Assembly: GCF_000214375.1 (NCBI RefSeq)
Contig: NC_015578.1
Coordinates: 744,001 to 808,000, forward strand
Length of the DNA stretch: 64,000 nucleotides
Origin: Treponema primitia ZAS-2
GTDB taxonomy: Bacteria > Spirochaetota > Spirochaetia > Treponematales > Breznakiellaceae
Reading direction: 5' to 3'
Position 1 is the stretch's first letter. Each line of letters begins with the position of its first letter. The position numbers and the translations under genes are program-made. The notes under the pieces are model-generated. The model was not told the origin of the DNA. It searched no databases and worked only from the letters and a program-made list of their open reading frames with translations. Positions 1 through 64,000 of the stretch are shown piece after piece.

Positions 1-2525
1 TCAGGTTTGAGGAACCCATTGATCCCGACGATGCGGTTGCCGCCGTGGAAGCCCACCTTTACCCCTCCTACGACCCCGATGGAACGCCTTTTACCGATGA
101 ATGGACCCCCTATTCCAAACGGTTCACCCTGGGTAACGGCATTTCCGATCCTCCTTCTGATGACGGATACCGCCAAATTACCTTTGAAGCGGCGGATGTG
201 CCGACGGGGAACGCCGCCCTAAGCCTCTGGTTCTACCGGAAAGACGGCTCCCTGATCAAGGTTTTTGACGACCTGGGGGTTCTGGTCTATAAAAACCTGA
301 CCACCAATAAGTGGATAGTAGACGACGCTTTAGTATCAAGCTTTGACCTTACGGCGGAGAATTTCCTTTCCTCCGACGCGACCCTGTTAATGCCTACGGG
401 GATAATCGTTGGCAGCGCTTTCGGAACCCTGTCCCCGGCTTTTAACAGCGGCACTTATCACTACGGCGGCTTGACCGGCACAGGTAGTCTGACCCTGGGC
501 TTTACCCTGGGAAAAGCAGGGCAGACTTATGCCCTGGAAGTAAACGGGACAGTTCTTGCAAGCCCCTCAGTTACTCATACGGGAGATGTCTATTCGGCGA
601 GTATTACCGGCCTTACCCTACAGTTTAACAAAGTAACCATCATTGTAAGCGCCCCGGATCAACTGCACAGCAGCCGGTACACCCTGGACTATACCAATGG
701 GTCATCCCCAACAACGGTCTATTATGTTAGCCCCGGGGGAACCGGAAACGGATTAAGCCTAGCCAGCCCCCTTGGTTCGGTACAGGCGGCGGTGACTGCC
801 ATAAGAACCGCCTATGCCGATATCGGTGACCCTTGGCCCGGCAAGTCCACAGTAAGTATCGAGCCTGCGGTGATCATCGTGAGCGGAGAAGTAACCGGTA
901 CAGCAAGCACAAACGGGCTGGTTGATATAAGCGACACTGGCTTGTATGACACCTTGCCCCCGATCATCCTCCAGGGAAATCCCGATAACCCCGGTACACT
1001 CGATGCCGATGAATTAAACCGGGTGTTGTATATAAAAAATGCCAATGTACGGCTGGGGGACAGCCTGACCCTCACAGGAGGGAGACACCCCGATGACAAT
1101 GACGATGGCGGCGGGGTGAAAGTCGTGAATGGGACCTTCACCATGAGCGGGGGAACCATTAGCGGGAATATCGCCTACTGGGGCAGTGGGGTGTCTCTTG
1201 ATAGCGGGACCTTCACCATGACCGGGGGTAGTATCACCGGGAATGGAGATAGTTCATTTGAAGACAGCGACGCTGGCGGAGTCGGGGTGTTTGTCGGCGG
1301 GACTTTCAAGATGAGTGGGGGAACCATCAGCAATAATATCATGGGACAAGGCAAAGGCGGTGGGGTGCTGGTGCCCTTCGGGGGGACCTTCACCATGACC
1401 GGCGGGACCATCAGCGGAAATAAATTTCTGAGCGAATCTCCCAGCCAAGGCGGCGGGGTGTATGTAGAAAATGACGACGACTTTACCATATCCGGAGGCA
1501 GTATCAGTGGGAATATCGCCTACTACGGTAGTGGGGTGTATCTTAATTCCGGGATCTTCACCATGAGCGGGGGTAGTATCAGCGGGAATGGGGATATTTC
1601 ATTTGGAGGTTGGGGCTCCGGCGGAGTCGGGGTGTATGTCGGCGGGACTTTCAATATGAGCGGAGGAACCATCAGCAATAATATCATCCAAGAAGGCTGG
1701 GGCGGCGGGGTGCGGGTCGGCAGGGTGCTCGTCGACGACGAGTGGGTCGGCGGGACCTTCAACATGACCGGCGGGACTATCAGCGGTAATAAAGTCTTGG
1801 GCGTCGCTTCCGGCAAAGGCGGCGGCGGGTTGTATATACAAGGGGGCGCCCAATTTATCATGTCCGGTGGGAGCATCATCGGGAATCGTGCCGACGAACA
1901 TGGCGGTGGTATGTTTATAGATGACGGCTCCAAATTTTCCATGAAAGGTGGTAGTATCAGCGGCAATACTACCAATGGCCTAGGAGGCGGGGTGATGTTG
2001 CTTGGTCTGGGGGAATACACCATGGAAGGAGGAATCATCAGTGGGAATACCAGCGCTTCAGGCGGCGGGGTGCACTTACATGGAGATCTCCAATTTACCA
2101 TGGATGGAGGAACCATCAGCGGGAATACCGCCAGCAACGATGGCGGTGGGGTGAATGTCGCCAGTGGCAACGGAAAATTCACCATGAATGGAGGCAGTAT
2201 CAGCGGGAATACCGCCGGTTCAGGCGGCGGCGTACGTGTCAATGGGGCTATCGAAATGTCCGGATCAGCGAAAATCGTCAATAATCCGGTCTACCTGACA
2301 AGCGGCCATTTTGTTACCGTAACCGAGACCATGGATACTGACGGCGGCGCGGTCCTCGATTCAGAAGATACCGGCCCCGGGACCGTCCTGATTAAGGGCG
2401 CCGCATCACCACCCTATACCACTGCCCATATCCTGATCCAAAGTGATGTGGATAAATTCAGCCATGTCGATACCAGCAAGACGCTGATATTTGATAGTGG
2501 TAGTGAAGAGGGGAAGATACAGTAG
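1..2525 (+). CDS. Beta-helix repeat surface protein, 5' end outside the window
   Basis: The reading frame is open to the left edge: in-frame codons (RFEEPIDPDD...) precede the first possible GTG at 45, so the gene starts upstream. About 840 residues are visible. After an N-terminal part there is a cadherin-like beta-sandwich segment (around 'LSPAFNSGTYHY', nt 428-700), then a right-handed beta-helix beginning near 'YYVSPGGTGNG' (nt 721). From about nt 1130 to 2290 there are 13 clear copies plus one degenerate copy of a motif like FTMSGGTISGN, separated by glycine-rich turns ('GGGVYV'). This is the pattern of polymorphic, probably surface-exposed repeat proteins in treponemes. Ligand and function are unknown. 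It is probably exported, but the signal sequence would lie outside the window. A roughly 400-bp block of repeats is duplicated internally (see findings). Confidence 0.85.
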   Translation, partial: RFEEPIDPDDAVAAVEAHLYPSYDPDGTPFTDEWTPYSKRFTLGNGISDPPSDDGYRQITFEAADVPTGNAALSLWFYRKDGSLIKVFDDLGVLVYKNLTTNKWIVDDALVSSFDLTAENFLSSDATLLMPTGIIVGSAFGTLSPAFNSGTYHYGGLTGTGSLTLGFTLGKAGQTYALEVNGTVLASPSVTHTGDVYSASITGLTLQFNKVTIIVSAPDQLHSSRYTLDYTNGSSPTTVYYVSPGGTGNGLSLASPLGSVQAAVTAIRTAYADIGDPWPGKSTVSIEPAVIIVSGEVTGTASTNGLVDISDTGLYDTLPPIILQGNPDNPGTLDADELNRVLYIKNANVRLGDSLTLTGGRHPDDNDDGGGVKVVNGTFTMSGGTISGNIAYWGSGVSLDSGTFTMTGGSITGNGDSSFEDSDAGGVGVFVGGTFKMSGGTISNNIMGQGKGGGVLVPFGGTFTMTGGTISGNKFLSESPSQGGGVYVENDDDFTISGGSISGNIAYYGSGVYLNSGIFTMSGGSISGNGDISFGGWGSGGVGVYVGGTFNMSGGTISNNIIQEGWGGGVRVGRVLVDDEWVGGTFNMTGGTISGNKVLGVASGKGGGGLYIQGGAQFIMSGGSIIGNRADEHGGGMFIDDGSKFSMKGGSISGNTTNGLGGGVMLLGLGEYTMEGGIISGNTSASGGGVHLHGDLQFTMDGGTISGNTASNDGGGVNVASGNGKFTMNGGSISGNTAGSGGGVRVNGAIEMSGSAKIVNNPVYLTSGHFVTVTETMDTDGGAVLDSEDTGPGTVLIKGAASPPYTTAHILIQSDVDKFSHVDTSKTLIFDSGSEEGKIQ

Positions 2526-2630
2526 CCGTTCTTTCCAATATTTTAGGAAGGTTCTCCGATAATAATGCTCGGATTTGAAAGAAAAATTTTATTCTCAGGT
2601 AAGCGCAGTTTTGGTCAAAAAGGAGTTTAG

Positions 2631-4520
2631 GTGCCCAGGGATGCTAAAAAGCCCGGCGCCGCCAGGGTAAAGTACCCTATCGGCTTTAAGTTGGTTGGAA
2701 TTATTACTATTCTCCTCCTGGTCTCCTTAGGCGCCATTACCGCCCTGGTGTCGGTGATGGTTTCTTCGGATCTGCGGGTCACCGCGGAGGAAAACAATTT
2801 CAGCGTCAATAAACGTTCCGCCTCGGAGGCGGAAACCACCCTTTCTACGGTCCGGTCCAGCGTGTTGGTGCTCCTGGATACCCTGAATGCCGTGGGCTCC
2901 TCCCAGGCGGCCCTTTCCCGGCAGGCTGCGGCCTTCTTTTTTGAGCGGAACCAGGACATCGCCGCCATTGTTATCACCGGGGATAGGGAACTGGTCAATA
3001 ATCGGTTTTTCCTGGCCAACGAGTTGGAAAGCGATCTGGTGGGGGAATTTATGACCCGCCAGCGGGAGGCGGTGGATCGTTCCCGTTCCGGGGAAACCCT
3101 GCTCCTGAACGCCGCGCCCATATTTCATATCCCCCTGCTGGCCCTGCTTTTTCCCTGGCAGGAAACCGGCGCCGAGGAAGTGGTGCTGATCCTCTTTTCC
3201 TCCGATTCCCTGAACGACAATTTTGGGCAGGGCGTTAATTCTTCGTATATGATCAACGATGCCGGGGATATCCTGGTCCACCCGGATTACGAGCTTGTCC
3301 GGGCCGGGGCGAATGTGGCAAACCAGCCCTTTGTGGAAACCCTGCGGGAAAGCCAGGAACGGAATCTCCAGACCCTGTATACCGACCGGGACGGGGGGCG
3401 GTACTTTGGGGCTTTTCAGAAACTTTCCGTGGCCAACGCGGTGGTAATCACTAATGTGGAATACGATGTAGTTTTCGAGGGAATCGCCGCCACTACCCGG
3501 CGGAATATCTACCTCACCGGGGCGGTGCTTTTTGTTTCCATCGTCCTGATCTGGCTTTTCAGTAAAACTATTTCCCGGCCCCTGAAGGGCCTTACGGTGG
3601 TGGCAGGGCAGATCGAGGAAGGCTTGTTTGAACAGAACCTGGTCTCTAAAAGCCGGGACGAATTGGGGGTGCTTACCCAGAGTTTTAGCCGTATGAGTAA
3701 GGCACTGGGGATCTTCGGCAGGTTTACCAACCGGGAAATAGCCCTGGGGGCCATGCGGGGGGAGATCAAGCCTGGGGGCCAGCCCAAACACGGGACGGTG
3801 TTTTTTTCGGACATTCGTAACTTTACTTCCATATCCGAGGAATTTGCCCGGAATTATGGCGATGAATCTTCCGACCGGATTGTCGCCTGGCTTAACGAAT
3901 ATTTAACCCGCATGGTGGAGTGCGTGGAGAAAACCAACGGGGTGGTGGACAAATTTATCGGCGACTCGGTCATGGCTCATTGGGGAACTGCCTATACCTC
4001 GGGCAGCCCCGAGGCGGACGCCTTAAACGGTGTGCGGGCGGCATTGATGATGCGGGAAGCCCTCTACCAGATGAACAAGAACCGGGGGGAAAACGATCCC
4101 GCCAATCCCAGGATACGCATTGGCTGCGGCATCAATTCAGGGGTCGTTACCGCCGGGCAGATAGGCTCGGAACAGCGGATGGAATACACAGTTATCGGGG
4201 ATGCGGTAAACCTGGCGAGCCGTACCGAGGCGCTCAACAAGCCCCTGGGGACGGATATCCTTATCACCGAAGATACCTGGAACCTGGCGGGTGAACATCT
4301 GATAACGGAAGAAATGCCCTCGGTGGAGGTGAAGGGAAAATCCCAGCCTGTGCGGATGTTTGCGGTGGTGAACTTCAAAGCGGATATGGCCATAGAGGGG
4401 CAGCTCCAGCCCCAAACCCTGGCGGAACTGAGGGATCTGCTGGGGATCATCCCCCCGGATTTGAGTAAGGTTAATACCAATGCGGAAGAGAAAAAGTATA
4501 AAATCGGCTCCGGTGAATAA
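2631..4520 (+). CDS. Membrane-bound class III adenylate cyclase with extracytoplasmic sensor and HAMP domain
   Basis: GTG start with AAGGAGT 5 nt upstream; 629 residues. One membrane segment near residues 20-44, a periplasmic sensor of dCache/CHASE type (about 45-290), a second membrane segment (about 293-311), a HAMP linker (about 312-362) and a class III nucleotide cyclase domain (about 385-560). Catalytic features are visible: metal-binding Asp in FFSDIRNFTS (D394) and in KFIGDSVMA (D445), K441 and T520 at the purine-selecting positions, and N527 and R531 in AVNLASR. The Lys/Thr pair fits ATP rather than GTP, so cAMP is the expected product (family knowledge). It overlaps the next gene by 41 bp, suggesting translational coupling with the FecR-domain protein. 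The ligand of the sensor is unknown. Confidence 0.9.
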   Translation: MPRDAKKPGAARVKYPIGFKLVGIITILLLVSLGAITALVSVMVSSDLRVTAEENNFSVNKRSASEAETTLSTVRSSVLVLLDTLNAVGSSQAALSRQAAAFFFERNQDIAAIVITGDRELVNNRFFLANELESDLVGEFMTRQREAVDRSRSGETLLLNAAPIFHIPLLALLFPWQETGAEEVVLILFSSDSLNDNFGQGVNSSYMINDAGDILVHPDYELVRAGANVANQPFVETLRESQERNLQTLYTDRDGGRYFGAFQKLSVANAVVITNVEYDVVFEGIAATTRRNIYLTGAVLFVSIVLIWLFSKTISRPLKGLTVVAGQIEEGLFEQNLVSKSRDELGVLTQSFSRMSKALGIFGRFTNREIALGAMRGEIKPGGQPKHGTVFFSDIRNFTSISEEFARNYGDESSDRIVAWLNEYLTRMVECVEKTNGVVDKFIGDSVMAHWGTAYTSGSPEADALNGVRAALMMREALYQMNKNRGENDPANPRIRIGCGINSGVVTAGQIGSEQRMEYTVIGDAVNLASRTEALNKPLGTDILITEDTWNLAGEHLITEEMPSVEVKGKSQPVRMFAVVNFKADMAIEGQLQPQTLAELRDLLGIIPPDLSKVNTNAEEKKYKIGSGE

Positions 4521-7500
4521 AGCCCCTGGAAGCCGGGTTTTTGGGGCGCCGGATTATGCGGTATTTCTCATCTGCATTGCCGGGGCGATCTTCTGCCTTT
4601 GGTTTTTTCAGCGGGACCTGAACCAGAGCCTTACCCGGCTGAACGAGGCCCCCATGGGGACCATCACCTTTAAGTACAAGGCTGCCCAGCGGCGTTTTTC
4701 TGACCGGGTACTCTGGGACCGGCTGGCGAAGGAATCCCCGGTGTACAACGGGGATATGATCCGTACCGCTGATCTTTCGGAAGCCACCGTTACTTTTCAT
4801 AGCGGTGGAATCATAAATCTCCAGGAAAACAGCATTATTCAGCTTTTTGAGGAAAACGCCATACCCCGGATCGACTTTACCCTGGGAAGCGTAAGTGTAA
4901 ATGTCCACAGTGGTGGGGGTATCATCCTGTCTTCCGGGAACAGCCGCCTTGAAGTGCTTTCAGGCGGGGTGGTAAGCGCCGGAGCCGGGGAGGATGGTTT
5001 TACGGCTTCTATTGTGGAAGGTAGGGCGATAGTATCCGGGGAAACCCTGGAAGCGGGGTCCGTTTTCTCCGGTGACCCCGGGGGAATCTCTCTTTCCCGG
5101 ACAGTCTCCCTGCAACCCAGGCCGGCAACCCGGCTTCTGGTGAATGAGCGCCGCCCCTCTACGGTCCAATTTAAGTGGAACAAGGTAAACTATACTGAAA
5201 CGACCCGCTTTGAAGTTGCGGAAGACCGGGGCTTTACCCGGCCGGCTGCACAGTTGGACCTGGATGGAGATGAAGCCCTGGTGGAACTGGCGCCGGGAAC
5301 CTGGTGGTGGCGGGTATACCCATCGGGCATGGCGGAAGGTCTTGAAGGGGGGGCAGCCGAAAATAGCATCGAAAAGCTGGCCATAAGCTACGCCCCGCCG
5401 CCTGAACAGATTACCCCCGCCGAGGGGTATGTATACCGGTACCGGACCAAACAGCCTTCGGTACGTTTCCAGTGGACCGAAACGGCGGAGGCCGCCTTTT
5501 ATATTGTAACTGCGGCGGATAACCCCCAGCTTCTTAACCCGGCTTTACAGATCCAGGAACAGGGAACTTCTTTTATCTATTCAAAGCTCCCTCCGGGGCG
5601 CTGGTACTGGCAGGTGCAGCCCGTATTTTCCGGGGATTATGAGGGCACTTCGGCAGGTTCGGGGCTTAGTTACTTTTCTATCGAACAGAGCGGCGACCTG
5701 TCACCCCCGGTACTTTCCAATCCCCAGAACGGGAGCTCTTTTAATATCTCTGCGGAGCGGCAGGATTTCTATTTTTCCTGGGCCAATAATCTTGAAGCCG
5801 ATTCCTATACCCTGCGTATTTCCCGGAACCGGGATCTGAGCGGCCCCATTATTACCCGGATGGTGCGGGATAACTACTATGTCTACCGGGCAGATGACCG
5901 GACCATAAGCGACGGACAGTATTACTGGGGGGTCTACCAGACCGATATGGAAGGGAACGCTTCGCCGGTTTCATCGGTGAATGGGTTTTTCGCCCTGGAA
6001 GGGGAAGTAATACAGCGCACCCTGTTTCCGCCGGACAATTATACTACTGCGGAAAGTCTGCTCCCGGATACACGCTTTACCTGGAGGAGCAACCTCCCGT
6101 TCCAGACCCGGTTCCAGATTTCTTCCACCCCGGATTTTTCAAACCCCGCAATAGACGAAGTAACCGGCGGCGAAACCATACGGGGAAGGCAGCTGGCGGC
6201 GGGAACCTGGTATTGGCGTATAGCGGTGGAAAGCCCGGAGGTGACCCTGCAAACCGCGCCCAAGGTCCTGAAGGTGGCCCCTCCTTTAGGCCGCCCGGTA
6301 ATGGAAACGCCCCGGGATAACGCCCTGGTCGCTATCCCGGAACAGGGGGACGTACCGTTCCAGTGGGCGGCGGTTCCGGATGCGGATTATTACCAGTTCA
6401 GGTTGTACCGGGAGGCTGACCCCACCAGGCCGGTGTACGAAGACAACCTGAACGCTGCAGAAAGCCGGGTTATCAACTGGAGCAATTATGCGGAGGGAAA
6501 CTATGTTTGGACTGTCCAGGCCTTAGCGGAGGAAACTCCCTTGCGCTCCCGGCAGAACGGCCTGATCTCATCTGCGGCTTTTTCCCTACGGAAACTACGC
6601 CCGGTTACCCTGGAATCCCCCGAGCCGGGGGCGGTCCTCAATGGGCTTGCCGCCTACCGCCAGGGTGAAACTATCCGTTGGAGCGCCCCGGAAACCCTGG
6701 GAAATTCCCGGTTCATCCTTTCCCGAAACTCTGACCTTCTTGCGGGAAGGCCTGTAATGGATATCACGAACCCCAACCCGAGTATCCCCCTGTCCCAACT
6801 GCGGGAGGGGACCTACTATTGGACGATTCTGGGGGAAACCCCGGAGGGTTATGATGTCAGCGCCCCGACGCCGGCGTCCTTCCGGGTATTGCCCATTGAA
6901 ATTACCCCGGTTTCCCTGAACCAGCCCGGTAATAATACGGAATTTGAGGGCCTGGAAGCCCTGCGCCGCCCCGGAAGGGTACGATGGAGTTCTGACGAAA
7001 TCCCCCAAACCAGCCGTTTTGCCCTGTCCCGGAACTCCGACCCGCTGAAAGATCCCCTCATGGACATCCGCAACCCCGGCGCTGAGATTCCCCTGGTCCG
7101 CCTGGAAGCGGGGGATTATTACTGGACCATCCGGGCAGAAACCCCAGACAGCCTTGATATCAGCGCCCCGGCGCCTTTCTCCTTCCGGGTGCTGCCCATA
7201 CCGCCCCTCCCTTCACCGGAAGGCGTTTCCCCTGAAAACGGCGCCCTCTTAGGCCCGGACCAGCTGGCAGCCATGAATTCCATCACCTTTTCCTGGGGCA
7301 CTGTGCCCGGGGCAAACGCCTACATCTTTAGTTTGTACCGGGAAGATGAAACCGGGCTTCCCGAGATTGCCAGAACTGAAGCCCAACCTGTTGTATCCTA
7401 TACCCTCCCGGATTTGTCCGCCCTTGATGTGGGAACCTACATCTGGCAGGTAGAAGCGGTGAGCCTCGCGGAAGACGGGTATATTGAACAACGGGGGATG

Positions 7501-7584
7501 ATAGCTTCAAATCGGCTGACCATTGACATTCCTTTGCCATCTAATCCCCGGCGGGCCGATATGGGAATTCTCTATGGGCAATAA
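4480..7584 (+). CDS. FecR-domain membrane-anchored protein with tandem beta-sandwich repeats
   Basis: 1034 residues. ATG at 4480 lies inside the cyclase gene. A basic N-terminus is followed by one membrane segment (about residues 23-42). A FecR domain follows ('DMIRTADLSEATVTFHSGG', about 88-190), with the alternating strand pattern of this family. The remainder holds about eight fibronectin-like modules, each with a 'FxWxxx...ADxYxxxISR' strand and a closing 'GTYYW(T/R)I' strand. Two neighbouring modules are near copies ('NSRFILSRNSD' and 'TSRFALSRNSD'). FecR domains elsewhere relay envelope signals; here the long extracytoplasmic repeat region suggests a scaffold or peptidoglycan-proximal role, which is inference. 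The end overlaps the next gene by 11 bp, so cyclase, FecR protein and outer-membrane protein look like one operon. Confidence 0.85.
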   Translation: MRKRKSIKSAPVNKAPGSRVFGAPDYAVFLICIAGAIFCLWFFQRDLNQSLTRLNEAPMGTITFKYKAAQRRFSDRVLWDRLAKESPVYNGDMIRTADLSEATVTFHSGGIINLQENSIIQLFEENAIPRIDFTLGSVSVNVHSGGGIILSSGNSRLEVLSGGVVSAGAGEDGFTASIVEGRAIVSGETLEAGSVFSGDPGGISLSRTVSLQPRPATRLLVNERRPSTVQFKWNKVNYTETTRFEVAEDRGFTRPAAQLDLDGDEALVELAPGTWWWRVYPSGMAEGLEGGAAENSIEKLAISYAPPPEQITPAEGYVYRYRTKQPSVRFQWTETAEAAFYIVTAADNPQLLNPALQIQEQGTSFIYSKLPPGRWYWQVQPVFSGDYEGTSAGSGLSYFSIEQSGDLSPPVLSNPQNGSSFNISAERQDFYFSWANNLEADSYTLRISRNRDLSGPIITRMVRDNYYVYRADDRTISDGQYYWGVYQTDMEGNASPVSSVNGFFALEGEVIQRTLFPPDNYTTAESLLPDTRFTWRSNLPFQTRFQISSTPDFSNPAIDEVTGGETIRGRQLAAGTWYWRIAVESPEVTLQTAPKVLKVAPPLGRPVMETPRDNALVAIPEQGDVPFQWAAVPDADYYQFRLYREADPTRPVYEDNLNAAESRVINWSNYAEGNYVWTVQALAEETPLRSRQNGLISSAAFSLRKLRPVTLESPEPGAVLNGLAAYRQGETIRWSAPETLGNSRFILSRNSDLLAGRPVMDITNPNPSIPLSQLREGTYYWTILGETPEGYDVSAPTPASFRVLPIEITPVSLNQPGNNTEFEGLEALRRPGRVRWSSDEIPQTSRFALSRNSDPLKDPLMDIRNPGAEIPLVRLEAGDYYWTIRAETPDSLDISAPAPFSFRVLPIPPLPSPEGVSPENGALLGPDQLAAMNSITFSWGTVPGANAYIFSLYREDETGLPEIARTEAQPVVSYTLPDLSALDVGTYIWQVEAVSLAEDGYIEQRGMIASNRLTIDIPLPSNPRRADMGILYGQ

Positions 7585-8755
7585 GCTGATTTTTGCAGCA
7601 CTTTTACTGTTGACACTCCTACCCAGGTTTATTGCCGCCCAGGAAAAGGGGGAGGATGAAACCTATTCTTATGTTGTTTTGGAAAACGGGGGAGCTAAAA
7701 TCATCCAACACCTGTTTTGGGCGGCGGAACCTTATGTGCGTCAATATGAAATAATCATTGGGCTAAAAAATGTTGACGAATCTTACACAGAAATACTGCG
7801 TGAATTCACCAAAGAAACATTTATTGATGTATCCCTTGGGCCGGGAAATTACCGGTATACCATACAGGTTTACGATCTCTTGAACCGGCCCCAGGGTATT
7901 GGGGAATGGGAATATTTTGAAATTATGTTGGCCCTAAAACCCGGGATACAGAGTTTTAGCCCCGAGGCTTTTTATTTAGACGAAGATACAAGCTGGAATA
8001 TTGTCATTACCGGATTGAATTTGGTAGATGGCGCCGAAGTACTACTGCGGCAGACCGACCGGCCCAGAGATATTGTACCCCAAACAACGGTGATAGATAG
8101 CGCCGGGCGGACAGTTCGGATCAGCTTTGCCATGTCCAGCCTGGTAACGGGAAACTTTACCATCTTTATTAAAAATCCCGGGGGCCTGGAAACGGAAACC
8201 GGGACTTTCCGGGTGGCCTTTCGCAAGCCTGTGGACTTCAATGTATCCGCAGGATATGGCGCGGTAATACCCCTGTACGGCAGTTTTTTCTCCTTTTTTG
8301 ACCAGGGCGCTTTTCCCCTGGGGGCCCATACCAAGTTGAGCTTGGTACCCTTTAAGCGGGTATGGGGATATTTAGGGGTGGAGCTTGACCCCTTCTGGAA
8401 TTATATGGACACCAAAAACCCAAGCGAAGGGTATGATGTGGTTTCCCATTTAACAGGCCTTAATGTCAATTTGCTGTACCAAAAGTGGCTGTCCAACCGG
8501 ACCATGGCTTTTAACCTGCGCCTTGGGGCGGGTGTAGTGTCAATTTTAGATTTTCACTTCGCCTATTCAAGCGGAAATTCCGAATCTTTCACGGGCCTGT
8601 ATTTTTCTGCCGGCGCCGGCGCCTCTTTCCAGTGGCTTATCCGCAAGCCCTTTTTTGTTGAAGCCGGTGTAAGCTTTAACCATGTTTTTGCGGCTAATGA
8701 CCAAATCCAGCCGGGCTTTATCCGGCCCCTGATCGGCGCGGGCTGGCAGTTTTAG
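7574..8755 (+). CDS. Outer-membrane beta-barrel protein with TIG-like domain
   Basis: I chose ATG 7574 over an in-frame ATG at 7523 because it begins directly with a signal peptide (MGNKLIFAALLLLTLLP, cleavage near 'IAAQ'). About 393 residues. The N-terminal half is a beta-sandwich; the segment around residues 135-215 ('WNIVITGLNLVDGAEVLLRQ' to 'GNFTIFIKNPGG') looks like an IPT/TIG fold. The C-terminal part from about 'FNVSAGYGAVIPLYGSFFSF' shows alternating aromatic strands and ends in 'IGAGWQF', a terminal Phe typical of BAM-dependent barrels. It overlaps the FecR gene by 11 bp and ends 4 bp into the convergent alkyltransferase-like gene. It is probably a partner of the FecR protein in the envelope; no function is recognised. 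Confidence 0.8.
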   Translation: MGNKLIFAALLLLTLLPRFIAAQEKGEDETYSYVVLENGGAKIIQHLFWAAEPYVRQYEIIIGLKNVDESYTEILREFTKETFIDVSLGPGNYRYTIQVYDLLNRPQGIGEWEYFEIMLALKPGIQSFSPEAFYLDEDTSWNIVITGLNLVDGAEVLLRQTDRPRDIVPQTTVIDSAGRTVRISFAMSSLVTGNFTIFIKNPGGLETETGTFRVAFRKPVDFNVSAGYGAVIPLYGSFFSFFDQGAFPLGAHTKLSLVPFKRVWGYLGVELDPFWNYMDTKNPSEGYDVVSHLTGLNVNLLYQKWLSNRTMAFNLRLGAGVVSILDFHFAYSSGNSESFTGLYFSAGAGASFQWLIRKPFFVEAGVSFNHVFAANDQIQPGFIRPLIGAGWQF

Positions 8756-9087
8756 GTGGCCTTTTGCCCGGAAGCGCCCGTCCCATACCTTCCCAAATCC
8801 ACCACCCCTGCCTTGCTCACCTTCACCCCCTCGGCGCGGAGCAGGCTAATCTGTATCTCCCTCCCGCCCCCCTCAGGCAGGGCGATATGCCCATCCGCCC
8901 GGATAATCCGGTGCCAGGGCAGTTTTTCCCCTTCCGACATAGAGTGGAGTATCCGCGCCACCTGCCTGGCGCCGTTGGGCATCCCCGCAGCAAAAGCTAT
9001 ATCCCGGTAACAGGAAACCCGTCCCCGGGGCACCGCCTTAATAGCCGCCAGGATACGGATCGTGGAATCGTGAAGGGGCTTTTTCAT
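8752..9087 (-). CDS. Alkyltransferase-like protein (ATL, MGMT family without the active Cys)
   Basis: 111 residues from the ATG at 9087 ('MKKPLHDSTIRILAAIKAV'). A longer reading starts at 9123 but adds residues not typical of the family. The sequence follows the DNA-binding half of O6-methylguanine methyltransferases: 'VPRGRVSCYRDIA', 'GARQVARIL' (the intercalating Arg region) and then 'LPWHRIIRADGHIALP'. The acceptor Cys of PCHR is replaced by Trp (PWHR), which defines ATL proteins. These bind O6-alkylguanine and flag it for nucleotide excision repair rather than removing the alkyl group (family knowledge). It is convergent with the outer-membrane protein gene, with a 4-bp overlap. Confidence 0.88.
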   Translation of the reverse strand: MKKPLHDSTIRILAAIKAVPRGRVSCYRDIAFAAGMPNGARQVARILHSMSEGEKLPWHRIIRADGHIALPEGGGREIQISLLRAEGVKVSKAGVVDLGRYGTGASGQKAT

Positions 9088-9508
9088 CGGTCCAGTATAA
9101 TACGCCGCGTAAAAAAGCGCCATGTTTTGCCAACAGTTCCCAGTTTAACCACCAGTGCATATTTCCCCTGAAACCTTGAACCAAAGCTGGCGCAAAGTAT
9201 AAAAGATATCCCTAACCATTATTTATAACAACTCTTTAATGCAGGTGCACAGGGACAGAGGCAGGGAGGGGAGGGTAATTGCCCAATACAATTACCATAA
9301 AAAACTGCTATTTTGCCTTGACAAAACCCGAAATAATGTCGATATAAAGCAATTTTTTTCTCCTTCCCTCGTAAGTCCCCTTGACGATTCTGATAACTCT
9401 TGTTACCATAATAACATATTCAAAGAAAAACACGAAATACAGGCGAGCTGTTACTACATTATAAGTCTAAGCATCCTTTTCTATATCCATTAGGGTTAGG
9501 GTGAATTG
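9088..9508. other. Intergenic region upstream of the first MalT-like gene
   Basis: About 420 bp without a convincing gene. An 84-codon frame (9239-9493) has no coding features. The right part is AT-rich and contains a promoter-like pair at 9318-9348. Bases 9247-9256 (AGGGACAGAG) weakly resemble the REP-like motif seen at 36-45 kb; this may be chance. Confidence 0.5.
9318..9348 (+). promoter_or_regulatory. Possible sigma-70 type promoter for the MalT-like gene
   Basis: A perfect -35 TTGACA (9318-9323) is followed by GATATAAA at 9341-9348. The best -10 (TATAAA) leaves a 19-bp spacer; a weaker reading (GATATA) gives 17 bp. The predicted leader is about 150 nt. Assigned by eye only. Confidence 0.4.
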
Positions 9509-12088
9509 ATGCCGGATCAGTTATTTTATAGCAATGTCCCCATTAATTCGGGGAATCAAATCTATTTGGACCGGCCCCAGGTACATGACTTACTGGAAAA
9601 GGCAGCACGGAGTCCAATCGTTACAGTAACCGCCGGGGCCGGCTATGGCAAGACCCAGGCGGTTTATTCATTTGCACGCAAGTACAATGCGGTTACGGCC
9701 TGGATACAGTTTTCCGAACGGGATAACCTGGGCGGGCGGTTTTGGGAAAATTATACCCGGGCCGTAGGGTTTATTGACAAAGAAACGGAGCTAAAACTCC
9801 GGGCTCTTGAGTTTCCCGATACGGATCAGAAGTTTGAACGGTATATGCGAATTCCCAGGAATGACATAAAGCCGGCGCAGAAGTACCTCTTTGTCTATGA
9901 CGATTTCCACCTGATCCGGGACCCGGGGGTGCTGCACTTTATTGAGCGGTCCATCACCACTCCCTTCTCCAATATCACTTCTATTCTTATTTCCCGGACG
10001 GAACCCCGGATCAATTCCATTCCCCTGCTCTCCAAAGGCTACCTGGCTCAGATTAACGAGGATGATCTGCGCTTTACGGCGGAGGAAACACAGGAGTATT
10101 TTTATTTGCAGCAGGTGGACGCCCCGCCGGATGCGGCAGCTACGGTGTGCCGGGATACCGAGGGCTGGGCCTTTGCCATACACCTGGCAGCTCTGGCTAT
10201 CAAGAATGAACCTTCGGGCAAGCGCTACGCTCCTTCCTCAGTTAAGGCAAACATCTTCAAGCTTATTGAAAGCGAGGTGGTTGCGGTTATTTCCGAAGAT
10301 TTGCGGAAATTTCTGATCAAGATTTCCCTGATAGAACATCTGGCCAGGGATATACTTTTGGACATTGCCGGGGATGCGGGGATTCTGGAGGAGCTGGAAG
10401 GGCTCGGCTCCTTTGTCCGCTACGATCCCTACCTAAACGCCTGGCGGGTCCACCATCTCTTCCTGGAGTATTTAAGCGGCAGGCAGGGGGAGCTTTCGGA
10501 GGAAGAAAAACAGGATGTCTACAGTAAAGCTGCCCGGTGGTGCGTGGAAAACAACCTTAAAATGGACGCCTTCAGTTATTATGAAAAGGCCGGGTCCTAT
10601 GATGCATTTCTCGAAGCGTCCTATACCCTGCCCCCCATACTGCCGAGCCCTATGGCCGCCTTCCTTCTGGAGATTTTGGACCGGGCGCCGGATTCGCTTT
10701 TTCAGGAAAACCCCCTGGCCTACCTCCTCCAAACGCGCATTCTCTTTACCCTGAAGCAGTTTGACCGGGCTTCTGCGGGACTTAGGGAAATTATAACCCA
10801 GCTGGAAATTGAAGCTCCCTCCTTTTTCAACAACCGTGTTCTGACAGGCTGTTATAACAACCTGGGATTGATAGGTTTGATAACCAGTATGCATACTTGT
10901 GACTACAGTTATGTTTCCTTCTTTGAACGGGCCTACCATTACTCCCAGCTGAGCGGCCATAAGCTTACGGGGCCCGCAACGGTGGCGCCGCTCAGTTCCT
11001 ACCTGTGCCGGGTAAGCAGCCCGGAAAAGGGGGAAGCGGAACGGTACAATGAGGCGATTGCGGCCATGGCGCCCTATATGTCCGACGCCAACGGGGGGCT
11101 TGGCTATGGCATGGGCGATATGGCCTGGGCGGAACTGGCTTTTTTCCGCGTCGACATGGCCAATGCGGAGCAGATGGCCTACCAGGCCCTGTTCAAGGCC
11201 CAGAAAAAGAATCAGTACGAAATAGCAAGCAGGGCGTTTTTTTACCTGATACGGATCAACCTTTTCTACGGAAACCCGGAAAAAATAGAAGAACTGCTTA
11301 AGCTCATGGAAGCCCAGCTTGAGGAAAAGGGGTACCTGAACCGTTATACCGATTACGATGTACAAACCGGCTGGTTCTATGCCCATATCGGCCAGATTTC
11401 CCGAATGGCCTCCTGGCTTAAAAATGATTTTGAAGAAAGCGATCTGAATCCCATGCTCTTGGGGCAGGAGACCCTGGTCCGGGTAAAATACTATATTACC
11501 CAAAAGCAGCACCTCAAGGCCCTGAGGCTGATAGAAAACGATAAAGACGAATACGGAATGGGGGCTTTTCTGTTTGGAAAAATAGGGAACAAACTCATAG
11601 AGGCTATGTGTTTCTACGATATGAAGGATATCCCCTGGGCAATAAATTCCCTGGAAGAAGCCTACTATCTGGCCGCCCCCAACGGCCTGGATATGATTTT
11701 CATTGAGCAGGGAAAGCGCACCCGAGCCCTGTTCTCTGCCGTTTTAAAGCACCAATGCTCCATCCCCCGGGAGTGGCTTGAAAAGATACTACGAAGCGCC
11801 TCGGCCTATGCGAAGAAACTGTATATAACCGTGGAAAAATTCCAGGACCCGGACTATGAAGATGCGGCGGGACCGGTAATTCTTTCCCGCCGGGAACTCT
11901 TGGTCCTGCGGGGCCTCTCCCGTGGATTAACCCGGGAAGAACTGGCGGATGATGGGGATATTTCCCTAAATACTGTTAAAAGCGTTATCAGAAGCGTGTA
12001 CAATAAACTTGGCGCAGTAAACCGGGCGGATGCGGTGCGGATCGCAACTTCTCTGGGTATCTTGAAAAGTGATGACCTCCGAAACTAG
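9509..12088 (+). CDS. MalT-like ATP-dependent LuxR-family transcriptional regulator, copy 1
   Basis: 859 residues from ATG 9509 (a TTG lies directly before it). The layout is that of large LuxR/MalT (LAL, STAND-class) regulators: an N-terminal NTPase with P-loop GAGYGKTQA (residues 43-51) and Walker B-like 'KYLFVYDDFHLI', a winged-helix region, a TPR-like helical sensor domain (about 340-770), and a C-terminal LuxR HTH ('LSRRELLVLRGLSRGLTREE' ... 'SLNTVKSVIRSVYNKLGAVN'). Family members bind ATP plus an inducer and activate promoters as oligomers. It is followed after 35 bp by a paralogue with the same architecture, so this is a tandem duplication. The inducer cannot be read from the sequence. 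Confidence 0.87.
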   Translation: MPDQLFYSNVPINSGNQIYLDRPQVHDLLEKAARSPIVTVTAGAGYGKTQAVYSFARKYNAVTAWIQFSERDNLGGRFWENYTRAVGFIDKETELKLRALEFPDTDQKFERYMRIPRNDIKPAQKYLFVYDDFHLIRDPGVLHFIERSITTPFSNITSILISRTEPRINSIPLLSKGYLAQINEDDLRFTAEETQEYFYLQQVDAPPDAAATVCRDTEGWAFAIHLAALAIKNEPSGKRYAPSSVKANIFKLIESEVVAVISEDLRKFLIKISLIEHLARDILLDIAGDAGILEELEGLGSFVRYDPYLNAWRVHHLFLEYLSGRQGELSEEEKQDVYSKAARWCVENNLKMDAFSYYEKAGSYDAFLEASYTLPPILPSPMAAFLLEILDRAPDSLFQENPLAYLLQTRILFTLKQFDRASAGLREIITQLEIEAPSFFNNRVLTGCYNNLGLIGLITSMHTCDYSYVSFFERAYHYSQLSGHKLTGPATVAPLSSYLCRVSSPEKGEAERYNEAIAAMAPYMSDANGGLGYGMGDMAWAELAFFRVDMANAEQMAYQALFKAQKKNQYEIASRAFFYLIRINLFYGNPEKIEELLKLMEAQLEEKGYLNRYTDYDVQTGWFYAHIGQISRMASWLKNDFEESDLNPMLLGQETLVRVKYYITQKQHLKALRLIENDKDEYGMGAFLFGKIGNKLIEAMCFYDMKDIPWAINSLEEAYYLAAPNGLDMIFIEQGKRTRALFSAVLKHQCSIPREWLEKILRSASAYAKKLYITVEKFQDPDYEDAAGPVILSRRELLVLRGLSRGLTREELADDGDISLNTVKSVIRSVYNKLGAVNRADAVRIATSLGILKSDDLRN

Positions 12089-12123
12089 AATTGAAGTAGT
12101 GAAAAAAATATTTCCTGATTGTT

Positions 12124-14619
12124 GTGCATCTGATAAATAATCAAATGTATCTTGAGCGGAAGCGGATTAACCGTTTACTGGAAAAGGCCCTACAGAACCC
12201 GGTGGTGACTGTAGTTGCCGGCGCCGGGTTTGGAAAAACCCGTGCGGTCTTATCGTTCCTCCGGGGAGAAGCGGGGCTTAGCCGCTGGCTGCCTGTCTCC
12301 GAATGGAATACCCATGCCCCTGTTTCCCTCCGGGACTTCCGGCCCGAAAACCCCAAGGCCCGGTGCGTACTTGTGCTGGATGATCTGCAGTTTGCCCGGG
12401 GGCCGGATCTGTCCGGGCTTCTTGAGGAATTTCTGGGGGCCCCCTATCCCAATATGCGGGTCATCCTCATCAGCCGGCAGGAGCTGGCCCTGTCTAAGGG
12501 CAAAGTTGGGCGGATTACCTGGGAGGATCTCCGGTTCAGGGAAGCGGAGATCCGGGACTATCTGCTGCTGCGGAACATTTCCGTTCCCCCGGGGATGGTG
12601 GAGGAAATTTACCAGCGTACCGAAGGCTGGGCTTTTGCGGTGCACCTGGCCGCCAGGGCCCTGGAACAGGGCCGCCTGAGGGCAGAGCGCTCCCTTTCCT
12701 CTATTCGTGCGAATATCTTCCGGTTCATTGAGACAGAGATCTTCAACCCCCTTCCCGAAAACTTAAAAAAATTTCTGATCAAGCTTTCCCTGATAGAACC
12801 CTGGCCTGCCGCCCTGGTGCAGGAACTTTCAGGCGATACGGGTCTTATTCCCCTGATGGAGGGGGTCAATTCCCTGATCGTGTACGATCCCGCAGAAAAG
12901 CGTTACAGGGTACATGGCTTGTTTCTCAAATTCCTTGTGGAAAAACAGGGAGAACTGGGGGAAGGGGAACAGCAGGATATCTATGCCCGCTCCGCCCACT
13001 GGTATCTGGAACACGGGATGAAGCAGGAAGCCCTTGCCTGTTACGGGAAAGCCGGGGATTACCGGGGTATCATCAAGCTGGTATTCAGCCTCCCCCAGAT
13101 CATACCCCAGGACACCGCCAGAGCCCTGCTGGAACTGTCAGAAAATCTGTTGGGGGAGGGGAAGGATCCTGACTTTCTGCGCCGTGCGGTCCGGCCCCGG
13201 CTGCTCTTCATACTGGGGCGTTTTGATGACGCAGTCGCCGCCAGCCGGGAGACCATCGATCTCTATGAAGGCCGCCCCGTCTCCCCGGAGGACAACCTGA
13301 TTCTGTATTTTGCCTACATTATCCTGGGCTTCGCTTCCCTGCTCAGCTGCGTCCATACCAAGCGCCGGGACTTCTGTGTTTTTTTTGAGCAGGCCTGGGT
13401 TTACTACCGTCGGAACCCGGTGCGCCTGGACGGGCCCATAAGCAGCGCCAACGCCGGGCCCTATGTGTGCCGGGTTGGGTATCCCCCGGAAAAAAACGAG
13501 ATCCCCGATTTTATCAATGCCCTGGCGGAGGCCATACCCCCCCTGGCGGATTCTATGGGCGGCGCCTTTTATGGCATGGAGGATCTGGCTTGGGCTGAAT
13601 TTGCCCTCTACCAGGGGGATCTGCTCCGGGGGGAAATTTATTCCCACCGGGCCCTCCGCAAAGCCCGGGAAAAGGGCCAGTTTGAAATAGAAACCCAGGC
13701 CTTGTTTTTTTTACTGCGGATCAATCTGGCGGAGGGTAGACTGGAACAGACAGCGGAACTGCTCAAGCAGTTGGAGGCGGGTATCCGGGTGGAATTTCCG
13801 GATCAGCGGATCCGCTATGATATACATTCCGGGTGGTTTTTTATACATATTGGCCTTCCCCGCCGTCTTGCGCCCTGGCTGAAAAATGATTTTGATCGCG
13901 GCGCCCTGCCTTCCCTGCTCAACGGTACTGCGGCCCTGGTAAAGGCAAAGTATTTCTATGCGCAGAAACGTTACCCTCTTGCCCTGGCTTCTCTGGAGGA
14001 ACAGAAGGGTGAGTACGGGCTGGGGGCTTTCCTGTTCGGAAAAATCGAAATGAAGGTCCTGGAGGCCCTGTGTTTGTACCGGGGAAAACGGAAAGACGCT
14101 GCCCTGGCGGCGCTTGAGGAAGCCTGGCGGATGGCGGAAGGGGACGCCCTGGAAATGCCCTTTATTGAGATGGGCAGGGATATGCGCACCCTAGTAAGCA
14201 CAGCGATTAAGTATGAAAAACCTGGGGCGCCCCGGGAATGGCTGGAACGGATACTCAGAAAATCTTCAGCCTATGCAAAAAAAACCTATGCAGCTGCAGA
14301 ACAATACCGGGAACTTTATAAAAAAGCTTCAGTTACTGCGCCCTTATCGCCAGGGGTGACTCTGACATCGGGGACGACTTTGACGTCGGGGGTGACTTTG
14401 ACACCGGGGACGACTTTGACGTCCCGGGAGATGCAGGTCCTTACCGGCCTTTCCCAGGGGCTCACCCGGGAGGAAATCGCCCGGGACGGGGGTATTTCCA
14501 TCAATACGGTGAAAAGCGTTATCAGAACTGTGTACCGCAAATTATCCGCAGTAAACCGGGCGGATGCGGTGCGTATCGCAATCGCCCGAAAAATACTTAC
14601 AAAAAATGAAGAAACTTAG
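12124..14619 (+). CDS. MalT-like ATP-dependent LuxR-family transcriptional regulator, copy 2
   Basis: 831 residues from GTG 12124, chosen because 'NNQMYLERKRINRLLEKAL' aligns with 'GNQIYLDRPQVHDLLEKAA' of copy 1. P-loop GAGFGKTRA (residues 33-41), Walker B 'RCVLVLDDLQFA', 'RTEGWAFAVHLAARAL', a TPR-like region and a LuxR HTH at the end ('SINTVKSVIRTVYRKLSAVN'). The HTH recognition region is almost the same as in copy 1, so both may bind similar operators, while the sensor domains differ more. Just before the HTH is a linker of four exact-length six-residue repeats (GVTLTS/GTTLTS, nt 14353-14424) that copy 1 lacks. No strong ribosome-binding site is visible; translation may be coupled to copy 1. 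Confidence 0.85.
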   Translation: MHLINNQMYLERKRINRLLEKALQNPVVTVVAGAGFGKTRAVLSFLRGEAGLSRWLPVSEWNTHAPVSLRDFRPENPKARCVLVLDDLQFARGPDLSGLLEEFLGAPYPNMRVILISRQELALSKGKVGRITWEDLRFREAEIRDYLLLRNISVPPGMVEEIYQRTEGWAFAVHLAARALEQGRLRAERSLSSIRANIFRFIETEIFNPLPENLKKFLIKLSLIEPWPAALVQELSGDTGLIPLMEGVNSLIVYDPAEKRYRVHGLFLKFLVEKQGELGEGEQQDIYARSAHWYLEHGMKQEALACYGKAGDYRGIIKLVFSLPQIIPQDTARALLELSENLLGEGKDPDFLRRAVRPRLLFILGRFDDAVAASRETIDLYEGRPVSPEDNLILYFAYIILGFASLLSCVHTKRRDFCVFFEQAWVYYRRNPVRLDGPISSANAGPYVCRVGYPPEKNEIPDFINALAEAIPPLADSMGGAFYGMEDLAWAEFALYQGDLLRGEIYSHRALRKAREKGQFEIETQALFFLLRINLAEGRLEQTAELLKQLEAGIRVEFPDQRIRYDIHSGWFFIHIGLPRRLAPWLKNDFDRGALPSLLNGTAALVKAKYFYAQKRYPLALASLEEQKGEYGLGAFLFGKIEMKVLEALCLYRGKRKDAALAALEEAWRMAEGDALEMPFIEMGRDMRTLVSTAIKYEKPGAPREWLERILRKSSAYAKKTYAAAEQYRELYKKASVTAPLSPGVTLTSGTTLTSGVTLTPGTTLTSREMQVLTGLSQGLTREEIARDGGISINTVKSVIRTVYRKLSAVNRADAVRIAIARKILTKNEET
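14353..14424 (+). repeat. 18-bp tandem repeat (4 units) in the linker of MalT-like copy 2
   Basis: Four consecutive 18-bp units, GGGGTGACTCTGACATCG and variants, encode GVTLTS-GTTLTS-GVTLTP-GTTLTS between the helical sensor and the HTH domain. The unit is a multiple of three, so copy-number change would keep the frame. Confidence 0.95.
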
Positions 14620-14819
14620 TAAAAAAATTGAATATTAAAAGGATTTTTGTTATTATCTAATACAGTTGTTCTTCCTTGTGCTGGTCTGCTTTAAAATTTG
14701 CAAGTCAAATAACCGGTCAAAAAATTCCGCACGAATTTCTAAAAAAAGAACATTTTTCACCGTTAGGGTGTATTGCGTTCAAAAACGCTGATTAGACTAT
14801 GTAGCATCAGGAGAAAAAT

Positions 14820-16298
14820 ATGACCCTTAATAACTCGAATATTATACTCCGCAGAGAGATAGAACCTATGCTGCTAAAAGCCCGGTCGGCTCTGCAATCC
14901 TATGAAAAAGCCACCGGCGTAAACGTATCCGTGTTGGATCAGGCGGGGCATTCTATTTCGGAAGAGATGGCTCAGCCCCCTGAAGAGGGCCGGGTAGTAG
15001 CGGCGCTACTTGCAACGAAGTCTCCCGCGCAGGAAACTCTCCGACTAAAGTCGGCGTTGCAAGCAGCGGACCAGGTGGGTGATCCGAGTTTTTTCTGCGC
15101 CCTCTGTAGAAAATATTCCCGGCAAGACGACCGGGTCTGGGATGATGATGAGTACCCCTGTACCGCTATACATATCCACAGTATTTCTCAGGCCCAGCAT
15201 GCAGGGGGAGTGTATATTTATACCTGTGAAATGGGTTTCGCTTACTGGACATGTCCTCTGTCTACCGGGGGGCGCCTGGCCGGAGCATTGATTGCCGGGA
15301 GGGTATTGGGGGTAAAACGGCAGGAAGCGGTGGAAAAAATTTTTACCATGAGCCGGGGGCTTATATCCCGGGAGGAATCGGCGGGATACCTGGAGTATGT
15401 TCCTGAAAAATCCCAGGATGAAATAAAGTCCCTGGCCCAGCTCCTGCTCACCTGTGCGGAACAGATATCCCGGTCGCCGGAAACCTATCACGAAATTCTT
15501 AAACGCCGGGCCCAGCAGCAAACAAAACTTTTGGATCAGATAGAAACCTTGAAAAACCAGTACCCCTCGGGAGAGCTGGTCCCCTGCTATCCCATAGAGA
15601 AGGAGCGGCTCCTTATGGCGTCCCTGCGGCGGGGGGATAACGAATCTTCCCGGAAAGTCCTGGACGAACTTCTTGCCCTTCTCTTTTTCTCGAACCCCGA
15701 TAATTTTAAGTTTATGCAGTACCGGGCCATTGAGCTGGTGGTGCTCCTCTCCCGGGCGGCGGTCACATCGGGCAACACTGAAGATGCGCTATTGGAGATG
15801 AATAACCAGTTCCTCCTGGACATACAGGAGGCGCAAAACATGGAGGAACTTATCGATATGCTGTACCAGGTAGTGGACAGCATGACCGGGCAGATTTTTT
15901 CCTTCCGGGGAGTGCGTCATGCCTCGGCGCTGCGGAAGGCGGAGCGGTATATCTGGGAAAACTACACCCGCAAATTGAGCCTCCAGGAGGTGGCCACCGC
16001 TTCGGGACTTTCCGCCCCCTATTTCAGTACCGTGTTCAAAGAAGAAATGGGGGAGAACCTGTCAGGGTACCTGAACCGCCTCCGGGTGGAACGGGCCGCA
16101 GCTATGCTAAGCGGTTCTGATTTTCCTCTGAGTGAAATAGCCGGGGCCTGTGGGTTCGAGGATCAAAGCTGGTTTTCGAAGATATTCAAAAATTATACCG
16201 GAATGAGCCCGGGAAAATACCGAATTCAGAATTGCGGTTCCGGCCCGGCGTTATCGACGGATAATCTGCCGGTGAATCACCACACGATAGGCGGGTAA
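14820..16298 (+). CDS. PocR-domain AraC-family transcriptional regulator, copy 1
   Basis: 492 residues; ATG 14820 with AGGAGA 7 nt upstream. The N-terminal ~185 residues are a PocR-type ligand-binding domain: 'VSVLDQAGHSISEE', a Cys cluster 'FCALCRKYS' and 'YPCTAIHIHSI', then 'YIYTCEMGFAYWTCPL' and 'GGRLAGALIAGRVLGV'. A helical linker carries 'ERLLMASLRRGDNESSRKVL'. The C-terminus is a two-HTH AraC domain ('KLSLQEVATASGLSAPYFS' and 'LSEIAGACGFEDQSWFSKIF'). PocR domains are found in regulators of B12-dependent or hydrocarbon-derivative metabolism (family knowledge). It lies 4 bp upstream of a paralogue and 1.6 kb upstream of a corrinoid protein gene. A palindromic insertion (15009-15063) lies inside the PocR coding region. 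Confidence 0.87.
   Translation: MTLNNSNIILRREIEPMLLKARSALQSYEKATGVNVSVLDQAGHSISEEMAQPPEEGRVVAALLATKSPAQETLRLKSALQAADQVGDPSFFCALCRKYSRQDDRVWDDDEYPCTAIHIHSISQAQHAGGVYIYTCEMGFAYWTCPLSTGGRLAGALIAGRVLGVKRQEAVEKIFTMSRGLISREESAGYLEYVPEKSQDEIKSLAQLLLTCAEQISRSPETYHEILKRRAQQQTKLLDQIETLKNQYPSGELVPCYPIEKERLLMASLRRGDNESSRKVLDELLALLFFSNPDNFKFMQYRAIELVVLLSRAAVTSGNTEDALLEMNNQFLLDIQEAQNMEELIDMLYQVVDSMTGQIFSFRGVRHASALRKAERYIWENYTRKLSLQEVATASGLSAPYFSTVFKEEMGENLSGYLNRLRVERAAAMLSGSDFPLSEIAGACGFEDQSWFSKIFKNYTGMSPGKYRIQNCGSGPALSTDNLPVNHHTIGG
15009..15063. repeat. Palindromic element inside the PocR copy 1 gene
   Basis: CTTGCAAC (15009-15016) is mirrored by GTTGCAAG (15056-15063), with an inner palindrome CCGACTAAAGTCGG (15041-15054). 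The element is read through in frame ('LATKSPAQETLRLKSALQA') and lies just before the Cys cluster. A related element with the same CGCTACTTGCAAC edge and a CCGGCTAAAGCCGG core overlaps the end of argH at 60.99-61.03 kb. Confidence 0.75.
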
Positions 16299-16302
16299 AA
16301 AT

Positions 16303-17916
16303 ATGAATGACGAAAAAATAAGCAATGTTAAAACTAGGGCCAATCTTGTTAGAGAAACTGACCCCTTGCTGGTCAGGGCCTGGAAGGTGCTTAATATTTA
16401 CGCAAAGTCTACCGGAACTGTTTGTTGTGTGCTGGATCAGGATTTTTTGCCGATTCGTGAAACCTTCCCTGGCCTTATCGGGGAGACCAATACCTGCATT
16501 AACTATTGTCTTAAATATGCTGCGGACAGGAGTCCCCGGGACTCCCGGAATCCTGATGATTCCCGGAATCCTGATGATTCCCGGAATCCCGATGATTCCC
16601 GGAATCCCGATGATTCCCGGAATCATCGGGACTGCACGTCCCTGGATAACAAATCCGGGGATCCTATCCGAACTTCCGATTTACGATCCCACCCCTGTAA
16701 CATGCTGCATATAAACAGCATCAAGGAAGCTCACCGTTTCGGAGGCTCCTACATCTATATGTGTGAACTGGGGTTTATGTTCTGGACCAGTCCCCTTTAT
16801 TCCGAGGGACGTTTTATAGGGGCCCTGGTTGGATCGGGATTCCTGGGCATTGATCGCAGGGAGACCCAGGAAGTCATGCAGATAATGAGTAGTGGAACCG
16901 TCTCTCCCCAGGAACTGGAAACCCGGCTGTCCCAGTTCTCCAGTGGCGAATCTGAACGGATTAAAGCCTTGGCAGATTTGCTGCTGATCTGCGCCGAGTA
17001 CCTTTCCACGGGCTCAGATGATTACTTTGACAATCTTCGGGGACGGCCGGAAACCCGGCCGGAACCGCAGGTGCGGACAGAAATACTGCGGAATTCCCGT
17101 TCTGCCCATGTTCAGGTTCCCGGGTATCCCATGGATAAGGAACGGATGCTTTTGGCGGCTCTGCGCCGGGGGGATAACGATTCGGGGCGGAGAATACTAA
17201 ACGAGCTTCTGGAGATACTTTTTTATTCAAACTCGGATCAATTTAAGTTTGTCCAGTTCCGGGCAATAGAACTGGTGGTCCTCCTTTCCCGGGCAGCCAT
17301 GATGCAGGGGAAGGGAGAAGGCCCGGCTTCCCTGCCGTCGCAGCTCTCGGAGACGCTTCCTATGTCAAGTTCAGCCGGCCCGGCTGAAACCGGCCTGACC
17401 GAGGCCGGCTCAACGGAAGTTGGCCCAACGGAAGTTGGCGATGACAGTATGCTGGAAACAAATAACCGTTACCTCCGCCGCATCCAGGAAGCGAAGAGCA
17501 TTGAGGAACTCACCGACGTGCTCCATATTATTGTGGAGCGAATGTCCTCCCAGATCTTTTCATTCCAGGGAGTACGCCATGCCTCGGCTTTGCGCAAGGC
17601 GGAACGGTATATCTGGGAAAACTACACCCGCAAACTGAGCCTCCAGGAGGTGGCCTCTGCTTCGGGACTTTCCGCCCCCTATTTCAGCTCTATCTTTAAG
17701 GAGGAAATGGGGGAAAACCTTTCAAGCTACCTGAACCGTCTCCGGGTTGAGAAGGCGGGGCACATGCTGACCGAGACCGACTTGTCTCTCAATGAAATTG
17801 CGGCTTCCTGCGGCTTTGAAGATCAAAGCTGGTTCTCGAAGATATTCAAAAGTTTTACCAGCGTAAGCCCCGGAAAATACCGGGGTCAGGGCGGCGGTGA
17901 ATCTGTTTCAAATTAA
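16303..17916 (+). CDS. PocR-domain AraC-family transcriptional regulator, copy 2
   Basis: 537 residues from ATG 16303, 4 bp after copy 1. Same architecture: PocR domain ('CVLDQDFLPIRETFPG', 'CINYCLKYA', 'HPCNMLHINSI', 'YIYMCELGFMFWTSPLYSEG'), helical linker and C-terminal AraC domain. The AraC part is nearly identical to copy 1 in DNA as well as protein, while the sensor is well diverged, suggesting a shared operator but different ligand properties. It carries two expansions absent from copy 1: five SRNPDD units between the Cys pair and HPC (nt 16540-16629), and a degenerate 'TEAGSTEVGPTEVG' linker (about nt 17379-17440). Copy 2 is followed by the corrinoid protein gene after 26 bp, implying co-transcription. 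Confidence 0.86.
   Translation: MNDEKISNVKTRANLVRETDPLLVRAWKVLNIYAKSTGTVCCVLDQDFLPIRETFPGLIGETNTCINYCLKYAADRSPRDSRNPDDSRNPDDSRNPDDSRNPDDSRNHRDCTSLDNKSGDPIRTSDLRSHPCNMLHINSIKEAHRFGGSYIYMCELGFMFWTSPLYSEGRFIGALVGSGFLGIDRRETQEVMQIMSSGTVSPQELETRLSQFSSGESERIKALADLLLICAEYLSTGSDDYFDNLRGRPETRPEPQVRTEILRNSRSAHVQVPGYPMDKERMLLAALRRGDNDSGRRILNELLEILFYSNSDQFKFVQFRAIELVVLLSRAAMMQGKGEGPASLPSQLSETLPMSSSAGPAETGLTEAGSTEVGPTEVGDDSMLETNNRYLRRIQEAKSIEELTDVLHIIVERMSSQIFSFQGVRHASALRKAERYIWENYTRKLSLQEVASASGLSAPYFSSIFKEEMGENLSSYLNRLRVEKAGHMLTETDLSLNEIAASCGFEDQSWFSKIFKSFTSVSPGKYRGQGGGESVSN
16540..16629 (+). repeat. 18-bp tandem repeat (5 units) inside PocR copy 2
   Basis: Five head-to-tail copies of GATTCCCGGAATCCTGAT (last copy diverged) encode D-S-R-N-P-D units in a loop of the PocR domain. 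Each unit contains the self-complementary TCCCGGAATCC core. It is frame-neutral and probably length-variable between strains. Confidence 0.95.
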
Positions 17917-17942
17917 AACTAAAAATACCCAGGAGGTATACG

Positions 17943-18581
17943 ATGGTTAATTTAAGTGACATTTCCAACAGTCTCCAGTCGGGGAAGGCAAAAGAAACTT
18001 CGGATTTGATTGCCAGGGCTATCAAAGAAAATTACAGTGTGGAGAGCATCCTTAGGCAGGGACTGATCCCCGGCATGTACGCCATGACAAACCGGTATAA
18101 GCGGCGGGAGATATTCAGGCCGGAACTGCTCATCGCCGCCCGGGCCATGAATATAGGTATCGGGGTGCTCAGGCCGGCGATTGCCTCATCAGCCGGAGAA
18201 CCCAAGGGTGCCGTGATTATCGGCGCTGTAAAAGGGGATATCCATGATATTGAAAAGACCCTTGCGGCGGTAACCCTGGAAGGGGCTGGTTTCCGGGTAA
18301 TAGATCTGGGGGTCAGTGTTTCCCCAGAGCGCTTTGTGGAAGCCGCTGTCAGAGAAAGCGCCCAGATTATCCTCTGTTTTTCCAGTCTGCCCGCAACCAT
18401 GCCCCAGCTCAAGTCTGTGGTTCACGCCGCGTCCTCCGCAGGCATACGGAGCCGGGTCAAGATCATGATTACTGGCGCCCCGGTGACGGAGAAATACTGC
18501 CAGGATATCGGCGCGGATTTTTACGCCAGGGATACTGTAGGCGTTGTGGAGATGGCTAGGGCAGCTTGCAGTAATGGGTGA
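17943..18581 (+). CDS. Stand-alone corrinoid (B12-binding) protein, MtaC/MttC-like
   Basis: 212 residues; ATG 17943 with a strong AGGAGGT 5 nt upstream. Residues ~5-85 form the helical cap typical of methyltransferase corrinoid proteins ('GLIPGMYAMTNRYKRREIF', 'PELLIAARAMNIGI'). The Rossmann-like B12 domain follows: 'GAVIIGAVKGDIHDIEKTLA' with D99 and H101 of the DxHxxG motif, then 'CFSSLPATMPQ' and 'ITGAPVTEKYCQDIGADFY'. The normally conserved Gly of DxHxxG is Glu (E104). In known systems such proteins shuttle a methyl group between a substrate-specific and a general methyltransferase; neither partner is in the window. Linked to two PocR regulators, it could instead act in sensing, which is inference. 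Confidence 0.88.
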   Translation: MVNLSDISNSLQSGKAKETSDLIARAIKENYSVESILRQGLIPGMYAMTNRYKRREIFRPELLIAARAMNIGIGVLRPAIASSAGEPKGAVIIGAVKGDIHDIEKTLAAVTLEGAGFRVIDLGVSVSPERFVEAAVRESAQIILCFSSLPATMPQLKSVVHAASSAGIRSRVKIMITGAPVTEKYCQDIGADFYARDTVGVVEMARAACSNG

Positions 18582-18709
18582 GTTGTCTTTACCCGGCGCC
18601 TCCGTGTGGATCCGCCGGGGTTTAATACTCAAGAACCGGGTTTTAGGGGTATTTGTCCTCGATAAAAGCCTCCTTCCTCTTTTTCCTCCTTTCTGTTACC
18701 CTAATAGGC

Positions 18710-21697
18710 ATGAACCGGGCCCGCTTTCTTTTTGTGCTGCTCCTTGCTACTTCCCTTGAAATGCCCGGCGCCCAGACTCTTAAGCCCTTTACGGGTTTGC
18801 GGGTAATCAGGACGGAACACTTCGACATCATTTATCCCCGGGAGTCGGAACCCACTGCCCGGGCCTTAGCGGGTATGGCTGACGGAATCTACGATCGGGT
18901 TTCCGGTCTTCTGGGGATAAGTCTGAAGAGGCGGACACCGGTTACCATTACCCCCCATACGGAAAAGTTCAACGGGTATATGAATCCCCTGCCTTATCCC
19001 CATATTGTGCTCTACGATACCTCCATGTCCATTGAGTGGACTGTCTTTGAAAATTCCCTAGAAAGCCTTTTTCTCCACGAGCTTACCCATGCAGTTTCCC
19101 TGAGCAGCCGCGACCCCTCGGTAGAGATCCTGTCTGCTATTTTTGGTGGATGGGTGTACCCCACGGGACTGACCGCACCGATGTTCATGGTGGAAGGGGT
19201 AACGGTAAACTTTGAAAGCCTTTCCGGATTCGGCAGGGCCAATGATCCCCTGATACAGCAGCGGCTGCGCCAAGCGATCCATGAAGACGCCTTCCTGAGC
19301 CCTTTCCAGACTGCGGGGGTATATAAGTATCCCCATACCACTTCCGCCCATTACGAATACGGCGGGCTTTTTTCCGCCTGGCTCTGCCGGACCTACGGTA
19401 TGGAAAAATACGCCGCGCTCTGGAAGGCCATTGGGCGGGAGTATCATTTTTCTTTTTTCTTCTATAACAACGGCTTCTTCAACAGTTTTAAAAATGTGTA
19501 TGGCCTTACCTTTTTGGAGGCCTGGGGCACTTTTAAGGAAAGCCTTAGGCTTACTACTATTGAAGAGAACCCTATCTCTCCGGTGTATACAGGTTATACT
19601 TCCGGACCCCTGCCTTTCCCCCGACAGGGGGCGATTATTAATGCTGTTAGCTCCGGAGAGGGAAAAGTTTTTTTTCTGGACAACCTTGCCCAGGGGGCGT
19701 TTGCCTATGACACTGAATCGGGGAAAACCCGCAGGGTTATTGCCCTGGACAGTATCGCCTACGGCCTGGATGCCCGGGAGGATGGGGAGAGTTTTCTGGT
19801 TTCCACCTATCGCTATAAGGGGAGCCTGGCCCGGGCGATGGTGATTGAATATGGGCGGAAGGGCTTGCAGACCGGACATGCCTGGCCGGGGCTCTACAGT
19901 GGACGGTATTTCCGGGACGGGGTAATTGGCCTGTCATCGGAACTGCACAATAACAAACTTGTGTTCCGTTCAGAGCTCTCAGGAAAACTGTTTAACCGGA
20001 AAACCGGGGAACAGGTATTGCTCGAAGGCAACGAGGAGCTGCTTTTTGGATCCCCGGTTGCGCTGGACGATACCTGGATCGCCTTTATCGCCGCCCGGAA
20101 GGGGAAGCGGGAGCTTTGCCTTTACAACTTTGATACCCGGCAGGTCTATACCCTGGGTTCGGATTTGCCCGATGACGAGGAACGGTGGCGGTATATCCGC
20201 TCCCTCCAGGTTTCCCAGGGAAAGCTGTTTTTTACGTTTAACCATGATCGGGGCATGTACAAACTCGGGGCGGTGGATATTTCCCGTATCCAGGACGGGG
20301 GCTTTCCGGAGACCCTGGACGCCGTCTTTACGGAGCGGAACCTTTCCGGAGCGGTCGCCTATCCGGTGATGGCCGGCGATTCGATCTACTACGCCGGGAC
20401 CTTTGCCCAGTGGGATGCCCTGATGCGCTACCCCGATCCGGCTCCCGCTCTTTCGGGGCTGCGGACGACCCTGGCCCTTAAGCCTTGGCCAGCGGAAGCT
20501 TCGATTCCGCTGACAGAACTTTGGCCCGCGGATATTCCTACGGAAGTTCTGCAAGCGGAAGCGAAGCTTCCGCCAAGCAGAGGGTACCTGGGCATTTCCT
20601 ACCTGAACCCCCTCAAGCTGTGGCTGCCCCTGCCTCTGATTCGCCCGGAAGAGGGCAGTAATTTGAGCGTTGACGGCGTAGGGATATTCTCCTTTATGAG
20701 CGACCCCACGGACACTAATTTGGTGTTCCTTACCGCTTTTTATGATATACGTTCTCCCATGGCAGCGGGGGAGCTTCAGTGGATCAGTTATGCCCTTGGC
20801 TTTCCCCTGATATTCAACCTTTCCGATGATTTGAATAAAACCCTGACCTCCAATTACCGGGAAACCCGTACGGGGATCTCCGCTGCCTTAAGCACTGGCT
20901 TGGGCAATGAGCGGCTCCGTTTTGAAATAAGCCCCAACCTTGATCTGCTTTTTGCGGCGCCCCGATATACCCGGGATTCCTGGGGCCAGAAAATTGACGG
21001 CGGCGACAACCCCTATAGCTGGGACTATGATCAATTTTACTACAGCGCCGGCCTGAGGATGAGGATTTCCAACCTTACCCTGCACAACTGGGAACTGTTC
21101 GGCCAGGGGCTGTCCCTGACGGCCTATGGGCGGCTCCAACTCGACCGGCCATTGGACATACCCCGGCTTGACGGGCTCCTGACCGCCGCCCTGGAACCGA
21201 TCCTGCCTTTACGGCTTCATCTCTATGGGGCCTGGGACCGGGATGGCTTTAACCTCCGGGGGGAATCCCGATATTACCAGAATACCCCTTTTGCCTCTAT
21301 TGCATTATCTGAATATCCGGTCCAGAATCAGATAGTCCTGGAATGGCTGGCAGGCGCTGAGGCGGAAATGAAGCTCTTTTCCTTTGACATTCAGCGGAAT
21401 CTGTCCCATGCCTACTTTAACCGTGTGTACGGAACCCTTGCCTGGCGGGGGGGCTTCTACGATGACCAGGGGAAGGCCGGGGCTGAGGGAAATTATGTGT
21501 ATGACGCCGGAACCGGTTCCTACAGGCTTGCCCAATCACTGGTAATGCGCCTGGGATTTACCATTTCTACCATATTGGTCACCGCCCTGCCGGTCAGTAT
21601 AGATCCCTCGGTCTGGGGGGCCTGGAAAATTTCCAATGTAAATGATAATATTAATAACGATTTTGTTATGGGAATGGGATTTTCTTTTTCGTATTAG
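18710..21697 (+). CDS. Outer-membrane protein with zinc-metallopeptidase, beta-propeller and barrel regions
   Basis: 995 residues from ATG 18710, which starts a good signal peptide (MNRARFLFVLLLATSLEMPG, cleavage near 'GAQT'); an in-frame TTG at 18653 is the alternative. The N-terminal ~270 residues resemble peptidase-MA-like gluzincins: 'SLFLHELTHAVSL' gives HExxH (H123, E124, H127) and 'MFMVEGVTVNFES' a possible downstream Glu ligand. A middle region has TolB-like propeller blades ('KVFFLDNLAQGAFAYDTES', 'WIAFIAARKGKRELCLY'). The last ~350 residues alternate like a beta-barrel and end in 'GMGFSFSY'. The arrangement suggests a surface or periplasm-facing protease anchored by its own barrel. 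A nested inverted repeat sits at the propeller-barrel junction (20492-20573). No clear operon partner. Confidence 0.8.
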   Translation: MNRARFLFVLLLATSLEMPGAQTLKPFTGLRVIRTEHFDIIYPRESEPTARALAGMADGIYDRVSGLLGISLKRRTPVTITPHTEKFNGYMNPLPYPHIVLYDTSMSIEWTVFENSLESLFLHELTHAVSLSSRDPSVEILSAIFGGWVYPTGLTAPMFMVEGVTVNFESLSGFGRANDPLIQQRLRQAIHEDAFLSPFQTAGVYKYPHTTSAHYEYGGLFSAWLCRTYGMEKYAALWKAIGREYHFSFFFYNNGFFNSFKNVYGLTFLEAWGTFKESLRLTTIEENPISPVYTGYTSGPLPFPRQGAIINAVSSGEGKVFFLDNLAQGAFAYDTESGKTRRVIALDSIAYGLDAREDGESFLVSTYRYKGSLARAMVIEYGRKGLQTGHAWPGLYSGRYFRDGVIGLSSELHNNKLVFRSELSGKLFNRKTGEQVLLEGNEELLFGSPVALDDTWIAFIAARKGKRELCLYNFDTRQVYTLGSDLPDDEERWRYIRSLQVSQGKLFFTFNHDRGMYKLGAVDISRIQDGGFPETLDAVFTERNLSGAVAYPVMAGDSIYYAGTFAQWDALMRYPDPAPALSGLRTTLALKPWPAEASIPLTELWPADIPTEVLQAEAKLPPSRGYLGISYLNPLKLWLPLPLIRPEEGSNLSVDGVGIFSFMSDPTDTNLVFLTAFYDIRSPMAAGELQWISYALGFPLIFNLSDDLNKTLTSNYRETRTGISAALSTGLGNERLRFEISPNLDLLFAAPRYTRDSWGQKIDGGDNPYSWDYDQFYYSAGLRMRISNLTLHNWELFGQGLSLTAYGRLQLDRPLDIPRLDGLLTAALEPILPLRLHLYGAWDRDGFNLRGESRYYQNTPFASIALSEYPVQNQIVLEWLAGAEAEMKLFSFDIQRNLSHAYFNRVYGTLAWRGGFYDDQGKAGAEGNYVYDAGTGSYRLAQSLVMRLGFTISTILVTALPVSIDPSVWGAWKISNVNDNINNDFVMGMGFSFSY
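20492..20573. repeat. Nested inverted repeat inside the metallopeptidase/barrel gene
   Basis: GCGGAAGCTTCG (20492-20503) pairs with CGAAGCTTCCGC (20562-20573); inside it CAGAACTT (20514-20521) pairs with AAGTTCTG (20544-20551). It is translated in frame in the segment joining the propeller and barrel regions. Confidence 0.8.
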
Positions 21698-21755
21698 GGG
21701 AACCTTAACAACCGGTTGGTTTTTAGGGGTAGAAGCAAGGAGCTAACGCTGTTTT

Positions 21756-23576
21756 ATGGCAAAACCTGAATATATCCGCAATTTTTGCATCATCGCCCAC
21801 ATTGATCACGGTAAGTCCACCCTGGCGGACCGGCTTATCCAGAAAGCTCATTTGGTGACGGACCGGGATTTTCAGGACCAGATCCTGGACAACATGGACA
21901 TTGAGCGGGAGCGGGGGATCACCATAAAAAGCCAGGCGGTGTGCCTCCCCTATATCGCCAAGGATGGCCAGGAATACGAGCTTAACCTGGTTGATACCCC
22001 CGGCCATGTGGACTTTACCTACGAGGTTTCCCGAGCCATCAACTCCTGCGAGGGGGCCTTGCTCCTGGTGGACGCCACCCAGGGGGTGCAGGCCCAGACC
22101 CTGTCCAATATGTACCTGGCCATGGAGCACAATTTAGAAATAGTGCCGGTGATCAATAAAATTGACATGATTGCCGCAGACATACCCGCCACAAAACAGC
22201 AGATTGAACATGACCTGGGCCTTTCCGCCGAGGACGCCCTGCTGGTTTCCGCCCGTCAGGGCACCGGGGTGGACGAACTTTTTGAGGCCATTGTGGAGCG
22301 TTTTCCCGCGCCCACCGGGGACCCCACAGCAATACTGCAAGCCCTGATCTTTGACTGCCACTACGATCCCTACCGTGGGGTGGTGGTTCACCTCCGCATC
22401 TTTGACGGGACCATTAAGCGGGGCATGAAGATCCGCTTCATGCACAACAATTCTGAGTATGAAGTGGAAAACCTAGGGGTCTTTAAGCTTGCCCTGGTGG
22501 AAACCGACGAGCTGTCCGCAGGGAATGTGGGGTACATCATCGCAGGTGTAAAAACCGTGAGCGATGTCCGGGTGGGGGATACGGTAACCAATGCGGAGAA
22601 CCCCTGCGAAAAGCCCCTGCCCGGCTTCCGGGAGATAAAGCCCGTGGTCTTTTCCTCGATATACCCCGTGGACTCCAATGATTACGAGGAGCTAAAAACA
22701 AGCCTGGAAAAACTCAAGCTCAACGACGCTTCCCTGATCTACGAAAAAGATTCCTCCGCCGCCCTGGGCTTCGGCTTCCGCTGCGGCTTTCTGGGGCTGC
22801 TCCACCTGGAAGTGATCCAGGAGCGGCTTGAGCGGGAATTTGATCAGTCCGTGATCTTCACCGCCCCCTCGGTAAAGTACAAGGTCCGCCTCCGGGGCAA
22901 CCCCGGCCACCCGGCTGAGGAACTCCTGGTGGACAACCCTACCGAGTACCCCGACGAGGGCCGCATTGAAGGGGCCGACGAACCCTACATACGGGCCGCT
23001 ATCATCACCCCCACCACGTACCTGGGCAACATCATGACCCTCTGCATGGACAAACGGGGAGTCCAGACCAACATGACCTACCTGGATGAAAAGCGGGTAG
23101 AAATGGTCTACGACATGCCCCTGTCGGAGGTGCTCTTTGATTTCTACGACCGCCTGAAGAGCATCAGCCGGGGCTACGCATCCTTTGACTACGATGTCAC
23201 GGAATACAAGCCCACCGAATTGGTCAAGCTGGACATACTCCTCAACGGCAAGGGGGTGGATGCCCTGTCCCAGCTGGTCTTCAAGGGCAATGCCTACGAC
23301 CGGGCCAAGATAGTCTGCGAGCGGCTCCGGGACGAGATAACCCGGCAGCAGTTCAAGATAGCCATCCAGGGCTCCATAGGCAGCCAGATCATCGCCCGGG
23401 AAACCGTGAACGCCCTGCGCAAGGACGTGCTGGCCAAATGCTACGGCGGGGACATCTCCCGGAAGCGGAAGCTCCTGGAAAAGCAGAAGGAAGGGAAGAA
23501 GCGGATGAAGATGGTAGGAGACGTGGAGCTGCCCCAGAGCGCGTTTTTGGCGGTGCTGAAGTCTAAGGACGAGTAG
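21756..23576 (+). CDS. lepA: Elongation factor 4 (LepA), ribosome-associated GTPase
   Basis: 606 residues, the usual LepA length. G-domain motifs: AHIDHGKSTLADRL (G1), RGITIKSQAV (G2), DTPGHVDFTYEV (G3), NKIDM (G4). EF-G-like domains II, III and V follow, then the LepA-specific C-terminal domain ('LNGKGVDALSQLVFKGNAYD', 'IQGSIGSQIIARETVNAL', 'CYGGDISRKRKLLEKQKEGK'). LepA binds the ribosome, affects translocation and initiation, and is often upstream of lepB, which is not seen here. ATG 21756 gives the expected MAKPEYIRNFCIIAHIDHGK start; AAGGAGC lies 13 nt upstream, a long spacing. A strong terminator follows at once, so transcription ends here. Confidence 0.97.
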   Translation: MAKPEYIRNFCIIAHIDHGKSTLADRLIQKAHLVTDRDFQDQILDNMDIERERGITIKSQAVCLPYIAKDGQEYELNLVDTPGHVDFTYEVSRAINSCEGALLLVDATQGVQAQTLSNMYLAMEHNLEIVPVINKIDMIAADIPATKQQIEHDLGLSAEDALLVSARQGTGVDELFEAIVERFPAPTGDPTAILQALIFDCHYDPYRGVVVHLRIFDGTIKRGMKIRFMHNNSEYEVENLGVFKLALVETDELSAGNVGYIIAGVKTVSDVRVGDTVTNAENPCEKPLPGFREIKPVVFSSIYPVDSNDYEELKTSLEKLKLNDASLIYEKDSSAALGFGFRCGFLGLLHLEVIQERLEREFDQSVIFTAPSVKYKVRLRGNPGHPAEELLVDNPTEYPDEGRIEGADEPYIRAAIITPTTYLGNIMTLCMDKRGVQTNMTYLDEKRVEMVYDMPLSEVLFDFYDRLKSISRGYASFDYDVTEYKPTELVKLDILLNGKGVDALSQLVFKGNAYDRAKIVCERLRDEITRQQFKIAIQGSIGSQIIARETVNALRKDVLAKCYGGDISRKRKLLEKQKEGKKRMKMVGDVELPQSAFLAVLKSKDE

Positions 23577-23577
23577 G

Positions 23578-23612
23578 GGCCGGGAACAAGCAAAATCCCG
23601 GCCTGTTTTTTA
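23578..23612 (+). terminator. Rho-independent terminator after lepA
   Basis: Perfect 8-bp stem GGCCGGGA (23578-23585) / TCCCGGCC (23596-23603) with a 10-nt loop, followed by a T-rich tract. Confidence 0.9.
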
Positions 23613-23737
23613 ACGTTTTTTTTGCGTATAACCGGAAAAAATTATAAAAATCTTGCAAAAAAACCATAAATAAACCAAAATTACATTGTAAGTCCTTCAT
23701 TTGAAACAATACTTGACTAAATATTAAAGGTAATATC

Positions 23738-26700
23738 ATGCGTAAGCGGATTTTTCTTCTATATTTTGCGGTTTTATTGACCTTGACCCAATGCGGAAAC
23801 CCTCTGAATGCAGCATTTGAGAGAGAGCTGCCACCCCTGGCTGCAAGTAATCCGGAAATCCAAGATCCTTTACAATCTGTTCCGTCAGGCTTTATGGATG
23901 AAAACTATAACGCCAGAATACTGGTTACAAACCTGATTACAAGTCAAAATATAACCGGAATTTATACAGCTAAAACCACTTATCCATCCCCTGTTCTTGA
24001 AACAGGTAAGCCGATTAAACCAGGCCATGAAAAGTCCGCATGGGTTGAATTTGATTCCAATGATGTTTCATTTACCTTTGATTTTGAAGATATAGCTGAT
24101 CCGTTTATTACCGGTTCTGAAACTTTTGAGCGGGCCTTACAGCTTTATAAAGATGGGTTTACCAGGATTTATCTTTATCGTACCACCGGCGGGGCAATAT
24201 CTGTAAGCCCGGATCCCAGCCCGGATGATAAAAGTACCGATACCCCTCTTCCGGCACACGATCCGGTAATTGACAGTTATATTGATGTATACAATCTGAC
24301 AAAATTGGTCCCGATTAATACAGTGACTTTCGATAAGACCACTGATCCGGAATCATTAGGCCCGATACAACCGGGAACCGAAGAGATTGTTTCTGCAAAA
24401 AATGGCGTTATAAATCTAACTATTGACTATGGCGATTCAAATAAACTGACTAAATCAATTGTAGCGCTCTCCGGAGCGGTTACGAATGTCTATTTTTATA
24501 GAGCTAAAGACGGAACATTTAAAGCTGAAGATGCCAAGCCTGGGGATGATAAATTATTCGATGAAATCCCTTCAGAATTACTCGGAGAAGGGGATATATC
24601 CAATGATAATAGCCCTCAAAAAATCCTGCCTGATAACAGAAGGGATCAATTAGGTATTTTAATTGTCAAAAATGTTACAAGATTAAAGAACATTAACTCT
24701 GTTTCATTTACAAAAGGTGATAAAACTATAGATATGACCCCGGGCCCTTTGGCCGGAAGCGAGAAAAGTATTATTCTTGAACCGGGAGACTGGGGCATAG
24801 ATATTACCTATACTGACGATTCTAAATCAATTACAAAAACTATAGTTAAAGCCGGTGTTGCAAATTTTGTTAATTATTTGTATTTTTACAAGCCCCTCGA
24901 CGGTGAGTATGCATTAAGTTCCGATGATTTGGGCCCGGAATATGAAGTTCCTCCCAAAGTGATTGACCCTGATGATTGGCAGAATAACCCACCGCCCAGT
25001 TCCGATGTTTTCACCGGGGAAGGCCAGATTTCAAATGAAGACGGAACTATTGCGGTGCCGGATACATACAAGAATGAATATGGGGTCGTTCAGATACATA
25101 ATTTGACTGCCCTTAGAAATATTACTTCTGTTACCTTTGAAAAAGACGGAAAAAAATATCCAAGTATACCTGCGGCCATTACTCACGGACATAGTAAATC
25201 TATCGTTTTGGGTGTTGGAAAGTGGCTGGTAAATATTGTTTATGACAAAGGGTCAATAGACGAATTTGAAAAAACTGTTAGCCCCTATGGGTTTACCCAA
25301 TATATCAATCATATTTATTTCTACAAAAATTTTGATACCCCTCCGGGATATAATGTTAAGTATGATGATGACAGGCCGGAGGATGGTACTGTAAATAATA
25401 CTGACGACACAGGGTCAATTCCGGAAAAATCAAATTTGGAAAAAGGATTATTGGTAATATATAATGATTCAGATGTAGCTATAAATGTTTCACATGCTAA
25501 TATATCATCAACAGCCATTGCATCAAAAGCTCATAAAGAATTTTGGCTGGATCCAGCAGCCTATAAAATTTTAGCAACTTATAGCGGGACCGGATCCCCA
25601 AAAGATGGATATGTAACAGTTTTACCAAACACGGTAAATTATCTGTATTTTAAAGGGGCTGAACCAAATTATTCATTTAACACTATAGTTACCCCGGATG
25701 TAGATACTGCTTCGGGTTCATCTGACCCTGCCAAGGGTACATTAATTTTTCGTAATGCCGGGCCTGTAAACGATCTGACAAAACTGCAAATAAAAAACCA
25801 AGGCCCTTCCGGGACTGTTATAACAACGGGTGCAGTTTCTGTAAGCGGTAACACTGAGCAAAGATTAGACCCTGGGTTTTATACAATAACTCCTTATATA
25901 AAAACAGGTAGCAGTGAAAGAGAAAGCCTGGCGGTATTTACAAATGTTCAAATTATTGAAGGATTGACGAAAACTATTGTTTATGAAGACTCATTGGAAT
26001 ATGATTCACCGCCTCAAGCAGGTGTTACAGGCGACTTATGGGTTCAGAATAAGAGTCAATATCAAATACATGAAATTGCTATCCTTGATCCAATAACTAA
26101 AGTTGAAATTATAAGAAAACAAGTGGTTATTCAGCCTAATAACAGCGAACATCTTACTGTTCCCTATGGAAGCTATTTAGCCCGGGTATATACTAATGAA
26201 CGGGGCATTTCGTATATTGAAGCATCTATTAAACTTGATTCAAGTAACCGGATGTTTACTTTGGTAATTGATGATGGTTCTGAGAAAGTAATCAGCGGCG
26301 GAAGTTCGGGTGGCAGCGGAATAGACGCAGACAAATCAGGATTACGAATTTATAATTCCTATTCCGGGCCCCTGCCATTTAAGATTTTTGAAGTATTTTT
26401 ATATGAAGGCACTGTCAGTGATGGAACTGTTGGCTATTCTGCCTCTCCGGTAGCCGGTCCTGGTGCAAGTACAACAGGCACTCCATCTTATGGCGGGAAA
26501 ACGGGAAGTCCTGCTACTAGCCCTGGGGTAGTATGGGATTTGACGAAGGATGCTTATTTAGCTAAAGGGCAATTTGCAGAATATAAAACCCTGAAAAAGG
26601 ATACCTATTATAGAGTAGTAGTTGTTGCCGGGTCCGCCAGTTATTCTTCGTACCCAATTGAATATAATACTTCAACTGTAGTTACCAGGGATGATATAAG

Positions 26701-27766
26701 CTATTTTGTAGGAGATTTCTGGCTTTCCGCCGGGGCATTAAAAACTGTCAGGTTTGATCCCTATATGGTAGCAAAAAACGATCCCGATGCTCCATTGGGT
26801 ACAGTAACGATTCGATTGTCTCATGGAGCCAGCGCCAGCGGTTTGTCGGGAAATATAACAAGGGTTCAGTTCATTGACGGAGAAAATGAAGACGGTTTAC
26901 AGTCAAGCATTGCAAGGAAAGATATAGTTTTATCATACGAAATAATTATTGAGCCAACAAAAGAAATTAAAATCGAACTTTTACCACGGGCATATAGAAT
27001 CAGGCTTGATGATGTATTGGTACCTGGCTGGAGCAGTTATGGCAGTGGTATTTCAAATAGAAATAATGCGGGTTTAACTAATATAAGTGGAGCCGGCGGC
27101 AGCCCTCTTCCAAGTTTTGTTCCATCAAAGGCAGATGGCAAGTTTCCTGCGGTTCTTCATGCAACTATTTTAGGAAATTGGATTTATTTTGATACGAGCC
27201 ACCATGCGAATCAAGATTTTTTTATGGTATGGTTATATCCGGATATTAAGATTAAAACTGATGATATAACGCTGCCTGCTGAAGATATTACAAAACTAGA
27301 CTTGTCCGGAGTTATTCCTGATCCAAAAGACAACGTAAGTCCATGGAATGTCGCTGCGTATACTCATCCTGTTGTAACTTGGGCATCCGATCCTGAGCAA
27401 TATAGTATTGAAATGTATAAACCACCACTATCAGCAGCAACAATGTTATCAGCGATTCCAGATTCTTGGCAATATAATAGTGGTTCATGGGATGATGTGG
27501 AGGATAGTTTAAATGGAGGGGAAAATATGCTATCTGTTGATCCAATCAACGGATATTTCCATACACAACTGGGACCTTTAATGGCCAATAATAAAAAAGC
27601 ATATCAAGTTCAATTAAAAGTTATTCCAGCGCCAGGATATAGTTTGCCGTCTGGTGCTACATGGGCGTTTACCCCCTCAGCTGGTTCTGATTATTCAGGA
27701 AAATCTGTTGACATACTTTATTTTCCATTAACAGGGGTAATAAAAATTAGATGGCCGAAGTTATAG
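23738..27766 (+). CDS. Large repeat-domain lipoprotein
   Basis: 1342 residues with a lipoprotein signal 'LLYFAVLLTLTQC' (Cys ~19). ATG 23738 is preceded by AAAGGTAATATC. At least six tandem domains of about 90-130 residues follow, each opening with a strand such as 'LGILIVKNVTRLKNINSVSF', 'YGVVQIHNLTALRNITSVTF' or 'KGTLIFRNAGPVNDLTKLQI' and ending in 'VNYLYFYK'-type strands. Similar 'GVLVYKN' strands occur at the start of the window's first gene. The C-terminal ~170 residues differ and end 'GVIKIRWPKL'. The gene is visibly AT-richer than lepA and the following housekeeping genes. It lies 10 bp upstream of an outer-membrane protein gene, so the two are probably one transcript and one surface complex. 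Function unknown. Confidence 0.82.
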   Translation: MRKRIFLLYFAVLLTLTQCGNPLNAAFERELPPLAASNPEIQDPLQSVPSGFMDENYNARILVTNLITSQNITGIYTAKTTYPSPVLETGKPIKPGHEKSAWVEFDSNDVSFTFDFEDIADPFITGSETFERALQLYKDGFTRIYLYRTTGGAISVSPDPSPDDKSTDTPLPAHDPVIDSYIDVYNLTKLVPINTVTFDKTTDPESLGPIQPGTEEIVSAKNGVINLTIDYGDSNKLTKSIVALSGAVTNVYFYRAKDGTFKAEDAKPGDDKLFDEIPSELLGEGDISNDNSPQKILPDNRRDQLGILIVKNVTRLKNINSVSFTKGDKTIDMTPGPLAGSEKSIILEPGDWGIDITYTDDSKSITKTIVKAGVANFVNYLYFYKPLDGEYALSSDDLGPEYEVPPKVIDPDDWQNNPPPSSDVFTGEGQISNEDGTIAVPDTYKNEYGVVQIHNLTALRNITSVTFEKDGKKYPSIPAAITHGHSKSIVLGVGKWLVNIVYDKGSIDEFEKTVSPYGFTQYINHIYFYKNFDTPPGYNVKYDDDRPEDGTVNNTDDTGSIPEKSNLEKGLLVIYNDSDVAINVSHANISSTAIASKAHKEFWLDPAAYKILATYSGTGSPKDGYVTVLPNTVNYLYFKGAEPNYSFNTIVTPDVDTASGSSDPAKGTLIFRNAGPVNDLTKLQIKNQGPSGTVITTGAVSVSGNTEQRLDPGFYTITPYIKTGSSERESLAVFTNVQIIEGLTKTIVYEDSLEYDSPPQAGVTGDLWVQNKSQYQIHEIAILDPITKVEIIRKQVVIQPNNSEHLTVPYGSYLARVYTNERGISYIEASIKLDSSNRMFTLVIDDGSEKVISGGSSGGSGIDADKSGLRIYNSYSGPLPFKIFEVFLYEGTVSDGTVGYSASPVAGPGASTTGTPSYGGKTGSPATSPGVVWDLTKDAYLAKGQFAEYKTLKKDTYYRVVVVAGSASYSSYPIEYNTSTVVTRDDISYFVGDFWLSAGALKTVRFDPYMVAKNDPDAPLGTVTIRLSHGASASGLSGNITRVQFIDGENEDGLQSSIARKDIVLSYEIIIEPTKEIKIELLPRAYRIRLDDVLVPGWSSYGSGISNRNNAGLTNISGAGGSPLPSFVPSKADGKFPAVLHATILGNWIYFDTSHHANQDFFMVWLYPDIKIKTDDITLPAEDITKLDLSGVIPDPKDNVSPWNVAAYTHPVVTWASDPEQYSIEMYKPPLSAATMLSAIPDSWQYNSGSWDDVEDSLNGGENMLSVDPINGYFHTQLGPLMANNKKAYQVQLKVIPAPGYSLPSGATWAFTPSAGSDYSGKSVDILYFPLTGVIKIRWPKL

Positions 27767-27776
27767 GAAAGAAGCT

Positions 27777-28859
27777 ATGAAAAAACCACTATACATACTG
27801 CTGTTCCTCATAGCCACAAGCGCATACTCCCAGCACTTCAAAGACATAGACGATATCTACATAGCCCCGCCAAGCGGCGGCACTGCGGAAGAAAATGATT
27901 TCTTCGTAAAAGCCATCGAAATGGAAATAAGTTCAAACAACCACTTTAACGTAGTCTATAGCAGGGATGAAGGGCCCTGGTGGGTCAATATTGAACTAAC
28001 CCTGGAAGAGTTTGACGACGAAAAGATCCACGTGGTCTCCATAACCCTGATGGACAAAACTGACGGGCATCCCATGATCACCCAGGAATTGGTGTATGAA
28101 GTAGTGCCGGAAGAAACCTACGAAATGATGCCCCAGGTAGTTTTCAGTATCCTTGCAAACATCCCGGTAACTGAGATTGAGCCTTTAGTGGTGTACCAGG
28201 AAAAAATAGTTGAAGTTCCCTACGAAGTTTCGTATGAAGTACCGGCGGACAGCGAAATTACCTATAACGGAAAAACAAATAACGCCATGACCGATGAGGA
28301 GCGCCTGGAGTATGAGCGGCTTAAAAACACTGAGTGGAAAAACAAGTGTCTCTACGCCGGAGGATCCCTTTCAATAGCCCCGGCTATATATATTTCAGAC
28401 GGAACCCTCATAAGCCTTAATTGGTTTGTACCGTCTATGAATATATTTGCAGAGGGACAAGTGTTGGATTGGTTATCCCTCGAGATGGGATTCACCTTAT
28501 GGTATGAACAAGACGAAGCGGTAAATATCAAATATACCGGAACATCAATACCCATCCTGCTGAAGTTTATAATCAAGCCGGGCAATAGTATTATGATTGA
28601 ACCATTTGCAGGGACAAATTTTTACTTTGGGGATCACACTACTTCGCTGAAAAATTTAGTTGCCGGATTGCAGTTTGGCGGGAATGTCGGAAACGGGGTA
28701 TTGTTCATGGATATTCGGGCAGCCTATGATTTTGAGGATGCCCCAATACCTGGGGCTACACAAACCAGGTATAACGTTGGTTCCGGTTTCACCCGGCTTC
28801 AATTCTCTATTGGGCTTGGGTATAAACTTGGGTTCTTTACCCGGCCGGGGAAGCGGTAA
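27777..28859 (+). CDS. Outer-membrane beta-barrel protein, paralogue of the one at 31987-32970
   Basis: 360 residues; signal peptide MKKPLYILLFLIATSAYSQ, GAAAG-type site upstream. The N-terminal ~135 residues form an alpha/beta domain ('DDIYIAPPSGGTAEENDFFV', 'ISITLMDKTDG' type), then a linker 'EKIVEVPYEVSYEVP' and a C-terminal barrel of about 160 residues ('YAGGSLSIAPAIYISDG' to 'FSIGLGYKLGFFTRPGKR'). The protein encoded at 31987-32970 has the same order: N-domain, 'VVEVEK' linker and barrel ending 'LSAGYRIGLIKH'. Each lies directly downstream of a lipoprotein gene, so the locus contains two versions of a lipoprotein plus barrel cassette. Confidence 0.8.
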   Translation: MKKPLYILLFLIATSAYSQHFKDIDDIYIAPPSGGTAEENDFFVKAIEMEISSNNHFNVVYSRDEGPWWVNIELTLEEFDDEKIHVVSITLMDKTDGHPMITQELVYEVVPEETYEMMPQVVFSILANIPVTEIEPLVVYQEKIVEVPYEVSYEVPADSEITYNGKTNNAMTDEERLEYERLKNTEWKNKCLYAGGSLSIAPAIYISDGTLISLNWFVPSMNIFAEGQVLDWLSLEMGFTLWYEQDEAVNIKYTGTSIPILLKFIIKPGNSIMIEPFAGTNFYFGDHTTSLKNLVAGLQFGGNVGNGVLFMDIRAAYDFEDAPIPGATQTRYNVGSGFTRLQFSIGLGYKLGFFTRPGKR

Positions 28860-28916
28860 TTTCAGGCGCCTGTCTGCAAGATATTTGTAATAATGACAAA
28901 CGGATGAGAATGGTAA

Positions 28917-28929
28917 GGTGTCAGACTCC
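28917..28929. repeat. Possible degenerate GGTGNCNGNCACC palindrome
   Basis: GGTGTCAGACTCC matches the 13-bp palindrome family seen in the DUF115 and Dus genes except for one base. It lies just past the stop of the Rpn-like gene. May be chance. Confidence 0.3.
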
Positions 28930-28933
28930 TCAG

Positions 28934-29953
28934 CTACGCTTTTTCCTGCAACTGCCGCCTGAGCTCCGCAATCACCCGGTCTCTTTCTTCTAGTTCCCGT
29001 CGGCCTTTTTCCAGTTCCCGCTGGATTTCTGCCTGGCCTTTTTCCAGTTCCCGCTGGATTTCTGCCTGGCCTTTTTCCAGTTCCCGCTGGATTTCTGCTT
29101 GGCCTTTTTCCAGTTCCCGCTGGATTTCTGCTTGGCCTTCTTCCAGTTCCCGTTGGATTTCTGCCTGGATTTCTGCCCGGACTTTTTCCCGGGCTTCTCT
29201 TCGAAGCTGGGTCTCGTAGCTTTGTCTGTCAAGCTCGTATTTTTCTCTGCTCATCTGACGCAAAGCTTCAAGCTGTTCCTTGCTTATCCCCTGTATCGTT
29301 TGTCCTGCCATGGCTATGCCCTCCTCTTGAGCCAATAACTCATTGATCAAGCCCCGTTTGCTTTTATCCGAGCAAAACCGGGTAAATACTGCCCAACGCT
29401 CCTGGGCGTCCATTTCAGACACCGGCTTTTGTAACACCGGGCCCAGTTTCTCCAATTCTAGCGTAATGATCGTTGTCCGTCCACCTAATGGCATATTGTG
29501 TTCCCGGTCATGGTATTCAAAATGGTGAACTAAGTTATTGTCATTAAATAGCCGCCGATTTGCTATAAGGGAAATCTGATACACCCGTTTCAAATCTTTA
29601 TAGTCCTTGTCCTTCCCCTTAATGTCCTGGTTGAGAAAGAGCTTGCCGACATAATATTCCAGCCGGAGTACCTCATGGGCGTCAGGCCAAAGGGTAATTT
29701 CCACATTGGCAAGCTCGCCGTCATTGAAGCTTATGCTGATGTCATAGCGGATTTGCCGATCCCGCAAATCATGGATGGGCGGCTCGTTGGCGGTAATAGT
29801 GATAACCCTGAGTTCCCGTTTAAGGATAGCGGTGAGGATACACCTCATGGCTTCCCGGGACTCGGGGGTGTTTTGGGTGAAGGCGGTCTTGAATACCCCG
29901 TCAATACATAGATCCGCAATATCGTCGGTGTCGGAAAATTGGACTTTTATCAT
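28934..29953 (-). CDS. Rpn/PD-(D/E)XK-family nuclease ('transposase') with coiled-coil repeat tail
   Basis: 339 residues; ATG at 29953 with AAGGAG upstream. The N-terminal ~230 residues are the PDDEXK_2/Rpn fold: 'DLCIDGVFKTAF', 'IRYDISISFNDGELANVEIT', 'RLEYYVGKLF', 'KRVYQISLIANRRLF'. The catalytic Asp of RYD and Glu of VEIT are in place, but the usual ExQ reads ExT, so activity is uncertain. The C-terminal third is a highly charged coiled coil with five 11-residue repeats (GQAEIQRELEK), encoded by a 33-bp minisatellite at 29004-29168. Rpn proteins are DNA nucleases that promote recA-independent recombination and commonly carry variable repeat tails (family knowledge). It splits an otherwise plus-strand envelope island. 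Confidence 0.87.
   Translation of the reverse strand: MIKVQFSDTDDIADLCIDGVFKTAFTQNTPESREAMRCILTAILKRELRVITITANEPPIHDLRDRQIRYDISISFNDGELANVEITLWPDAHEVLRLEYYVGKLFLNQDIKGKDKDYKDLKRVYQISLIANRRLFNDNNLVHHFEYHDREHNMPLGGRTTIITLELEKLGPVLQKPVSEMDAQERWAVFTRFCSDKSKRGLINELLAQEEGIAMAGQTIQGISKEQLEALRQMSREKYELDRQSYETQLRREAREKVRAEIQAEIQRELEEGQAEIQRELEKGQAEIQRELEKGQAEIQRELEKGQAEIQRELEKGRRELEERDRVIAELRRQLQEKA
29004..29168 (-). repeat. 33-bp tandem repeat (5 units) in the Rpn-like gene
   Basis: Five 33-bp units with few differences encode the AEIQRELEKGQ heptad-like repeats of the coiled-coil tail. The unit is frame-neutral. Confidence 0.97.
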
Positions 29954-30326
29954 AGAAACTCCTTGGAAAGGTTTTTGAGACCATGGGGCCCCACCCTGAG
30001 TATGGCGCTGGAATATTTTTTACATTAGCGCAGTTTGAAAAACTTCAAAAAATGACAGAAATCGCACCTCCGGTCATGCCCCCTACCTGTAGCGTAGTTC
30101 TCCGGAGCTGTACGCTAAGGGAGGGGCGTTTTTTTGGCCCTGTCTATAAGAAAAAGCGCTTTTTTATTATTTTTTTAAGTATTATGGACAATTGCTAGGT
30201 GTTGTATTATGGTTATAAGTGACTGTTTATGTAATAACTCATCTTTTGCCTTGCCGACCAATCATTACTATTATGGTCAATAATATGCGGCCTATGCTGC
30301 GTTTATACTTTTTTTAGGAGCAAACT
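29954..30326. other. Intergenic region between the Rpn gene and the lipoprotein cassette
   Basis: About 370 bp with no credible gene. The left part contains GTAGCGTAGTTCTCC and GGAGCTGTACGCTAAGG, which form an imperfect inverted repeat near 30092-30122. The right part is AT-rich, with TATACT at 30305 and AGGAG near 30317, just before the next start codon. Confidence 0.4.
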
Positions 30327-31523
30327 ATGTTAAGAAGGAACCTAAAGTTTTTAGCCGCAGCCATCCTGGCCGCAGCCCTGGTTACCGCCTGCGCGGCAGC
30401 CTTTGACGCCGGTGAAGACTCGGCAGAATATGACGCCCAGGGAAACCGCCTGGTGACGGTTACCGTACCGCTGGAAAGCGCCGGCAGAGCGGTAACCACT
30501 GCGGTAGCGAAGGGTAACATTGATTTCTATGAGGTGGTGTTCCAGCAGGTGAATAATGCATCGCCAGCCGTTCCTACCGGTAAGTACTATTCCGCAACCG
30601 GCTATAAGGGTGTGGACAAGGAACTGGTCCTCAAAATAGCGCCTGGTAACTATTATGCCGTTTTGTTTGCCGGAAGAAAAGAAACTGGGGACACTGCGGT
30701 ACTCTTAGCCACGGATATCCAGTATGTCGGCGGTACAGGCGCAAGTGGAGGAGGAGGTACACCTGATGTAGCAGGTTCGCCAGCTTTCATTATAAGCGAT
30801 ACAGGTGGCATTTCAAATGTCGGGACCGGCGCGACTGTTATAGCCTTTAAATTAACCACACTTGATTTAGCGGGATTTGATGGTGATACCACGAAAAAAC
30901 TTACGCTTTCAGGGAGCCCTGTGTCCGGAAAGACTCCAGCGACAGCGGATGCCTTTGCGTATTCCCATTATACTTATCCGTTAACCTCCGCCGGAGCTAC
31001 TATAACTGTCACATTTGATACAAACACCGTGGGAGTGTTCCCTGGGTATAAATATACTTCCGGCACTTCCCCTGTGTTCAAATCAGCTATAGACGCCCCG
31101 ACGGTCGATTTTAAAATCGGGGGGGTTGGGACAGCAGTTAAAGATTCCAATGAAAAGGAGGTAACCGGGTTTGAGCTTGAAGCCTTGGCGTCTCCTACTC
31201 CTGCATTTAGCGCAGTGGCAGTCGGGGGGAACCCTGAGCCTGCGGTTGATGGTGGGGTATTGAGTTTTAGTTTTAAGCTGCCGGATACTGCTGGGGTTAC
31301 CAACCTTGGCATTGATATATCGGTATATGCCTTTAAGGACCCTACTACCAGGAATGCCACTAGTCAAATGAAGGCTATTAAATGGCATGTCAGGAACGGC
31401 CTTGATACCCGTAGGCTTGATACTGATACCCTTACAGCGGAAAATAGCGGAGCGGGCATCCTGATCGCTTTAGGCGTCACGCCGGATACCTTGTTGCCGG
31501 TTCCCGTTGGTACGAGCTATTGA
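30327..31523 (+). CDS. Lipoprotein of unknown function
   Basis: 398 residues; ATG 30327 with AGGAGC 6 nt upstream. Lipoprotein signal 'FLAAAILAAALVTAC' with acceptor Cys near residue 21. The mature part begins 'AAAFDAGEDSAEYDAQGNRL' and continues with beta-rich, Thr/Gly/Ala-rich sequence ('VTVTVPLESAGRAVTTAVAK', 'YYAVLFAGRKETGDTAVLLA'). No catalytic motif. It looks like a surface or periplasmic-face lipoprotein and is followed after 24 bp by a small lipoprotein gene and then a barrel gene. Confidence 0.75.
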   Translation: MLRRNLKFLAAAILAAALVTACAAAFDAGEDSAEYDAQGNRLVTVTVPLESAGRAVTTAVAKGNIDFYEVVFQQVNNASPAVPTGKYYSATGYKGVDKELVLKIAPGNYYAVLFAGRKETGDTAVLLATDIQYVGGTGASGGGGTPDVAGSPAFIISDTGGISNVGTGATVIAFKLTTLDLAGFDGDTTKKLTLSGSPVSGKTPATADAFAYSHYTYPLTSAGATITVTFDTNTVGVFPGYKYTSGTSPVFKSAIDAPTVDFKIGGVGTAVKDSNEKEVTGFELEALASPTPAFSAVAVGGNPEPAVDGGVLSFSFKLPDTAGVTNLGIDISVYAFKDPTTRNATSQMKAIKWHVRNGLDTRRLDTDTLTAENSGAGILIALGVTPDTLLPVPVGTSY

Positions 31524-31547
31524 GGATTATTTCCCTTTAGGAATCCT

Positions 31548-31973
31548 ATGAATCGTGTAAAACGGTTTATCATCCTATTAATAGGCGTCGCAGGGTTCTC
31601 GTCCTGCGGCGCTGTTACAACAGGATTTCTATACCCCGATGAACCTGGTTTTTTAAAAGCGGAACCTTCCCGGGTTATTTATAGTATTCAAAGTAGTTTT
31701 ATTAAAGAACGGGATCTTACGGTATTTCTGTACAAAGTCGATGGCGGTCTTTCCAAGCTTCCTATTGAGGATGTGACTACCATGATACGGGGGGAAGCGG
31801 TGGATTTTTACCGTTTTGGGGAAGAGGATCCCGGAACCTGGAACATCGGCGTAAGCTACGCTGATATGGAACCCACGGAGTATACGATAACCGTGTTAAA
31901 CGCCAGAGAAGAAGCGTATTATGATAATGGCGGCCCCGGTCACGGCGTTGGAATCATTATCACCGGTCCTTAG
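31548..31973 (+). CDS. Small lipoprotein
   Basis: 141 residues; ATG 31548 with TAGGAAT upstream. Signal 'FIILLIGVAGFSSC' with acceptor Cys ~20. The body is beta-rich: 'RVIYSIQSSFIKERDLTVFL', 'WNIGVSYADMEPTEYTITVL'. It resembles one repeat domain of the large lipoprotein at 23.7-27.8 kb in its alternation of strands, but I cannot prove homology by eye. It ends 13 bp before the start of the barrel gene, consistent with one operon. Confidence 0.7.
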   Translation: MNRVKRFIILLIGVAGFSSCGAVTTGFLYPDEPGFLKAEPSRVIYSIQSSFIKERDLTVFLYKVDGGLSKLPIEDVTTMIRGEAVDFYRFGEEDPGTWNIGVSYADMEPTEYTITVLNAREEAYYDNGGPGHGVGIIITGP

Positions 31974-31986
31974 AGCAGCAGGAATT

Positions 31987-32970
31987 GTGAAAAAAATCAT
32001 CTGCGCATGTATCCTGTTTCTCTCCTCAGTTCTGGCCTTTTCCCAAACCAGGATAGGCGCGGCGGTGTTTGTCGATGTTTCCAAAGGTACCCCGGAGGAA
32101 CTGCGTTTCTTTGATCGAAATCTAAGGATGGAAGTAATCGCCGCAGGGTATACCGTAACTGACAATATTCTATCGGCGGATTATGCCTTAACCTGTTCCA
32201 TCAATAATGCTGCAAGCAGGCCCGGTCAGGTATTGGAGCTTACCCTTTTCGACGTAGAGGGGGAAACCGATATTGTCTCCACCGATTTAGCCTTTGCGGT
32301 AAAAGAGGACACCTATGAAACCCTCCAGCCGGTGCTGCGCTCCATGTTTGCCAGCGCGCCCTTAAAAGAGGTAAGCACGGAACTTCAAATAGTGGAAGTG
32401 GAAAAAAGATCGAAAACGCTTTCAGAGCCCCCTGATGCGTGGAAATCCCGGTGGGTGTTTTTGAATATCAGGGCGGGTATTTCGTCTCGTTATTATATGG
32501 CCACCGCTGACTCTTTTCCCAGCACATCAATCATCACCTTCGATGTAGGCCTTGAGCCGGAGATTCATGTTCTCAATTTTCTTGCGCTTCAACTGGGCTT
32601 GGACATTGCCCTGGACAGGGCGGAATATCAACGTTCCCTGGCTAACCCTACACCTATTGTATATTCCACTTCCGTTTTGAGTATTCCGCTTATGGTAAAA
32701 TATATTTTCAATCCAACCGATCGTTTTACCCTGGGGCCTTATGTGGGGGGGTATGGGACAATCCCGCTTTTAGGAGCATCCATGCCGCCGCCCTTAGGCA
32801 TCCTTGCGGGGGTGGACTTTGGGGTAAAAACAGGGGTAGGAGTTTTACTGTTTGATCTTCGCTATTCCATGGATATGGGGCCTACCAATGTGCCGGATGC
32901 CAAGCTCAGCTATAACCGCAGCTTTATTACCCTGTCCGCCGGATACCGGATAGGCCTGATCAAACATTAG
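31987..32970 (+). CDS. Outer-membrane beta-barrel protein, paralogue of the one at 27777-28859
   Basis: 327 residues from GTG 31987, chosen because it begins a typical signal peptide ('KKIICACILFLSSVLAFSQ') with CAGGAA upstream; a longer frame from 31921 overlaps the preceding gene. N-terminal domain 'IGAAVFVDVSKGTPEELRFF' matches 'IYIAPPSGGTAEENDFFV' of the earlier copy; linker 'ELQIVEVEKRSK'; C-terminal barrel 'WVFLNIRAGISSRYY' to 'ITLSAGYRIGLIKH'. Convergent with the DUF115 gene, overlapping by 4 bp. Predicted to work with the two upstream lipoproteins at the outer membrane; no substrate known. Confidence 0.78.
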   Translation: MKKIICACILFLSSVLAFSQTRIGAAVFVDVSKGTPEELRFFDRNLRMEVIAAGYTVTDNILSADYALTCSINNAASRPGQVLELTLFDVEGETDIVSTDLAFAVKEDTYETLQPVLRSMFASAPLKEVSTELQIVEVEKRSKTLSEPPDAWKSRWVFLNIRAGISSRYYMATADSFPSTSIITFDVGLEPEIHVLNFLALQLGLDIALDRAEYQRSLANPTPIVYSTSVLSIPLMVKYIFNPTDRFTLGPYVGGYGTIPLLGASMPPPLGILAGVDFGVKTGVGVLLFDLRYSMDMGPTNVPDAKLSYNRSFITLSAGYRIGLIKH

Positions 32971-34637
32971 TTTCCCGCAGATAATTCCCTCAATGTTAAT
33001 TCCAACAGTTTTATGAATGGGTCAATCTCTGTCCGCACCCGCTTGAGAAAGCCGATGTCCGTTCCCCCCGGCCGCCTACCCTCGGCGCCGGCGCAGTCCG
33101 GGAAGTGAGCCCAGAGGTAGCCGCAGTAATCCAGCAGGGCCTCAAATTCCGTCGGCGCCGGGCAAGCTTCCCCGGTGAGTACTCCCCGGAGCGCAGTCAA
33201 GGCCTCCAGTTCCCCCCGGACAAAGGCGGCGGCCCTGGTGTCAGAAACGGTGACAGTCACCTTTTTCGTCAAAACGGTGACTGTCACCGTTTTGGTCAGT
33301 ATGGCAAAGGCTTCTCCCAGGGTCAGGGTCTTCAGCCCCAGGGGCAGGCCGGAGCCGGCTATGTCCCGGATGCGGCCCTGGCCGGCAAATTCCCGCTCAA
33401 AGAGGTCGCGGTAACTTTTCATCGCCGGGTTGGTCAGCACCGGGGCGCCGGTCTTGGGCAGGGCCGGGAGACTGCCACGGCGGAAGACGGCGGCGGCGTT
33501 GATGAGGCCCGAGAGGCGGGTTTGCCGGCGGAGCTGGTCCAGGTGGGCCGGGGCGGAACGGGCGTGGGACCGGTCTGGGGTGTAGGAAAAGTCGATCCCC
33601 GCGACGATCAGGGGGCCCGTGGAAAGGCGGCAGGCCAGGGCCAGGGCGCTGAGCCCCACTGAGCCCAGGGGCGGCAGGGTATCCGGGAGCAAGTCTGCGG
33701 CTTTAAGCCGGTCAAAGAGGCTGAGCCGGGTCCAGGGGCTTGCAAAAAGGTAGGGCTGGAGGCCCCTTATGTCCCCCGTGACGGGGAGGGCGGACAGGTC
33801 CATGGCCACCGGCAGTTCCCAGCCGCCCAGGCCGATAAAGTCCCGGAGGTTCCAGTGCTGGCTTTCCAGGGCCACCGCCAGATCCGGTTGTATGTTCCGC
33901 TCCCGTAGGGAAGAAAGGGCGGTGTCCACGCAGACAATCCTGAAGGGCCGGGAACCGCGGTTCCCCAGGCCCGGCTCGGCAGTCAGGGCGTCCAGGACCG
34001 GGTCCAGGGAAGGCCCGGCTCCCAGGACCAGGACCGGGTCGGCGCCGAAGCTGAGGGCCGACACGGGCGGCGCCTTTGGGAGCAGGGCCAGGTTCCGCAG
34101 GGCATTCCGGGCATAGAGCCGTCCCAGCTTTACCAGGGTCATGGCATTGCCCCAGTCCAGGGCAATGTCCTGGGCCAGGGCTGCCTCCAGGGCTGCGTAG
34201 GCTTCGGGGTACAAGTGCCGGCCCCCGGTCAAGCCCAGGGGCGTAAGGCGGCGGAACCTACGGCTGCCCCAGGCCTCCCGGACAAAGCCGCAGAGCAGGG
34301 CCGGGTCTGCGGTCCTGACCAGGCGGAGCCGGGGATGGCCCAGCAGGGATTCACCAAAGCTATCTTGGGACAGGCCCATGAGCGCTTCGTCAATTTCCAC
34401 GCAGAGCACCGCCGAATCGGCGGCCGGTTCAGGGCCGATCCGATCCAGAAGCCTTTGCAGGCCGTAGCCGTACAGGGGGGAGGGGCAGAAGTAGAGGGTA
34501 CCTTTCGTGTCAGGGAGGGCCGCTACGATACGGTCGGCCAGGGCGGCAGGGTCAATGGTAGAAAGGAGGGTTTTTCCTTTATAGGAAACGGAAAGGCCCC
34601 GGCGGGCCGCAAATCGCCGGGGCGTTTCACCGGTCAT
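32967..34637 (-). CDS. DUF115 / MptE-like protein
   Basis: 556 residues from ATG 34637, only 3 bp after the stop of the upstream chaperone gene, so the two form an operon. The central domain (about 195-390) has the DUF115 pattern: 'PVLVLGAGPSLDPVLDAL', 'FRIVCVDTALSSLRERNIQP' 'DLAVALESQ', 'PLIVAGIDFSYTPDRSHAR'. DUF115 proteins include 6-hydroxymethylpterin pyrophosphokinase MptE and the Maf-type motility accessory factors for flagellin glycosylation; in a spirochete the second type of role is more likely, which is inference. Near residues 450-463 an in-frame double palindrome encodes 'KTVTVTVLTKKVTVTVSDT' (see repeat). Confidence 0.75.
   Translation of the reverse strand: MTGETPRRFAARRGLSVSYKGKTLLSTIDPAALADRIVAALPDTKGTLYFCPSPLYGYGLQRLLDRIGPEPAADSAVLCVEIDEALMGLSQDSFGESLLGHPRLRLVRTADPALLCGFVREAWGSRRFRRLTPLGLTGGRHLYPEAYAALEAALAQDIALDWGNAMTLVKLGRLYARNALRNLALLPKAPPVSALSFGADPVLVLGAGPSLDPVLDALTAEPGLGNRGSRPFRIVCVDTALSSLRERNIQPDLAVALESQHWNLRDFIGLGGWELPVAMDLSALPVTGDIRGLQPYLFASPWTRLSLFDRLKAADLLPDTLPPLGSVGLSALALACRLSTGPLIVAGIDFSYTPDRSHARSAPAHLDQLRRQTRLSGLINAAAVFRRGSLPALPKTGAPVLTNPAMKSYRDLFEREFAGQGRIRDIAGSGLPLGLKTLTLGEAFAILTKTVTVTVLTKKVTVTVSDTRAAAFVRGELEALTALRGVLTGEACPAPTEFEALLDYCGYLWAHFPDCAGAEGRRPGGTDIGFLKRVRTEIDPFIKLLELTLRELSAGN
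33249..33288. repeat. Pair of GGTGACNGTCACC palindromes inside the DUF115 gene
   Basis: GGTGACAGTCACC (33249-33261) and GGTGACTGTCACC (33276-33288) are perfect 13-bp palindromes separated by 14 bp, flanked by T-runs (CTTTTT, GTTTT). They are translated in frame as a Val-Thr repeat. The same motif occurs in the Dus gene at 55.4-55.5 kb. Confidence 0.9.
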
Positions 34638-34640
34638 GTA

Positions 34641-36185
34641 TTATTGCCAGAAGTACTGGGAGAAGACGGGGAAGAAATTATCGTCCAACCTCTTGCTCTG
34701 AAGGAAATGGGTGCGCAGCCCTTGCTCGGAATCCTGGCTTACCCAGGGGCCGTAGAAGGTTTTGATGTTTTCCAGCTCATCCCCGTCCTTAACCGTCTCC
34801 TCCAAGGGGTAGAGGACAATCACCGTGTCCCCCACAACCAGGGGCTCCGAAGGGGTAAGGAGGGGGGTAAAAAAGGCAGCCTGCCAGAAGGGGGTGTTTT
34901 CTTCGGCGCCGGAAAGCTCAGAAACCTGCTGGGAGGCTAGGGTGGCGAAGAGGTTCTCCCCTCCCGTGTCCATGCTGACCCCCCCGTAGTTCAGGGGCAC
35001 CGGGCCAAAGCCGCGCCGTTCCACCCCCTGCGCCGCAATGGCAGCGTCAAAGCCCAACTCCTGCACAGTACCGCTAAATTCCCGCGCCTTGGCAAAGAGC
35101 CAGTCCTCTATGACGCCCCGACGGGTTTCAGTCATGTAGGCGCGGACCTTGTCCAGGCTCCCTGGCTCCTCAGGGTTCAGGGGATAGGGCGCATCCTCGG
35201 TGCGGAAGAAGGCCCAGCCGGCAGGAACCTTGACAATGGGGCTGTATTCGCCCGGAGGGGTAGCGATAACCGCCGCCCGTTCCGCCTCATCAGGCACATC
35301 GGCGGCCAGTTCGTAGGCCATCCGGATGCCCATGTCCCCGCCCCGGTCGGCAAAACCGTCCTGGGACTGGGTCTGGGCGGCCTCCTCAAAGGTCTGAGAG
35401 CCGTTCTTGACCGCAGCAAGCACCTGCTGGGCCTCCCGCTCGCTGGAGGTGATGGTAATCCGGGACAGGTGGAGGGTGCGGAACAGATCCGCCTCCGCCG
35501 TAGCAAAGGCAGTCAGCTCCTCAGCAGGGTAGCCGGACAGGGGGAAGAGGGCCATATCGAAACGCCGCAACCTTGCGGCCATATTGCTGAAAAATTCGCT
35601 TTCCTGGGACGAAACCCGGAGCCCGGCAATATCCTCCCGGTAATGCCCCTCGGCAATGCTGTCCTGCACCTCTCGCCAGAGGGACATGCGGGATATCCTG
35701 TCTATATCCCGGAAGCGGCTCACGGAAAAACGGCCGTTTTCCTGGAACTGGGGCAGCTGGGCTACCTGCTTATCGACCAGAGTCTCCGGGGCTAAGAACC
35801 CCGCCCGCTTCATCTCTTGGAGTACCGCAGTGTGGATCACCGTCTCCTCAAAAGCCTGCCGCCAAATCTGGTAGGTGGCAAACTGGTAGTTGCTTTCCGT
35901 GATGGAACTCTGCATGTACCGGGCCAGGGTATCCTGCACCTGGGCAAGGAAATTGCCCGGCACATAGCTGATGGGAATCTTGTCGTAGGATCCAAAGACC
36001 AGATCCACCTGGGGACCGCCGGCACTGGGCACAATAGCGGGGACCAGCACAAAGGCCACGATAACAATAATCAGAATGACAATAGTCCCGATAAAGATGA
36101 AGGGATTAGCCTTGAAACGGCGCACCCATTCCCCTTTCGTAGAATTCTCTTCATGAACAAGCTGTTTTTTTTCCCTGGGAGCCAT
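34641..36185 (-). CDS. PpiD/SurA-like membrane-anchored peptidyl-prolyl isomerase
   Basis: 514 residues. Cytoplasmic N-terminus rich in charge, one membrane helix (about 31-56, 'FIFIGTIVILIIVIVAFVLV'), then a SurA_N-like helical region ('VPGNFLAQVQDTLARYMQ', 'QAFEETVIHTAVLQEMKRAG', 'SVSRFRDI') and a parvulin domain (about 235-330: 'ITSSEREAQQVLAAVKNG', 'FADRGGDMGIRMAYEL', 'GEYSPIVKVPAGWAFFR'). The second half is divergent. Such proteins help outer-membrane and secreted proteins fold in the periplasm (family knowledge), fitting the many barrel genes around. Start ATG 36185 is preceded by AGAGGTTA. Divergent from ilvE, with a tandem repeat array between the two. Confidence 0.82.
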   Translation of the reverse strand: MAPREKKQLVHEENSTKGEWVRRFKANPFIFIGTIVILIIVIVAFVLVPAIVPSAGGPQVDLVFGSYDKIPISYVPGNFLAQVQDTLARYMQSSITESNYQFATYQIWRQAFEETVIHTAVLQEMKRAGFLAPETLVDKQVAQLPQFQENGRFSVSRFRDIDRISRMSLWREVQDSIAEGHYREDIAGLRVSSQESEFFSNMAARLRRFDMALFPLSGYPAEELTAFATAEADLFRTLHLSRITITSSEREAQQVLAAVKNGSQTFEEAAQTQSQDGFADRGGDMGIRMAYELAADVPDEAERAAVIATPPGEYSPIVKVPAGWAFFRTEDAPYPLNPEEPGSLDKVRAYMTETRRGVIEDWLFAKAREFSGTVQELGFDAAIAAQGVERRGFGPVPLNYGGVSMDTGGENLFATLASQQVSELSGAEENTPFWQAAFFTPLLTPSEPLVVGDTVIVLYPLEETVKDGDELENIKTFYGPWVSQDSEQGLRTHFLQSKRLDDNFFPVFSQYFWQ

Positions 36186-36268
36186 AACATTAACCTCTTA
36201 TAATCGGAAAATATAGCATTTTGTTGGGAGCGTGGCAAGACGGCCGTCTCTGTTTTTCATACGCCGGT

Positions 36269-36436
36269 CTGGGGACAGAGCTCACCGATCTGGGGACAGA
36301 GCTCGCTGGCCTGGGGACAGAGCTTACCGGTCTGGAGACAGAGCTCGCTGGCCTGGGGACAGAGCTCGCTGGCCTGGGGACAGAGCTTACCGGTCTGGAG
36401 ACAGAGCTCGCTGGTCTGGGGACAGAGCTCATTGCC
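36269..36436. repeat. 21-bp tandem array (8 units) of the REP-like motif, upstream of ilvE
   Basis: Eight contiguous 21-bp units, each CTGGGGACAGAGCTC or a one-base variant followed by a 6-bp variable tail (ACCGAT, GCTGGC, TACCGGT types). Units 2-4 and 5-7 are near copies of a 63-bp block (tails GCTGGC, TACCGG, then a GGAGACAG variant), showing a higher-order duplication. The array fills the gap between the divergent chaperone and ilvE genes. Long open frames through it ('GDRAHRSGDRA') are by-products of the 21-bp period and not genes. Confidence 0.97.
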
Positions 36437-36482
36437 ACGCCAACTGCTTTTTGATAAACTCCCCCTAGCAAAGGAGACTGCA

Positions 36483-37568
36483 ATGGCATTTTCATTAAAT
36501 TCCTACCCCGTGACCTACCGGGCTAAATATGCGGGGAAGGCCTGGACCGAAGAATACCTGGAAAAACCCCATAAAACCCCGGCTGAGGAAGCCGCCTTGG
36601 GCGCCGACGCGGCAAACGCCCTGTCCGCCGCCCGGAACTTTTATACCGATATGCCCCTGGTGGGCTACACCACCCAGTACGGCCTCTCCTGTTTCGAGGG
36701 CCTTAAGGCCCTGCCCCAGAAGGATGGTGGGCTGGCGATTTTCCGGCCCGACCGGAATGCCGCGCGGTTCAACCGGTCCATGACCGGCCTCTTTATGCCC
36801 GGCTTTCCGGAAGACAGCTTTGTCAAAGCCTGCGTGGAAACGGTGCGGCAAAATGCCCGGCTTGGGTTCCGGCCCCCATACCAGGCAAGCTGGGAGAAGG
36901 ATTCCTTCATGACCGCCGACTCAATCTACATCCGCCCCTTCACCTATGCCGAGGGGGGCATCGGGGTGAACATCTCCCGCGAGCCCTGGGTGATCATCGT
37001 CACCACCCCGGTGAGCTCCTACTTTTCCGATGGTAAATCCGAGGCTGTGGTTACCGAGCGCATCCGGGCGACCCCCAAGGGCACGGGCTGGATCAAGGCG
37101 GCCTCCAACTACGTCATCTCCGCCCTGGCCAAGCATGAGGCCGCGGACGTGGGCTTCATGGAGTGCGTGTTCTTGGATGCCACCCACCGGAAGTACGTGG
37201 AGGAAGGCTCTTCCTGCAACATCTTCTTCCGCCTCAAATCCGGGGAGCTGGTGACCCCGGCGCTGGGGGACACCATCCTGCCGGGTATCACCCGCTCTAG
37301 CATTATTGAGCTGGCAAAGGACCGGGGCGTGCAAGTCTCGGAGCGGCAAATCGCCATTGACGAGGTCTTTGCCGAGGCGGTGGAGTGCTTTGTCAGTGGC
37401 ACCGCGGCCGGGGCCACCCCCATCGAATCCCTCACCCACCAGGGCAAAAAGGCGGTTTTCAACAACGGCAAGGTGGGGGAGCTCACCGCGGAACTACGGG
37501 ACACCCTGAAGGGCATCCAGTACGGCACCCTTCCCGACACCAAGGGGTGGATGACCCCTGTTCTGTAA
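36483..37568 (+). CDS. ilvE: Branched-chain amino acid aminotransferase
   Basis: 361 residues from ATG 36483, with AAAGGAGA 7 nt upstream (an upstream in-frame ATG at 36432 lies in repeat DNA and is rejected). Group II BCAT type: 'YGLSCFEGLKALPQKDGGLA', 'RPDRNAARFNRS', 'YIRPFTYAEGGIGVN', PLP lysine in 'GTGWIKAASNYVISALA', 'VFLDATHRKYVEEGSSCNIF' and 'TILPGITRSSIIELAKDRG'. It transfers amino groups between Leu/Ile/Val and 2-oxoglutarate. No other branched-chain genes are near; its promoter must lie in or next to the 21-bp repeat array. Confidence 0.95.
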   Translation: MAFSLNSYPVTYRAKYAGKAWTEEYLEKPHKTPAEEAALGADAANALSAARNFYTDMPLVGYTTQYGLSCFEGLKALPQKDGGLAIFRPDRNAARFNRSMTGLFMPGFPEDSFVKACVETVRQNARLGFRPPYQASWEKDSFMTADSIYIRPFTYAEGGIGVNISREPWVIIVTTPVSSYFSDGKSEAVVTERIRATPKGTGWIKAASNYVISALAKHEAADVGFMECVFLDATHRKYVEEGSSCNIFFRLKSGELVTPALGDTILPGITRSSIIELAKDRGVQVSERQIAIDEVFAEAVECFVSGTAAGATPIESLTHQGKKAVFNNGKVGELTAELRDTLKGIQYGTLPDTKGWMTPVL

Positions 37569-37580
37569 AAGCCCGAAGCA

Positions 37581-38885
37581 GTGGTTTCGGTGGTAAAAAA
37601 AGCGGGGTTCAGTTTTCTTTTTGTCCTCATGGTGTTTCCCGGCCTGTGTCTGTACCCACAGGCTGCGGAACTTTCCCCGGACGCGGCGGCCGAGGCCGGA
37701 GATGTCCGGCCCCTGGTTCCCCGGATTATCACCGCCGTTTCAATCACCGGCCTCAAGCGGACCAAGCTCTATGTGGCGGAATATCCCCTGAAAAAGTACA
37801 TCGGCTATGATGCGGCGACACTGGATATCAATCAGGTTACCGCGACAATCATGAATACCGGGATTCTGGAACCGGTTTCCATAGCAATCAACGAAGCTCC
37901 CGATAGCAGCGGGATGATTCTGGTCGTGGAGGTCCGGGAGAAGTGGGCCTTTTTCCCAATCCCGGTGTTTTTCCTGGATTCCGATGGGGGCATACGGGGA
38001 GGCGCCGCTCTGATGGACGCCAATGCCTTCGGGCTTAACGACAAATTTATCGTGGCGGGACTCTATGGCAACTCCGGTTGGTTTGCTACGGTGATTTATC
38101 AATACACCCCGGAGCGGGAACATTTCCCCGGCTGGAGTATTATGGGCATGTACGGTAGGCAGAACCAGCGGGACACGGATCAAAAAAAGCGGGACCTTCG
38201 CCGCTACGATCAGGAGTCCATCATGGGCAGTGTGGGAGTGCAGTACCCGTTGAAGGAACCCTTCACCCTGTCGGCCTCCACCGCGCTGATCCGGCGAAAC
38301 ATCCTGAAAACCGAGAACCCTCTGAGGGTCCCTGACGAAGGGGCCTTTGGGATACGGGTCAACCCTTCCCTTTCGGCGAGTGCCAGCCATTGGGACGGCT
38401 TTCTCCTCTCCGAGCAAAGTGCCAGCCTCGAATATACCCTCACCACTTTATTTGATTCCGATCCCCTGCACAGCGCATTAGTGCGGGGCAACTATGAATT
38501 TCCTATCATCCCCGGCTTTCAGGCGGGCCTCCGAGGGGGGCTGTACTACACTCCCAAGGCGCCGCCCCTTTTTGAATCCTCCTCCAATGCTGTGGGTATC
38601 AACATACTCCCCGCTACCTTTTCTGCCAGGAACTACGCCGGTGCTGCGGTGGAATTTGAAAAGTATCTCTTTAAGTTTTCCCAGGGGACCCTGGCAGCTC
38701 AGGTTTCCTATCAGGTAATCTATTCCTACGGCCCCATCCTGGGGCATCAGTTCGACCATGGGGTAAGCGGGGCCATCTCCTTCTACCTGAGCAGAATAGC
38801 CATCCCCGCCCTGGGGATCGGGGTCTCCTATAATGTCGCGGCGGAGGAATTCCAGGGGACCTTCAGCATGGGCATGAGCTTCTGA
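37581..38885 (+). CDS. Omp85/BamA-like outer-membrane protein with POTRA domain
   Basis: 434 residues from GTG 37581; a second GTG at 37590 is also possible. Signal peptide 'KKAGFSFLFVLMVFPGLCLY'. One POTRA-like domain (about 50-120: 'ITAVSITGLKRTKLYVAEYP', 'VTATIMNTGILEPVSIAI', 'GMILVVEVREKW') precedes a barrel domain of ~300 residues ('GGAALMDANAFGLNDKFIVA', 'GVSYNVAAEEFQGTFSMGMS') ending in Phe. Shorter than BamA (only one POTRA), like TamA/ShlB-type transporters or the small BamA-like proteins of spirochetes. Located 12 bp after ilvE, perhaps co-transcribed by position only. Convergent with the glycosyltransferase gene. Confidence 0.85.
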   Translation: MVSVVKKAGFSFLFVLMVFPGLCLYPQAAELSPDAAAEAGDVRPLVPRIITAVSITGLKRTKLYVAEYPLKKYIGYDAATLDINQVTATIMNTGILEPVSIAINEAPDSSGMILVVEVREKWAFFPIPVFFLDSDGGIRGGAALMDANAFGLNDKFIVAGLYGNSGWFATVIYQYTPEREHFPGWSIMGMYGRQNQRDTDQKKRDLRRYDQESIMGSVGVQYPLKEPFTLSASTALIRRNILKTENPLRVPDEGAFGIRVNPSLSASASHWDGFLLSEQSASLEYTLTTLFDSDPLHSALVRGNYEFPIIPGFQAGLRGGLYYTPKAPPLFESSSNAVGINILPATFSARNYAGAAVEFEKYLFKFSQGTLAAQVSYQVIYSYGPILGHQFDHGVSGAISFYLSRIAIPALGIGVSYNVAAEEFQGTFSMGMSF

Positions 38886-38890
38886 ACCGC

Positions 38891-40114
38891 TTACCGGACC
38901 TCGCTGCCCTTCCATTCAACTTTAGCCCCGCAAAACCCCAGTATGGTCAGAAAGGTGAAATACAGGGGGGTAAAGACCGCATGGAGCGCCCAGGCCGGCC
39001 CCGCCTTGGGCAGGGCGGCGCCGAAAATGCGCAGGGTGGCCAGGGTGTTCACGGTCATGGAGAGGAACACCGCTGCGGGGAGGGGCCAGAGGGACGGGAT
39101 GAGGGGTACAAAGGGTATGGCAATCATCCCCATGGAGATGGTAACCATCAAAAAGCCAAAATTCAGCCTGGTAGAAATTTCGGGGCTGAAAAGGCCACCG
39201 TTATTCCAGCGGAGGGTTTGGTTGACCAGGGCGGCCCAGGAGTTTTCCCCTCTGGTCATCACATGGACATCGTCGCCGCAGGCGGATCGGACTGTATACT
39301 TCCCACCCGCCCGGATCTGGGAAATCAGCGCCGCATCTTCCGTGGGGGATGGAGGCACCTGTTCATAGCCCCCGATTGAGTCCAGCGCCTGGCGGCGCAG
39401 GATGAGGTTGTTCCCAAACCCGCCCCCGGCTGCCCCGATGCCCGTGGAGGCTGCCAGGTACATATACCGTATGGCATGGTCAAAGCATTGGTATGTATGA
39501 AAAAAACGCCTTGCAAACGAGCTCTGTCCCCGTTCGGCTGAGCTCTGTCCCCAAACATACGACCGCTCGAAATGCAGCTTGAACACCGGCCCTATCACCG
39601 CCCCGATCCGTTGGTCGGCCATGCGCAGCGCCATGGCGCGGATCCAGGACGGGGGTGCCTCACAGTCCGCATCGGTAAAGAGGAGCAGATCCCCCAGGGC
39701 GGCATCGATTCCGCGGCTTAGGGCGTACTGCTTATGGTTCAGTCCAGGATTTTCCGTTAGGGTGATAATCCTCACATTCCCGCCGGTTTCGGCAAAGCGC
39801 CGGATCATTGCAAGGCTCCCGTCTGAGGAACGGTCATCCACAAAGATATACTCTGCGGAAGGATAATCCTGAAGTTCCAGGCTCCGGAGCAAGCCTGCCA
39901 TACGCTCAGCTTCATTATGGATTGGAATAATCACCGAAACATTGGGGACAGAGCTGTCGGAGAGATTGGGGACAGAGCTCACGGCAGCCCGGCAAGCTTG
40001 CTTGTCCCGGCGCCATTCCAGGAAGAGCCCGGCCATTAAAACGCAGTGGAGCCCCACAAAAACAAGGGCAAAGGAAAAACGGAAAATTGTATACAAAATC
40101 CAGGCTGTTTCCAT
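38891..40114 (-). CDS. Family 2 glycosyltransferase, membrane-bound
   Basis: 407 residues. One N-terminal membrane helix, a GT-A fold domain (about 52-300: 'VSVIIPIHNEAERMAGLLRS', 'EYIFVDDRSSDGS', 'GDLLLFTDADCEAPPSWIRA', 'PPSPTEDAALISQIRAGG', 'NQTLRWNNGG' = QxxRW-like) and about three C-terminal membrane helices. Probably transfers sugars to lipid-linked or cell-wall glycans at the inner membrane. The reading frame passes through four copies of the REP-like motif: 'SSVPNLSDSSVPNVS' just before the GT domain and 'WGQSSAERGQSSFARRF' within a loop. ATG 40114 has only a weak ribosome-binding site. Confidence 0.88.
   Translation of the reverse strand: METAWILYTIFRFSFALVFVGLHCVLMAGLFLEWRRDKQACRAAVSSVPNLSDSSVPNVSVIIPIHNEAERMAGLLRSLELQDYPSAEYIFVDDRSSDGSLAMIRRFAETGGNVRIITLTENPGLNHKQYALSRGIDAALGDLLLFTDADCEAPPSWIRAMALRMADQRIGAVIGPVFKLHFERSYVWGQSSAERGQSSFARRFFHTYQCFDHAIRYMYLAASTGIGAAGGGFGNNLILRRQALDSIGGYEQVPPSPTEDAALISQIRAGGKYTVRSACGDDVHVMTRGENSWAALVNQTLRWNNGGLFSPEISTRLNFGFLMVTISMGMIAIPFVPLIPSLWPLPAAVFLSMTVNTLATLRIFGAALPKAGPAWALHAVFTPLYFTFLTILGFCGAKVEWKGSEVR
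39519..39552. repeat. REP-like motif pair inside the glycosyltransferase gene
   Basis: GAGCTCTGTCCCC at 39519-39531 and 39540-39552, exactly 21 bp apart as in the array at 36.3 kb. Translated as GQSS-AER-GQSS in the minus-strand frame. Confidence 0.95.
39944..39980. repeat. Second REP-like motif pair inside the glycosyltransferase gene
   Basis: GGGGACAGAGCT at 39944-39955 and GGGGACAGAGCTC at 39968-39980, 24 bp apart and in the opposite orientation to the pair at 39.5 kb. Translated as 'SSVPNLSDSSVPN' from the minus strand. Confidence 0.95.
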
Positions 40115-40156
40115 ATTGCCAAAGTATACAGTACTTGCTATACTTTTCCCAGATAC

Positions 40157-40229
40157 GGGGAATTAGCTCAGTTGGTAGAGCGATTGGTTCGCAATCAATA
40201 GGTCACCGGTTCGAATCCGGTATTCTCCA
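40157..40229 (+). tRNA. tRNA-Ala (anticodon CGC)
   Basis: Complete cloverleaf of 73 nt: acceptor GGGGAAT/ATTCTCC with the G3-U70 wobble that marks tRNA-Ala, D arm GCTC-AGTTGGTA-GAGC, anticodon stem ATTGG/TCAAT around loop TTCGCAA (anticodon CGC, reading GCG) and T arm ACCGG-TTCGAAT-CCGGT. The CCA end is not encoded. Confidence 0.96.
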
Positions 40230-40360
40230 ATAATTATTGTTACCTTTCAAATGATTAAAGTACTTGAAATTTCAAATAATTAAAAGATTATCCTTAAATT
40301 CTTTTTTATTTACTCGACAAACTAATTGTAATGATGTATTGTCAAAAGCAGGAGGTTCCC

Positions 40361-40609
40361 ATGGCAAGTCTCGATAAATCACTTGAAGGGCTTAAGAAGC
40401 TCTATGCAAAGCGTACCGCTGTCGACAAGGAAATTGTAGTGGCGGAAAAGAAGTACCTGACCGAAACAGTGGCTGCGGTTAAAGCAGCTGCCAAAGCGCC
40501 GGCGAAAAAAGCCCCCGCCAAGGCAAAAGCAAAGGCCAAAAAGGCACCGGCGAAAAAAGCCGCCCCTAAAAAGCCGCTGATCAGTTCACCTCAGCCGAGC
40601 AACAACTAG
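40361..40609 (+). CDS. Lysine/alanine-rich histone H1-like small protein
   Basis: 82 residues; ATG 40361 preceded by an excellent AGGAGG. Residues 1-45 are helical ('LDKSLEGLKKLYAKRTAVDK'), and the tail consists of AAK/APAKK repeats ('KAPAKKAPAKAKAKAKKAPA') as in bacterial H1-like proteins (HctA/Hc1-like and AlgP-like tails). The expected role is nucleoid or RNA association through the basic tail, by similarity of composition only. A strong bidirectional terminator follows. The highly repetitive AAA/GCC-rich codons could be length-variable. Confidence 0.82.
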   Translation: MASLDKSLEGLKKLYAKRTAVDKEIVVAEKKYLTETVAAVKAAAKAPAKKAPAKAKAKAKKAPAKKAAPKKPLISSPQPSNN

Positions 40610-40622
40610 TTTCATTCAGATC

Positions 40623-40662
40623 AAAAAAAAGAACAGCCTCTTACGGGGTTGTTCTTTTTTTT
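40623..40662. terminator. Bidirectional terminator between the histone-like and chromate transporter genes
   Basis: Stem AGAACAGCC (40630-40638) / GGTTGTTCT (40647-40655) with one G-T pair, flanked by eight A's on the left and eight T's on the right, so it can serve both convergent genes. Confidence 0.88.
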
Positions 40663-40694
40663 ACCGGGACATACCGGCAATATCAAGGCCCGGT

Positions 40695-41246
40695 TTATAA
40701 CCCAAATATGACCCCTGCAATCCCCGCTGCGGCGATGTATACAATGGGATGTTTTTTCAAGAGACGGATAAGCAAAAACAATCCGGCAAAGAGAATACAC
40801 TCCCGCCATCGGAGCAGTTCGTACCAGACCGGTGCGGCGCCGTTGTAGAGCGAGAGCCTGATGACGCCGAGGCCGGCAGCGGCGATAAGCCCCGTAGCTG
40901 CCGGGCGGAGCCCGGAAAAGATCGACCCCACCAGGGGGCTTTCCTTAAAAGACTGAAGTATCTTTGCAATGATTATAATCACGATAATTGAAGGGCACAC
41001 CAGCCCCAAGGTAGTAATAATCGCACCCACAACCCCAGCGCATTGAAAACCCGTGTAGGTAGACATATTAACGCCGATAGGGCCGGGGGTAGATTCGGAA
41101 ATGGCGATCATATTGGCGATATCCTCATAGCTAAGCCATTCATATCTATCCGCCATCCGGTAGAGGAAGGGCAAGGTTGCCAAGCCGCCGCCTACGGCAA
41201 AAAGGCCGACCTTGAAAAATTCGGCAAAAAGCAGAACAAGTGTCAT
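40695..41246 (-). CDS. Chromate transporter (CHR family), half-size subunit 2
   Basis: 183 residues, about five membrane helices. CHR-family motifs: 'FFKVGLFAVGGGLATLPFLY' at the N-terminus, 'YEDIANMIAISESTPGPIGV' and 'NMSTYTGFQCAGVVGAIITT'. Single-domain CHR proteins are usually encoded in pairs and work as a heterodimer (family knowledge); the partner overlaps by 4 bp (ATGA) immediately upstream. The physiological substrate may be chromate, sulfate or another oxyanion. Confidence 0.9.
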   Translation of the reverse strand: MTLVLLFAEFFKVGLFAVGGGLATLPFLYRMADRYEWLSYEDIANMIAISESTPGPIGVNMSTYTGFQCAGVVGAIITTLGLVCPSIIVIIIIAKILQSFKESPLVGSIFSGLRPAATGLIAAAGLGVIRLSLYNGAAPVWYELLRWRECILFAGLFLLIRLLKKHPIVYIAAAGIAGVIFGL

Positions 41247-41812
41247 GGGGTTTTCTCATCTTTAGCGGAGGGCCGGGGAGGGCGATTTGGCCGGTAGAGG
41301 AGAAACCCCGCAAAGCCGGCGGCAATCACCAGAAACACCGGGGAAGCATTCAGCACGGCGGAAAGGGCAAAGGCAGCAACACAGATTGCCACGGATTTCC
41401 AATCTTTAACCGCCCCTTTAAGGAGTTTGATCACCGCATCCAGGATAAGGGCGCCCACAGCTACCCGGATACCCTTGAAAGCATGCTGGACCGGTGGAAG
41501 GTCCGAAAAATTTTTAAGGAAGCCGGCAATGATGGTGATGATGACCAGGGAGGGGAGTATCATTCCCAGGGTAGCCAGGATGCCCCCGGGGATACCCTTT
41601 CGCTTATACCCGATAAAAGTAGAAACATTGACAGCGATGATCCCCGGAGTCACCTGGCCGATGGCGAAATAGTCCATCACCTCGTCGATGGTGACCCAAC
41701 CTTTCTTTGCCACCAGTTCCCGTTCAATGATGGGGAGCATGGCATAGCCACCCCCGAAGGTGATGCTGCCGATCTTCGCGAAGCTTACAAATAAATCGAA
41801 ATATTCATTCAA
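41243..41812 (-). CDS. Chromate transporter (CHR family), half-size subunit 1
   Basis: 189 residues from a TTG at 41812 with AAGGAA 7 nt upstream. I prefer it to longer upstream readings because those run through REP-like DNA into the aspS gene. Motifs: 'LFVSFAKIGSITFGGGYAML', 'VMDYFAIGQVTPGIIAVN', 'STFIGYKRKGIPGGILATLG', plus about five hydrophobic helices. Forms the heterodimer partner of the downstream half-transporter. A pair of REP-like motifs (41830-41881) lies between this gene and aspS. Confidence 0.88.
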   Translation of the reverse strand: MNEYFDLFVSFAKIGSITFGGGYAMLPIIERELVAKKGWVTIDEVMDYFAIGQVTPGIIAVNVSTFIGYKRKGIPGGILATLGMILPSLVIITIIAGFLKNFSDLPPVQHAFKGIRVAVGALILDAVIKLLKGAVKDWKSVAICVAAFALSAVLNASPVFLVIAAGFAGFLLYRPNRPPRPSAKDEKTP

Positions 41813-41829
41813 GGTTGATTCCTTTTTTC

Positions 41830-41881
41830 GAGCTCTGTCCCTATTAGCGCTGCCTTTCAAATATTTTTGAGCTATGTCCCC
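41830..41881. repeat. REP-like motif pair between chromate transporter and aspS
   Basis: GAGCTCTGTCCC (41830-41841) and GAGCTATGTCCCC (41869-41881), direct repeats 39 bp apart, just before the aspS stop codon on the minus strand. Confidence 0.9.
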
Positions 41882-41891
41882 ATAATAATCC

Positions 41892-43748
41892 TTACTCCGT
41901 CCGAGGAGGCAGTACAACCGCAAGGTGCAGCTCATCAAGCTGCTTTTGATCAACCTCGCCGGGACAATCATCCATTGGGCTAACCGCAAAAGAATTCTTC
42001 GGAAAGGCGATAACCTCTTTAATTGAAGTTTCCCCCGCCATGAGCATGACCAGCCGGTCAAGCCCCGGAGCAATGCCGCCGTGGGGCGGAGCGCCGTATT
42101 TGAAAGCCTCAGTGAGGAAACCGAATTTCTGTTCAGCCTCCAGGGGATCAAGGCCGACAATTTTGAAAATACGCTTCTGAAGCTCCGAGTCATGGATACG
42201 GATGGAACCAGAGGCCAATTCATACCCGTTAAGAACCAGGTCGTAGAGATCTCCCTTTACCGAACCGGGATCCTGCTCCAGAGTTGCGTGATACTTATCC
42301 TGTGGCCAGGAGAACATATGGTGGGCGGCTTCCCAGCGGTTCTCCTGGTCATTAAATTCAAAGAGGGGGAAATCCACTATCCAGGCAAATTCAAAGCGGG
42401 GAACTCCGTCCGGACCGGGGCCGTTAAGCCCCAAATCCCGGCCAAGCTTGGAGCGGACCGAACCCAGGGCGACATTGGCGATTTTTCGCTGGGAGTCGGC
42501 CACCAGAAGGAGCAGATCTCCGGGTTTGGCGCCGAGTCCTGCGGTAATTTTTTGAGCTCTGTCCCCAAAAAATTTCGCGATACCGCCCTCAAGGATCGAC
42601 TCAGTTTCGGTTCCCGCAACTTTCATCCAGGCCAATCCCTTAGCCCTATAGATTTTTGCCTGGGCTTCCAATTCTTCGATCTGTTTGCGGGAATAATCGG
42701 CTTTCCCCGGTACAACCAGGACCTTCACCCCACCTCCCGCCAAGCTTATCCCCCTGGCGGCAGCAGCTGCCTTATCCGCTTCCCCGGCGGCCAAGGCATC
42801 CTTAAAAGCCTGAAAACTTCCTTCGGCCACATAGGGGCCGAAATCCTGCATAGGCATATCAAAACGCAGGTCCGGCTTATCGGAACCGTAGCGCTCCATG
42901 GCCTCTTCATAACTGAGCCGTTTAAAGCGGGGGGGGAGTTCCTGCCCAAGGGTCTTTTTGAATATATGCCCCATAAGGCCTTCGGTCATGGAAAGGATAT
43001 CGTCCCGATTTACGAAGGACATTTCGATATCAATCTGGGTGAATTCGGGCTGCCGGTCACCGCGAGCATCCTCATCACGGTAACACCGGGCAATCTGGAA
43101 ATACTTATCGAAGCCCGCAACCATGAGAATCTGCTTATAGAGCTGGGGAGATTGCGGGAGGGCGTAGAATTTGCCCGGATACAGCCGGGAAGGGACCAGA
43201 TAATCCCGGGCACCCTCGGGGGTCGATTTTATAAAGGTTGGAGTTTCGATTTCATAAAAACCCTGGCCAATCATCCACTCCCGGACCGCAAAGCTCACCT
43301 CATTTCGGAGCTTTATACGCCGCTGCATTCCAGCAGACCGAAGATCAAGGTAGCGGTACGTCAGGCGCAGTTCCTCTTTGACCTCCGATTCTTCATCTAT
43401 CTGAAAGGGCAGAACCTCGGATCGGTTCAATATAACCAGTTTTTTTGCCACAACTTCAATTTCACCGGTGGCCATTTCGGGATTTACCATGGAATCCGGC
43501 CTGGACCGCACAGTTCCCTCAAGGGCAATACAAAATTCATTCCGCAATTCTGCAATCAAAGCCGCAAGCTCCGCCGGTGCATCCGAATCGACCACCACCT
43601 GGGTTATTCCATACCGGTCCCGAAGATTGATGAAAGAAATCCCCCCGTGATCCCGTTTCCGGTGCACCCACCCGTTCAAGATAACCGTTTTTCCCTCGTC
43701 GGCCCTCCGCAGGGCGCCACAGTTCGTTGTACGCTTCATTGTTTCCAT
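41892..43748 (-). CDS. aspS: Aspartyl-tRNA synthetase, bacterial type
   Basis: 618 residues, slightly longer than usual. N-terminal OB-fold anticodon-binding domain ('VILNGWVHRKRDHGGISFIN'), class II core motif 2 ('FQIARCYRDEDARGDRQPEF'), the GAD insertion domain (about 300-420) and motif 3 ('GIAPGLDRLVMLMAGE'). Charges tRNA-Asp, or both Asp and Asn tRNAs in species that use the amidotransferase route. In the region after the GAD domain the frame reads 'GGIAKFFGDRAQKITAGLGA', where GDRAQ comes from a REP-like motif (42554-42566). The start may be ATG 43748 or the ATG three codons later (43739); neither has a strong ribosome-binding site. Confidence 0.96.
   Translation of the reverse strand: METMKRTTNCGALRRADEGKTVILNGWVHRKRDHGGISFINLRDRYGITQVVVDSDAPAELAALIAELRNEFCIALEGTVRSRPDSMVNPEMATGEIEVVAKKLVILNRSEVLPFQIDEESEVKEELRLTYRYLDLRSAGMQRRIKLRNEVSFAVREWMIGQGFYEIETPTFIKSTPEGARDYLVPSRLYPGKFYALPQSPQLYKQILMVAGFDKYFQIARCYRDEDARGDRQPEFTQIDIEMSFVNRDDILSMTEGLMGHIFKKTLGQELPPRFKRLSYEEAMERYGSDKPDLRFDMPMQDFGPYVAEGSFQAFKDALAAGEADKAAAAARGISLAGGGVKVLVVPGKADYSRKQIEELEAQAKIYRAKGLAWMKVAGTETESILEGGIAKFFGDRAQKITAGLGAKPGDLLLLVADSQRKIANVALGSVRSKLGRDLGLNGPGPDGVPRFEFAWIVDFPLFEFNDQENRWEAAHHMFSWPQDKYHATLEQDPGSVKGDLYDLVLNGYELASGSIRIHDSELQKRIFKIVGLDPLEAEQKFGFLTEAFKYGAPPHGGIAPGLDRLVMLMAGETSIKEVIAFPKNSFAVSPMDDCPGEVDQKQLDELHLAVVLPPRTE
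42554..42566. repeat. REP-like motif inside aspS
   Basis: GAGCTCTGTCCCC (plus strand) is translated from the minus strand as G-D-R-A-Q in aspS, in a loop where relatives have variable residues. Confidence 0.93.
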
Positions 43749-43788
43749 AAAATGACTATAGCCGGAGGGGGGCTATATGGCAATAGTT

Positions 43789-43800
43789 GGGGACAGAGCT
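43789..43800 (+). repeat. REP-like motif upstream of the RAYT gene
   Basis: GGGGACAGAGCT 61 bp before the RAYT start codon, followed by an AT-rich stretch. Confidence 0.9.
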
Positions 43801-43861
43801 AAAAATTTAAAAAAATTAATAGGAACTAAAGTAAATTTTTCTTCGTTGCCATATATCCTGT

Positions 43862-44392
43862 ATGCGGCATAATCGAATTTTAAAACCAAACGCCACCTAC
43901 CATGTCACGGTCAGGGCAAACAGGAAGGAGATGATTCTCTATTGCGATATGATGCGTGCGCTCTTCTTCAACACCATTAAGCGGGCAAAGAGGAGGTACC
44001 GCTTTCAAGTCCACAATTTCTGCATTATGGGCAATCATATCCATTTGATCATTCATCCGGAACAAAATGAGTCCCTATCCCGCATTATGCAATGGATATT
44101 AAGTGTCTTCGCCATGGCATGGAACCGAAAGCATCTCGTAAGTGGCCATGTCTGGGGGGAACGATTTTTCTCCAAGGTCCTTGATTCCATACGGGATTTT
44201 ATCAAAACCTTCATCTATGTGATCCAAAACCCGATAAACGCGCAGATTGTTGGAAGAGCGGATGAATGGGAGTTTGGCGGCTTATGGCACTTCAAGGAGG
44301 GAAATTGCGAAATTCTGGAAGGGCTTCCCGGCTTAACATTAGGTATGTACCATCTGTACTATCGCTTACTAATAATAAACGCCGATACATGA
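43862..44392 (+). CDS. REP-associated tyrosine transposase (RAYT, Y1/IS200-like)
   Basis: 176 residues. Family hallmarks: N-terminal 'PNATYHVTVRANRKEMIL', the HUH motif in 'NHIHLIIHP' (H-x-H), and the region 'IKTFIYVIQNPINAQIVGRA' with a Tyr likely to be nucleophilic ('FIYVIQNP'), then 'YEFGGLWHF'-like 'WEFGGLWHF'. RAYTs are single-copy domesticated relatives of IS200/IS605 TnpA that bind and process REP palindromes (family knowledge). No accessory tnpB. The gene sits in the middle of about 20 copies of the GGGGACAGAGCTC motif spread over 36.2-45.5 kb, which are its likely target. A small hairpin (ATACATG/CATGTAT, 44385-44410) overlaps its stop codon. Confidence 0.9.
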   Translation: MRHNRILKPNATYHVTVRANRKEMILYCDMMRALFFNTIKRAKRRYRFQVHNFCIMGNHIHLIIHPEQNESLSRIMQWILSVFAMAWNRKHLVSGHVWGERFFSKVLDSIRDFIKTFIYVIQNPINAQIVGRADEWEFGGLWHFKEGNCEILEGLPGLTLGMYHLYYRLLIINADT

Positions 44393-44438
44393 AAGATTTC
44401 TTCCATGTATGATATTAGCTAACAGGCGCCATACCCTG

Positions 44439-45737
44439 TCATTCCAGAATAGTAATCTCTACCCGGCGGTTGAGCCTGCGGCCTTCCTCGTTTGTATTAT
44501 CCCCTATGGGCATGGTCCCGCCCCAGCCTTTATAGATAAATCGATCCGCAGGTATCCCCCGGCTCACCAATTCATCAACCATACGCTTGGCCCGCTGCAC
44601 CGAAAGCTCCATTTCCCCAGCAGGCCGCCCTACTGCGGCGGTATGCCCTTCTACCAGGAAGGTCCGATCCGGGGTTTCCTTTAATACCCTGGCGATAATG
44701 TCCAGCCTTGGGCGTTCGGAAACGAGCATTTCATCCGAATCCGGTGCAAAGCGGATGTCCTTAACAGTAAGTTTGACCCCTTCGGGGACAGAGCTCATAT
44801 CAATACCGGTATCTGGGGGAAGAGTCTGCTTAACCGTGTTAGCAGCAATAATAATCGCCTCCCGATCCAAAGGAATAAGCCCATCGCCAAAGGTCAACGT
44901 GAACCCCCGGAAGCGCAGGGTCGAACCATTGGGCCAGGAAAAAGTCTCATCCAGGTTATCCCGTATTAGCAGGGGGACGCCGTCAGAAACACGGAGAAGG
45001 ATATCCACATTATGGGCGCCTTGAACATTAAAATTGCTCTTTTGAATTAAGCTCTGTCCCTCTTCAATATCATTGAACGAGCTCTGTCCCTCGTACCGGG
45101 AAGCATATTTTGCAAAAATCCGGTGCACCGGAACATTCCGGTATTCCTCGACTCCCCGGTATTCATACTCCGCCACCAAAGGTATCACCACAGGTTTTCC
45201 CTCATTCAGGGGATCCACCGCCCGGTGTCCCCGAGCAGTCCATTTCGAGCCGGGCCGTATCGCATCGGGGGGGAAAACAGGGAAATTGCGGAAAGCAGGA
45301 AAGCCTCGATCGTTTTCAATGAGCAGACCTCTGTCCCTGTCTATGCGGAAACTTGCGGGGATCACCATGTCCACCGCGCGGGCGCTTTGGCGCATATCCC
45401 GCAGGGTTTCTTCCATAACAAAAAAGTTGCCGCGATATTGAAACACCGCCCCAGCTCTGTCCCCATTGGCAGGCGCATTTCCGGCGCCATTGGCAAAACT
45501 TCCGGCGGGATAGGGGAGCCGCTGGGGAATTATTGACGCCCGGACCTCCCTATACACGTGCCCGGTATATTTTCCGTTATCATACCGGGACCAGTCGGAT
45601 CGCTCAACTAACGAGTAAGGCCCCTGGATTTCCTGGGACAAGTGTACTGCCCCGGCCTCCTCTGGGATGGCAAGAATGGCCGGAATGAGCAAAAATACCG
45701 TAAAAAGAGTGAATTTCCAGAACACAATTCTCCGCAT
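44439..45737 (-). CDS. OmpA-family peptidoglycan-binding outer-membrane protein
   Basis: 432 residues from ATG 45737, which opens the signal peptide ('MRRIVFWKFTLFTVFLLIPA', cleavage near 'LAIPEEAGA'); an ATG 14 codons earlier is less likely. The N-terminal ~300 residues form a beta-rich treponemal domain ('VHLSQEIQGPYSLVERSDWS'), and the C-terminal ~110 residues are an OmpA domain ('RPRLDIIARVLKETPDRTFL', 'VEGHTAAVGRPAG', 'ELSVQRAKRMVDELVSRGI', 'NEEGRRLNRRVEITI'), with the Asp/Arg of the DAP-binding loop in 'LNRRVE'. It tethers the outer membrane to peptidoglycan. Four REP-like motifs are read in frame (GQSSFNDIEEGQSL, NGDRAG, MSSVPEG). Confidence 0.9.
   Translation of the reverse strand: MRRIVFWKFTLFTVFLLIPAILAIPEEAGAVHLSQEIQGPYSLVERSDWSRYDNGKYTGHVYREVRASIIPQRLPYPAGSFANGAGNAPANGDRAGAVFQYRGNFFVMEETLRDMRQSARAVDMVIPASFRIDRDRGLLIENDRGFPAFRNFPVFPPDAIRPGSKWTARGHRAVDPLNEGKPVVIPLVAEYEYRGVEEYRNVPVHRIFAKYASRYEGQSSFNDIEEGQSLIQKSNFNVQGAHNVDILLRVSDGVPLLIRDNLDETFSWPNGSTLRFRGFTLTFGDGLIPLDREAIIIAANTVKQTLPPDTGIDMSSVPEGVKLTVKDIRFAPDSDEMLVSERPRLDIIARVLKETPDRTFLVEGHTAAVGRPAGEMELSVQRAKRMVDELVSRGIPADRFIYKGWGGTMPIGDNTNEEGRRLNRRVEITILE
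44784..44796. repeat. REP-like motif inside the OmpA-family gene (a)
   Basis: GGGGACAGAGCTC, translated from the minus strand as 'MSSVPEG' in the linker before the OmpA domain. Confidence 0.93.
45050..45090. repeat. REP-like motif pair inside the OmpA-family gene (b)
   Basis: AGCTCTGTCCC (45050-45060) and GAGCTCTGTCCC (45079-45090), direct repeats 30 bp apart, translated as 'EGQSSFNDIEEGQSLIQ'. Confidence 0.93.
45453..45464. repeat. REP-like motif inside the OmpA-family gene (c)
   Basis: AGCTCTGTCCCC, translated as 'NGDRAGAVF' in the OmpA-family protein: a third reading of the motif in the same gene. Confidence 0.9.
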
Positions 45738-45875
45738 AGTTATAGTAGCGGCACTTTTTCCAGTAAAAATTATCATCATTTACTACTTTTTACTGATTTT
45801 AAGGGGTATTTTGAGTTAATATGGCATAAGTGCTCAGAATCAGCTATACTAAACCAATTATTGGAGAATACTATT

Positions 45876-46367
45876 ATGGAAAATCCCGTAGTTCCAACTG
45901 AATTTCCTGCGGATGACCTGCGCGGCATGGGCGCCGTTGATGCTAAGGAATATATCTTCCACTATATTACCACGTTAAAGCTTACGGAGAAAAAGCGGGA
46001 AGAATGTTCCACAGAATATGAAAAATGGGCTGCCCGGGTGAGCCTTGCCCAATCCAGGGGCGCCCAGGATTTAGCCCCGCAAGCCCAGGCCGAGGCGGAT
46101 AAAATGCAGGCCCAGCGGGATGCCCTGGATGCAGAGATTGCCGGGTTGAAGGGGCAGATACAGCGGATGCGGGATCAGCTCCCCGGCCTTGCGGCACGGG
46201 AACGGAGTGTTGATCCGGATCTGCTTGAACAGGAACTACTGATTGCCCTGGGCCTTACCCCGGGGGAAGAACTGAAACCGGGGCTTGAGCGCCAGTTTGA
46301 GGAGGCGGAAGCCGATGCGGCCCTGGAGGCCCTGAAGGCTAAGATGAAACGGGACGAAACGCCGTAA
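45876..46367 (+). CDS. Coiled-coil protein of unknown function
   Basis: 163 residues; ATG 45876 with TTGGAGA 9 nt upstream (a longer frame starting at 45642 lies in the opposing gene and is rejected). Mostly helical and charged: 'ITTLKLTEKKREECSTEYEK', 'AEADKMQAQRDALDAEIAGL', 'QIQRMRDQLPGL', 'LERQFEEAEADAALEALKAK'. No membrane segment or signal peptide, so probably cytoplasmic. Divergent from the OmpA-family gene; no family recognised. Confidence 0.78.
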   Translation: MENPVVPTEFPADDLRGMGAVDAKEYIFHYITTLKLTEKKREECSTEYEKWAARVSLAQSRGAQDLAPQAQAEADKMQAQRDALDAEIAGLKGQIQRMRDQLPGLAARERSVDPDLLEQELLIALGLTPGEELKPGLERQFEEAEADAALEALKAKMKRDETP

Positions 46368-46528
46368 CTCGAGCCGTTTGCCATGAATATCAAAGGGCTG
46401 TTTTCTATCTTTTTCATACCCCTCTTAGCTTCTTGAGTGTTATTCGCGAGTCTGGTTTAATACCCTCATCTGCCTTGAAATATTTCCCTGTTTTAAGTAT
46501 AATTTGATTGATTGCCAAGGAATTTTAT

Positions 46529-47476
46529 ATGATGGATAGCAGGGTGAAGGATTTTTTAAGAATAGGTATATTTTACGATGGTTATTATTTCTACAAGGTA
46601 AGTAATTATTACAAATATGAGCATGAAAGAAAATCCAGGATAAGCATTACCGGATTACATGAATTTATCCGCCACGAAATAGCCGGCCTTACGGGTATAA
46701 AAGATAAACGGTTTTGTCAGATTATAGACGCCCATTATTTTAAGGGCCGCCCCTATGCCAGGGATTTGGGAGAGAAGGTACAAAGTGAGCGGGTGTTTGA
46801 TGATATACTCATGCGGGAAAATATTGTAAGCCATTATTTGCCCCTGCGCTACAATGGGGACAGCAGTTCTATGCAGGAAAAGGGAATTGATGTCTGGCTT
46901 GCGTTAGAAGCGTATGAATTGGCAATATATAAAAAATTTGATATCCTGGTATTGGTAGCTGGTGACGGCGATTATGTTCCCTTGGTGCGAAAGCTTACCA
47001 CCCTTGGCACACAGGTGATGCTCATCAGTTGGGATTTTTCTTACTACAACGAAAACGGGGTCATCACAGAAACTAAGACATCCCGGCAATTATTGGAAGA
47101 AGTTTTTTATCCCATATCAATGCACGAATATATTAACAATAATGATAATGAAATTATTGACAATTTATTTGTTCTTGAAAAACCAATTGCAGCTCCCAGG
47201 ATTATACCAAAAAATGACCAGCAAAAAACGGCATCTGAAAATACAGACGAAGAACAATACTCAACAATTTGCAGCCTTAGAGACGGATTCGGTTTTATAC
47301 GAGACGATCGGAATAATAATATTTTTTTCCACTACAGCACCCTGACCAATATAGACTTTGACGAGCTTACAACCGGTATGAAAGTAAAATATTATACCGA
47401 GGGGGATGCGGAACGCAGTAAAAAAGAAGAGGCCCCCCGGTATAGAGCCTGTAAAGTTACGGTCATGGACGAATAA
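46529..47476 (+). CDS. NYN-domain (LabA/DUF88-like) protein fused to a cold-shock-like domain
   Basis: 315 residues from ATG 46529, with AAGGA 7 nt upstream. Residues ~10-210 are a NYN/PIN-like nuclease domain: 'RIGIFYDGYYFYKVSNYY' (first acidic residue), 'KGIDVWLALEAYELA', 'FDILVLVAGDGDYVPLVRKL' (D-x-D catalytic-type cluster) and 'TQVMLISWDF'. Residues ~248-313 look like a cold-shock OB fold ('TICSLRDGFGFIRDDRNNNI', 'FFHYSTLTNIDFDELTTGMK', 'VKYYTEGDAE'), with the RNP-1-like GFGFI and FFHYS strands. NYN domains are RNA-processing nucleases (family knowledge); the fusion implies single-strand RNA recognition plus cleavage. Confidence 0.85.
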   Translation: MMDSRVKDFLRIGIFYDGYYFYKVSNYYKYEHERKSRISITGLHEFIRHEIAGLTGIKDKRFCQIIDAHYFKGRPYARDLGEKVQSERVFDDILMRENIVSHYLPLRYNGDSSSMQEKGIDVWLALEAYELAIYKKFDILVLVAGDGDYVPLVRKLTTLGTQVMLISWDFSYYNENGVITETKTSRQLLEEVFYPISMHEYINNNDNEIIDNLFVLEKPIAAPRIIPKNDQQKTASENTDEEQYSTICSLRDGFGFIRDDRNNNIFFHYSTLTNIDFDELTTGMKVKYYTEGDAERSKKEEAPRYRACKVTVMDE

Positions 47477-47490
47477 CTATCCTCTGGGTA

Positions 47491-48660
47491 TTAGTACTGT
47501 ACCCAGGCCGATCCTGCCTCCGCAGACTGTACACAGGCATTCACAAAACGTACCCCCCGCACACCGGCCTTTACATCAGGATACCAGTGGCTTTTAAGAA
47601 AAGCAGTATCCTTGCGGGCTGCGGCGTCTATAGCAATGGCGTAGCGGCGATACAGGTTTGACCAGGATTCAAAAAGGCCTTCCGGGTGCCCGCCGACGAT
47701 ACGGTCCTCTGCCAGTGCTTCGCTGTACAGGTAGCCTGCGCCCCGGTCGAGGATACGCACAGGCTCCCCTTCAATTTCATACCTGAGCTGGTTGGGATGC
47801 TCGTCCCACCATTCTATGCTGGCCTTTTCGCCGATTACCCGTATTTTCTGCCCATGGGTACAGCCGCAGTTCACCGAGGAAACCCAGAGCATCCCCGCGG
47901 CGCCCCCCTTGTATTGCAGCAGCACATAGGCGTTGTCTTCAAGCTGCCTGGTTTTTACAAAGGTCTGGCTGGTACAGAGCAGTTTTTCTAATTTCAATTC
48001 CGGCGCGATAGTTTCGCTGAGGAACAGGCAATGGGTGCCTATATCGCCGATGACAAAGCTTGGACCGGCGATTGTGGGGTCAAGCCGCCACCGGGCATAG
48101 GCATTGGCCTCTTCCACCGCATTGGTGTTAAAGGACCCGTAGGCAAACTGCATGTTTACCAGGCGTATTTTCCCCAGATCCCCCCTGGCTACCATGGCGC
48201 TCGCCTGGTGTATCATCTGGTACCCCGAATACCCGTAGGTAACCCCGTAGATTAGGCCCTTTTTCTCCGCCAGGGCAGCCAGTTCCTCCGCCTCTTCGGT
48301 TTTAAAACACAGGGGCTTTTCGCAGATTACATGGAGCCCTGCCTCCAGGGCTGCCTTGGATATTTCATAATGGGTATTATTGGGAGTAGCGATGGTGACC
48401 GCCTCAATCCCGTCCTTGCGTTTTGATTCTTCGGAAAACAAGGTTTTGTAATCCCCGTAACAGCGGCTGGCATCAACCCCTATGGAAACGCCAAAATCCC
48501 TGCACCGTGTACTATCCCTGGCAAAGGCCCCGGCCAGTATAGCAAAACTGCGATCCCGCAGCGCCGCTGAACGGTGGATGTACCCAATAAAACTGTCCTT
48601 CCCACCCCCAACCATACCCCAACGGATGGGGTGATCAATACCAAGGGTTCCATTAATCAT
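47491..48660 (-). CDS. Gfo/Idh/MocA-family NAD(P)-dependent oxidoreductase
   Basis: 389 residues. N-terminal Rossmann fold with 'RWGMVGGGKDSFIGYIHRSA', then 'AVTIATPNNTHYEISKAALE' 'AGLHVICEKPLCFKTEEAEE' containing the family EKP motif (Lys general acid). The C-terminal alpha/beta domain ends 'GVRGVRFVNACVQSAEAGSA'. Expected to oxidise a sugar, inositol or glycoside derivative; the substrate cannot be inferred because no sugar-transport genes are adjacent. Downstream of the TonB operon with a 52-bp gap, so it may be read through from that operon. 14 bp separates it from the convergent NYN gene. Confidence 0.88.
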   Translation of the reverse strand: MINGTLGIDHPIRWGMVGGGKDSFIGYIHRSAALRDRSFAILAGAFARDSTRCRDFGVSIGVDASRCYGDYKTLFSEESKRKDGIEAVTIATPNNTHYEISKAALEAGLHVICEKPLCFKTEEAEELAALAEKKGLIYGVTYGYSGYQMIHQASAMVARGDLGKIRLVNMQFAYGSFNTNAVEEANAYARWRLDPTIAGPSFVIGDIGTHCLFLSETIAPELKLEKLLCTSQTFVKTRQLEDNAYVLLQYKGGAAGMLWVSSVNCGCTHGQKIRVIGEKASIEWWDEHPNQLRYEIEGEPVRILDRGAGYLYSEALAEDRIVGGHPEGLFESWSNLYRRYAIAIDAAARKDTAFLKSHWYPDVKAGVRGVRFVNACVQSAEAGSAWVQY

Positions 48661-48712
48661 ATTTATACTCCTCTAAAAATATTCATATCTGTTAATAATT
48701 CTGTTATCCGGC

Positions 48713-49384
48713 TCATCCCCTTATGGCAAAACGCACCGGATAGCGGTATCGTACAGCTACCGCTGCACCGTTAGCCTCTGCGGGCTTTCCCTGTATCCCC
48801 TCGAATGCTTTCACCGCCGCCTCACCGAAGCCCCGGTTCGCCGGAGTCTCCCGCAGTACCGTTATCTGCCGGACCTGGCCGCTGCGATCCACAAAAAGTT
48901 CCAGATAAACTATGCCTTCGATTTTTGACCTCAAGGCTATTTGGGGGTATACCAGACGCTGTTTTATTTCCATTTCAGAAAAAACCGGCGCCACGGATAC
49001 CTTGTGCATGGGAAGGTAGTCCTCAGCGGCGGAACCTGTACCGCCTGGGTACCCGGTGAGTTGGGGAACGGCCCCGGCAATTACAGTTTGATCCGGTTCC
49101 TCATCGGTTTCGATCATGGTTTCCGCAACAGCCTCAAGACTGTTCTGGGTAATTTCCACCTGCTCCGGTTGAGAGGGCGGCGGGGGTGGCGGAGGTGGAG
49201 CAGGCTCTTCTTCCCGAACATCCGTTAGTTTCATTACCATCACAGGCTGCTCAGTCAAGATAATGGCGGCGTCAACCTTGATGGCAAAGAAGAGGATAAG
49301 AAGGATGTGGATACCCGCAACAACAAAAAAAATGATCATCCGGGTAACAGCAGTGTTATTGATGGGGTGTCTCGTATTATTCAT
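48713..49384 (-). CDS. tonB: TonB-like energy transducer
   Basis: 223 residues: N-terminal membrane helix (about 15-33, 'MIIFFVVAGIHILLILFFAI'), a Pro-rich spacer 'EEPAPPPPPPPPSQPEQVEI' and a C-terminal TonB domain ('RLVYPQIALRSKIEGIVYLE', 'LFVDRSGQVRQITVLRETPA', 'GFGEAAVKAFEGI'). It carries proton-motive energy from ExbB-ExbD to outer-membrane receptors. Last gene of a minus-strand operon with two exbD genes and exbB; overlaps the preceding gene by 8 bp. No TonB-dependent receptor is visible in the window. Confidence 0.9.
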   Translation of the reverse strand: MNNTRHPINNTAVTRMIIFFVVAGIHILLILFFAIKVDAAIILTEQPVMVMKLTDVREEEPAPPPPPPPPSQPEQVEITQNSLEAVAETMIETDEEPDQTVIAGAVPQLTGYPGGTGSAAEDYLPMHKVSVAPVFSEMEIKQRLVYPQIALRSKIEGIVYLELFVDRSGQVRQITVLRETPANRGFGEAAVKAFEGIQGKPAEANGAAVAVRYRYPVRFAIRG

Positions 49385-49775
49385 CCTTCACCACAAAACT
49401 TACCACCCGGTACTGGAGGAGCTGAAGTGTCTGGAGTACTCTGTTTACATCCCGAAAAGAGGTGTCCCTGTCGGCTATAACGTGGACCCGTGTGTCCGGG
49501 GCGTCCTGGTAAATATCTGTGATGGCTATCTCAATGGCGCCGAGATCGCTCGGTAGGCCGTCCAGATATACGGCGCCTGCTTTGTCCACCCAGATTTCCA
49601 GATTCTTTTCGGCGCTGGTTCTTTTGGCCGCCGCCGCCTCGGGGTAATCGATCTTAACTTCCCTGCGGTAGTTGATCAGGGATAACAGCATAATGAATAC
49701 TAAAAGGAGGAAGGCTACATCGGACATGGAATTCATGGGGACAATAAATTTTTTCCGCTCCCTCCTGAGCTTCAT
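49377..49775 (-). CDS. exbD: ExbD/TolR-family proton-channel subunit (second copy)
   Basis: 132 residues from ATG 49775 ('MKLRRERKKFIVPMNSMSDV'); a longer frame from 49868 lies inside the upstream gene and is rejected. One membrane helix with the essential Asp ('NSMSDVAFLLLVFIMLLSLI'), then a periplasmic domain ('LEIWVDKAGAVYLDGLPSDL', 'VHVIADRDTSFRDVNRVLQT'). Overlaps the other exbD by 4 bp (ATGA). Two ExbD types in one operon suggest a heteromeric complex. Confidence 0.92.
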   Translation of the reverse strand: MKLRRERKKFIVPMNSMSDVAFLLLVFIMLLSLINYRREVKIDYPEAAAAKRTSAEKNLEIWVDKAGAVYLDGLPSDLGAIEIAITDIYQDAPDTRVHVIADRDTSFRDVNRVLQTLQLLQYRVVSFVVKDE

Positions 49776-50185
49776 GTGGAACCCCCTTCGGGATTTTTCA
49801 TGGTAAAGGAGAAGGATTCTACTTCCAGCCTTTGGGCCAATTCTACAAAGGAGACTACCTGCTGCCAAGGCGCGCTGCCGTCCACAGTGAGGATCACCGC
49901 CAGGTTGGGCCGGGAGGCTACAGCGTTCCGTATCTCCCGTTCCGCTGTACTGTGATCCATAGCTTCTCCACGGAAGAGAAGAATTCCGGACCGGTCAAGT
50001 TCAAAGCGCAGCAGGTCATCCTTCAGGATGAGCCTGGTGGAGTCCTTTGCAGGAAGGTTTATCAGAAACCCCTTGTTGACATTGAACCCTGCGATAACGA
50101 TAAAATAGATGATCAGCAGAAAAGCTATGTCGCTTGAGGCGCTGGTGTCTTCAAATCCACGCCGCTTCCTTCGGTTCAGTTTCAT
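49772..50185 (-). CDS. exbD: ExbD/TolR-family proton-channel subunit (first copy)
   Basis: 137 residues; basic N-terminus 'MKLNRRKRRGFEDTSASSD', membrane helix with Asp ('SSDIAFLLIIYFIVIAGF'), periplasmic ExbD domain ('LDRSGILLFRGEAMDHSTAE', 'ILTVDGSAPWQQVVSFVELA'). Starts 4 bp before the exbB stop (ATGA overlap), a coupled arrangement. Confidence 0.92.
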   Translation of the reverse strand: MKLNRRKRRGFEDTSASSDIAFLLIIYFIVIAGFNVNKGFLINLPAKDSTRLILKDDLLRFELDRSGILLFRGEAMDHSTAEREIRNAVASRPNLAVILTVDGSAPWQQVVSFVELAQRLEVESFSFTMKNPEGGST

Positions 50186-50826
50186 GATTCTGTGGAAGTG
50201 ACCAGTTCTGTGATAAGGTCGGAACAGCTTTTCTCCACATCTGCGGTGAATTTGTCCACGATATGAGAAAAGACGGAGTGGGCGATCATGGCGATGATGG
50301 CGATGATCAGGCCGAACACGGTGGTGATCAGAGCCTCGTAGATACCGTTAGCCACAATCTGGGCGTTCACCTCCGTAGCCTCGGCGATGGACTTGAAGGC
50401 TCCGATCATCCCCGATACGGTTCCCAGAAAGCCTGTCAGGGGGGACAGGGAACCCAGGGCGGTGAGAAAGTTAAAGCCGTTTTCCAGGGAATTGATGCAG
50501 GTAGCAGCCTCGGTTTCCACCGCCTTTTCGATGCGGTGTTCTGACAGTTTGGAGCTATTGACCAGTACCAGGAGTATCCGCGCTCCCATGCGGCGTTTGG
50601 TCAGGCCTGAAAGGTACTGCCGGGCTCCGTCCAGATCATTGTTCCTCATATATTGCCCCACCTGTTCTTCAAGGTCGTCCAGCCTGAGATTGTGATAGGC
50701 CAAATAGAAAACCCGTTCCAGGGCGATGGCGGTGGTGGCCACCGAGAAGGCGAGCAGGGGCCACATAAAAGCCCCGCCCATTTGAAAGAGGGCTAATAAT
50801 GTAAAACTTGAGCTTCCGGGTTCCAT
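50182..50826 (-). CDS. exbB: ExbB/TolQ/MotA-family proton-channel protein
   Basis: 214 residues with three membrane helices: 'GAFMWPLLAFSVATTAIALE', 'ALGSLSPLTGFLGTVSGMIG' and 'ALITTVFGLIIAIIAMIAHS'. The family Thr/Gly-rich segments 'GFLGTVSGMIGAFK' and 'VANGIYEALITTVFGLIIAI' are both present. Forms the stator-like pentamer around ExbD. The preceding gene stops 8 bp upstream. Confidence 0.94.
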   Translation of the reverse strand: MEPGSSSFTLLALFQMGGAFMWPLLAFSVATTAIALERVFYLAYHNLRLDDLEEQVGQYMRNNDLDGARQYLSGLTKRRMGARILLVLVNSSKLSEHRIEKAVETEAATCINSLENGFNFLTALGSLSPLTGFLGTVSGMIGAFKSIAEATEVNAQIVANGIYEALITTVFGLIIAIIAMIAHSVFSHIVDKFTADVEKSCSDLITELVTSTES

Positions 50827-50834
50827 TTAATACC

Positions 50835-51692
50835 TCACTTCGTTTTTTTTAGAACAACCTTTTCAGTTAGGGATGCTACTATACTATCCCATTCAAATTC
50901 CAGATAGATCCACCCGGCTGCCTCTTCCCAGTCCCGGAGGAGAGTCCCGGAATCCCGCACTGGCCACAGTTCCTCCGGAAAAACCGCCCGAGTGTACCCA
51001 CCATTCCACCGGACATCCTCGCCCAGGGTCCACAGGGGGTTTTCACTGTCCCATTCCGCGGGCCGCTGCTTTTTCGGGACCAGTTCCGGAAAAAGCAGGG
51101 GTTTCCAGTGGTCTTCAAAAGCCTCCAGATCCCCGGCATCTGAATCCGGCTCCCTTTCCTTCATCCATTCTGTCAGAGCCGCGATCCGTTCCTGGCGGTT
51201 ATGCAGGGCCGTAAGTGCCTGGGCGCCGCTTAAGCGGTTCCCTCCCCGGTGTATTTTTCCTTCCATGATATCCAGGGATTCCACGGGCTCCCGCAGTTGC
51301 AGGGTCCCCTCTTTGCCCTTTTCTCCGGTAATAACAAAGCTGCCGCTTCCGGAAAGCCCCTGGGTAAATTCGTTCCACCCCAGGGCATTGGGATTGAGAA
51401 AATCCAGAGACACCAGGTAGAAGGCGCCATTCTCGTCAGGAAGGGAGCCGTTGATCCGGAGATTCGGCATGGCGTCAAGGCTTATGGCGATAAATTCCGA
51501 ACCGTCTTTCCGCCGCATCCGGTCCAGGCGTATTCCGGACTTGGGTCGCTGCCTGTAAACCCCCAGGGGCTTTGCCGCGAAGGCTGAGCCGTCCATGAGC
51601 CGGCCGCCAGTCTCAACCAGGGAAACACAGCCCCAAAGGCCCTCTGAAATTGCGAGGATAATGAGGGTAGTTGTAAAACCCTTCAACTTCAC
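50835..51692 (-). CDS. Lipoprotein of unknown function in the TonB operon
   Basis: 285 residues with a lipoprotein signal 'LIILAISEGLWGC' (Cys ~22). The body is beta-rich then helical and acidic ('ERIAALTEWMKEREPDSDAG'), with several Trp residues ('WDSENPLWTLGEDVRWNGGY', 'DWEEAAGWIYLEFEWDSIVA'). No recognised domain. Lies between exbB (8-bp gap) and a small membrane protein (4-bp overlap), which places it in the energy-transduction operon; it could be a periplasmic accessory or adaptor, by context only. Confidence 0.75.
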   Translation of the reverse strand: MKLKGFTTTLIILAISEGLWGCVSLVETGGRLMDGSAFAAKPLGVYRQRPKSGIRLDRMRRKDGSEFIAISLDAMPNLRINGSLPDENGAFYLVSLDFLNPNALGWNEFTQGLSGSGSFVITGEKGKEGTLQLREPVESLDIMEGKIHRGGNRLSGAQALTALHNRQERIAALTEWMKEREPDSDAGDLEAFEDHWKPLLFPELVPKKQRPAEWDSENPLWTLGEDVRWNGGYTRAVFPEELWPVRDSGTLLRDWEEAAGWIYLEFEWDSIVASLTEKVVLKKTK

Positions 51693-51949
51693 CCTTCTTC
51701 CGGTCCTCCAGCCTCAGTTTGTTCCTTTTCAGCCCGTTCCTTTGCTTCTTTTTCCTTTTTTTCTTCCGAAGCAAGCTTCCGGTTATAGACGAAAATTCCC
51801 AGGGCGGCGAAGATCACCCCGTCCAGTATGAACTTTTCAAGTTGTTCACTGAATCCGATACCGGTGAATTGCCGGAACAGGCTATAGGCAATGATAAACC
51901 CCCCCAACCCGGCGGTGATACCTAGCAGCAAGTTTCGAGTTACCTTCAT
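51689..51949 (-). CDS. Small membrane protein with acidic/basic coiled tail
   Basis: 86 residues; two hydrophobic helices ('NLLLGITAGLGGFIIAYSLF' and 'FILDGVIFAALGIFVYNRKL') followed by a highly charged Glu/Lys tail ('EEKKEKEAKERAEKEQTEAG'). First gene of the operon leading to exbB, exbD, exbD and tonB; overlaps the following lipoprotein gene by 4 bp. No family recognised. Confidence 0.75.
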   Translation of the reverse strand: MKVTRNLLLGITAGLGGFIIAYSLFRQFTGIGFSEQLEKFILDGVIFAALGIFVYNRKLASEEKKEKEAKERAEKEQTEAGGPEEG

Positions 51950-52030
51950 GCCTTATTATACCCCGGAGTTTCTATCGGGTCTACTTTCTTTTGAGCATTT
52001 AGATTTTCCTGGGGGCATCAAGGAAAATTT

Positions 52031-52813
52031 TTAACCCTTCAGGAGTCCTTCTTCCCGGTAACTGAAATAACCGGTTGCGGTAAAAATTACATGATCCAGA
52101 AAACGGAGTCCCAGGATTTTCGCCGCATTGACTAACTGGGCGGTGATCTCTCCATCCTCAATTGATGGCTTCAATTGCCCCGAGGGGTGGTTGTGGGCGA
52201 CCCCAATGGCAGAGGCCCTGTCCAGGATAGGGTCGGCGAATACCTCCCGGGGGTGCACAATAGTCCGGTTAACCAGGCCCAGGGTTACGATCCGCACTGC
52301 CAGGAGTTCGTGGGCACCGTTCAGGGACAGGCAGATAAACCGTTCCTGTCGGCGGTCAGCGTAGTGGCGAACCGTATTGAAGATATCCGATGGGTGCTTG
52401 ATCCGGGTCCCCGAGGGCCCCCAGCGCCGCCTGCCGAATTCCAGCATGGCCGCAATGGCAGACGCCTTGGTTTCCCCCAGCCCGGTTAGCTGGCAAAGCT
52501 CCTTAATGGAGGGGATGCCCTTGTCCTGATCCAGCCGCTCCAACAGTTCCCTGGCCAGGATGCTGACATTTTTGCCCTGGATTCCCGTATTCAGGAGTAT
52601 AGCCAGCAATTCCTGATCCTCCAGGGCGCCGGGTCCTTGGGCGATCAGCCGCTCCCGGGGCCGCATATCCTGGGGAAGTAAACGGGGACTGAGTTTCTGG
52701 AAGCCCCGGTATCCCGGGTCCTCCGCCAGGGGGAGCTTTTCGCCCCCCTTGGGGATCGGCGCCGGGAGTTCATCAGCGGTGGGTATGGTATAGGGATAGA
52801 TAGAATGGTCCAT
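52031..52813 (-). CDS. radC: RadC family (JAB1/MPN-type) protein
   Basis: 260 residues, longer at the N-terminus than E. coli RadC. A helix-hairpin-helix segment ('IKELCQLTGLGETKASAIAA') precedes the RadC/JAMM domain ('ERFICLSLNGAHELLAVRIV', 'GVAHNHPSGQLKPSIEDGEI'), with the metal-binding HxHPSG..D signature (E further upstream). The name 'DNA repair' is historic; JAMM-fold metalloprotein activity is plausible but the substrate is unknown. Divergent from the aldo/keto reductase gene. Confidence 0.92.
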   Translation of the reverse strand: MDHSIYPYTIPTADELPAPIPKGGEKLPLAEDPGYRGFQKLSPRLLPQDMRPRERLIAQGPGALEDQELLAILLNTGIQGKNVSILARELLERLDQDKGIPSIKELCQLTGLGETKASAIAAMLEFGRRRWGPSGTRIKHPSDIFNTVRHYADRRQERFICLSLNGAHELLAVRIVTLGLVNRTIVHPREVFADPILDRASAIGVAHNHPSGQLKPSIEDGEITAQLVNAAKILGLRFLDHVIFTATGYFSYREEGLLKG

Positions 52814-52879
52814 AATAACCCTTTAGGGGTCGGGGTATTTTTTTTGCTTTACTTGCTAATGAAAAATTTACAAAAACTA

Positions 52880-52910
52880 TTGACTTATTCCAGGAAAAAA
52901 GGCGTATAGT
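52880..52910 (+). promoter_or_regulatory. Probable promoter of the aldo/keto reductase gene
   Basis: TTGACT (52880-52885) and TATAGT (52905-52910) with a 19-bp spacer, in an AT-rich gap, 30 bp before the start codon's Shine-Dalgarno region (GGGAGG, 52931-52936). Confidence 0.45.
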
Positions 52911-52941
52911 ATTCTGAATTAGTATTGTTAGGGAGGTGTTT

Positions 52942-54102
52942 ATGCAGTACAGGACGTATGGTAAAAACGGTTTTAAGGTATCACTCTTTGGCATGGGCTG
53001 TATGAGGCTCCCCCGGATTGTGCTCCCGGGAACTACAGAAGCCCAGGTGGACAAAGAAAAGGCCATTGAGATGATCCAGTATGCGGCGGATCATGGGGTT
53101 AACTATTTCGACACCGCCTTCGGCTACCACAATGGGACCAGCGAATCCGTACTCGGCGAAGCCCTGGAAGGGGGCGGCCGCCGGGAAGCGGTTAAAGTTG
53201 TTACCAAGCAGCCTTTTGGGGTGATGAAAACCCAGGATGATATACGCCGGAACCTGGAAAATACCCTCAAGAAGCTTCGTACCGATCATATTGACGTATA
53301 TCTCATTCATAATATCCAAAAATCAGCCTGGGAAGAGATTAAAAAGAGGAAAATCATTGAAGAATACGAAAAATTCCGTTCCGAAGGGCTGATCCGGGGG
53401 ATTGGGTATTCCTATCATGGGCAACTGCCTACCTTTAAGGAGGTTCTTTCCTATTACTCCTGGGACATGTGCCAGATCCAGCAGAACCTGCTGGACGTAG
53501 ACCACGAGGCAACCGAGGAGGCTATCAAGCTTGCAGGGGAAAAGGGCTGCGGCCTGGTCATCATGGAACCCCTTCGGGGGGGCAACCTGGCCATCCCTCC
53601 GGCCCCGGTCCAAGCAATCTACGAAGAATACCCGGTAAAACGGAGCGCTGTGGAATGGGCCTTCCGCCACGTGATAAATTATCCCCAGGTCAGCACTATC
53701 CTGAGCGGGGTTACCACCCTGGAACAGCTCAAGAATAATATCGAAATTTTCTCCAAGCCCGAATCGACGCCGAATTGCCTTACCCCGGAGGAAAAGGAAA
53801 TCCTCACCCGGGTAAAGGTCAAATACGAGTCCCTGGCGGCCATCCCCTGTACAGGCTGCGAATATTGCCTACCCTGCCCTCAGGGGGTCAAGATTCCGGA
53901 TGTCTTTGCCCGGTACAATGAGGGGACCATGTTCGGCTCCTTCTACGGTGCCAAACGGGGCTACTTCTTTCTTACCAAGGGAAAGGCTGATGCCTCCTTC
54001 TGTGTTGCCTGCAAGGAGTGCGAGGCCAAATGCCCCCAGCATCTTGAAATTCCCAAACAGCTGGAAACCGCCCATGCGGCCCTCAGCGGCTGGATTGAAT
54101 AG
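52942..54102 (+). CDS. Aldo/keto reductase with C-terminal 4Fe-4S ferredoxin domain
   Basis: 386 residues from ATG 52942, after a strong GGGAGG. The AKR barrel carries 'LGMGCMRLP'-like 'FGMGCMRLPRIVLPG', 'GVNYFDTAFGYHNGTSESVL' (catalytic Asp/Tyr region), 'LRTDHIDVYLIHNI' (active-site His) and 'VSTILSGVTTLEQLKNNI'. The C-terminus has two cysteine groups, CTGCEYCLPCPQG and CVACKECEAKCPQ, typical of two 4Fe-4S clusters. This architecture is common in anaerobes and suggests electron transfer from ferredoxin or a flavoprotein to a carbonyl substrate. Single gene with its own promoter-like region. Confidence 0.92.
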   Translation: MQYRTYGKNGFKVSLFGMGCMRLPRIVLPGTTEAQVDKEKAIEMIQYAADHGVNYFDTAFGYHNGTSESVLGEALEGGGRREAVKVVTKQPFGVMKTQDDIRRNLENTLKKLRTDHIDVYLIHNIQKSAWEEIKKRKIIEEYEKFRSEGLIRGIGYSYHGQLPTFKEVLSYYSWDMCQIQQNLLDVDHEATEEAIKLAGEKGCGLVIMEPLRGGNLAIPPAPVQAIYEEYPVKRSAVEWAFRHVINYPQVSTILSGVTTLEQLKNNIEIFSKPESTPNCLTPEEKEILTRVKVKYESLAAIPCTGCEYCLPCPQGVKIPDVFARYNEGTMFGSFYGAKRGYFFLTKGKADASFCVACKECEAKCPQHLEIPKQLETAHAALSGWIE

Positions 54103-54201
54103 AGTTTTAATGAGAAAAGAGGCTTAAAAGGCCTTTTTGTACTTGCTGAATCATGGAATAACGTATATATTTCGATGAAACGTTTTTATTAAGGAGTAAT
54201 A

Positions 54202-54447
54202 ATGAGTGTTAGAGCTACAGGTTCTCTTATTGGGGAGATAGTAACTGCATCCGGACTTTCCAATAGTCCTAAGATGGTGGTTCAATCGGTTGACGTGGAT
54301 GCCAAGCTGGTAACCACCGTTTGGTTTTCCAATGCCCAGGAAGGGCAGCAGGGTGTATTCCCCGCCTCCGCCCTGGACAAGGCCGATGTGGTCGCAGCCA
54401 AGAAACCCACTGCGGACAGCCGGAAGGGTCCCGCAAAGAAGAAGTAA
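54202..54447 (+). CDS. Small DUF2158 (YodC)-like protein
   Basis: 81 residues; ATG 54202 with AAGGAG 7 nt upstream. The core 'SPKMVVQSVDVDAKLVTTVW' followed by 'FSNAQEGQQGVFPASALDKA' has the layout of YodC-type proteins (K-M-V-V core, Trp, F..A.L). The tail is basic ('KKPTADSRKGPAKKK'), suggesting nucleic-acid contact; no direct proof. A strong terminator follows at 54466-54501. Confidence 0.6.
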   Translation: MSVRATGSLIGEIVTASGLSNSPKMVVQSVDVDAKLVTTVWFSNAQEGQQGVFPASALDKADVVAAKKPTADSRKGPAKKK

Positions 54448-54465
54448 GGGTATCCGCCCGAACTT

Positions 54466-54501
54466 AAAAAAGGCTGCCTTAAAAGGGGCAGCCTTTTTTT
54501 C
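54466..54501 (+). terminator. Rho-independent terminator after the DUF2158-like gene
   Basis: AAAAAGGCTGCC (54467-54478) pairs with GGCAGCCTTTTT (54487-54498), ending in T's; 8-nt loop. Confidence 0.92.
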
Positions 54502-54541
54502 CGGAATCTGAAAACAATCCGCTGGATACCGATGTTATTAG

Positions 54542-55219
54542 GGCGGGCAATTTATATGGCTGCTGCCCATGGGGCAGGATACCCATGTAAGCATTTCCTC
54601 CGATTGGTCTTCCCCTTCCTTTCAGGGTTCCTTCCTACCCGGCACATCAACCATCACGGATGCGGATTTTTCGGCGCTTTGGGGTATCAGTTATTTGAGC
54701 CGTGATATTCCCCTGTTTCTTAAGGAATATAACAAGGATTATGAGTATACCGATGCCTTATTCGGGGTGAATTTTTTCAGAACCGTGGATACCTATGCCT
54801 TGAATACCCGAGCAGTGAAGTATGCCATTCTTTTTTTACTGGTTTCCTTTCTGACACTTTTTCTGCTTGAAATATTCACTAAAAAACGTATTCACCCGGT
54901 CCCCTACCTGCTTTCCGGCATTGGCAACGCGGTGTTTTATTTACTGCTCCTTTCCCTGTCGGAACAAATCCCCTTTTATACCGCGTACTTTATTGCCGCT
55001 CTGGGGGTAACCATCATGGTGACCCTCTATTCCCGGTCCCTGCTGCCGTCCTGGAAAAAAAGCTGGTACATGGGCCTGGTGGTAACCATATCATACGTGC
55101 TGCTCTATGCGGTATTGAATACAGAATCCTATGCCCTGCTTATCGGGTCCATAGGCAGTTTCGTGGTGGTTGCACTGATCATGTTCCTTACCCGGAAACT
55201 TGACTGGTACAGGGAATAA
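54542..55219 (+). pseudogene. creD: Truncated creD (inner membrane protein CreD/Cet family), N-terminal half missing
   Basis: The C-terminal ~225 residues of CreD are intact: 'LLPMGQDTHVSISSDWSSPS', 'FQGSFLPGTSTITDADFSAL', 'FFRTVDTYALNTRAVKYAIL', then five hydrophobic helices. Homology is already visible upstream of the ATG at 54569 ('GGQFIWL') and is cut by an in-frame TAG at 54539-54541. The preceding ~220 residues of a normal ~450-residue CreD are absent, because a complete unrelated small gene and its terminator occupy the space. Best read as a 5'-deleted remnant; a 216-residue product from ATG 54569 is possible but lacks the periplasmic domain. Confidence 0.78.
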
Positions 55220-55226
55220 TCGCCGC

Positions 55227-56264
55227 TCACGGCTCCCCCTCATGCTCCGCAAAGTACCCCGTCCATGCCTTCCCTATACCCGCCAGATCCGCCTCCCGTC
55301 CCAGCAGATTCTTCACATAATTGCCCCACTTGAGATTATCGCAAAAGTAGTTGAAAAAGCGCCGCGCCCGGCTCAGGTGAAACTCCGGCGGCTGGTACCG
55401 GGCCAACAACTCCAGAAACCGCAGCCCGGTTTCCTCTAAAAGGGTGCCAGGCACCGTTTTGAAACCCGGCGTCTCTCCCGGATTGGTGACAGTCACCCTT
55501 TTCGCCGCCTCTCCCAGCTCGGTGCCCGGCGCCGTTTTCACTTCTTTCGCCGCTTCCCCCTGGGCTGCCCTGGCCTGGGCGAAAAGCCAGGGCTGCCGCA
55601 CTGCCGCCCGGCCGGCCATGACCGCATCGCAGCAGCCTGAGGCGGCACGGCGGACCAGGTCTTCCGAATTGGCTATGTCTCCATTGCCCGCCACGGGGAT
55701 GCCCAGGGCGTCCCGGAGTTGGCCCACATATTCCCAGCGGGCCCGGCGCTTAAATTTTTCTTTGGCAGTGCGGGGGTGCAGGGTGATAAGCTCCACCCCG
55801 CAGGCTTCCAGGCGGCGGCAGAACTCCACCAGGTAGTCGAAGTTGTCTTCCAGGCCTATACGCAGTTTGACGCTGAGCCGCCGCCGGGTTGCGGCCCGGA
55901 CTTTGTCTATCATGGCGGAGGCGGCGTCCATGGACGCCATCCAGCGGACCCCGGCGCCGGTGCGGGTGATGGCCGGGGCTGAGCAGCCCATGTTGATGTC
56001 GATGCCCCGGCATTCAAGCCGGTCCAGGAGGGCTGTGGCTGCTGCCAGGTGGCCGGGATCGGCGCCTACCAGTTGGTAGACCAGTTTTTCCGGGCAGGGG
56101 CCGCCGTCAATATACCAGGATTCAAAGGGGCCGCCGCCGATTAGAGCCCCGGCGCTGATCATCTCAGTGAAATATTCGTCGCAGCCACCGAAGCCTTCTA
56201 TCAGTTCCCGCAGGGCCCGATGACTTAATTCCGCCAAGGGTGCTAGCATAAAAAAAACGGACAT
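55227..56264 (-). CDS. tRNA-dihydrouridine synthase (Dus family)
   Basis: 345 residues, TIM-barrel FMN enzyme: 'FMLAPLAELSHRALRELIEG', 'GIDINMGCSAPAITRTGAGV' with the catalytic Cys (NMGC), 'LSVKLRIGLEDN', 'LITLHPRTAKEKFKRRARWE' with the FMN/tRNA-binding Arg/Lys cluster and 'IPVAGNGDIANSEDLVRRAA'. It reduces specific uridines of tRNA with NADPH. Between the barrel and the C-terminal helical domain there is an unusual insert ('KTAPGTELGEAAKRVTVTNP', then 'GETPGFKTVPGTLLEETG') made of three palindromes (55443-55533). Convergent with the creD remnant. Confidence 0.93.
   Translation of the reverse strand: MSVFFMLAPLAELSHRALRELIEGFGGCDEYFTEMISAGALIGGGPFESWYIDGGPCPEKLVYQLVGADPGHLAAATALLDRLECRGIDINMGCSAPAITRTGAGVRWMASMDAASAMIDKVRAATRRRLSVKLRIGLEDNFDYLVEFCRRLEACGVELITLHPRTAKEKFKRRARWEYVGQLRDALGIPVAGNGDIANSEDLVRRAASGCCDAVMAGRAAVRQPWLFAQARAAQGEAAKEVKTAPGTELGEAAKRVTVTNPGETPGFKTVPGTLLEETGLRFLELLARYQPPEFHLSRARRFFNYFCDNLKWGNYVKNLLGREADLAGIGKAWTGYFAEHEGEP
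55443..55533. repeat. Three GGTGNCNGNCACC-type palindromes inside the Dus gene
   Basis: GGTGCCAGGCACC (55443-55455), GGTGACAGTCACC (55485-55497) and GGTGCCCGGCGCC (55521-55533), each followed by (G)TTTT-like sequence. Translated as KTVPGT, RVTVT and KTAPGT in an inter-domain insert. Confidence 0.92.
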
Positions 56265-56435
56265 GCTAGTATTCTATAGTAGGTTTTTTTTCGTGCAAGT
56301 AGCCGATACTTTCAAAATAGGGTTTTCTTTGGAAGCCGCTTACCGGTTTTGGAGTGTTGACAAAAGGAAGGGCCTAACCCCTTGACTTGCAATATGCTAT
56401 AACATAAAGTATTAAGGAGAAGAGGAGCGTACCGC

Positions 56436-56873
56436 ATGATAGCAAAAGGTGATATGCCCAGCATGAATGAGAAAGCTCCCGAGGGGCAAAAACCCGAAGG
56501 TGGGTCTTTTCGGGTTCTCATAGTCGATGATTCCATGTTTATCGCAAAACAACTTGGTCAAATTTTTACATCCGAGGGCTTTGAGGTTGCGGGAACCGCC
56601 GCTGATGGTGCTCAGGGTGTTGAAAAGTACAAGGAAATGCATCCAACCATTGATTTGGTTACCATGGATATCACGATGCCTGTAATGGACGGGGTGTCGG
56701 CGTTGGAAAAGATACTGGAATTTGACAAAAACGCCTGTGTCATTATGGTCAGCGCCCTGGGAAAAGAGGATGTGGTCAAAAAATGTCTGCTCATGGGCGC
56801 AAAGAGCTACATCGTGAAGCCCCTGGACCGGAAAAAGGTTCTGGAACGGGTTATTTCAGTCTTGAAACGTTAA
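56436..56873 (+). CDS. CheY-like single-domain response regulator
   Basis: 145 residues; ATG 56436 with AGGAG 8 nt upstream. After ~24 residues rich in Pro/Glu comes a receiver domain: acidic pocket 'LIVDDSMF' (D31, D32), phospho-acceptor D78 in 'LVTMDITMPVMDG', Ser/Thr in 'IMVSALGKED' and Lys in 'SYIVKPLDRKK'. No output domain, so it acts by protein contact (motor switch or phosphorelay). No kinase adjacent. Confidence 0.92.
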   Translation: MIAKGDMPSMNEKAPEGQKPEGGSFRVLIVDDSMFIAKQLGQIFTSEGFEVAGTAADGAQGVEKYKEMHPTIDLVTMDITMPVMDGVSALEKILEFDKNACVIMVSALGKEDVVKKCLLMGAKSYIVKPLDRKKVLERVISVLKR

Positions 56874-57041
56874 ATGGACAGTTTTCAGTCCTGAGTACCG
56901 TGAATGGTATAATTTCCCCCTTCTCTTATCGGAGTATTTACTCTTAAGGGATGGGGCTGTTTTTTTAGACCCCAATAGGGGCGGCATTCTTTTCTATTTT
57001 TTGTAAAAAATTTGATATAATTTCAATAAAAGGATATAGCC

Positions 57042-58259
57042 ATGAAAGCACATAAAATTTCGGATTCGGTTTATTGCCTCCATGCGGATATCGAAGCCCC
57101 GGATCTTTTTGAGGGGATATGGCCCATTCCCCAGGGGGTTTCCCTGAATTCCTATATGGTGAAGGGGGATAAGATCGCCTTGATCGACCTGATTCGGGAT
57201 TGGGGTGGGGCGCCCAAACAGCTTGAGGAAGCCATGTCCGATGTAGGGATCCGCTTTGACCAGGTGGATTACCTCATCCTGAACCACCTGGAGCCGGATC
57301 ATACAGGCTGGCTCAGGGAATTCCGGCAAAAAAGCCCCAAAGCGGAGATCATCTCCACCGCCAAGGGGATCAACCTGGTCAAATCCTTCTATAAAATAGA
57401 AGACGGGCTCCGGGCGGTGAAGGACGGAGAAACCCTGGATTTAGGAAAGGGCAAGGTCCTGACCTTCCGGGAAGCCCCGAACATCCACTGGCCCGAGACC
57501 ATGGTCACCTGGGACGGTGAGTCCGGAACCCTTTTCCCCTGTGACGCCTTTGGTTCCTACAGAGCCCTGGGGGACCGGATCTTTGACGATGAATTCAGCC
57601 CTGCGGAACATGAAGTCTTTGAAAAAGAATGCCTCCGCTACTATGCCAATATCGTGGCCTCCTTTTCGGTTTTTGTGGTAAAGGCGGTGGAGAAACTTGC
57701 AGGCCTGGATATCAAATGTATAGCCCCCAGCCACGGCATAGTCTGGCGGAAAAGCCCCAAGACGATCATCGACCGCTACCTCAAGTACGCCTCTTATGCG
57801 AAAGGCCCGGCTGAAAAGGAAATTGCCATTGTCTGGGGCTCCATGTACGGCAACACCAAGCAGGGTGTGGACGCGGTGGCCCGGGGTATTGAAAGCGAAG
57901 GGGTTCCCTATTCCCTCCACCGCATCCCCGACGAAAGCGTTTCCTTCGCCCTGGCGGACGTTTACAAGAGCAGCGGCCTGGTCATCGCCATGCCCACCTA
58001 TGAATACGCCATGTTCCCCCCCATGTCCAATGTGCTGGACATCTTCCGTCGCAAGCACATCACCGGGAAAACGGTCCTACGCATCGGTTCCTGGGGCTGG
58101 GTCGGTGGGGCCAAAAAAGACTACGAAGCCGCCATTGAGCCCCTTAAGTGGACCAGCCTGGAAAGCAAGGAATGGGCCGGCGCCCCCACGGAGGAGGAAG
58201 TCCTTGCCCTGGAAGAAAAGGGGCGGGAGCTGGCGAGGGCTGTTAAGTTGTTGGCATAG
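57042..58259 (+). CDS. A-type flavoprotein (FprA, flavodiiron protein)
   Basis: 405 residues. N-terminal metallo-beta-lactamase-like diiron domain with the ligand set HxExDH ('LNHLEPDHTG'), a His in 'NIHWPETM', an Asp in 'LFPCDAFGS' and a His in 'APSHGIVWR', all present. C-terminal flavodoxin domain (about 255-400): 'IVWGSMYGNTKQGVDAVARG' is the FMN phosphate loop, followed by 'GLVIAMPTYEYAMFPPMSNV' and 'GSWGWVGG'. These enzymes reduce O2 to water or NO to N2O in anaerobes (family knowledge). Electron donor (rubredoxin-like) is not in the window. Confidence 0.95.
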   Translation: MKAHKISDSVYCLHADIEAPDLFEGIWPIPQGVSLNSYMVKGDKIALIDLIRDWGGAPKQLEEAMSDVGIRFDQVDYLILNHLEPDHTGWLREFRQKSPKAEIISTAKGINLVKSFYKIEDGLRAVKDGETLDLGKGKVLTFREAPNIHWPETMVTWDGESGTLFPCDAFGSYRALGDRIFDDEFSPAEHEVFEKECLRYYANIVASFSVFVVKAVEKLAGLDIKCIAPSHGIVWRKSPKTIIDRYLKYASYAKGPAEKEIAIVWGSMYGNTKQGVDAVARGIESEGVPYSLHRIPDESVSFALADVYKSSGLVIAMPTYEYAMFPPMSNVLDIFRRKHITGKTVLRIGSWGWVGGAKKDYEAAIEPLKWTSLESKEWAGAPTEEEVLALEEKGRELARAVKLLA

Positions 58260-58946
58260 GCAGATGGGCAAGTTTTCTCAGTTTATAATGACTGTACTGG
58301 GTTAGTGACCGGGCCGGGTGGGCAATGCGCCCCGGCCCTAACCTGTAGAGCCTGCTTACGGAGCCCGCACCATTCTTTTACGCGGTCTCCTCCAGCAGAG
58401 AATTCCAGAGACGGGCCGGGGCGCATTGCCCACCCGGCCCTGCCTTTATCCCTGTATAATTACCTAAAATAGTGACTATGCACAACGGTATGGGAGGCAT
58501 GGTTTCCCAAGTGACATAAGCCGCCGATGAGGAATTCCAGTGGCAGGGTAGGGAATTATTTACCCACATCTGCCTTTATCCCCGTATATGTACATTAATG
58601 CAGACTTTATAGAATGATGTTGGATACCTGTTTCCATAATTTTGACCCAGGCCTCCGGGAGGGGCGGGGATGCCTCCGGGGCGTCTATGGACGCTTGGAA
58701 ATGCAACCGCAAGGTTGTTAAATAATAAAGGTCGCCTGGCGTGGGGCTCAATAAAAGCCGCTATTTGGGATAAGGCATCAAGCCCCCTTCCCTGCTGGAG
58801 GAGACCTACCGGGCTCCGCAAGCAGACTCAACATGTCAGCCCCGGAGGTACCCCCGCCCCTCCCGGAGAATATGAGCCACTATTGCCCAAACCGAAAATA
58901 ATCACTCTTTCTTCACTTTATTGAAATTGTACACTATACTTAACCC
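58260..58946. repeat. 687-bp non-coding region built of nested inverted and direct repeats
   Basis: No gene. A perfect 28-bp inverted repeat (GGGCCGGGTGGGCAATGCGC at 58311, ending 58338; partner 58413-58440) forms a stem with a 74-nt loop. A second pair of ~30-bp arms (58653-58682 and 58840-58869) has three mismatches. The 58349-58400 segment (GCCTGCTTACGGAGCCCG ... GTCTCCTCCAGCAG) returns inverted at 58792-58829. GAATTCCAG-[variable core]-TGCCTTTATCCCYGTATA occurs twice (58400-58457 and 58532-58588). Possibly a composite mobile-repeat remnant or structured RNA. Confidence 0.85.
58912..58940 (+). promoter_or_regulatory. Promoter of nagA-nagB, probably giving a leaderless mRNA
   Basis: TTCACT (-35, 58912-58917), 17-bp spacer, TATACT (-10, 58935-58940). 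The nagA ATG begins 7 nt after the -10, where transcription should start, and no Shine-Dalgarno sequence precedes it. Confidence 0.6.
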
Positions 58947-60116
58947 ATGACCCCAATTTGTCTGCATAACGGAACCGTGATGACCGGCTTTGCCGCCATG
59001 GAACATTGCGCGGTGTTGATCGAGGATGGCCTGGTAGCGGATGTTTTTTCCGCCCGGCGTTTCGAGCAGAAGCACTTTGCCCCGTCGATAAAAACAATCG
59101 ACGTACAGGGCGCCTATATAGCCCCGGGTTTTATCGATACCCACATTCATGGGTTCGGGGGCTATGGGACTGAAGATGGCTCTACGGATTCTGTCATCGA
59201 AATGTCCCGGCTCCTGGGGGGTTGCGGGGTTAGCGCATTTAACCCGACCCTATACCCTTCGGAGCCCGAAGAGATGCTCCAGGCGGTGGCCAATATCACC
59301 GCCGCCATGGGAAAGGAAAAGGGGGCCCGTATCATGGGGATACACCTGGAGGGGCCCTTTCTTTCACCGGATCGCCTGGGGGTCCAGAGGCCGGAAACGG
59401 TTAAAACCGTGGATATCCCCTTTATGGAAAAGCTCTGGGAGGCTGCGGGGGGGCACATCGTTAATATGACTGTGGCCCCGGAGCTTAAGGGTATGCGGGA
59501 ACTGGCCCTGTTCTGTATCAAAAAGGGGATCGTGCTTCAGGCGGGGCATACGGATGCTAAGTATGAAAACATGGTGGAGGGTATGCAGGTAGGAATACTG
59601 CACTCAACACACCTGTTCAATGCCATGAGCAAACTGGATCACCGGAACCCCAATGCGGTGGGGACCATACTGACCCACCCGGAAATTTCCTGCGAGATCA
59701 TAGCCGATGGTTTTCATGTTCACCCGGACCTGTTCAAGCTGCTCCTGCGGGATAAGCCCATCGACAAAATCATCCTGGTCACCGACGGACTCAAACCTAC
59801 CGGGCAGACCGAGGGCCCCTTCTTTGCCAACGGGGAGGAGGTGGTGTTTCAGGACGGGTTTTTCCGGCGGAAATCCGACGGGGTGATAGCCGGTTCAGGG
59901 CTCACCATGATCCGGGGGGTGAAAAACCTGGTGTCCTTCGGGTTCAGCCTGGAGGATGCGGTGAAGGCCGCCAGCACCAATCCTGCCCAGGTGATGCGGT
60001 ATAAGGGTAAGGGGACCATCATTCCTGGAAACGATGCGGATCTTGTGGTGTTTGACCACAATTTTACGGTGCTTGCCTCCCTGGTTGGGGGGGATATAAA
60101 GTACAATAGCCTGTAG
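58947..60116 (+). CDS. nagA: N-acetylglucosamine-6-phosphate deacetylase
   Basis: 389 residues, usual length. Amidohydrolase barrel with '[18 protein letters not shown]' (HxH metal motif), '[14 protein letters not shown]' (metal-binding Glu), '[13 protein letters not shown]', '[16 protein letters not shown]' and '[14 protein letters not shown]' (catalytic Asp). Removes acetyl from GlcNAc-6-P to give GlcN-6-P for NagB, 14 bp downstream. Together they feed chitin- or peptidoglycan-derived amino sugars into glycolysis. No PTS or transport gene is adjacent. Start codon lacks a ribosome-binding site (see promoter). Confidence 0.96.
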
Positions 60117-60130
60117 TTCTCGGAGGAACC

Positions 60131-60922
60131 ATGCGCCTTGTTATTCACGATGATTATCATGCTGTCAGCCGCTGGACGGCCGCCTATATCGCGGAGCGTA
60201 TTAAAAAATTCGATCCCCGGCCGGGCAAACCCTTTGTGCTGGGCCTCCCTACTGGGGAAACCCCTCTGGGGGTTTACCGGGAACTTGTCAGCCTCTACAA
60301 GAAGGGGGATGTCTCCTTTGCTAATGTGGTGACCTTCAACATGGATGAGTATGTGGGGCTTGGGAAGGATCACCCTCAGAGTTACTACCAGTTCATGGAA
60401 AACAATTTTTTCAGTCATATTGATATCGACAGGAAAAATACCCATATCCTGAATGGTATGGCAGAGGACCTGGAAGCAGAATGCCGGGCCTATGAGGATA
60501 GTATTACTGAGTGCGGGGGAATCGAGCTTTTTCTGGGGGGTATGGGCGCCGACGGCCATATCGCCTTTAACGAGCCGGGATCGTCCCTTCACTCCCGTAC
60601 CCGGGTCAAGACCCTGACCACTGATACGAAGATCGCCAATGCCCGCTTTTTCAATGGGGATATTACCAAGGTGCCCTCCACCGCCCTGACCGTGGGGGTC
60701 GCTACGATTACCGATGCCCGGGAGGTACTGATCCTGGTCAGCGGCCACAACAAGGCCCGGGCGCTTCAGGCGTCTGTGGAGGGGGGGGTTAACCATATCT
60801 GGACCGCTTCCTGCCTCCAGATGCACCCCAGGGCGATCATTGTCTGCGACGATGCGGCCACCGATGAGTTAAAGGTGGGGACCGTGCGGTACTTCAAGGA
60901 AATTGAACGGGAAAATTTGTAG
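60131..60922 (+). CDS. nagB: Glucosamine-6-phosphate deaminase
   Basis: 263 residues. ATG 60131 follows CGGAGG 4 nt upstream. Motifs: '[20 protein letters not shown]', '[20 protein letters not shown]' (catalytic Asp), '[20 protein letters not shown]' (His general base region) and '[10 protein letters not shown]'. Converts GlcN-6-P to fructose-6-P and ammonia. Co-transcribed with nagA. Confidence 0.97.
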
Positions 60923-60933
60923 AAAAACTGTTC

Positions 60934-60962
60934 GAACGATCCTCTGCGGCGGCTCGTTCTTT
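60934..60962 (+). terminator. Weak terminator-like hairpin after nagB
   Basis: GAACGA (60934-60939) pairs with TCGTTC (60954-60959), followed by only three T's. May act as a partial terminator. Confidence 0.35.
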
Positions 60963-60993
60963 AAGGATTAGATATACTGAGCCTTTCTCGCTA

Positions 60994-61032
60994 CTTGCAA
61001 CACCGGCTAAAGCCGGTGCCGGCTTTAGCCGG
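60994..61032. repeat. Palindromic element at the 3' end of argH, related to the one in PocR copy 1
   Basis: CTTGCAAC (60994-61001) followed by a perfect 30-bp palindrome: CCGGCTAAAGCCGG (61003-61016), TG, CCGGCTTTAGCCGG (61019-61032). It overlaps the argH stop codon region (TAA at 61025-61027 on the minus strand), so the last argH codons belong to the repeat. Confidence 0.85.
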
Positions 61033-62431
61033 CAATTTCCCCGCGCAGCACCCGGATCTGCCGGCGCACTTCCTCCGGGGCCGGGCCGCCGGGGAGCTTC
61101 CGGGCGGCTACACAGGCTGCAGGGGTGATAGTCTGGTAAATGTCCGCCTCAAAAAGTTCGGACCGGGTCTTGAGTTCCGCTAAAGAGCGGTCGGCGATGC
61201 GGGTAAGCCCTGCGGCCACGCAATCCCGGACCACCAGGGCGGCGACTTCGTGGGCTTTGCGGAAGGGGAGGCCCTTGCGGACCAAGTATTCTGCGGCGTC
61301 CGTGGCTTCCATGAAACCGCCGATGCAGGCGGCTTCCATGCGGCTTTTATTGAATCGGGCGCTTGCCATCATGCCCCGGAACATCCTGAGGCAGGAGCGG
61401 ACCGTATCAATGCTGTCAAAAAGCGCCTCCTTGTCTTCCTGGAGATCTTTATCATAGGCGTAGGGAAGGCCCTTCAGCAAAGTTAGCAAGCTTACCAGGT
61501 TCCCCGTGGTCCGACCCGACTTGCCCCGGATCAGTTCGGCAAAGTCGGGGTTTTTTTTCTGGGGCATGATCGATGAGCCGGTGCTCCAGGATTCGGCTAA
61601 ATCAATGAATTTGAATTCCTCGCTGGCCCAGAGGACCACATCTTCGCAAAACCGTGAGAGGTGGATCATGGTGATGGAACAGGCCGAGGCCAGTTCCAGG
61701 GCAAAGTCCCGATCAGCCACAGAGTCCATGGCGTTGAGGGTGGGCCGGGCAAAGCCCAGGGCTTTTGCCGTGGCTTCCCGATCCAGGGGCAGAGAGGACC
61801 CGGCCAGGGCCCCGGCTCCCAGGGGGCACTCGTCCAGGCGGCGCAAGGCGTCGGCAAAGCGGGAGCGGTCCCGGGCCAGGCCGGCGCACCAGGCGCTGAG
61901 CTGATAGCCCAGGGTTACCGGCTGGGCGCGCTGGAGGTGGGTGTAGCCGGGCATGATGCTTTCGGTATGCTGTTCCGCCTGGTCCAGCAGGGCCCGGATG
62001 GTTTCGGTAAGTTCGGCGCCCAGTTCCGGCACGGCCCGCTTGAGGTAGAGCCGGAAATCAAGGGCCACCTGATCGTTGCGGCTGCGGCCTGCGTGGACCA
62101 TGCGGCCCGCGTCTCCCAGGCGCTCGGTGAGGATCCCTTCTATAAACGAGTGGATGTCTTCGGCGCCCGGATCAATGGCCAGTTTCCCCGCTTCCAGCTC
62201 GTCGGCGATCCGGGCCAGCTCGGTGTCCAAGGCCGTCGCAGTCTCCGGGGGGATGATGCCTTGTTTGCCCAGCATGGCCGCATGGGCCCGGCTCCCCAGT
62301 ATGTCGTCCTGTGCGAGCCGCTGATCCACCGAGATGGATGCTTGGAACGCGAAAGCCTCGGCCTCGGGTTTTTCCGCGAGCCGGCCTGCCCAGAGGACCT
62401 GGGGGGTGGGTTTGTTGTCCTGATCTTTCAT
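61025..62431 (-). CDS. argH: Argininosuccinate lyase
   Basis: 468 residues, standard length. Signature 'STGSSIMPQKKNPDFAELIR' holds the catalytic Ser loop (GSSxMPxKxN); also 'HAGRSRNDQVALDFRLYLKR', 'MPGYTHLQRAQPVTLGYQLS' and 'LPYAYDKDLQEDKEALFDSI'. Splits argininosuccinate into arginine and fumarate. argG is not adjacent. The C-terminus runs into a palindromic repeat (see 60994-61032). ATG 62431 is preceded by GAGGCGC; the start fits the family ('LWAGRLAEKPEAEAFAFQAS'). Confidence 0.97.
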   Translation of the reverse strand: MKDQDNKPTPQVLWAGRLAEKPEAEAFAFQASISVDQRLAQDDILGSRAHAAMLGKQGIIPPETATALDTELARIADELEAGKLAIDPGAEDIHSFIEGILTERLGDAGRMVHAGRSRNDQVALDFRLYLKRAVPELGAELTETIRALLDQAEQHTESIMPGYTHLQRAQPVTLGYQLSAWCAGLARDRSRFADALRRLDECPLGAGALAGSSLPLDREATAKALGFARPTLNAMDSVADRDFALELASACSITMIHLSRFCEDVVLWASEEFKFIDLAESWSTGSSIMPQKKNPDFAELIRGKSGRTTGNLVSLLTLLKGLPYAYDKDLQEDKEALFDSIDTVRSCLRMFRGMMASARFNKSRMEAACIGGFMEATDAAEYLVRKGLPFRKAHEVAALVVRDCVAAGLTRIADRSLAELKTRSELFEADIYQTITPAACVAARKLPGGPAPEEVRRQIRVLRGEIAG

Positions 62432-62520
62432 TGTTGCGCCTCGCTAAGTCTTTGTTTTACCTTATTATATCACAAGTGATAATTCAAGCTGGGGCTTTTT
62501 TTCGAACGCCATGATCTTGC

Positions 62521-62907
62521 CTAGATAGACCAAGGATTGAGAAATTTGAGACCGTTAACTTTTTTGAAGTCATCAATGTTTCTGGTAACAAGGGTAAAGC
62601 CCTCAATCAGAGAGGTCGCCGCAATTATCGCGTCCGGAAGTTTTATTTTGCTTTTTTTCGCCAGGGCTATGGTTTGCTGGACGACAGCCTCGCTTAAGGG
62701 ATGGATTATTGAACTATTGATAAAATCCATAAGTGTTTTTTCATTTTCGGGCGTATCGTTATGCCGTAGAACTTCCATTTGGGAAATAACCGATATATGC
62801 GGCGTGTTGTCGATAATCGCGGCGACAGCCTTTAATCCCGAAGCGGGAATTTTAGCTGCTAAATAGCCAATTATGACATTGGAGTCTAATAGGAATCCTG
62901 AGTCCAT
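62521..62907 (-). CDS. PIN-domain toxin (VapC-like ribonuclease)
   Basis: 128 residues. PIN-fold acidic residues: 'LLDSNVIIGYLAA' (Asp 8), 'SVISQMEVLRH' (Glu), 'IKLPDAIIAATSL' (Asp) and 'TLVTRNIDDFKKV' (Asp). Expected single-strand RNA nuclease inhibited by the protein encoded immediately upstream, whose gene overlaps its start by 22 bp. Together they are a type II toxin-antitoxin module. Confidence 0.93.
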   Translation of the reverse strand: MDSGFLLDSNVIIGYLAAKIPASGLKAVAAIIDNTPHISVISQMEVLRHNDTPENEKTLMDFINSSIIHPLSEAVVQQTIALAKKSKIKLPDAIIAATSLIEGFTLVTRNIDDFKKVNGLKFLNPWSI

Positions 62908-63143
62908 TCGTTACGGCCTTCTTGCAGGGAATTCTGAAAAGCTGCGTATGCATCATCGGAAAGCCTCAGGGCGCCGACAAAACGTTCTGAAAGCTTTTTT
63001 TCGACGAGACCGGGGCGCTTATCTGTATCTTTCCCCGACAAAGAGGTTTTATGTTTGAGATAACCCACAAAATCACGGATTTCTCCTATATAACTGGCGG
63101 GGAGTCCCTCAATTTCTTTCAAGAGCAGTTCTGTCTCAGACAT
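62886..63143 (-). CDS. Antitoxin partner of the PIN toxin (DUF2281-like)
   Basis: 85 residues; ATG 63143 with GAGGAAA upstream. N-terminal helical segment 'LLLKEIEGLPASYIGEIRDF' and 'VGYLKHKT' resemble DUF2281-type antitoxins; the C-terminus ('RFVGALRLSDDAYAAFQNSL') should wrap the toxin. Assigned chiefly from its overlap with the PIN gene. Confidence 0.8.
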   Translation of the reverse strand: MSETELLLKEIEGLPASYIGEIRDFVGYLKHKTSLSGKDTDKRPGLVEKKLSERFVGALRLSDDAYAAFQNSLQEGRNEWTQDSY

Positions 63144-63267
63144 AATTTCCTCATTTCTTTTAATCTATCACCAAAATCGTCGAATTTCAAGGATCATTCT
63201 GAATGGGATGTCGATTCCCAAAAGTGGCGCCTATTCCCTTTTCCTCTGTTTAATTCGATTTTAGTCT

Positions 63268-63606
63268 TTATTTTGTAATTACTTGAGAAATAAAGTTTTC
63301 ATGAAGATCGCCTAAAGTTTTACCAAATGCCTCATTAATATCAACTTTATATTTTTCTAAAATATCTACAATATTGTCTGGAATTAGCTTTTCAGGTTTA
63401 AGTAGTTCATACGCTTCAATATTTAAAGCGCTGGCTATTTTTGCCAATGTCCGAGGGGACAGCCATTTTTTACCATTTTCAATATCACTAAGGAAAGGTA
63501 TAGAAATGCCAATTTTTTCGGCAAATTCCGCCTGGGATAACTTACGATAATTACGGTATTTTTTTATATTAAGGCTCAAAATCGACCTTAAATCACGTTC
63601 ATTCAT
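63268..63606 (-). CDS. Xre-family helix-turn-helix regulator
   Basis: 112 residues. HTH_3 domain in the first ~65 residues: 'RNYRKLSQAEFAEKIGISIP' 'FLSDIENGKKWLSPRTLAKI'. A short C-terminal tail ('EKYKVDINEAFGKTLGDLHE'). Could control the neighbouring toxin-antitoxin or the divergent membrane-protein gene starting at 63766; the 160-bp AT-rich gap between them could hold its operator. Confidence 0.9.
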   Translation of the reverse strand: MNERDLRSILSLNIKKYRNYRKLSQAEFAEKIGISIPFLSDIENGKKWLSPRTLAKIASALNIEAYELLKPEKLIPDNIVDILEKYKVDINEAFGKTLGDLHENFISQVITK

Positions 63607-63765
63607 AAAAATTATCCTTTGGCTTATTTATTATGCTTTCAGATTGACAAAATATGAATAATCTATTAGATTAAGCACATTAGCTATTAGAAAATACCCT
63701 TATTTATTATTAAAATAGAAAGGTATTTGTAATTTTGGTTAAAACATTTGATAAGGTGGTGAAAA

Positions 63766-64000
63766 ATGAGTAGCGAGAAAGGTCAAAAGATGAAAGAAGG
63801 GGTGAAGACCGGAGTAAGCATTGTGGGAAAGGTTATAAAATGGATTTTTATAGCCATTTTGATTATTATCGCTTTGGTAATAGGTTTTTCGGTTTATACA
63901 TGTACGGTTGCAACAAAAGCGGCAGTTGATGTAGGTAAAACTGTAATTGAAAATGCTGATAAACTTGGCGATCCTGAATTAATACAGAAGGCAGACGAGG
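63766..64000 (+). CDS. Small membrane protein, 3' end outside the window
   Basis: ATG 63766 preceded by AAGGTGG at an 8-nt spacing; 78 codons visible, open to the right edge. A charged N-terminus ('MSSEKGQKMKEGVKTGVSIV') is followed by one strong membrane helix ('WIFIAILIIIALVIGFSVY') and a polar segment ('TKAAVDVGKTVIENADKLGD'). Too short for the computed frame list because it is cut. No family recognised. Confidence 0.8.
   Translation, partial: MSSEKGQKMKEGVKTGVSIVGKVIKWIFIAILIIIALVIGFSVYTCTVATKAAVDVGKTVIENADKLGDPELIQKADE

Follow-up and report, generated by a model that had tools for sequence, protein, structure and literature searches.

We found that a small corrinoid-fold gene of Treponema primitia ZAS-2, here called COR, terminates a cluster that otherwise consists of transcription regulators, and that the protein belongs to a clade with an eroded B12-binding signature. 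We favor the view that this clade gave up its cofactor to become a dedicated co-regulator of the paired PocR-AraC proteins of termite-gut spirochetes, with canonical PocR-linked relatives marking the steps; i.e., COR is probably a descendant of the methyltransferase-type corrinoid proteins that has turned into a regulatory partner. On this reading, COR would let one trace how a metabolic protein that carried a cofactor took on a regulatory role, with a living series that runs from RACo-PocR-COR operons, through the PocR-COR-CobW arrangement of one locus at the same site and a form that keeps His with a Gly to Pro change, to forms that have lost all motifs. The module would also offer a way to learn which signals the PocR domains of termite-gut spirochetes detect. 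In the literature on PocR with corrinoid or with demethylation, we found no earlier description of a PocR-COR module.

A cluster of regulators that ends in a corrinoid-fold gene

The genome of T. primitia ZAS-2 is a single contig of 4,059,867 bases, and the window, i.e., the whole 64-kb stretch of it that was analyzed, carries the following features of the cluster:

9506..12088, + strand: MalT-like LuxR regulator 1 (MalT-like TPR and GerE), the first gene of the module; GerE 1.6e-11, MalT profile 4.1e-53, below the cut-off of that profile
12124..14619, + strand: MalT-like LuxR regulator 2; GerE 2.9e-13, MalT profile 7.3e-33, below the cut-off of that profile
14820..16298, + strand: PocR-AraC regulator 1 (POC1); PocR 1.2e-15, HTH_18 4e-21
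16303..17916, + strand: PocR-AraC regulator 2 (POC2); PocR 3.9e-12, HTH_18 1.1e-21
17931..17936, + strand: Shine-Dalgarno sequence AGGAGG of COR, read from the sequence, with a comparable site in most orthologs
17943..18581, + strand: corrinoid-fold gene COR, 212 aa, domains B12-binding_2 and B12-binding

The gene order is MalT-MalT-PocR/AraC-PocR/AraC-COR, and the local genes are regulators only. POC2 starts 4 bp beyond POC1, and COR, the last gene of the cluster, follows in the same orientation about 27 bp past POC2. The placement of COR behind two PocR-AraC regulators, as given in the original prediction, is thereby borne out: both 5′ open reading frames combine a PocR sensor with an AraC HTH, each above its curated cut-off, and in a profile search these two are the sole PocR domains of the genome. 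Three cysteines of the PocR-AraC proteins (window 14820-17916; Cys96, Cys114 and Cys136 as numbered in POC1) are conserved across at least 94% of 145 relatives, and this conservation suggests a metal or redox site. An 18-bp tandem repeat in POC2 (window 16543-16624, 4.6 copies, 98% match) encodes (DSRNPD)n directly ahead of the PocR domain match, and a 36-bp/18-bp tandem repeat in the second MalT-like gene (window 14353-14423) lies directly ahead of its LuxR HTH.

The same prediction had noted the lack of a methyltransferase, a reactivase or a cobalamin riboswitch nearby, and our scans of the 64-kb window detected neither RACo nor a UroD-type methyltransferase nor a cobalamin riboswitch; four cobalamin riboswitches lie in the rest of the genome. 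It had further offered, as the conventional alternative, a methyl-transfer role with distant partners, wherein COR would be an ordinary methyl carrier with its methyltransferase and reactivase encoded elsewhere. The genome does supply candidates, namely 14 UroD-family matches and two RACo genes; however, three UroD-bearing stretches (L100, L101 and L102) have their own intact corrinoid proteins beside the UroD genes, COR itself is surrounded by regulators, and its signature is lost family-wide (see below). We found no methyltransferase dedicated to COR, and we hold this alternative to be highly improbable. The nearest stand-alone corrinoid proteins of the same genome keep intact motifs, and their stretches hold UroD, DUF2284 or RACo genes. 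One of these stretches, L102 (positions 1273500-1293400 of the genome), combines two NDIHNIG corrinoid proteins with a UroD-family gene, an MFS transporter, CobW and DUF1638, and is probably an uncharacterized methyltransferase system.

Erosion of the B12 signature

COR matches the Pfam models B12-binding_2 (1.4e-14) and B12-binding (1.5e-19), and its best NCBIfam matches are the MtgC, TIGR02370 and MtbC corrinoid proteins, every one under its curated cut-off (157.1 bits against 370 for the best MtgC model and 137 against 215.3 for TIGR02370). By family membership, we assign COR as a full-length MtbC/MtgC-type corrinoid protein. Alignment with its relatives yields the following departures from the canonical residues:

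18087..18089, + strand: T49 in the helical cap, a position that is Gly in 72/76 canonical proteins and Glu in 30/39 module proteins
18234..18254, + strand: G98-DIHDI-E104, an altered DxHxxG with Gly replaced by Glu and His kept in the window copy
18378..18386, + strand: F146-S147-S148 at the place of the SxL motif
18471..18476, + strand: T177-G178 at the place of the GG motif

No part of the three-part B12 signature is intact in the window copy: DxHxxG reads DIHDIE, SxL reads FSS and GG reads TG. The residues on which the original prediction was built (D99 and H101 kept, E104 in place of Gly) are as it described them; the loss of SxL, the TG at the GG motif, the Thr at cap position G49 and the two MalT-like LuxR genes 5′ of the pair (9506-14619) go beyond it. 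The last position of DxHxxG is Gly in all 76 of the aligned non-module corrinoid proteins and Glu in none of them; a Glu common here in functional MtaC-type proteins would have counted against the original prediction, and it never occurs in the canonical proteins sampled. In MetH, this Gly lines the nucleotide-tail groove, and E104 stands at that place in COR. Of what characterizes a methyltransferase corrinoid protein, COR therefore has the domain pair and lacks DxHxxG, SxL, GG, the partner-gene context and a score above the NCBIfam cut-off.

Across 200 genomes of the same family, we recovered COR behind a PocR-AraC pair in 38 genomes (window included), with one locus each, whose neighborhoods were read; an additional locus, L153, has COR with a single PocR-AraC gene. 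The PocR-to-COR gap has a median of 36 bp over these 39 loci (38 pair loci and L153). All of these loci fall in one clade of the maximum-likelihood tree (UFBoot 100). Residues were tallied in 39 module proteins, among them L156, which has its PocR genes on a separate contig. The axial His101 persists in only two of the 39, the window copy and L086; the others have Gln (18), Glu (10), Arg (7) or another residue there. The motif Gly104 persists in L158 alone, whose alignment is doubtful, with Glu in 24, and the remaining signature residues are comparably depleted (S146 in 6/39, L148 in 0/39 and G177 in 2/39). D121, L122, G123, G178, P180, A191 and D192 are invariant in 39/39. Among 35 canonically conserved positions, five of the seven signature positions are lost vs two of the 28 others (Fisher p = 0.0012), the latter two being G49 (now mostly Glu) and V108, while E29, Y31, E138 and C186 are newly constrained. 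L086 reads DLHDIP, where Pro replaces Gly but His remains, a form that fits the D/ExHx2G/P signature (PMC9304148). Orthologs in 37 other genomes show that the erosion is a trait of the family rather than an isolated mutation or an error of sequencing. Pairwise dN/dS medians are 0.06-0.22 in the module groups vs 0.07-0.19 in the canonical groups; therefore, the protein is maintained under purifying selection.

These counts bear on the proposal of the original prediction that COR is a corrinoid-based sensor feeding a PocR regulator. Its regulatory half stands, given the order kept in 38 genomes, the lack of methyltransferase and reactivase partners and the purifying selection, whereas its corrinoid half is weakened by the family-wide loss of His, Gly, SxL and GG. 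In such a sensor, COR would bind a cobamide via His101 in the window copy, or base-on in the His-less orthologs, and report cobamide or methyl status to PocR-AraC. Corrinoids are made by T. primitia ZAS-2 (PMC6461909), the window copy keeps both His101 and Asp99, and the lineage probably goes back to a PocR-linked corrinoid protein. However, His is gone in 37 of the 39 proteins, and the window copy falls in a tree group that otherwise has Gln or Arg, so that its His101 may be a chance return. E104 also occupies the place of the Gly of the nucleotide-tail groove. Judging by the shape of the tree, His101 may have been kept amid several losses in the relatives or regained by one base change, and in either case constitutes weak evidence for cobalt binding. 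From these residues, the family as a whole is unlikely to bind a corrinoid in the canonical way, such binding by the window copy is doubtful, and we consider a corrinoid sensor unlikely overall.

The relatives are for the most part incomplete MAGs. Many have the PocR pair without COR, in some cases at the same chromosomal site; hence, the pair can do without COR, which is dispensable in many lineages. The first MalT-like gene also precedes the PocR pair in many of the related genomes. The absences at the same site could mean that COR is a decaying relic trailing the regulators, but its dN/dS is comparable to that of the canonical groups, open frames with Shine-Dalgarno-like sites are present at 39 loci and the fold residues are invariant, making this reading very improbable; a pseudogene is rejected on the dN/dS and the open reading frames. 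A search of 394 genomes of the order, among matches at E <= 1e-48, returned no degenerate module outside this family (f1), and turned up canonical relatives linked to PocR in a second family (f4). In L158, a 723 aa frame that appeared to fuse COR to a large open reading frame was rejected since its 5′ part is an in-frame low-complexity repeat, which spans about 1.5 kb and separates POC2 from COR (L158 6549-8048, genome G160).

Predicted fold and a possible alternative ligand

An AlphaFold2 model of the window copy, built with 33 family members, displays a four-helix cap and a Rossmann fold with a pLDDT of 94.7. It superimposes on 1y80 with a Z of 25.3 (0.9 Å over 125 residues; 40% identity in the Rossmann domain) and aligns to 3ezx over 208 residues; it also matches AppA from the AppA-PpsR2 complex (4hh3_C, Z 16.9) and AerR (7te2, Z 16.8). 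A module member with GEYEDIH at the motif is predicted just as well (pLDDT 93.7), its helices and strands following one another in the same sequence. These models may merely echo the known corrinoid-bound fold. All 33 of the family members match Pfam B12-binding, with the cap and Rossmann domains found in 32-33 of the 33; therefore, the domain annotation alone hides the loss of the signature. The annotation of the module COR proteins as cobalamin-binding methyl carriers is probably wrong.

The old corrin pocket could instead house another ligand, e.g., heme or a small metabolite, in the manner of the AppA SCHIC domain. There is a precedent in SCHIC (PMC9144470), the folds are alike, and both the purifying selection and the new constraint on E29, Y31, E138 and C186 are in keeping with such a pocket. 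However, the family is without a conserved axial His for heme, and a ligand-free partner fits the same data; we regard another ligand as improbable.

COR as a predicted co-regulator of the PocR-AraC pair

The regulator-only cluster, the conserved linkage, the retained fold and the lost cofactor site together argue for a protein-protein role of COR with the PocR-AraC pair. In the co-regulator that we favor, COR would retain the cap and the Rossmann fold with a B12 signature eroded family-wide, and has most likely lost the ability to carry a base-off/His-on cobamide. It would probably bind one or both of the PocR-AraC proteins and tune their DNA binding, with both the contact and its direction being our inference. 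By analogy, the AppA SCHIC domain and Rhodospirillum rubrum HP1 show that such a regulatory role is possible for COR.

AppA, AerR and especially HP1 appear to be the closest parallels. HP1 (Rru_A0625), of the PpaA/AerR family, is likewise a small B12-fold relative that has lost the cobalamin motif, adjoins the gene of a DNA-binding regulator (ppsR) and still controls photosynthesis genes (PMC10734443). However, HP1 is one protein of one phototroph with a barely recognizable domain, whereas COR is a clade in 38 genomes that comes from a methyltransferase corrinoid protein and lies beside PocR-AraC. AerR/PpaA with CrtJ/PpsR and AppA SCHIC are cases of a B12-fold protein, free-standing or fused, that binds a transcription factor and controls it; AerR binds cobalamin, SCHIC binds heme and both partner with PpsR/CrtJ (PMC9144470). 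COR is 13-16% identical to them in sequence. COR shares with the AerR/PpaA/AppA type the corrinoid-type fold and the adjacency to a regulator gene (38 genomes), but its neighbors are PocR-AraC instead of PpsR/CrtJ. CarA of Myxococcus xanthus (PMC9304148) is a further B12-fold regulator that works without B12; unlike COR, it has an intact B12 motif and a fused DNA-binding domain of the MerR type. B12-fold co-regulators are thus already known, and COR would add a PocR-AraC-linked clade of methyltransferase origin.

On the enzymatic side, the MtbC/MtgC/MtaC corrinoid proteins (solved as 1y80 and 3ezx) have the two domains, length and fold of COR; unlike COR, they have an intact DxHxxG-SxL-GG signature and are encoded alongside methyltransferase or RACo genes. 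PocR domains have already been tied to corrinoid methyltransferase clusters, according to the statement in PMC9768040 that cites Anantharaman and Aravind 2005. In the dichloromethane mec cluster, the histidine kinase MecA places a PocR sensor beside corrinoid methyltransferase genes (PMC9768040); in that cluster, the corrinoid system serves catalysis and the PocR domain belongs to a kinase, whereas the COR cluster has no enzyme left.

Origin from PocR-linked corrinoid proteins

The nearest canonical relatives, from another spirochete family, are encoded in RACo-PocR/AraC-COR operons (L040, L088, L089, L159, L162 and L163). A closer canonical relative, L153, combines one PocR-AraC gene with a COR that has GDLHNIG and a CobW-type GTPase, and this PocR-COR-CobW locus is flanked by fliG and by a DEAD-box helicase with malK. 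The eroded-COR loci L083, L087, L090, L091, L138, L139, L142, L144, L151 and L155 each share at least one of these fliG/DEAD-helicase/malK flanks. The branching is nested, with L040 followed by L153, then by L086 and then by the remaining module proteins. By phylogeny and gene neighborhood, we place the descent of COR among PocR-linked canonical corrinoid proteins; probably, a MalT/PocR/PocR regulatory operon recruited a protein that had once carried methyl groups. In the simplest history that we infer, PocR was duplicated, the MalT-like genes were gained, part of the lineages lost CobW, the B12 site eroded and COR was deleted repeatedly; in the PocR tree, POC1 and POC2 are not cleanly separated, and this tree was left out of the dating. 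The CobW gene 3′ of COR is retained in nine other module loci, such that a CobW-type (COG0523) GTPase lies immediately 3′ of COR in L136, L137, L140, L141, L143, L146, L147, L149 and L150 as well as in L153.
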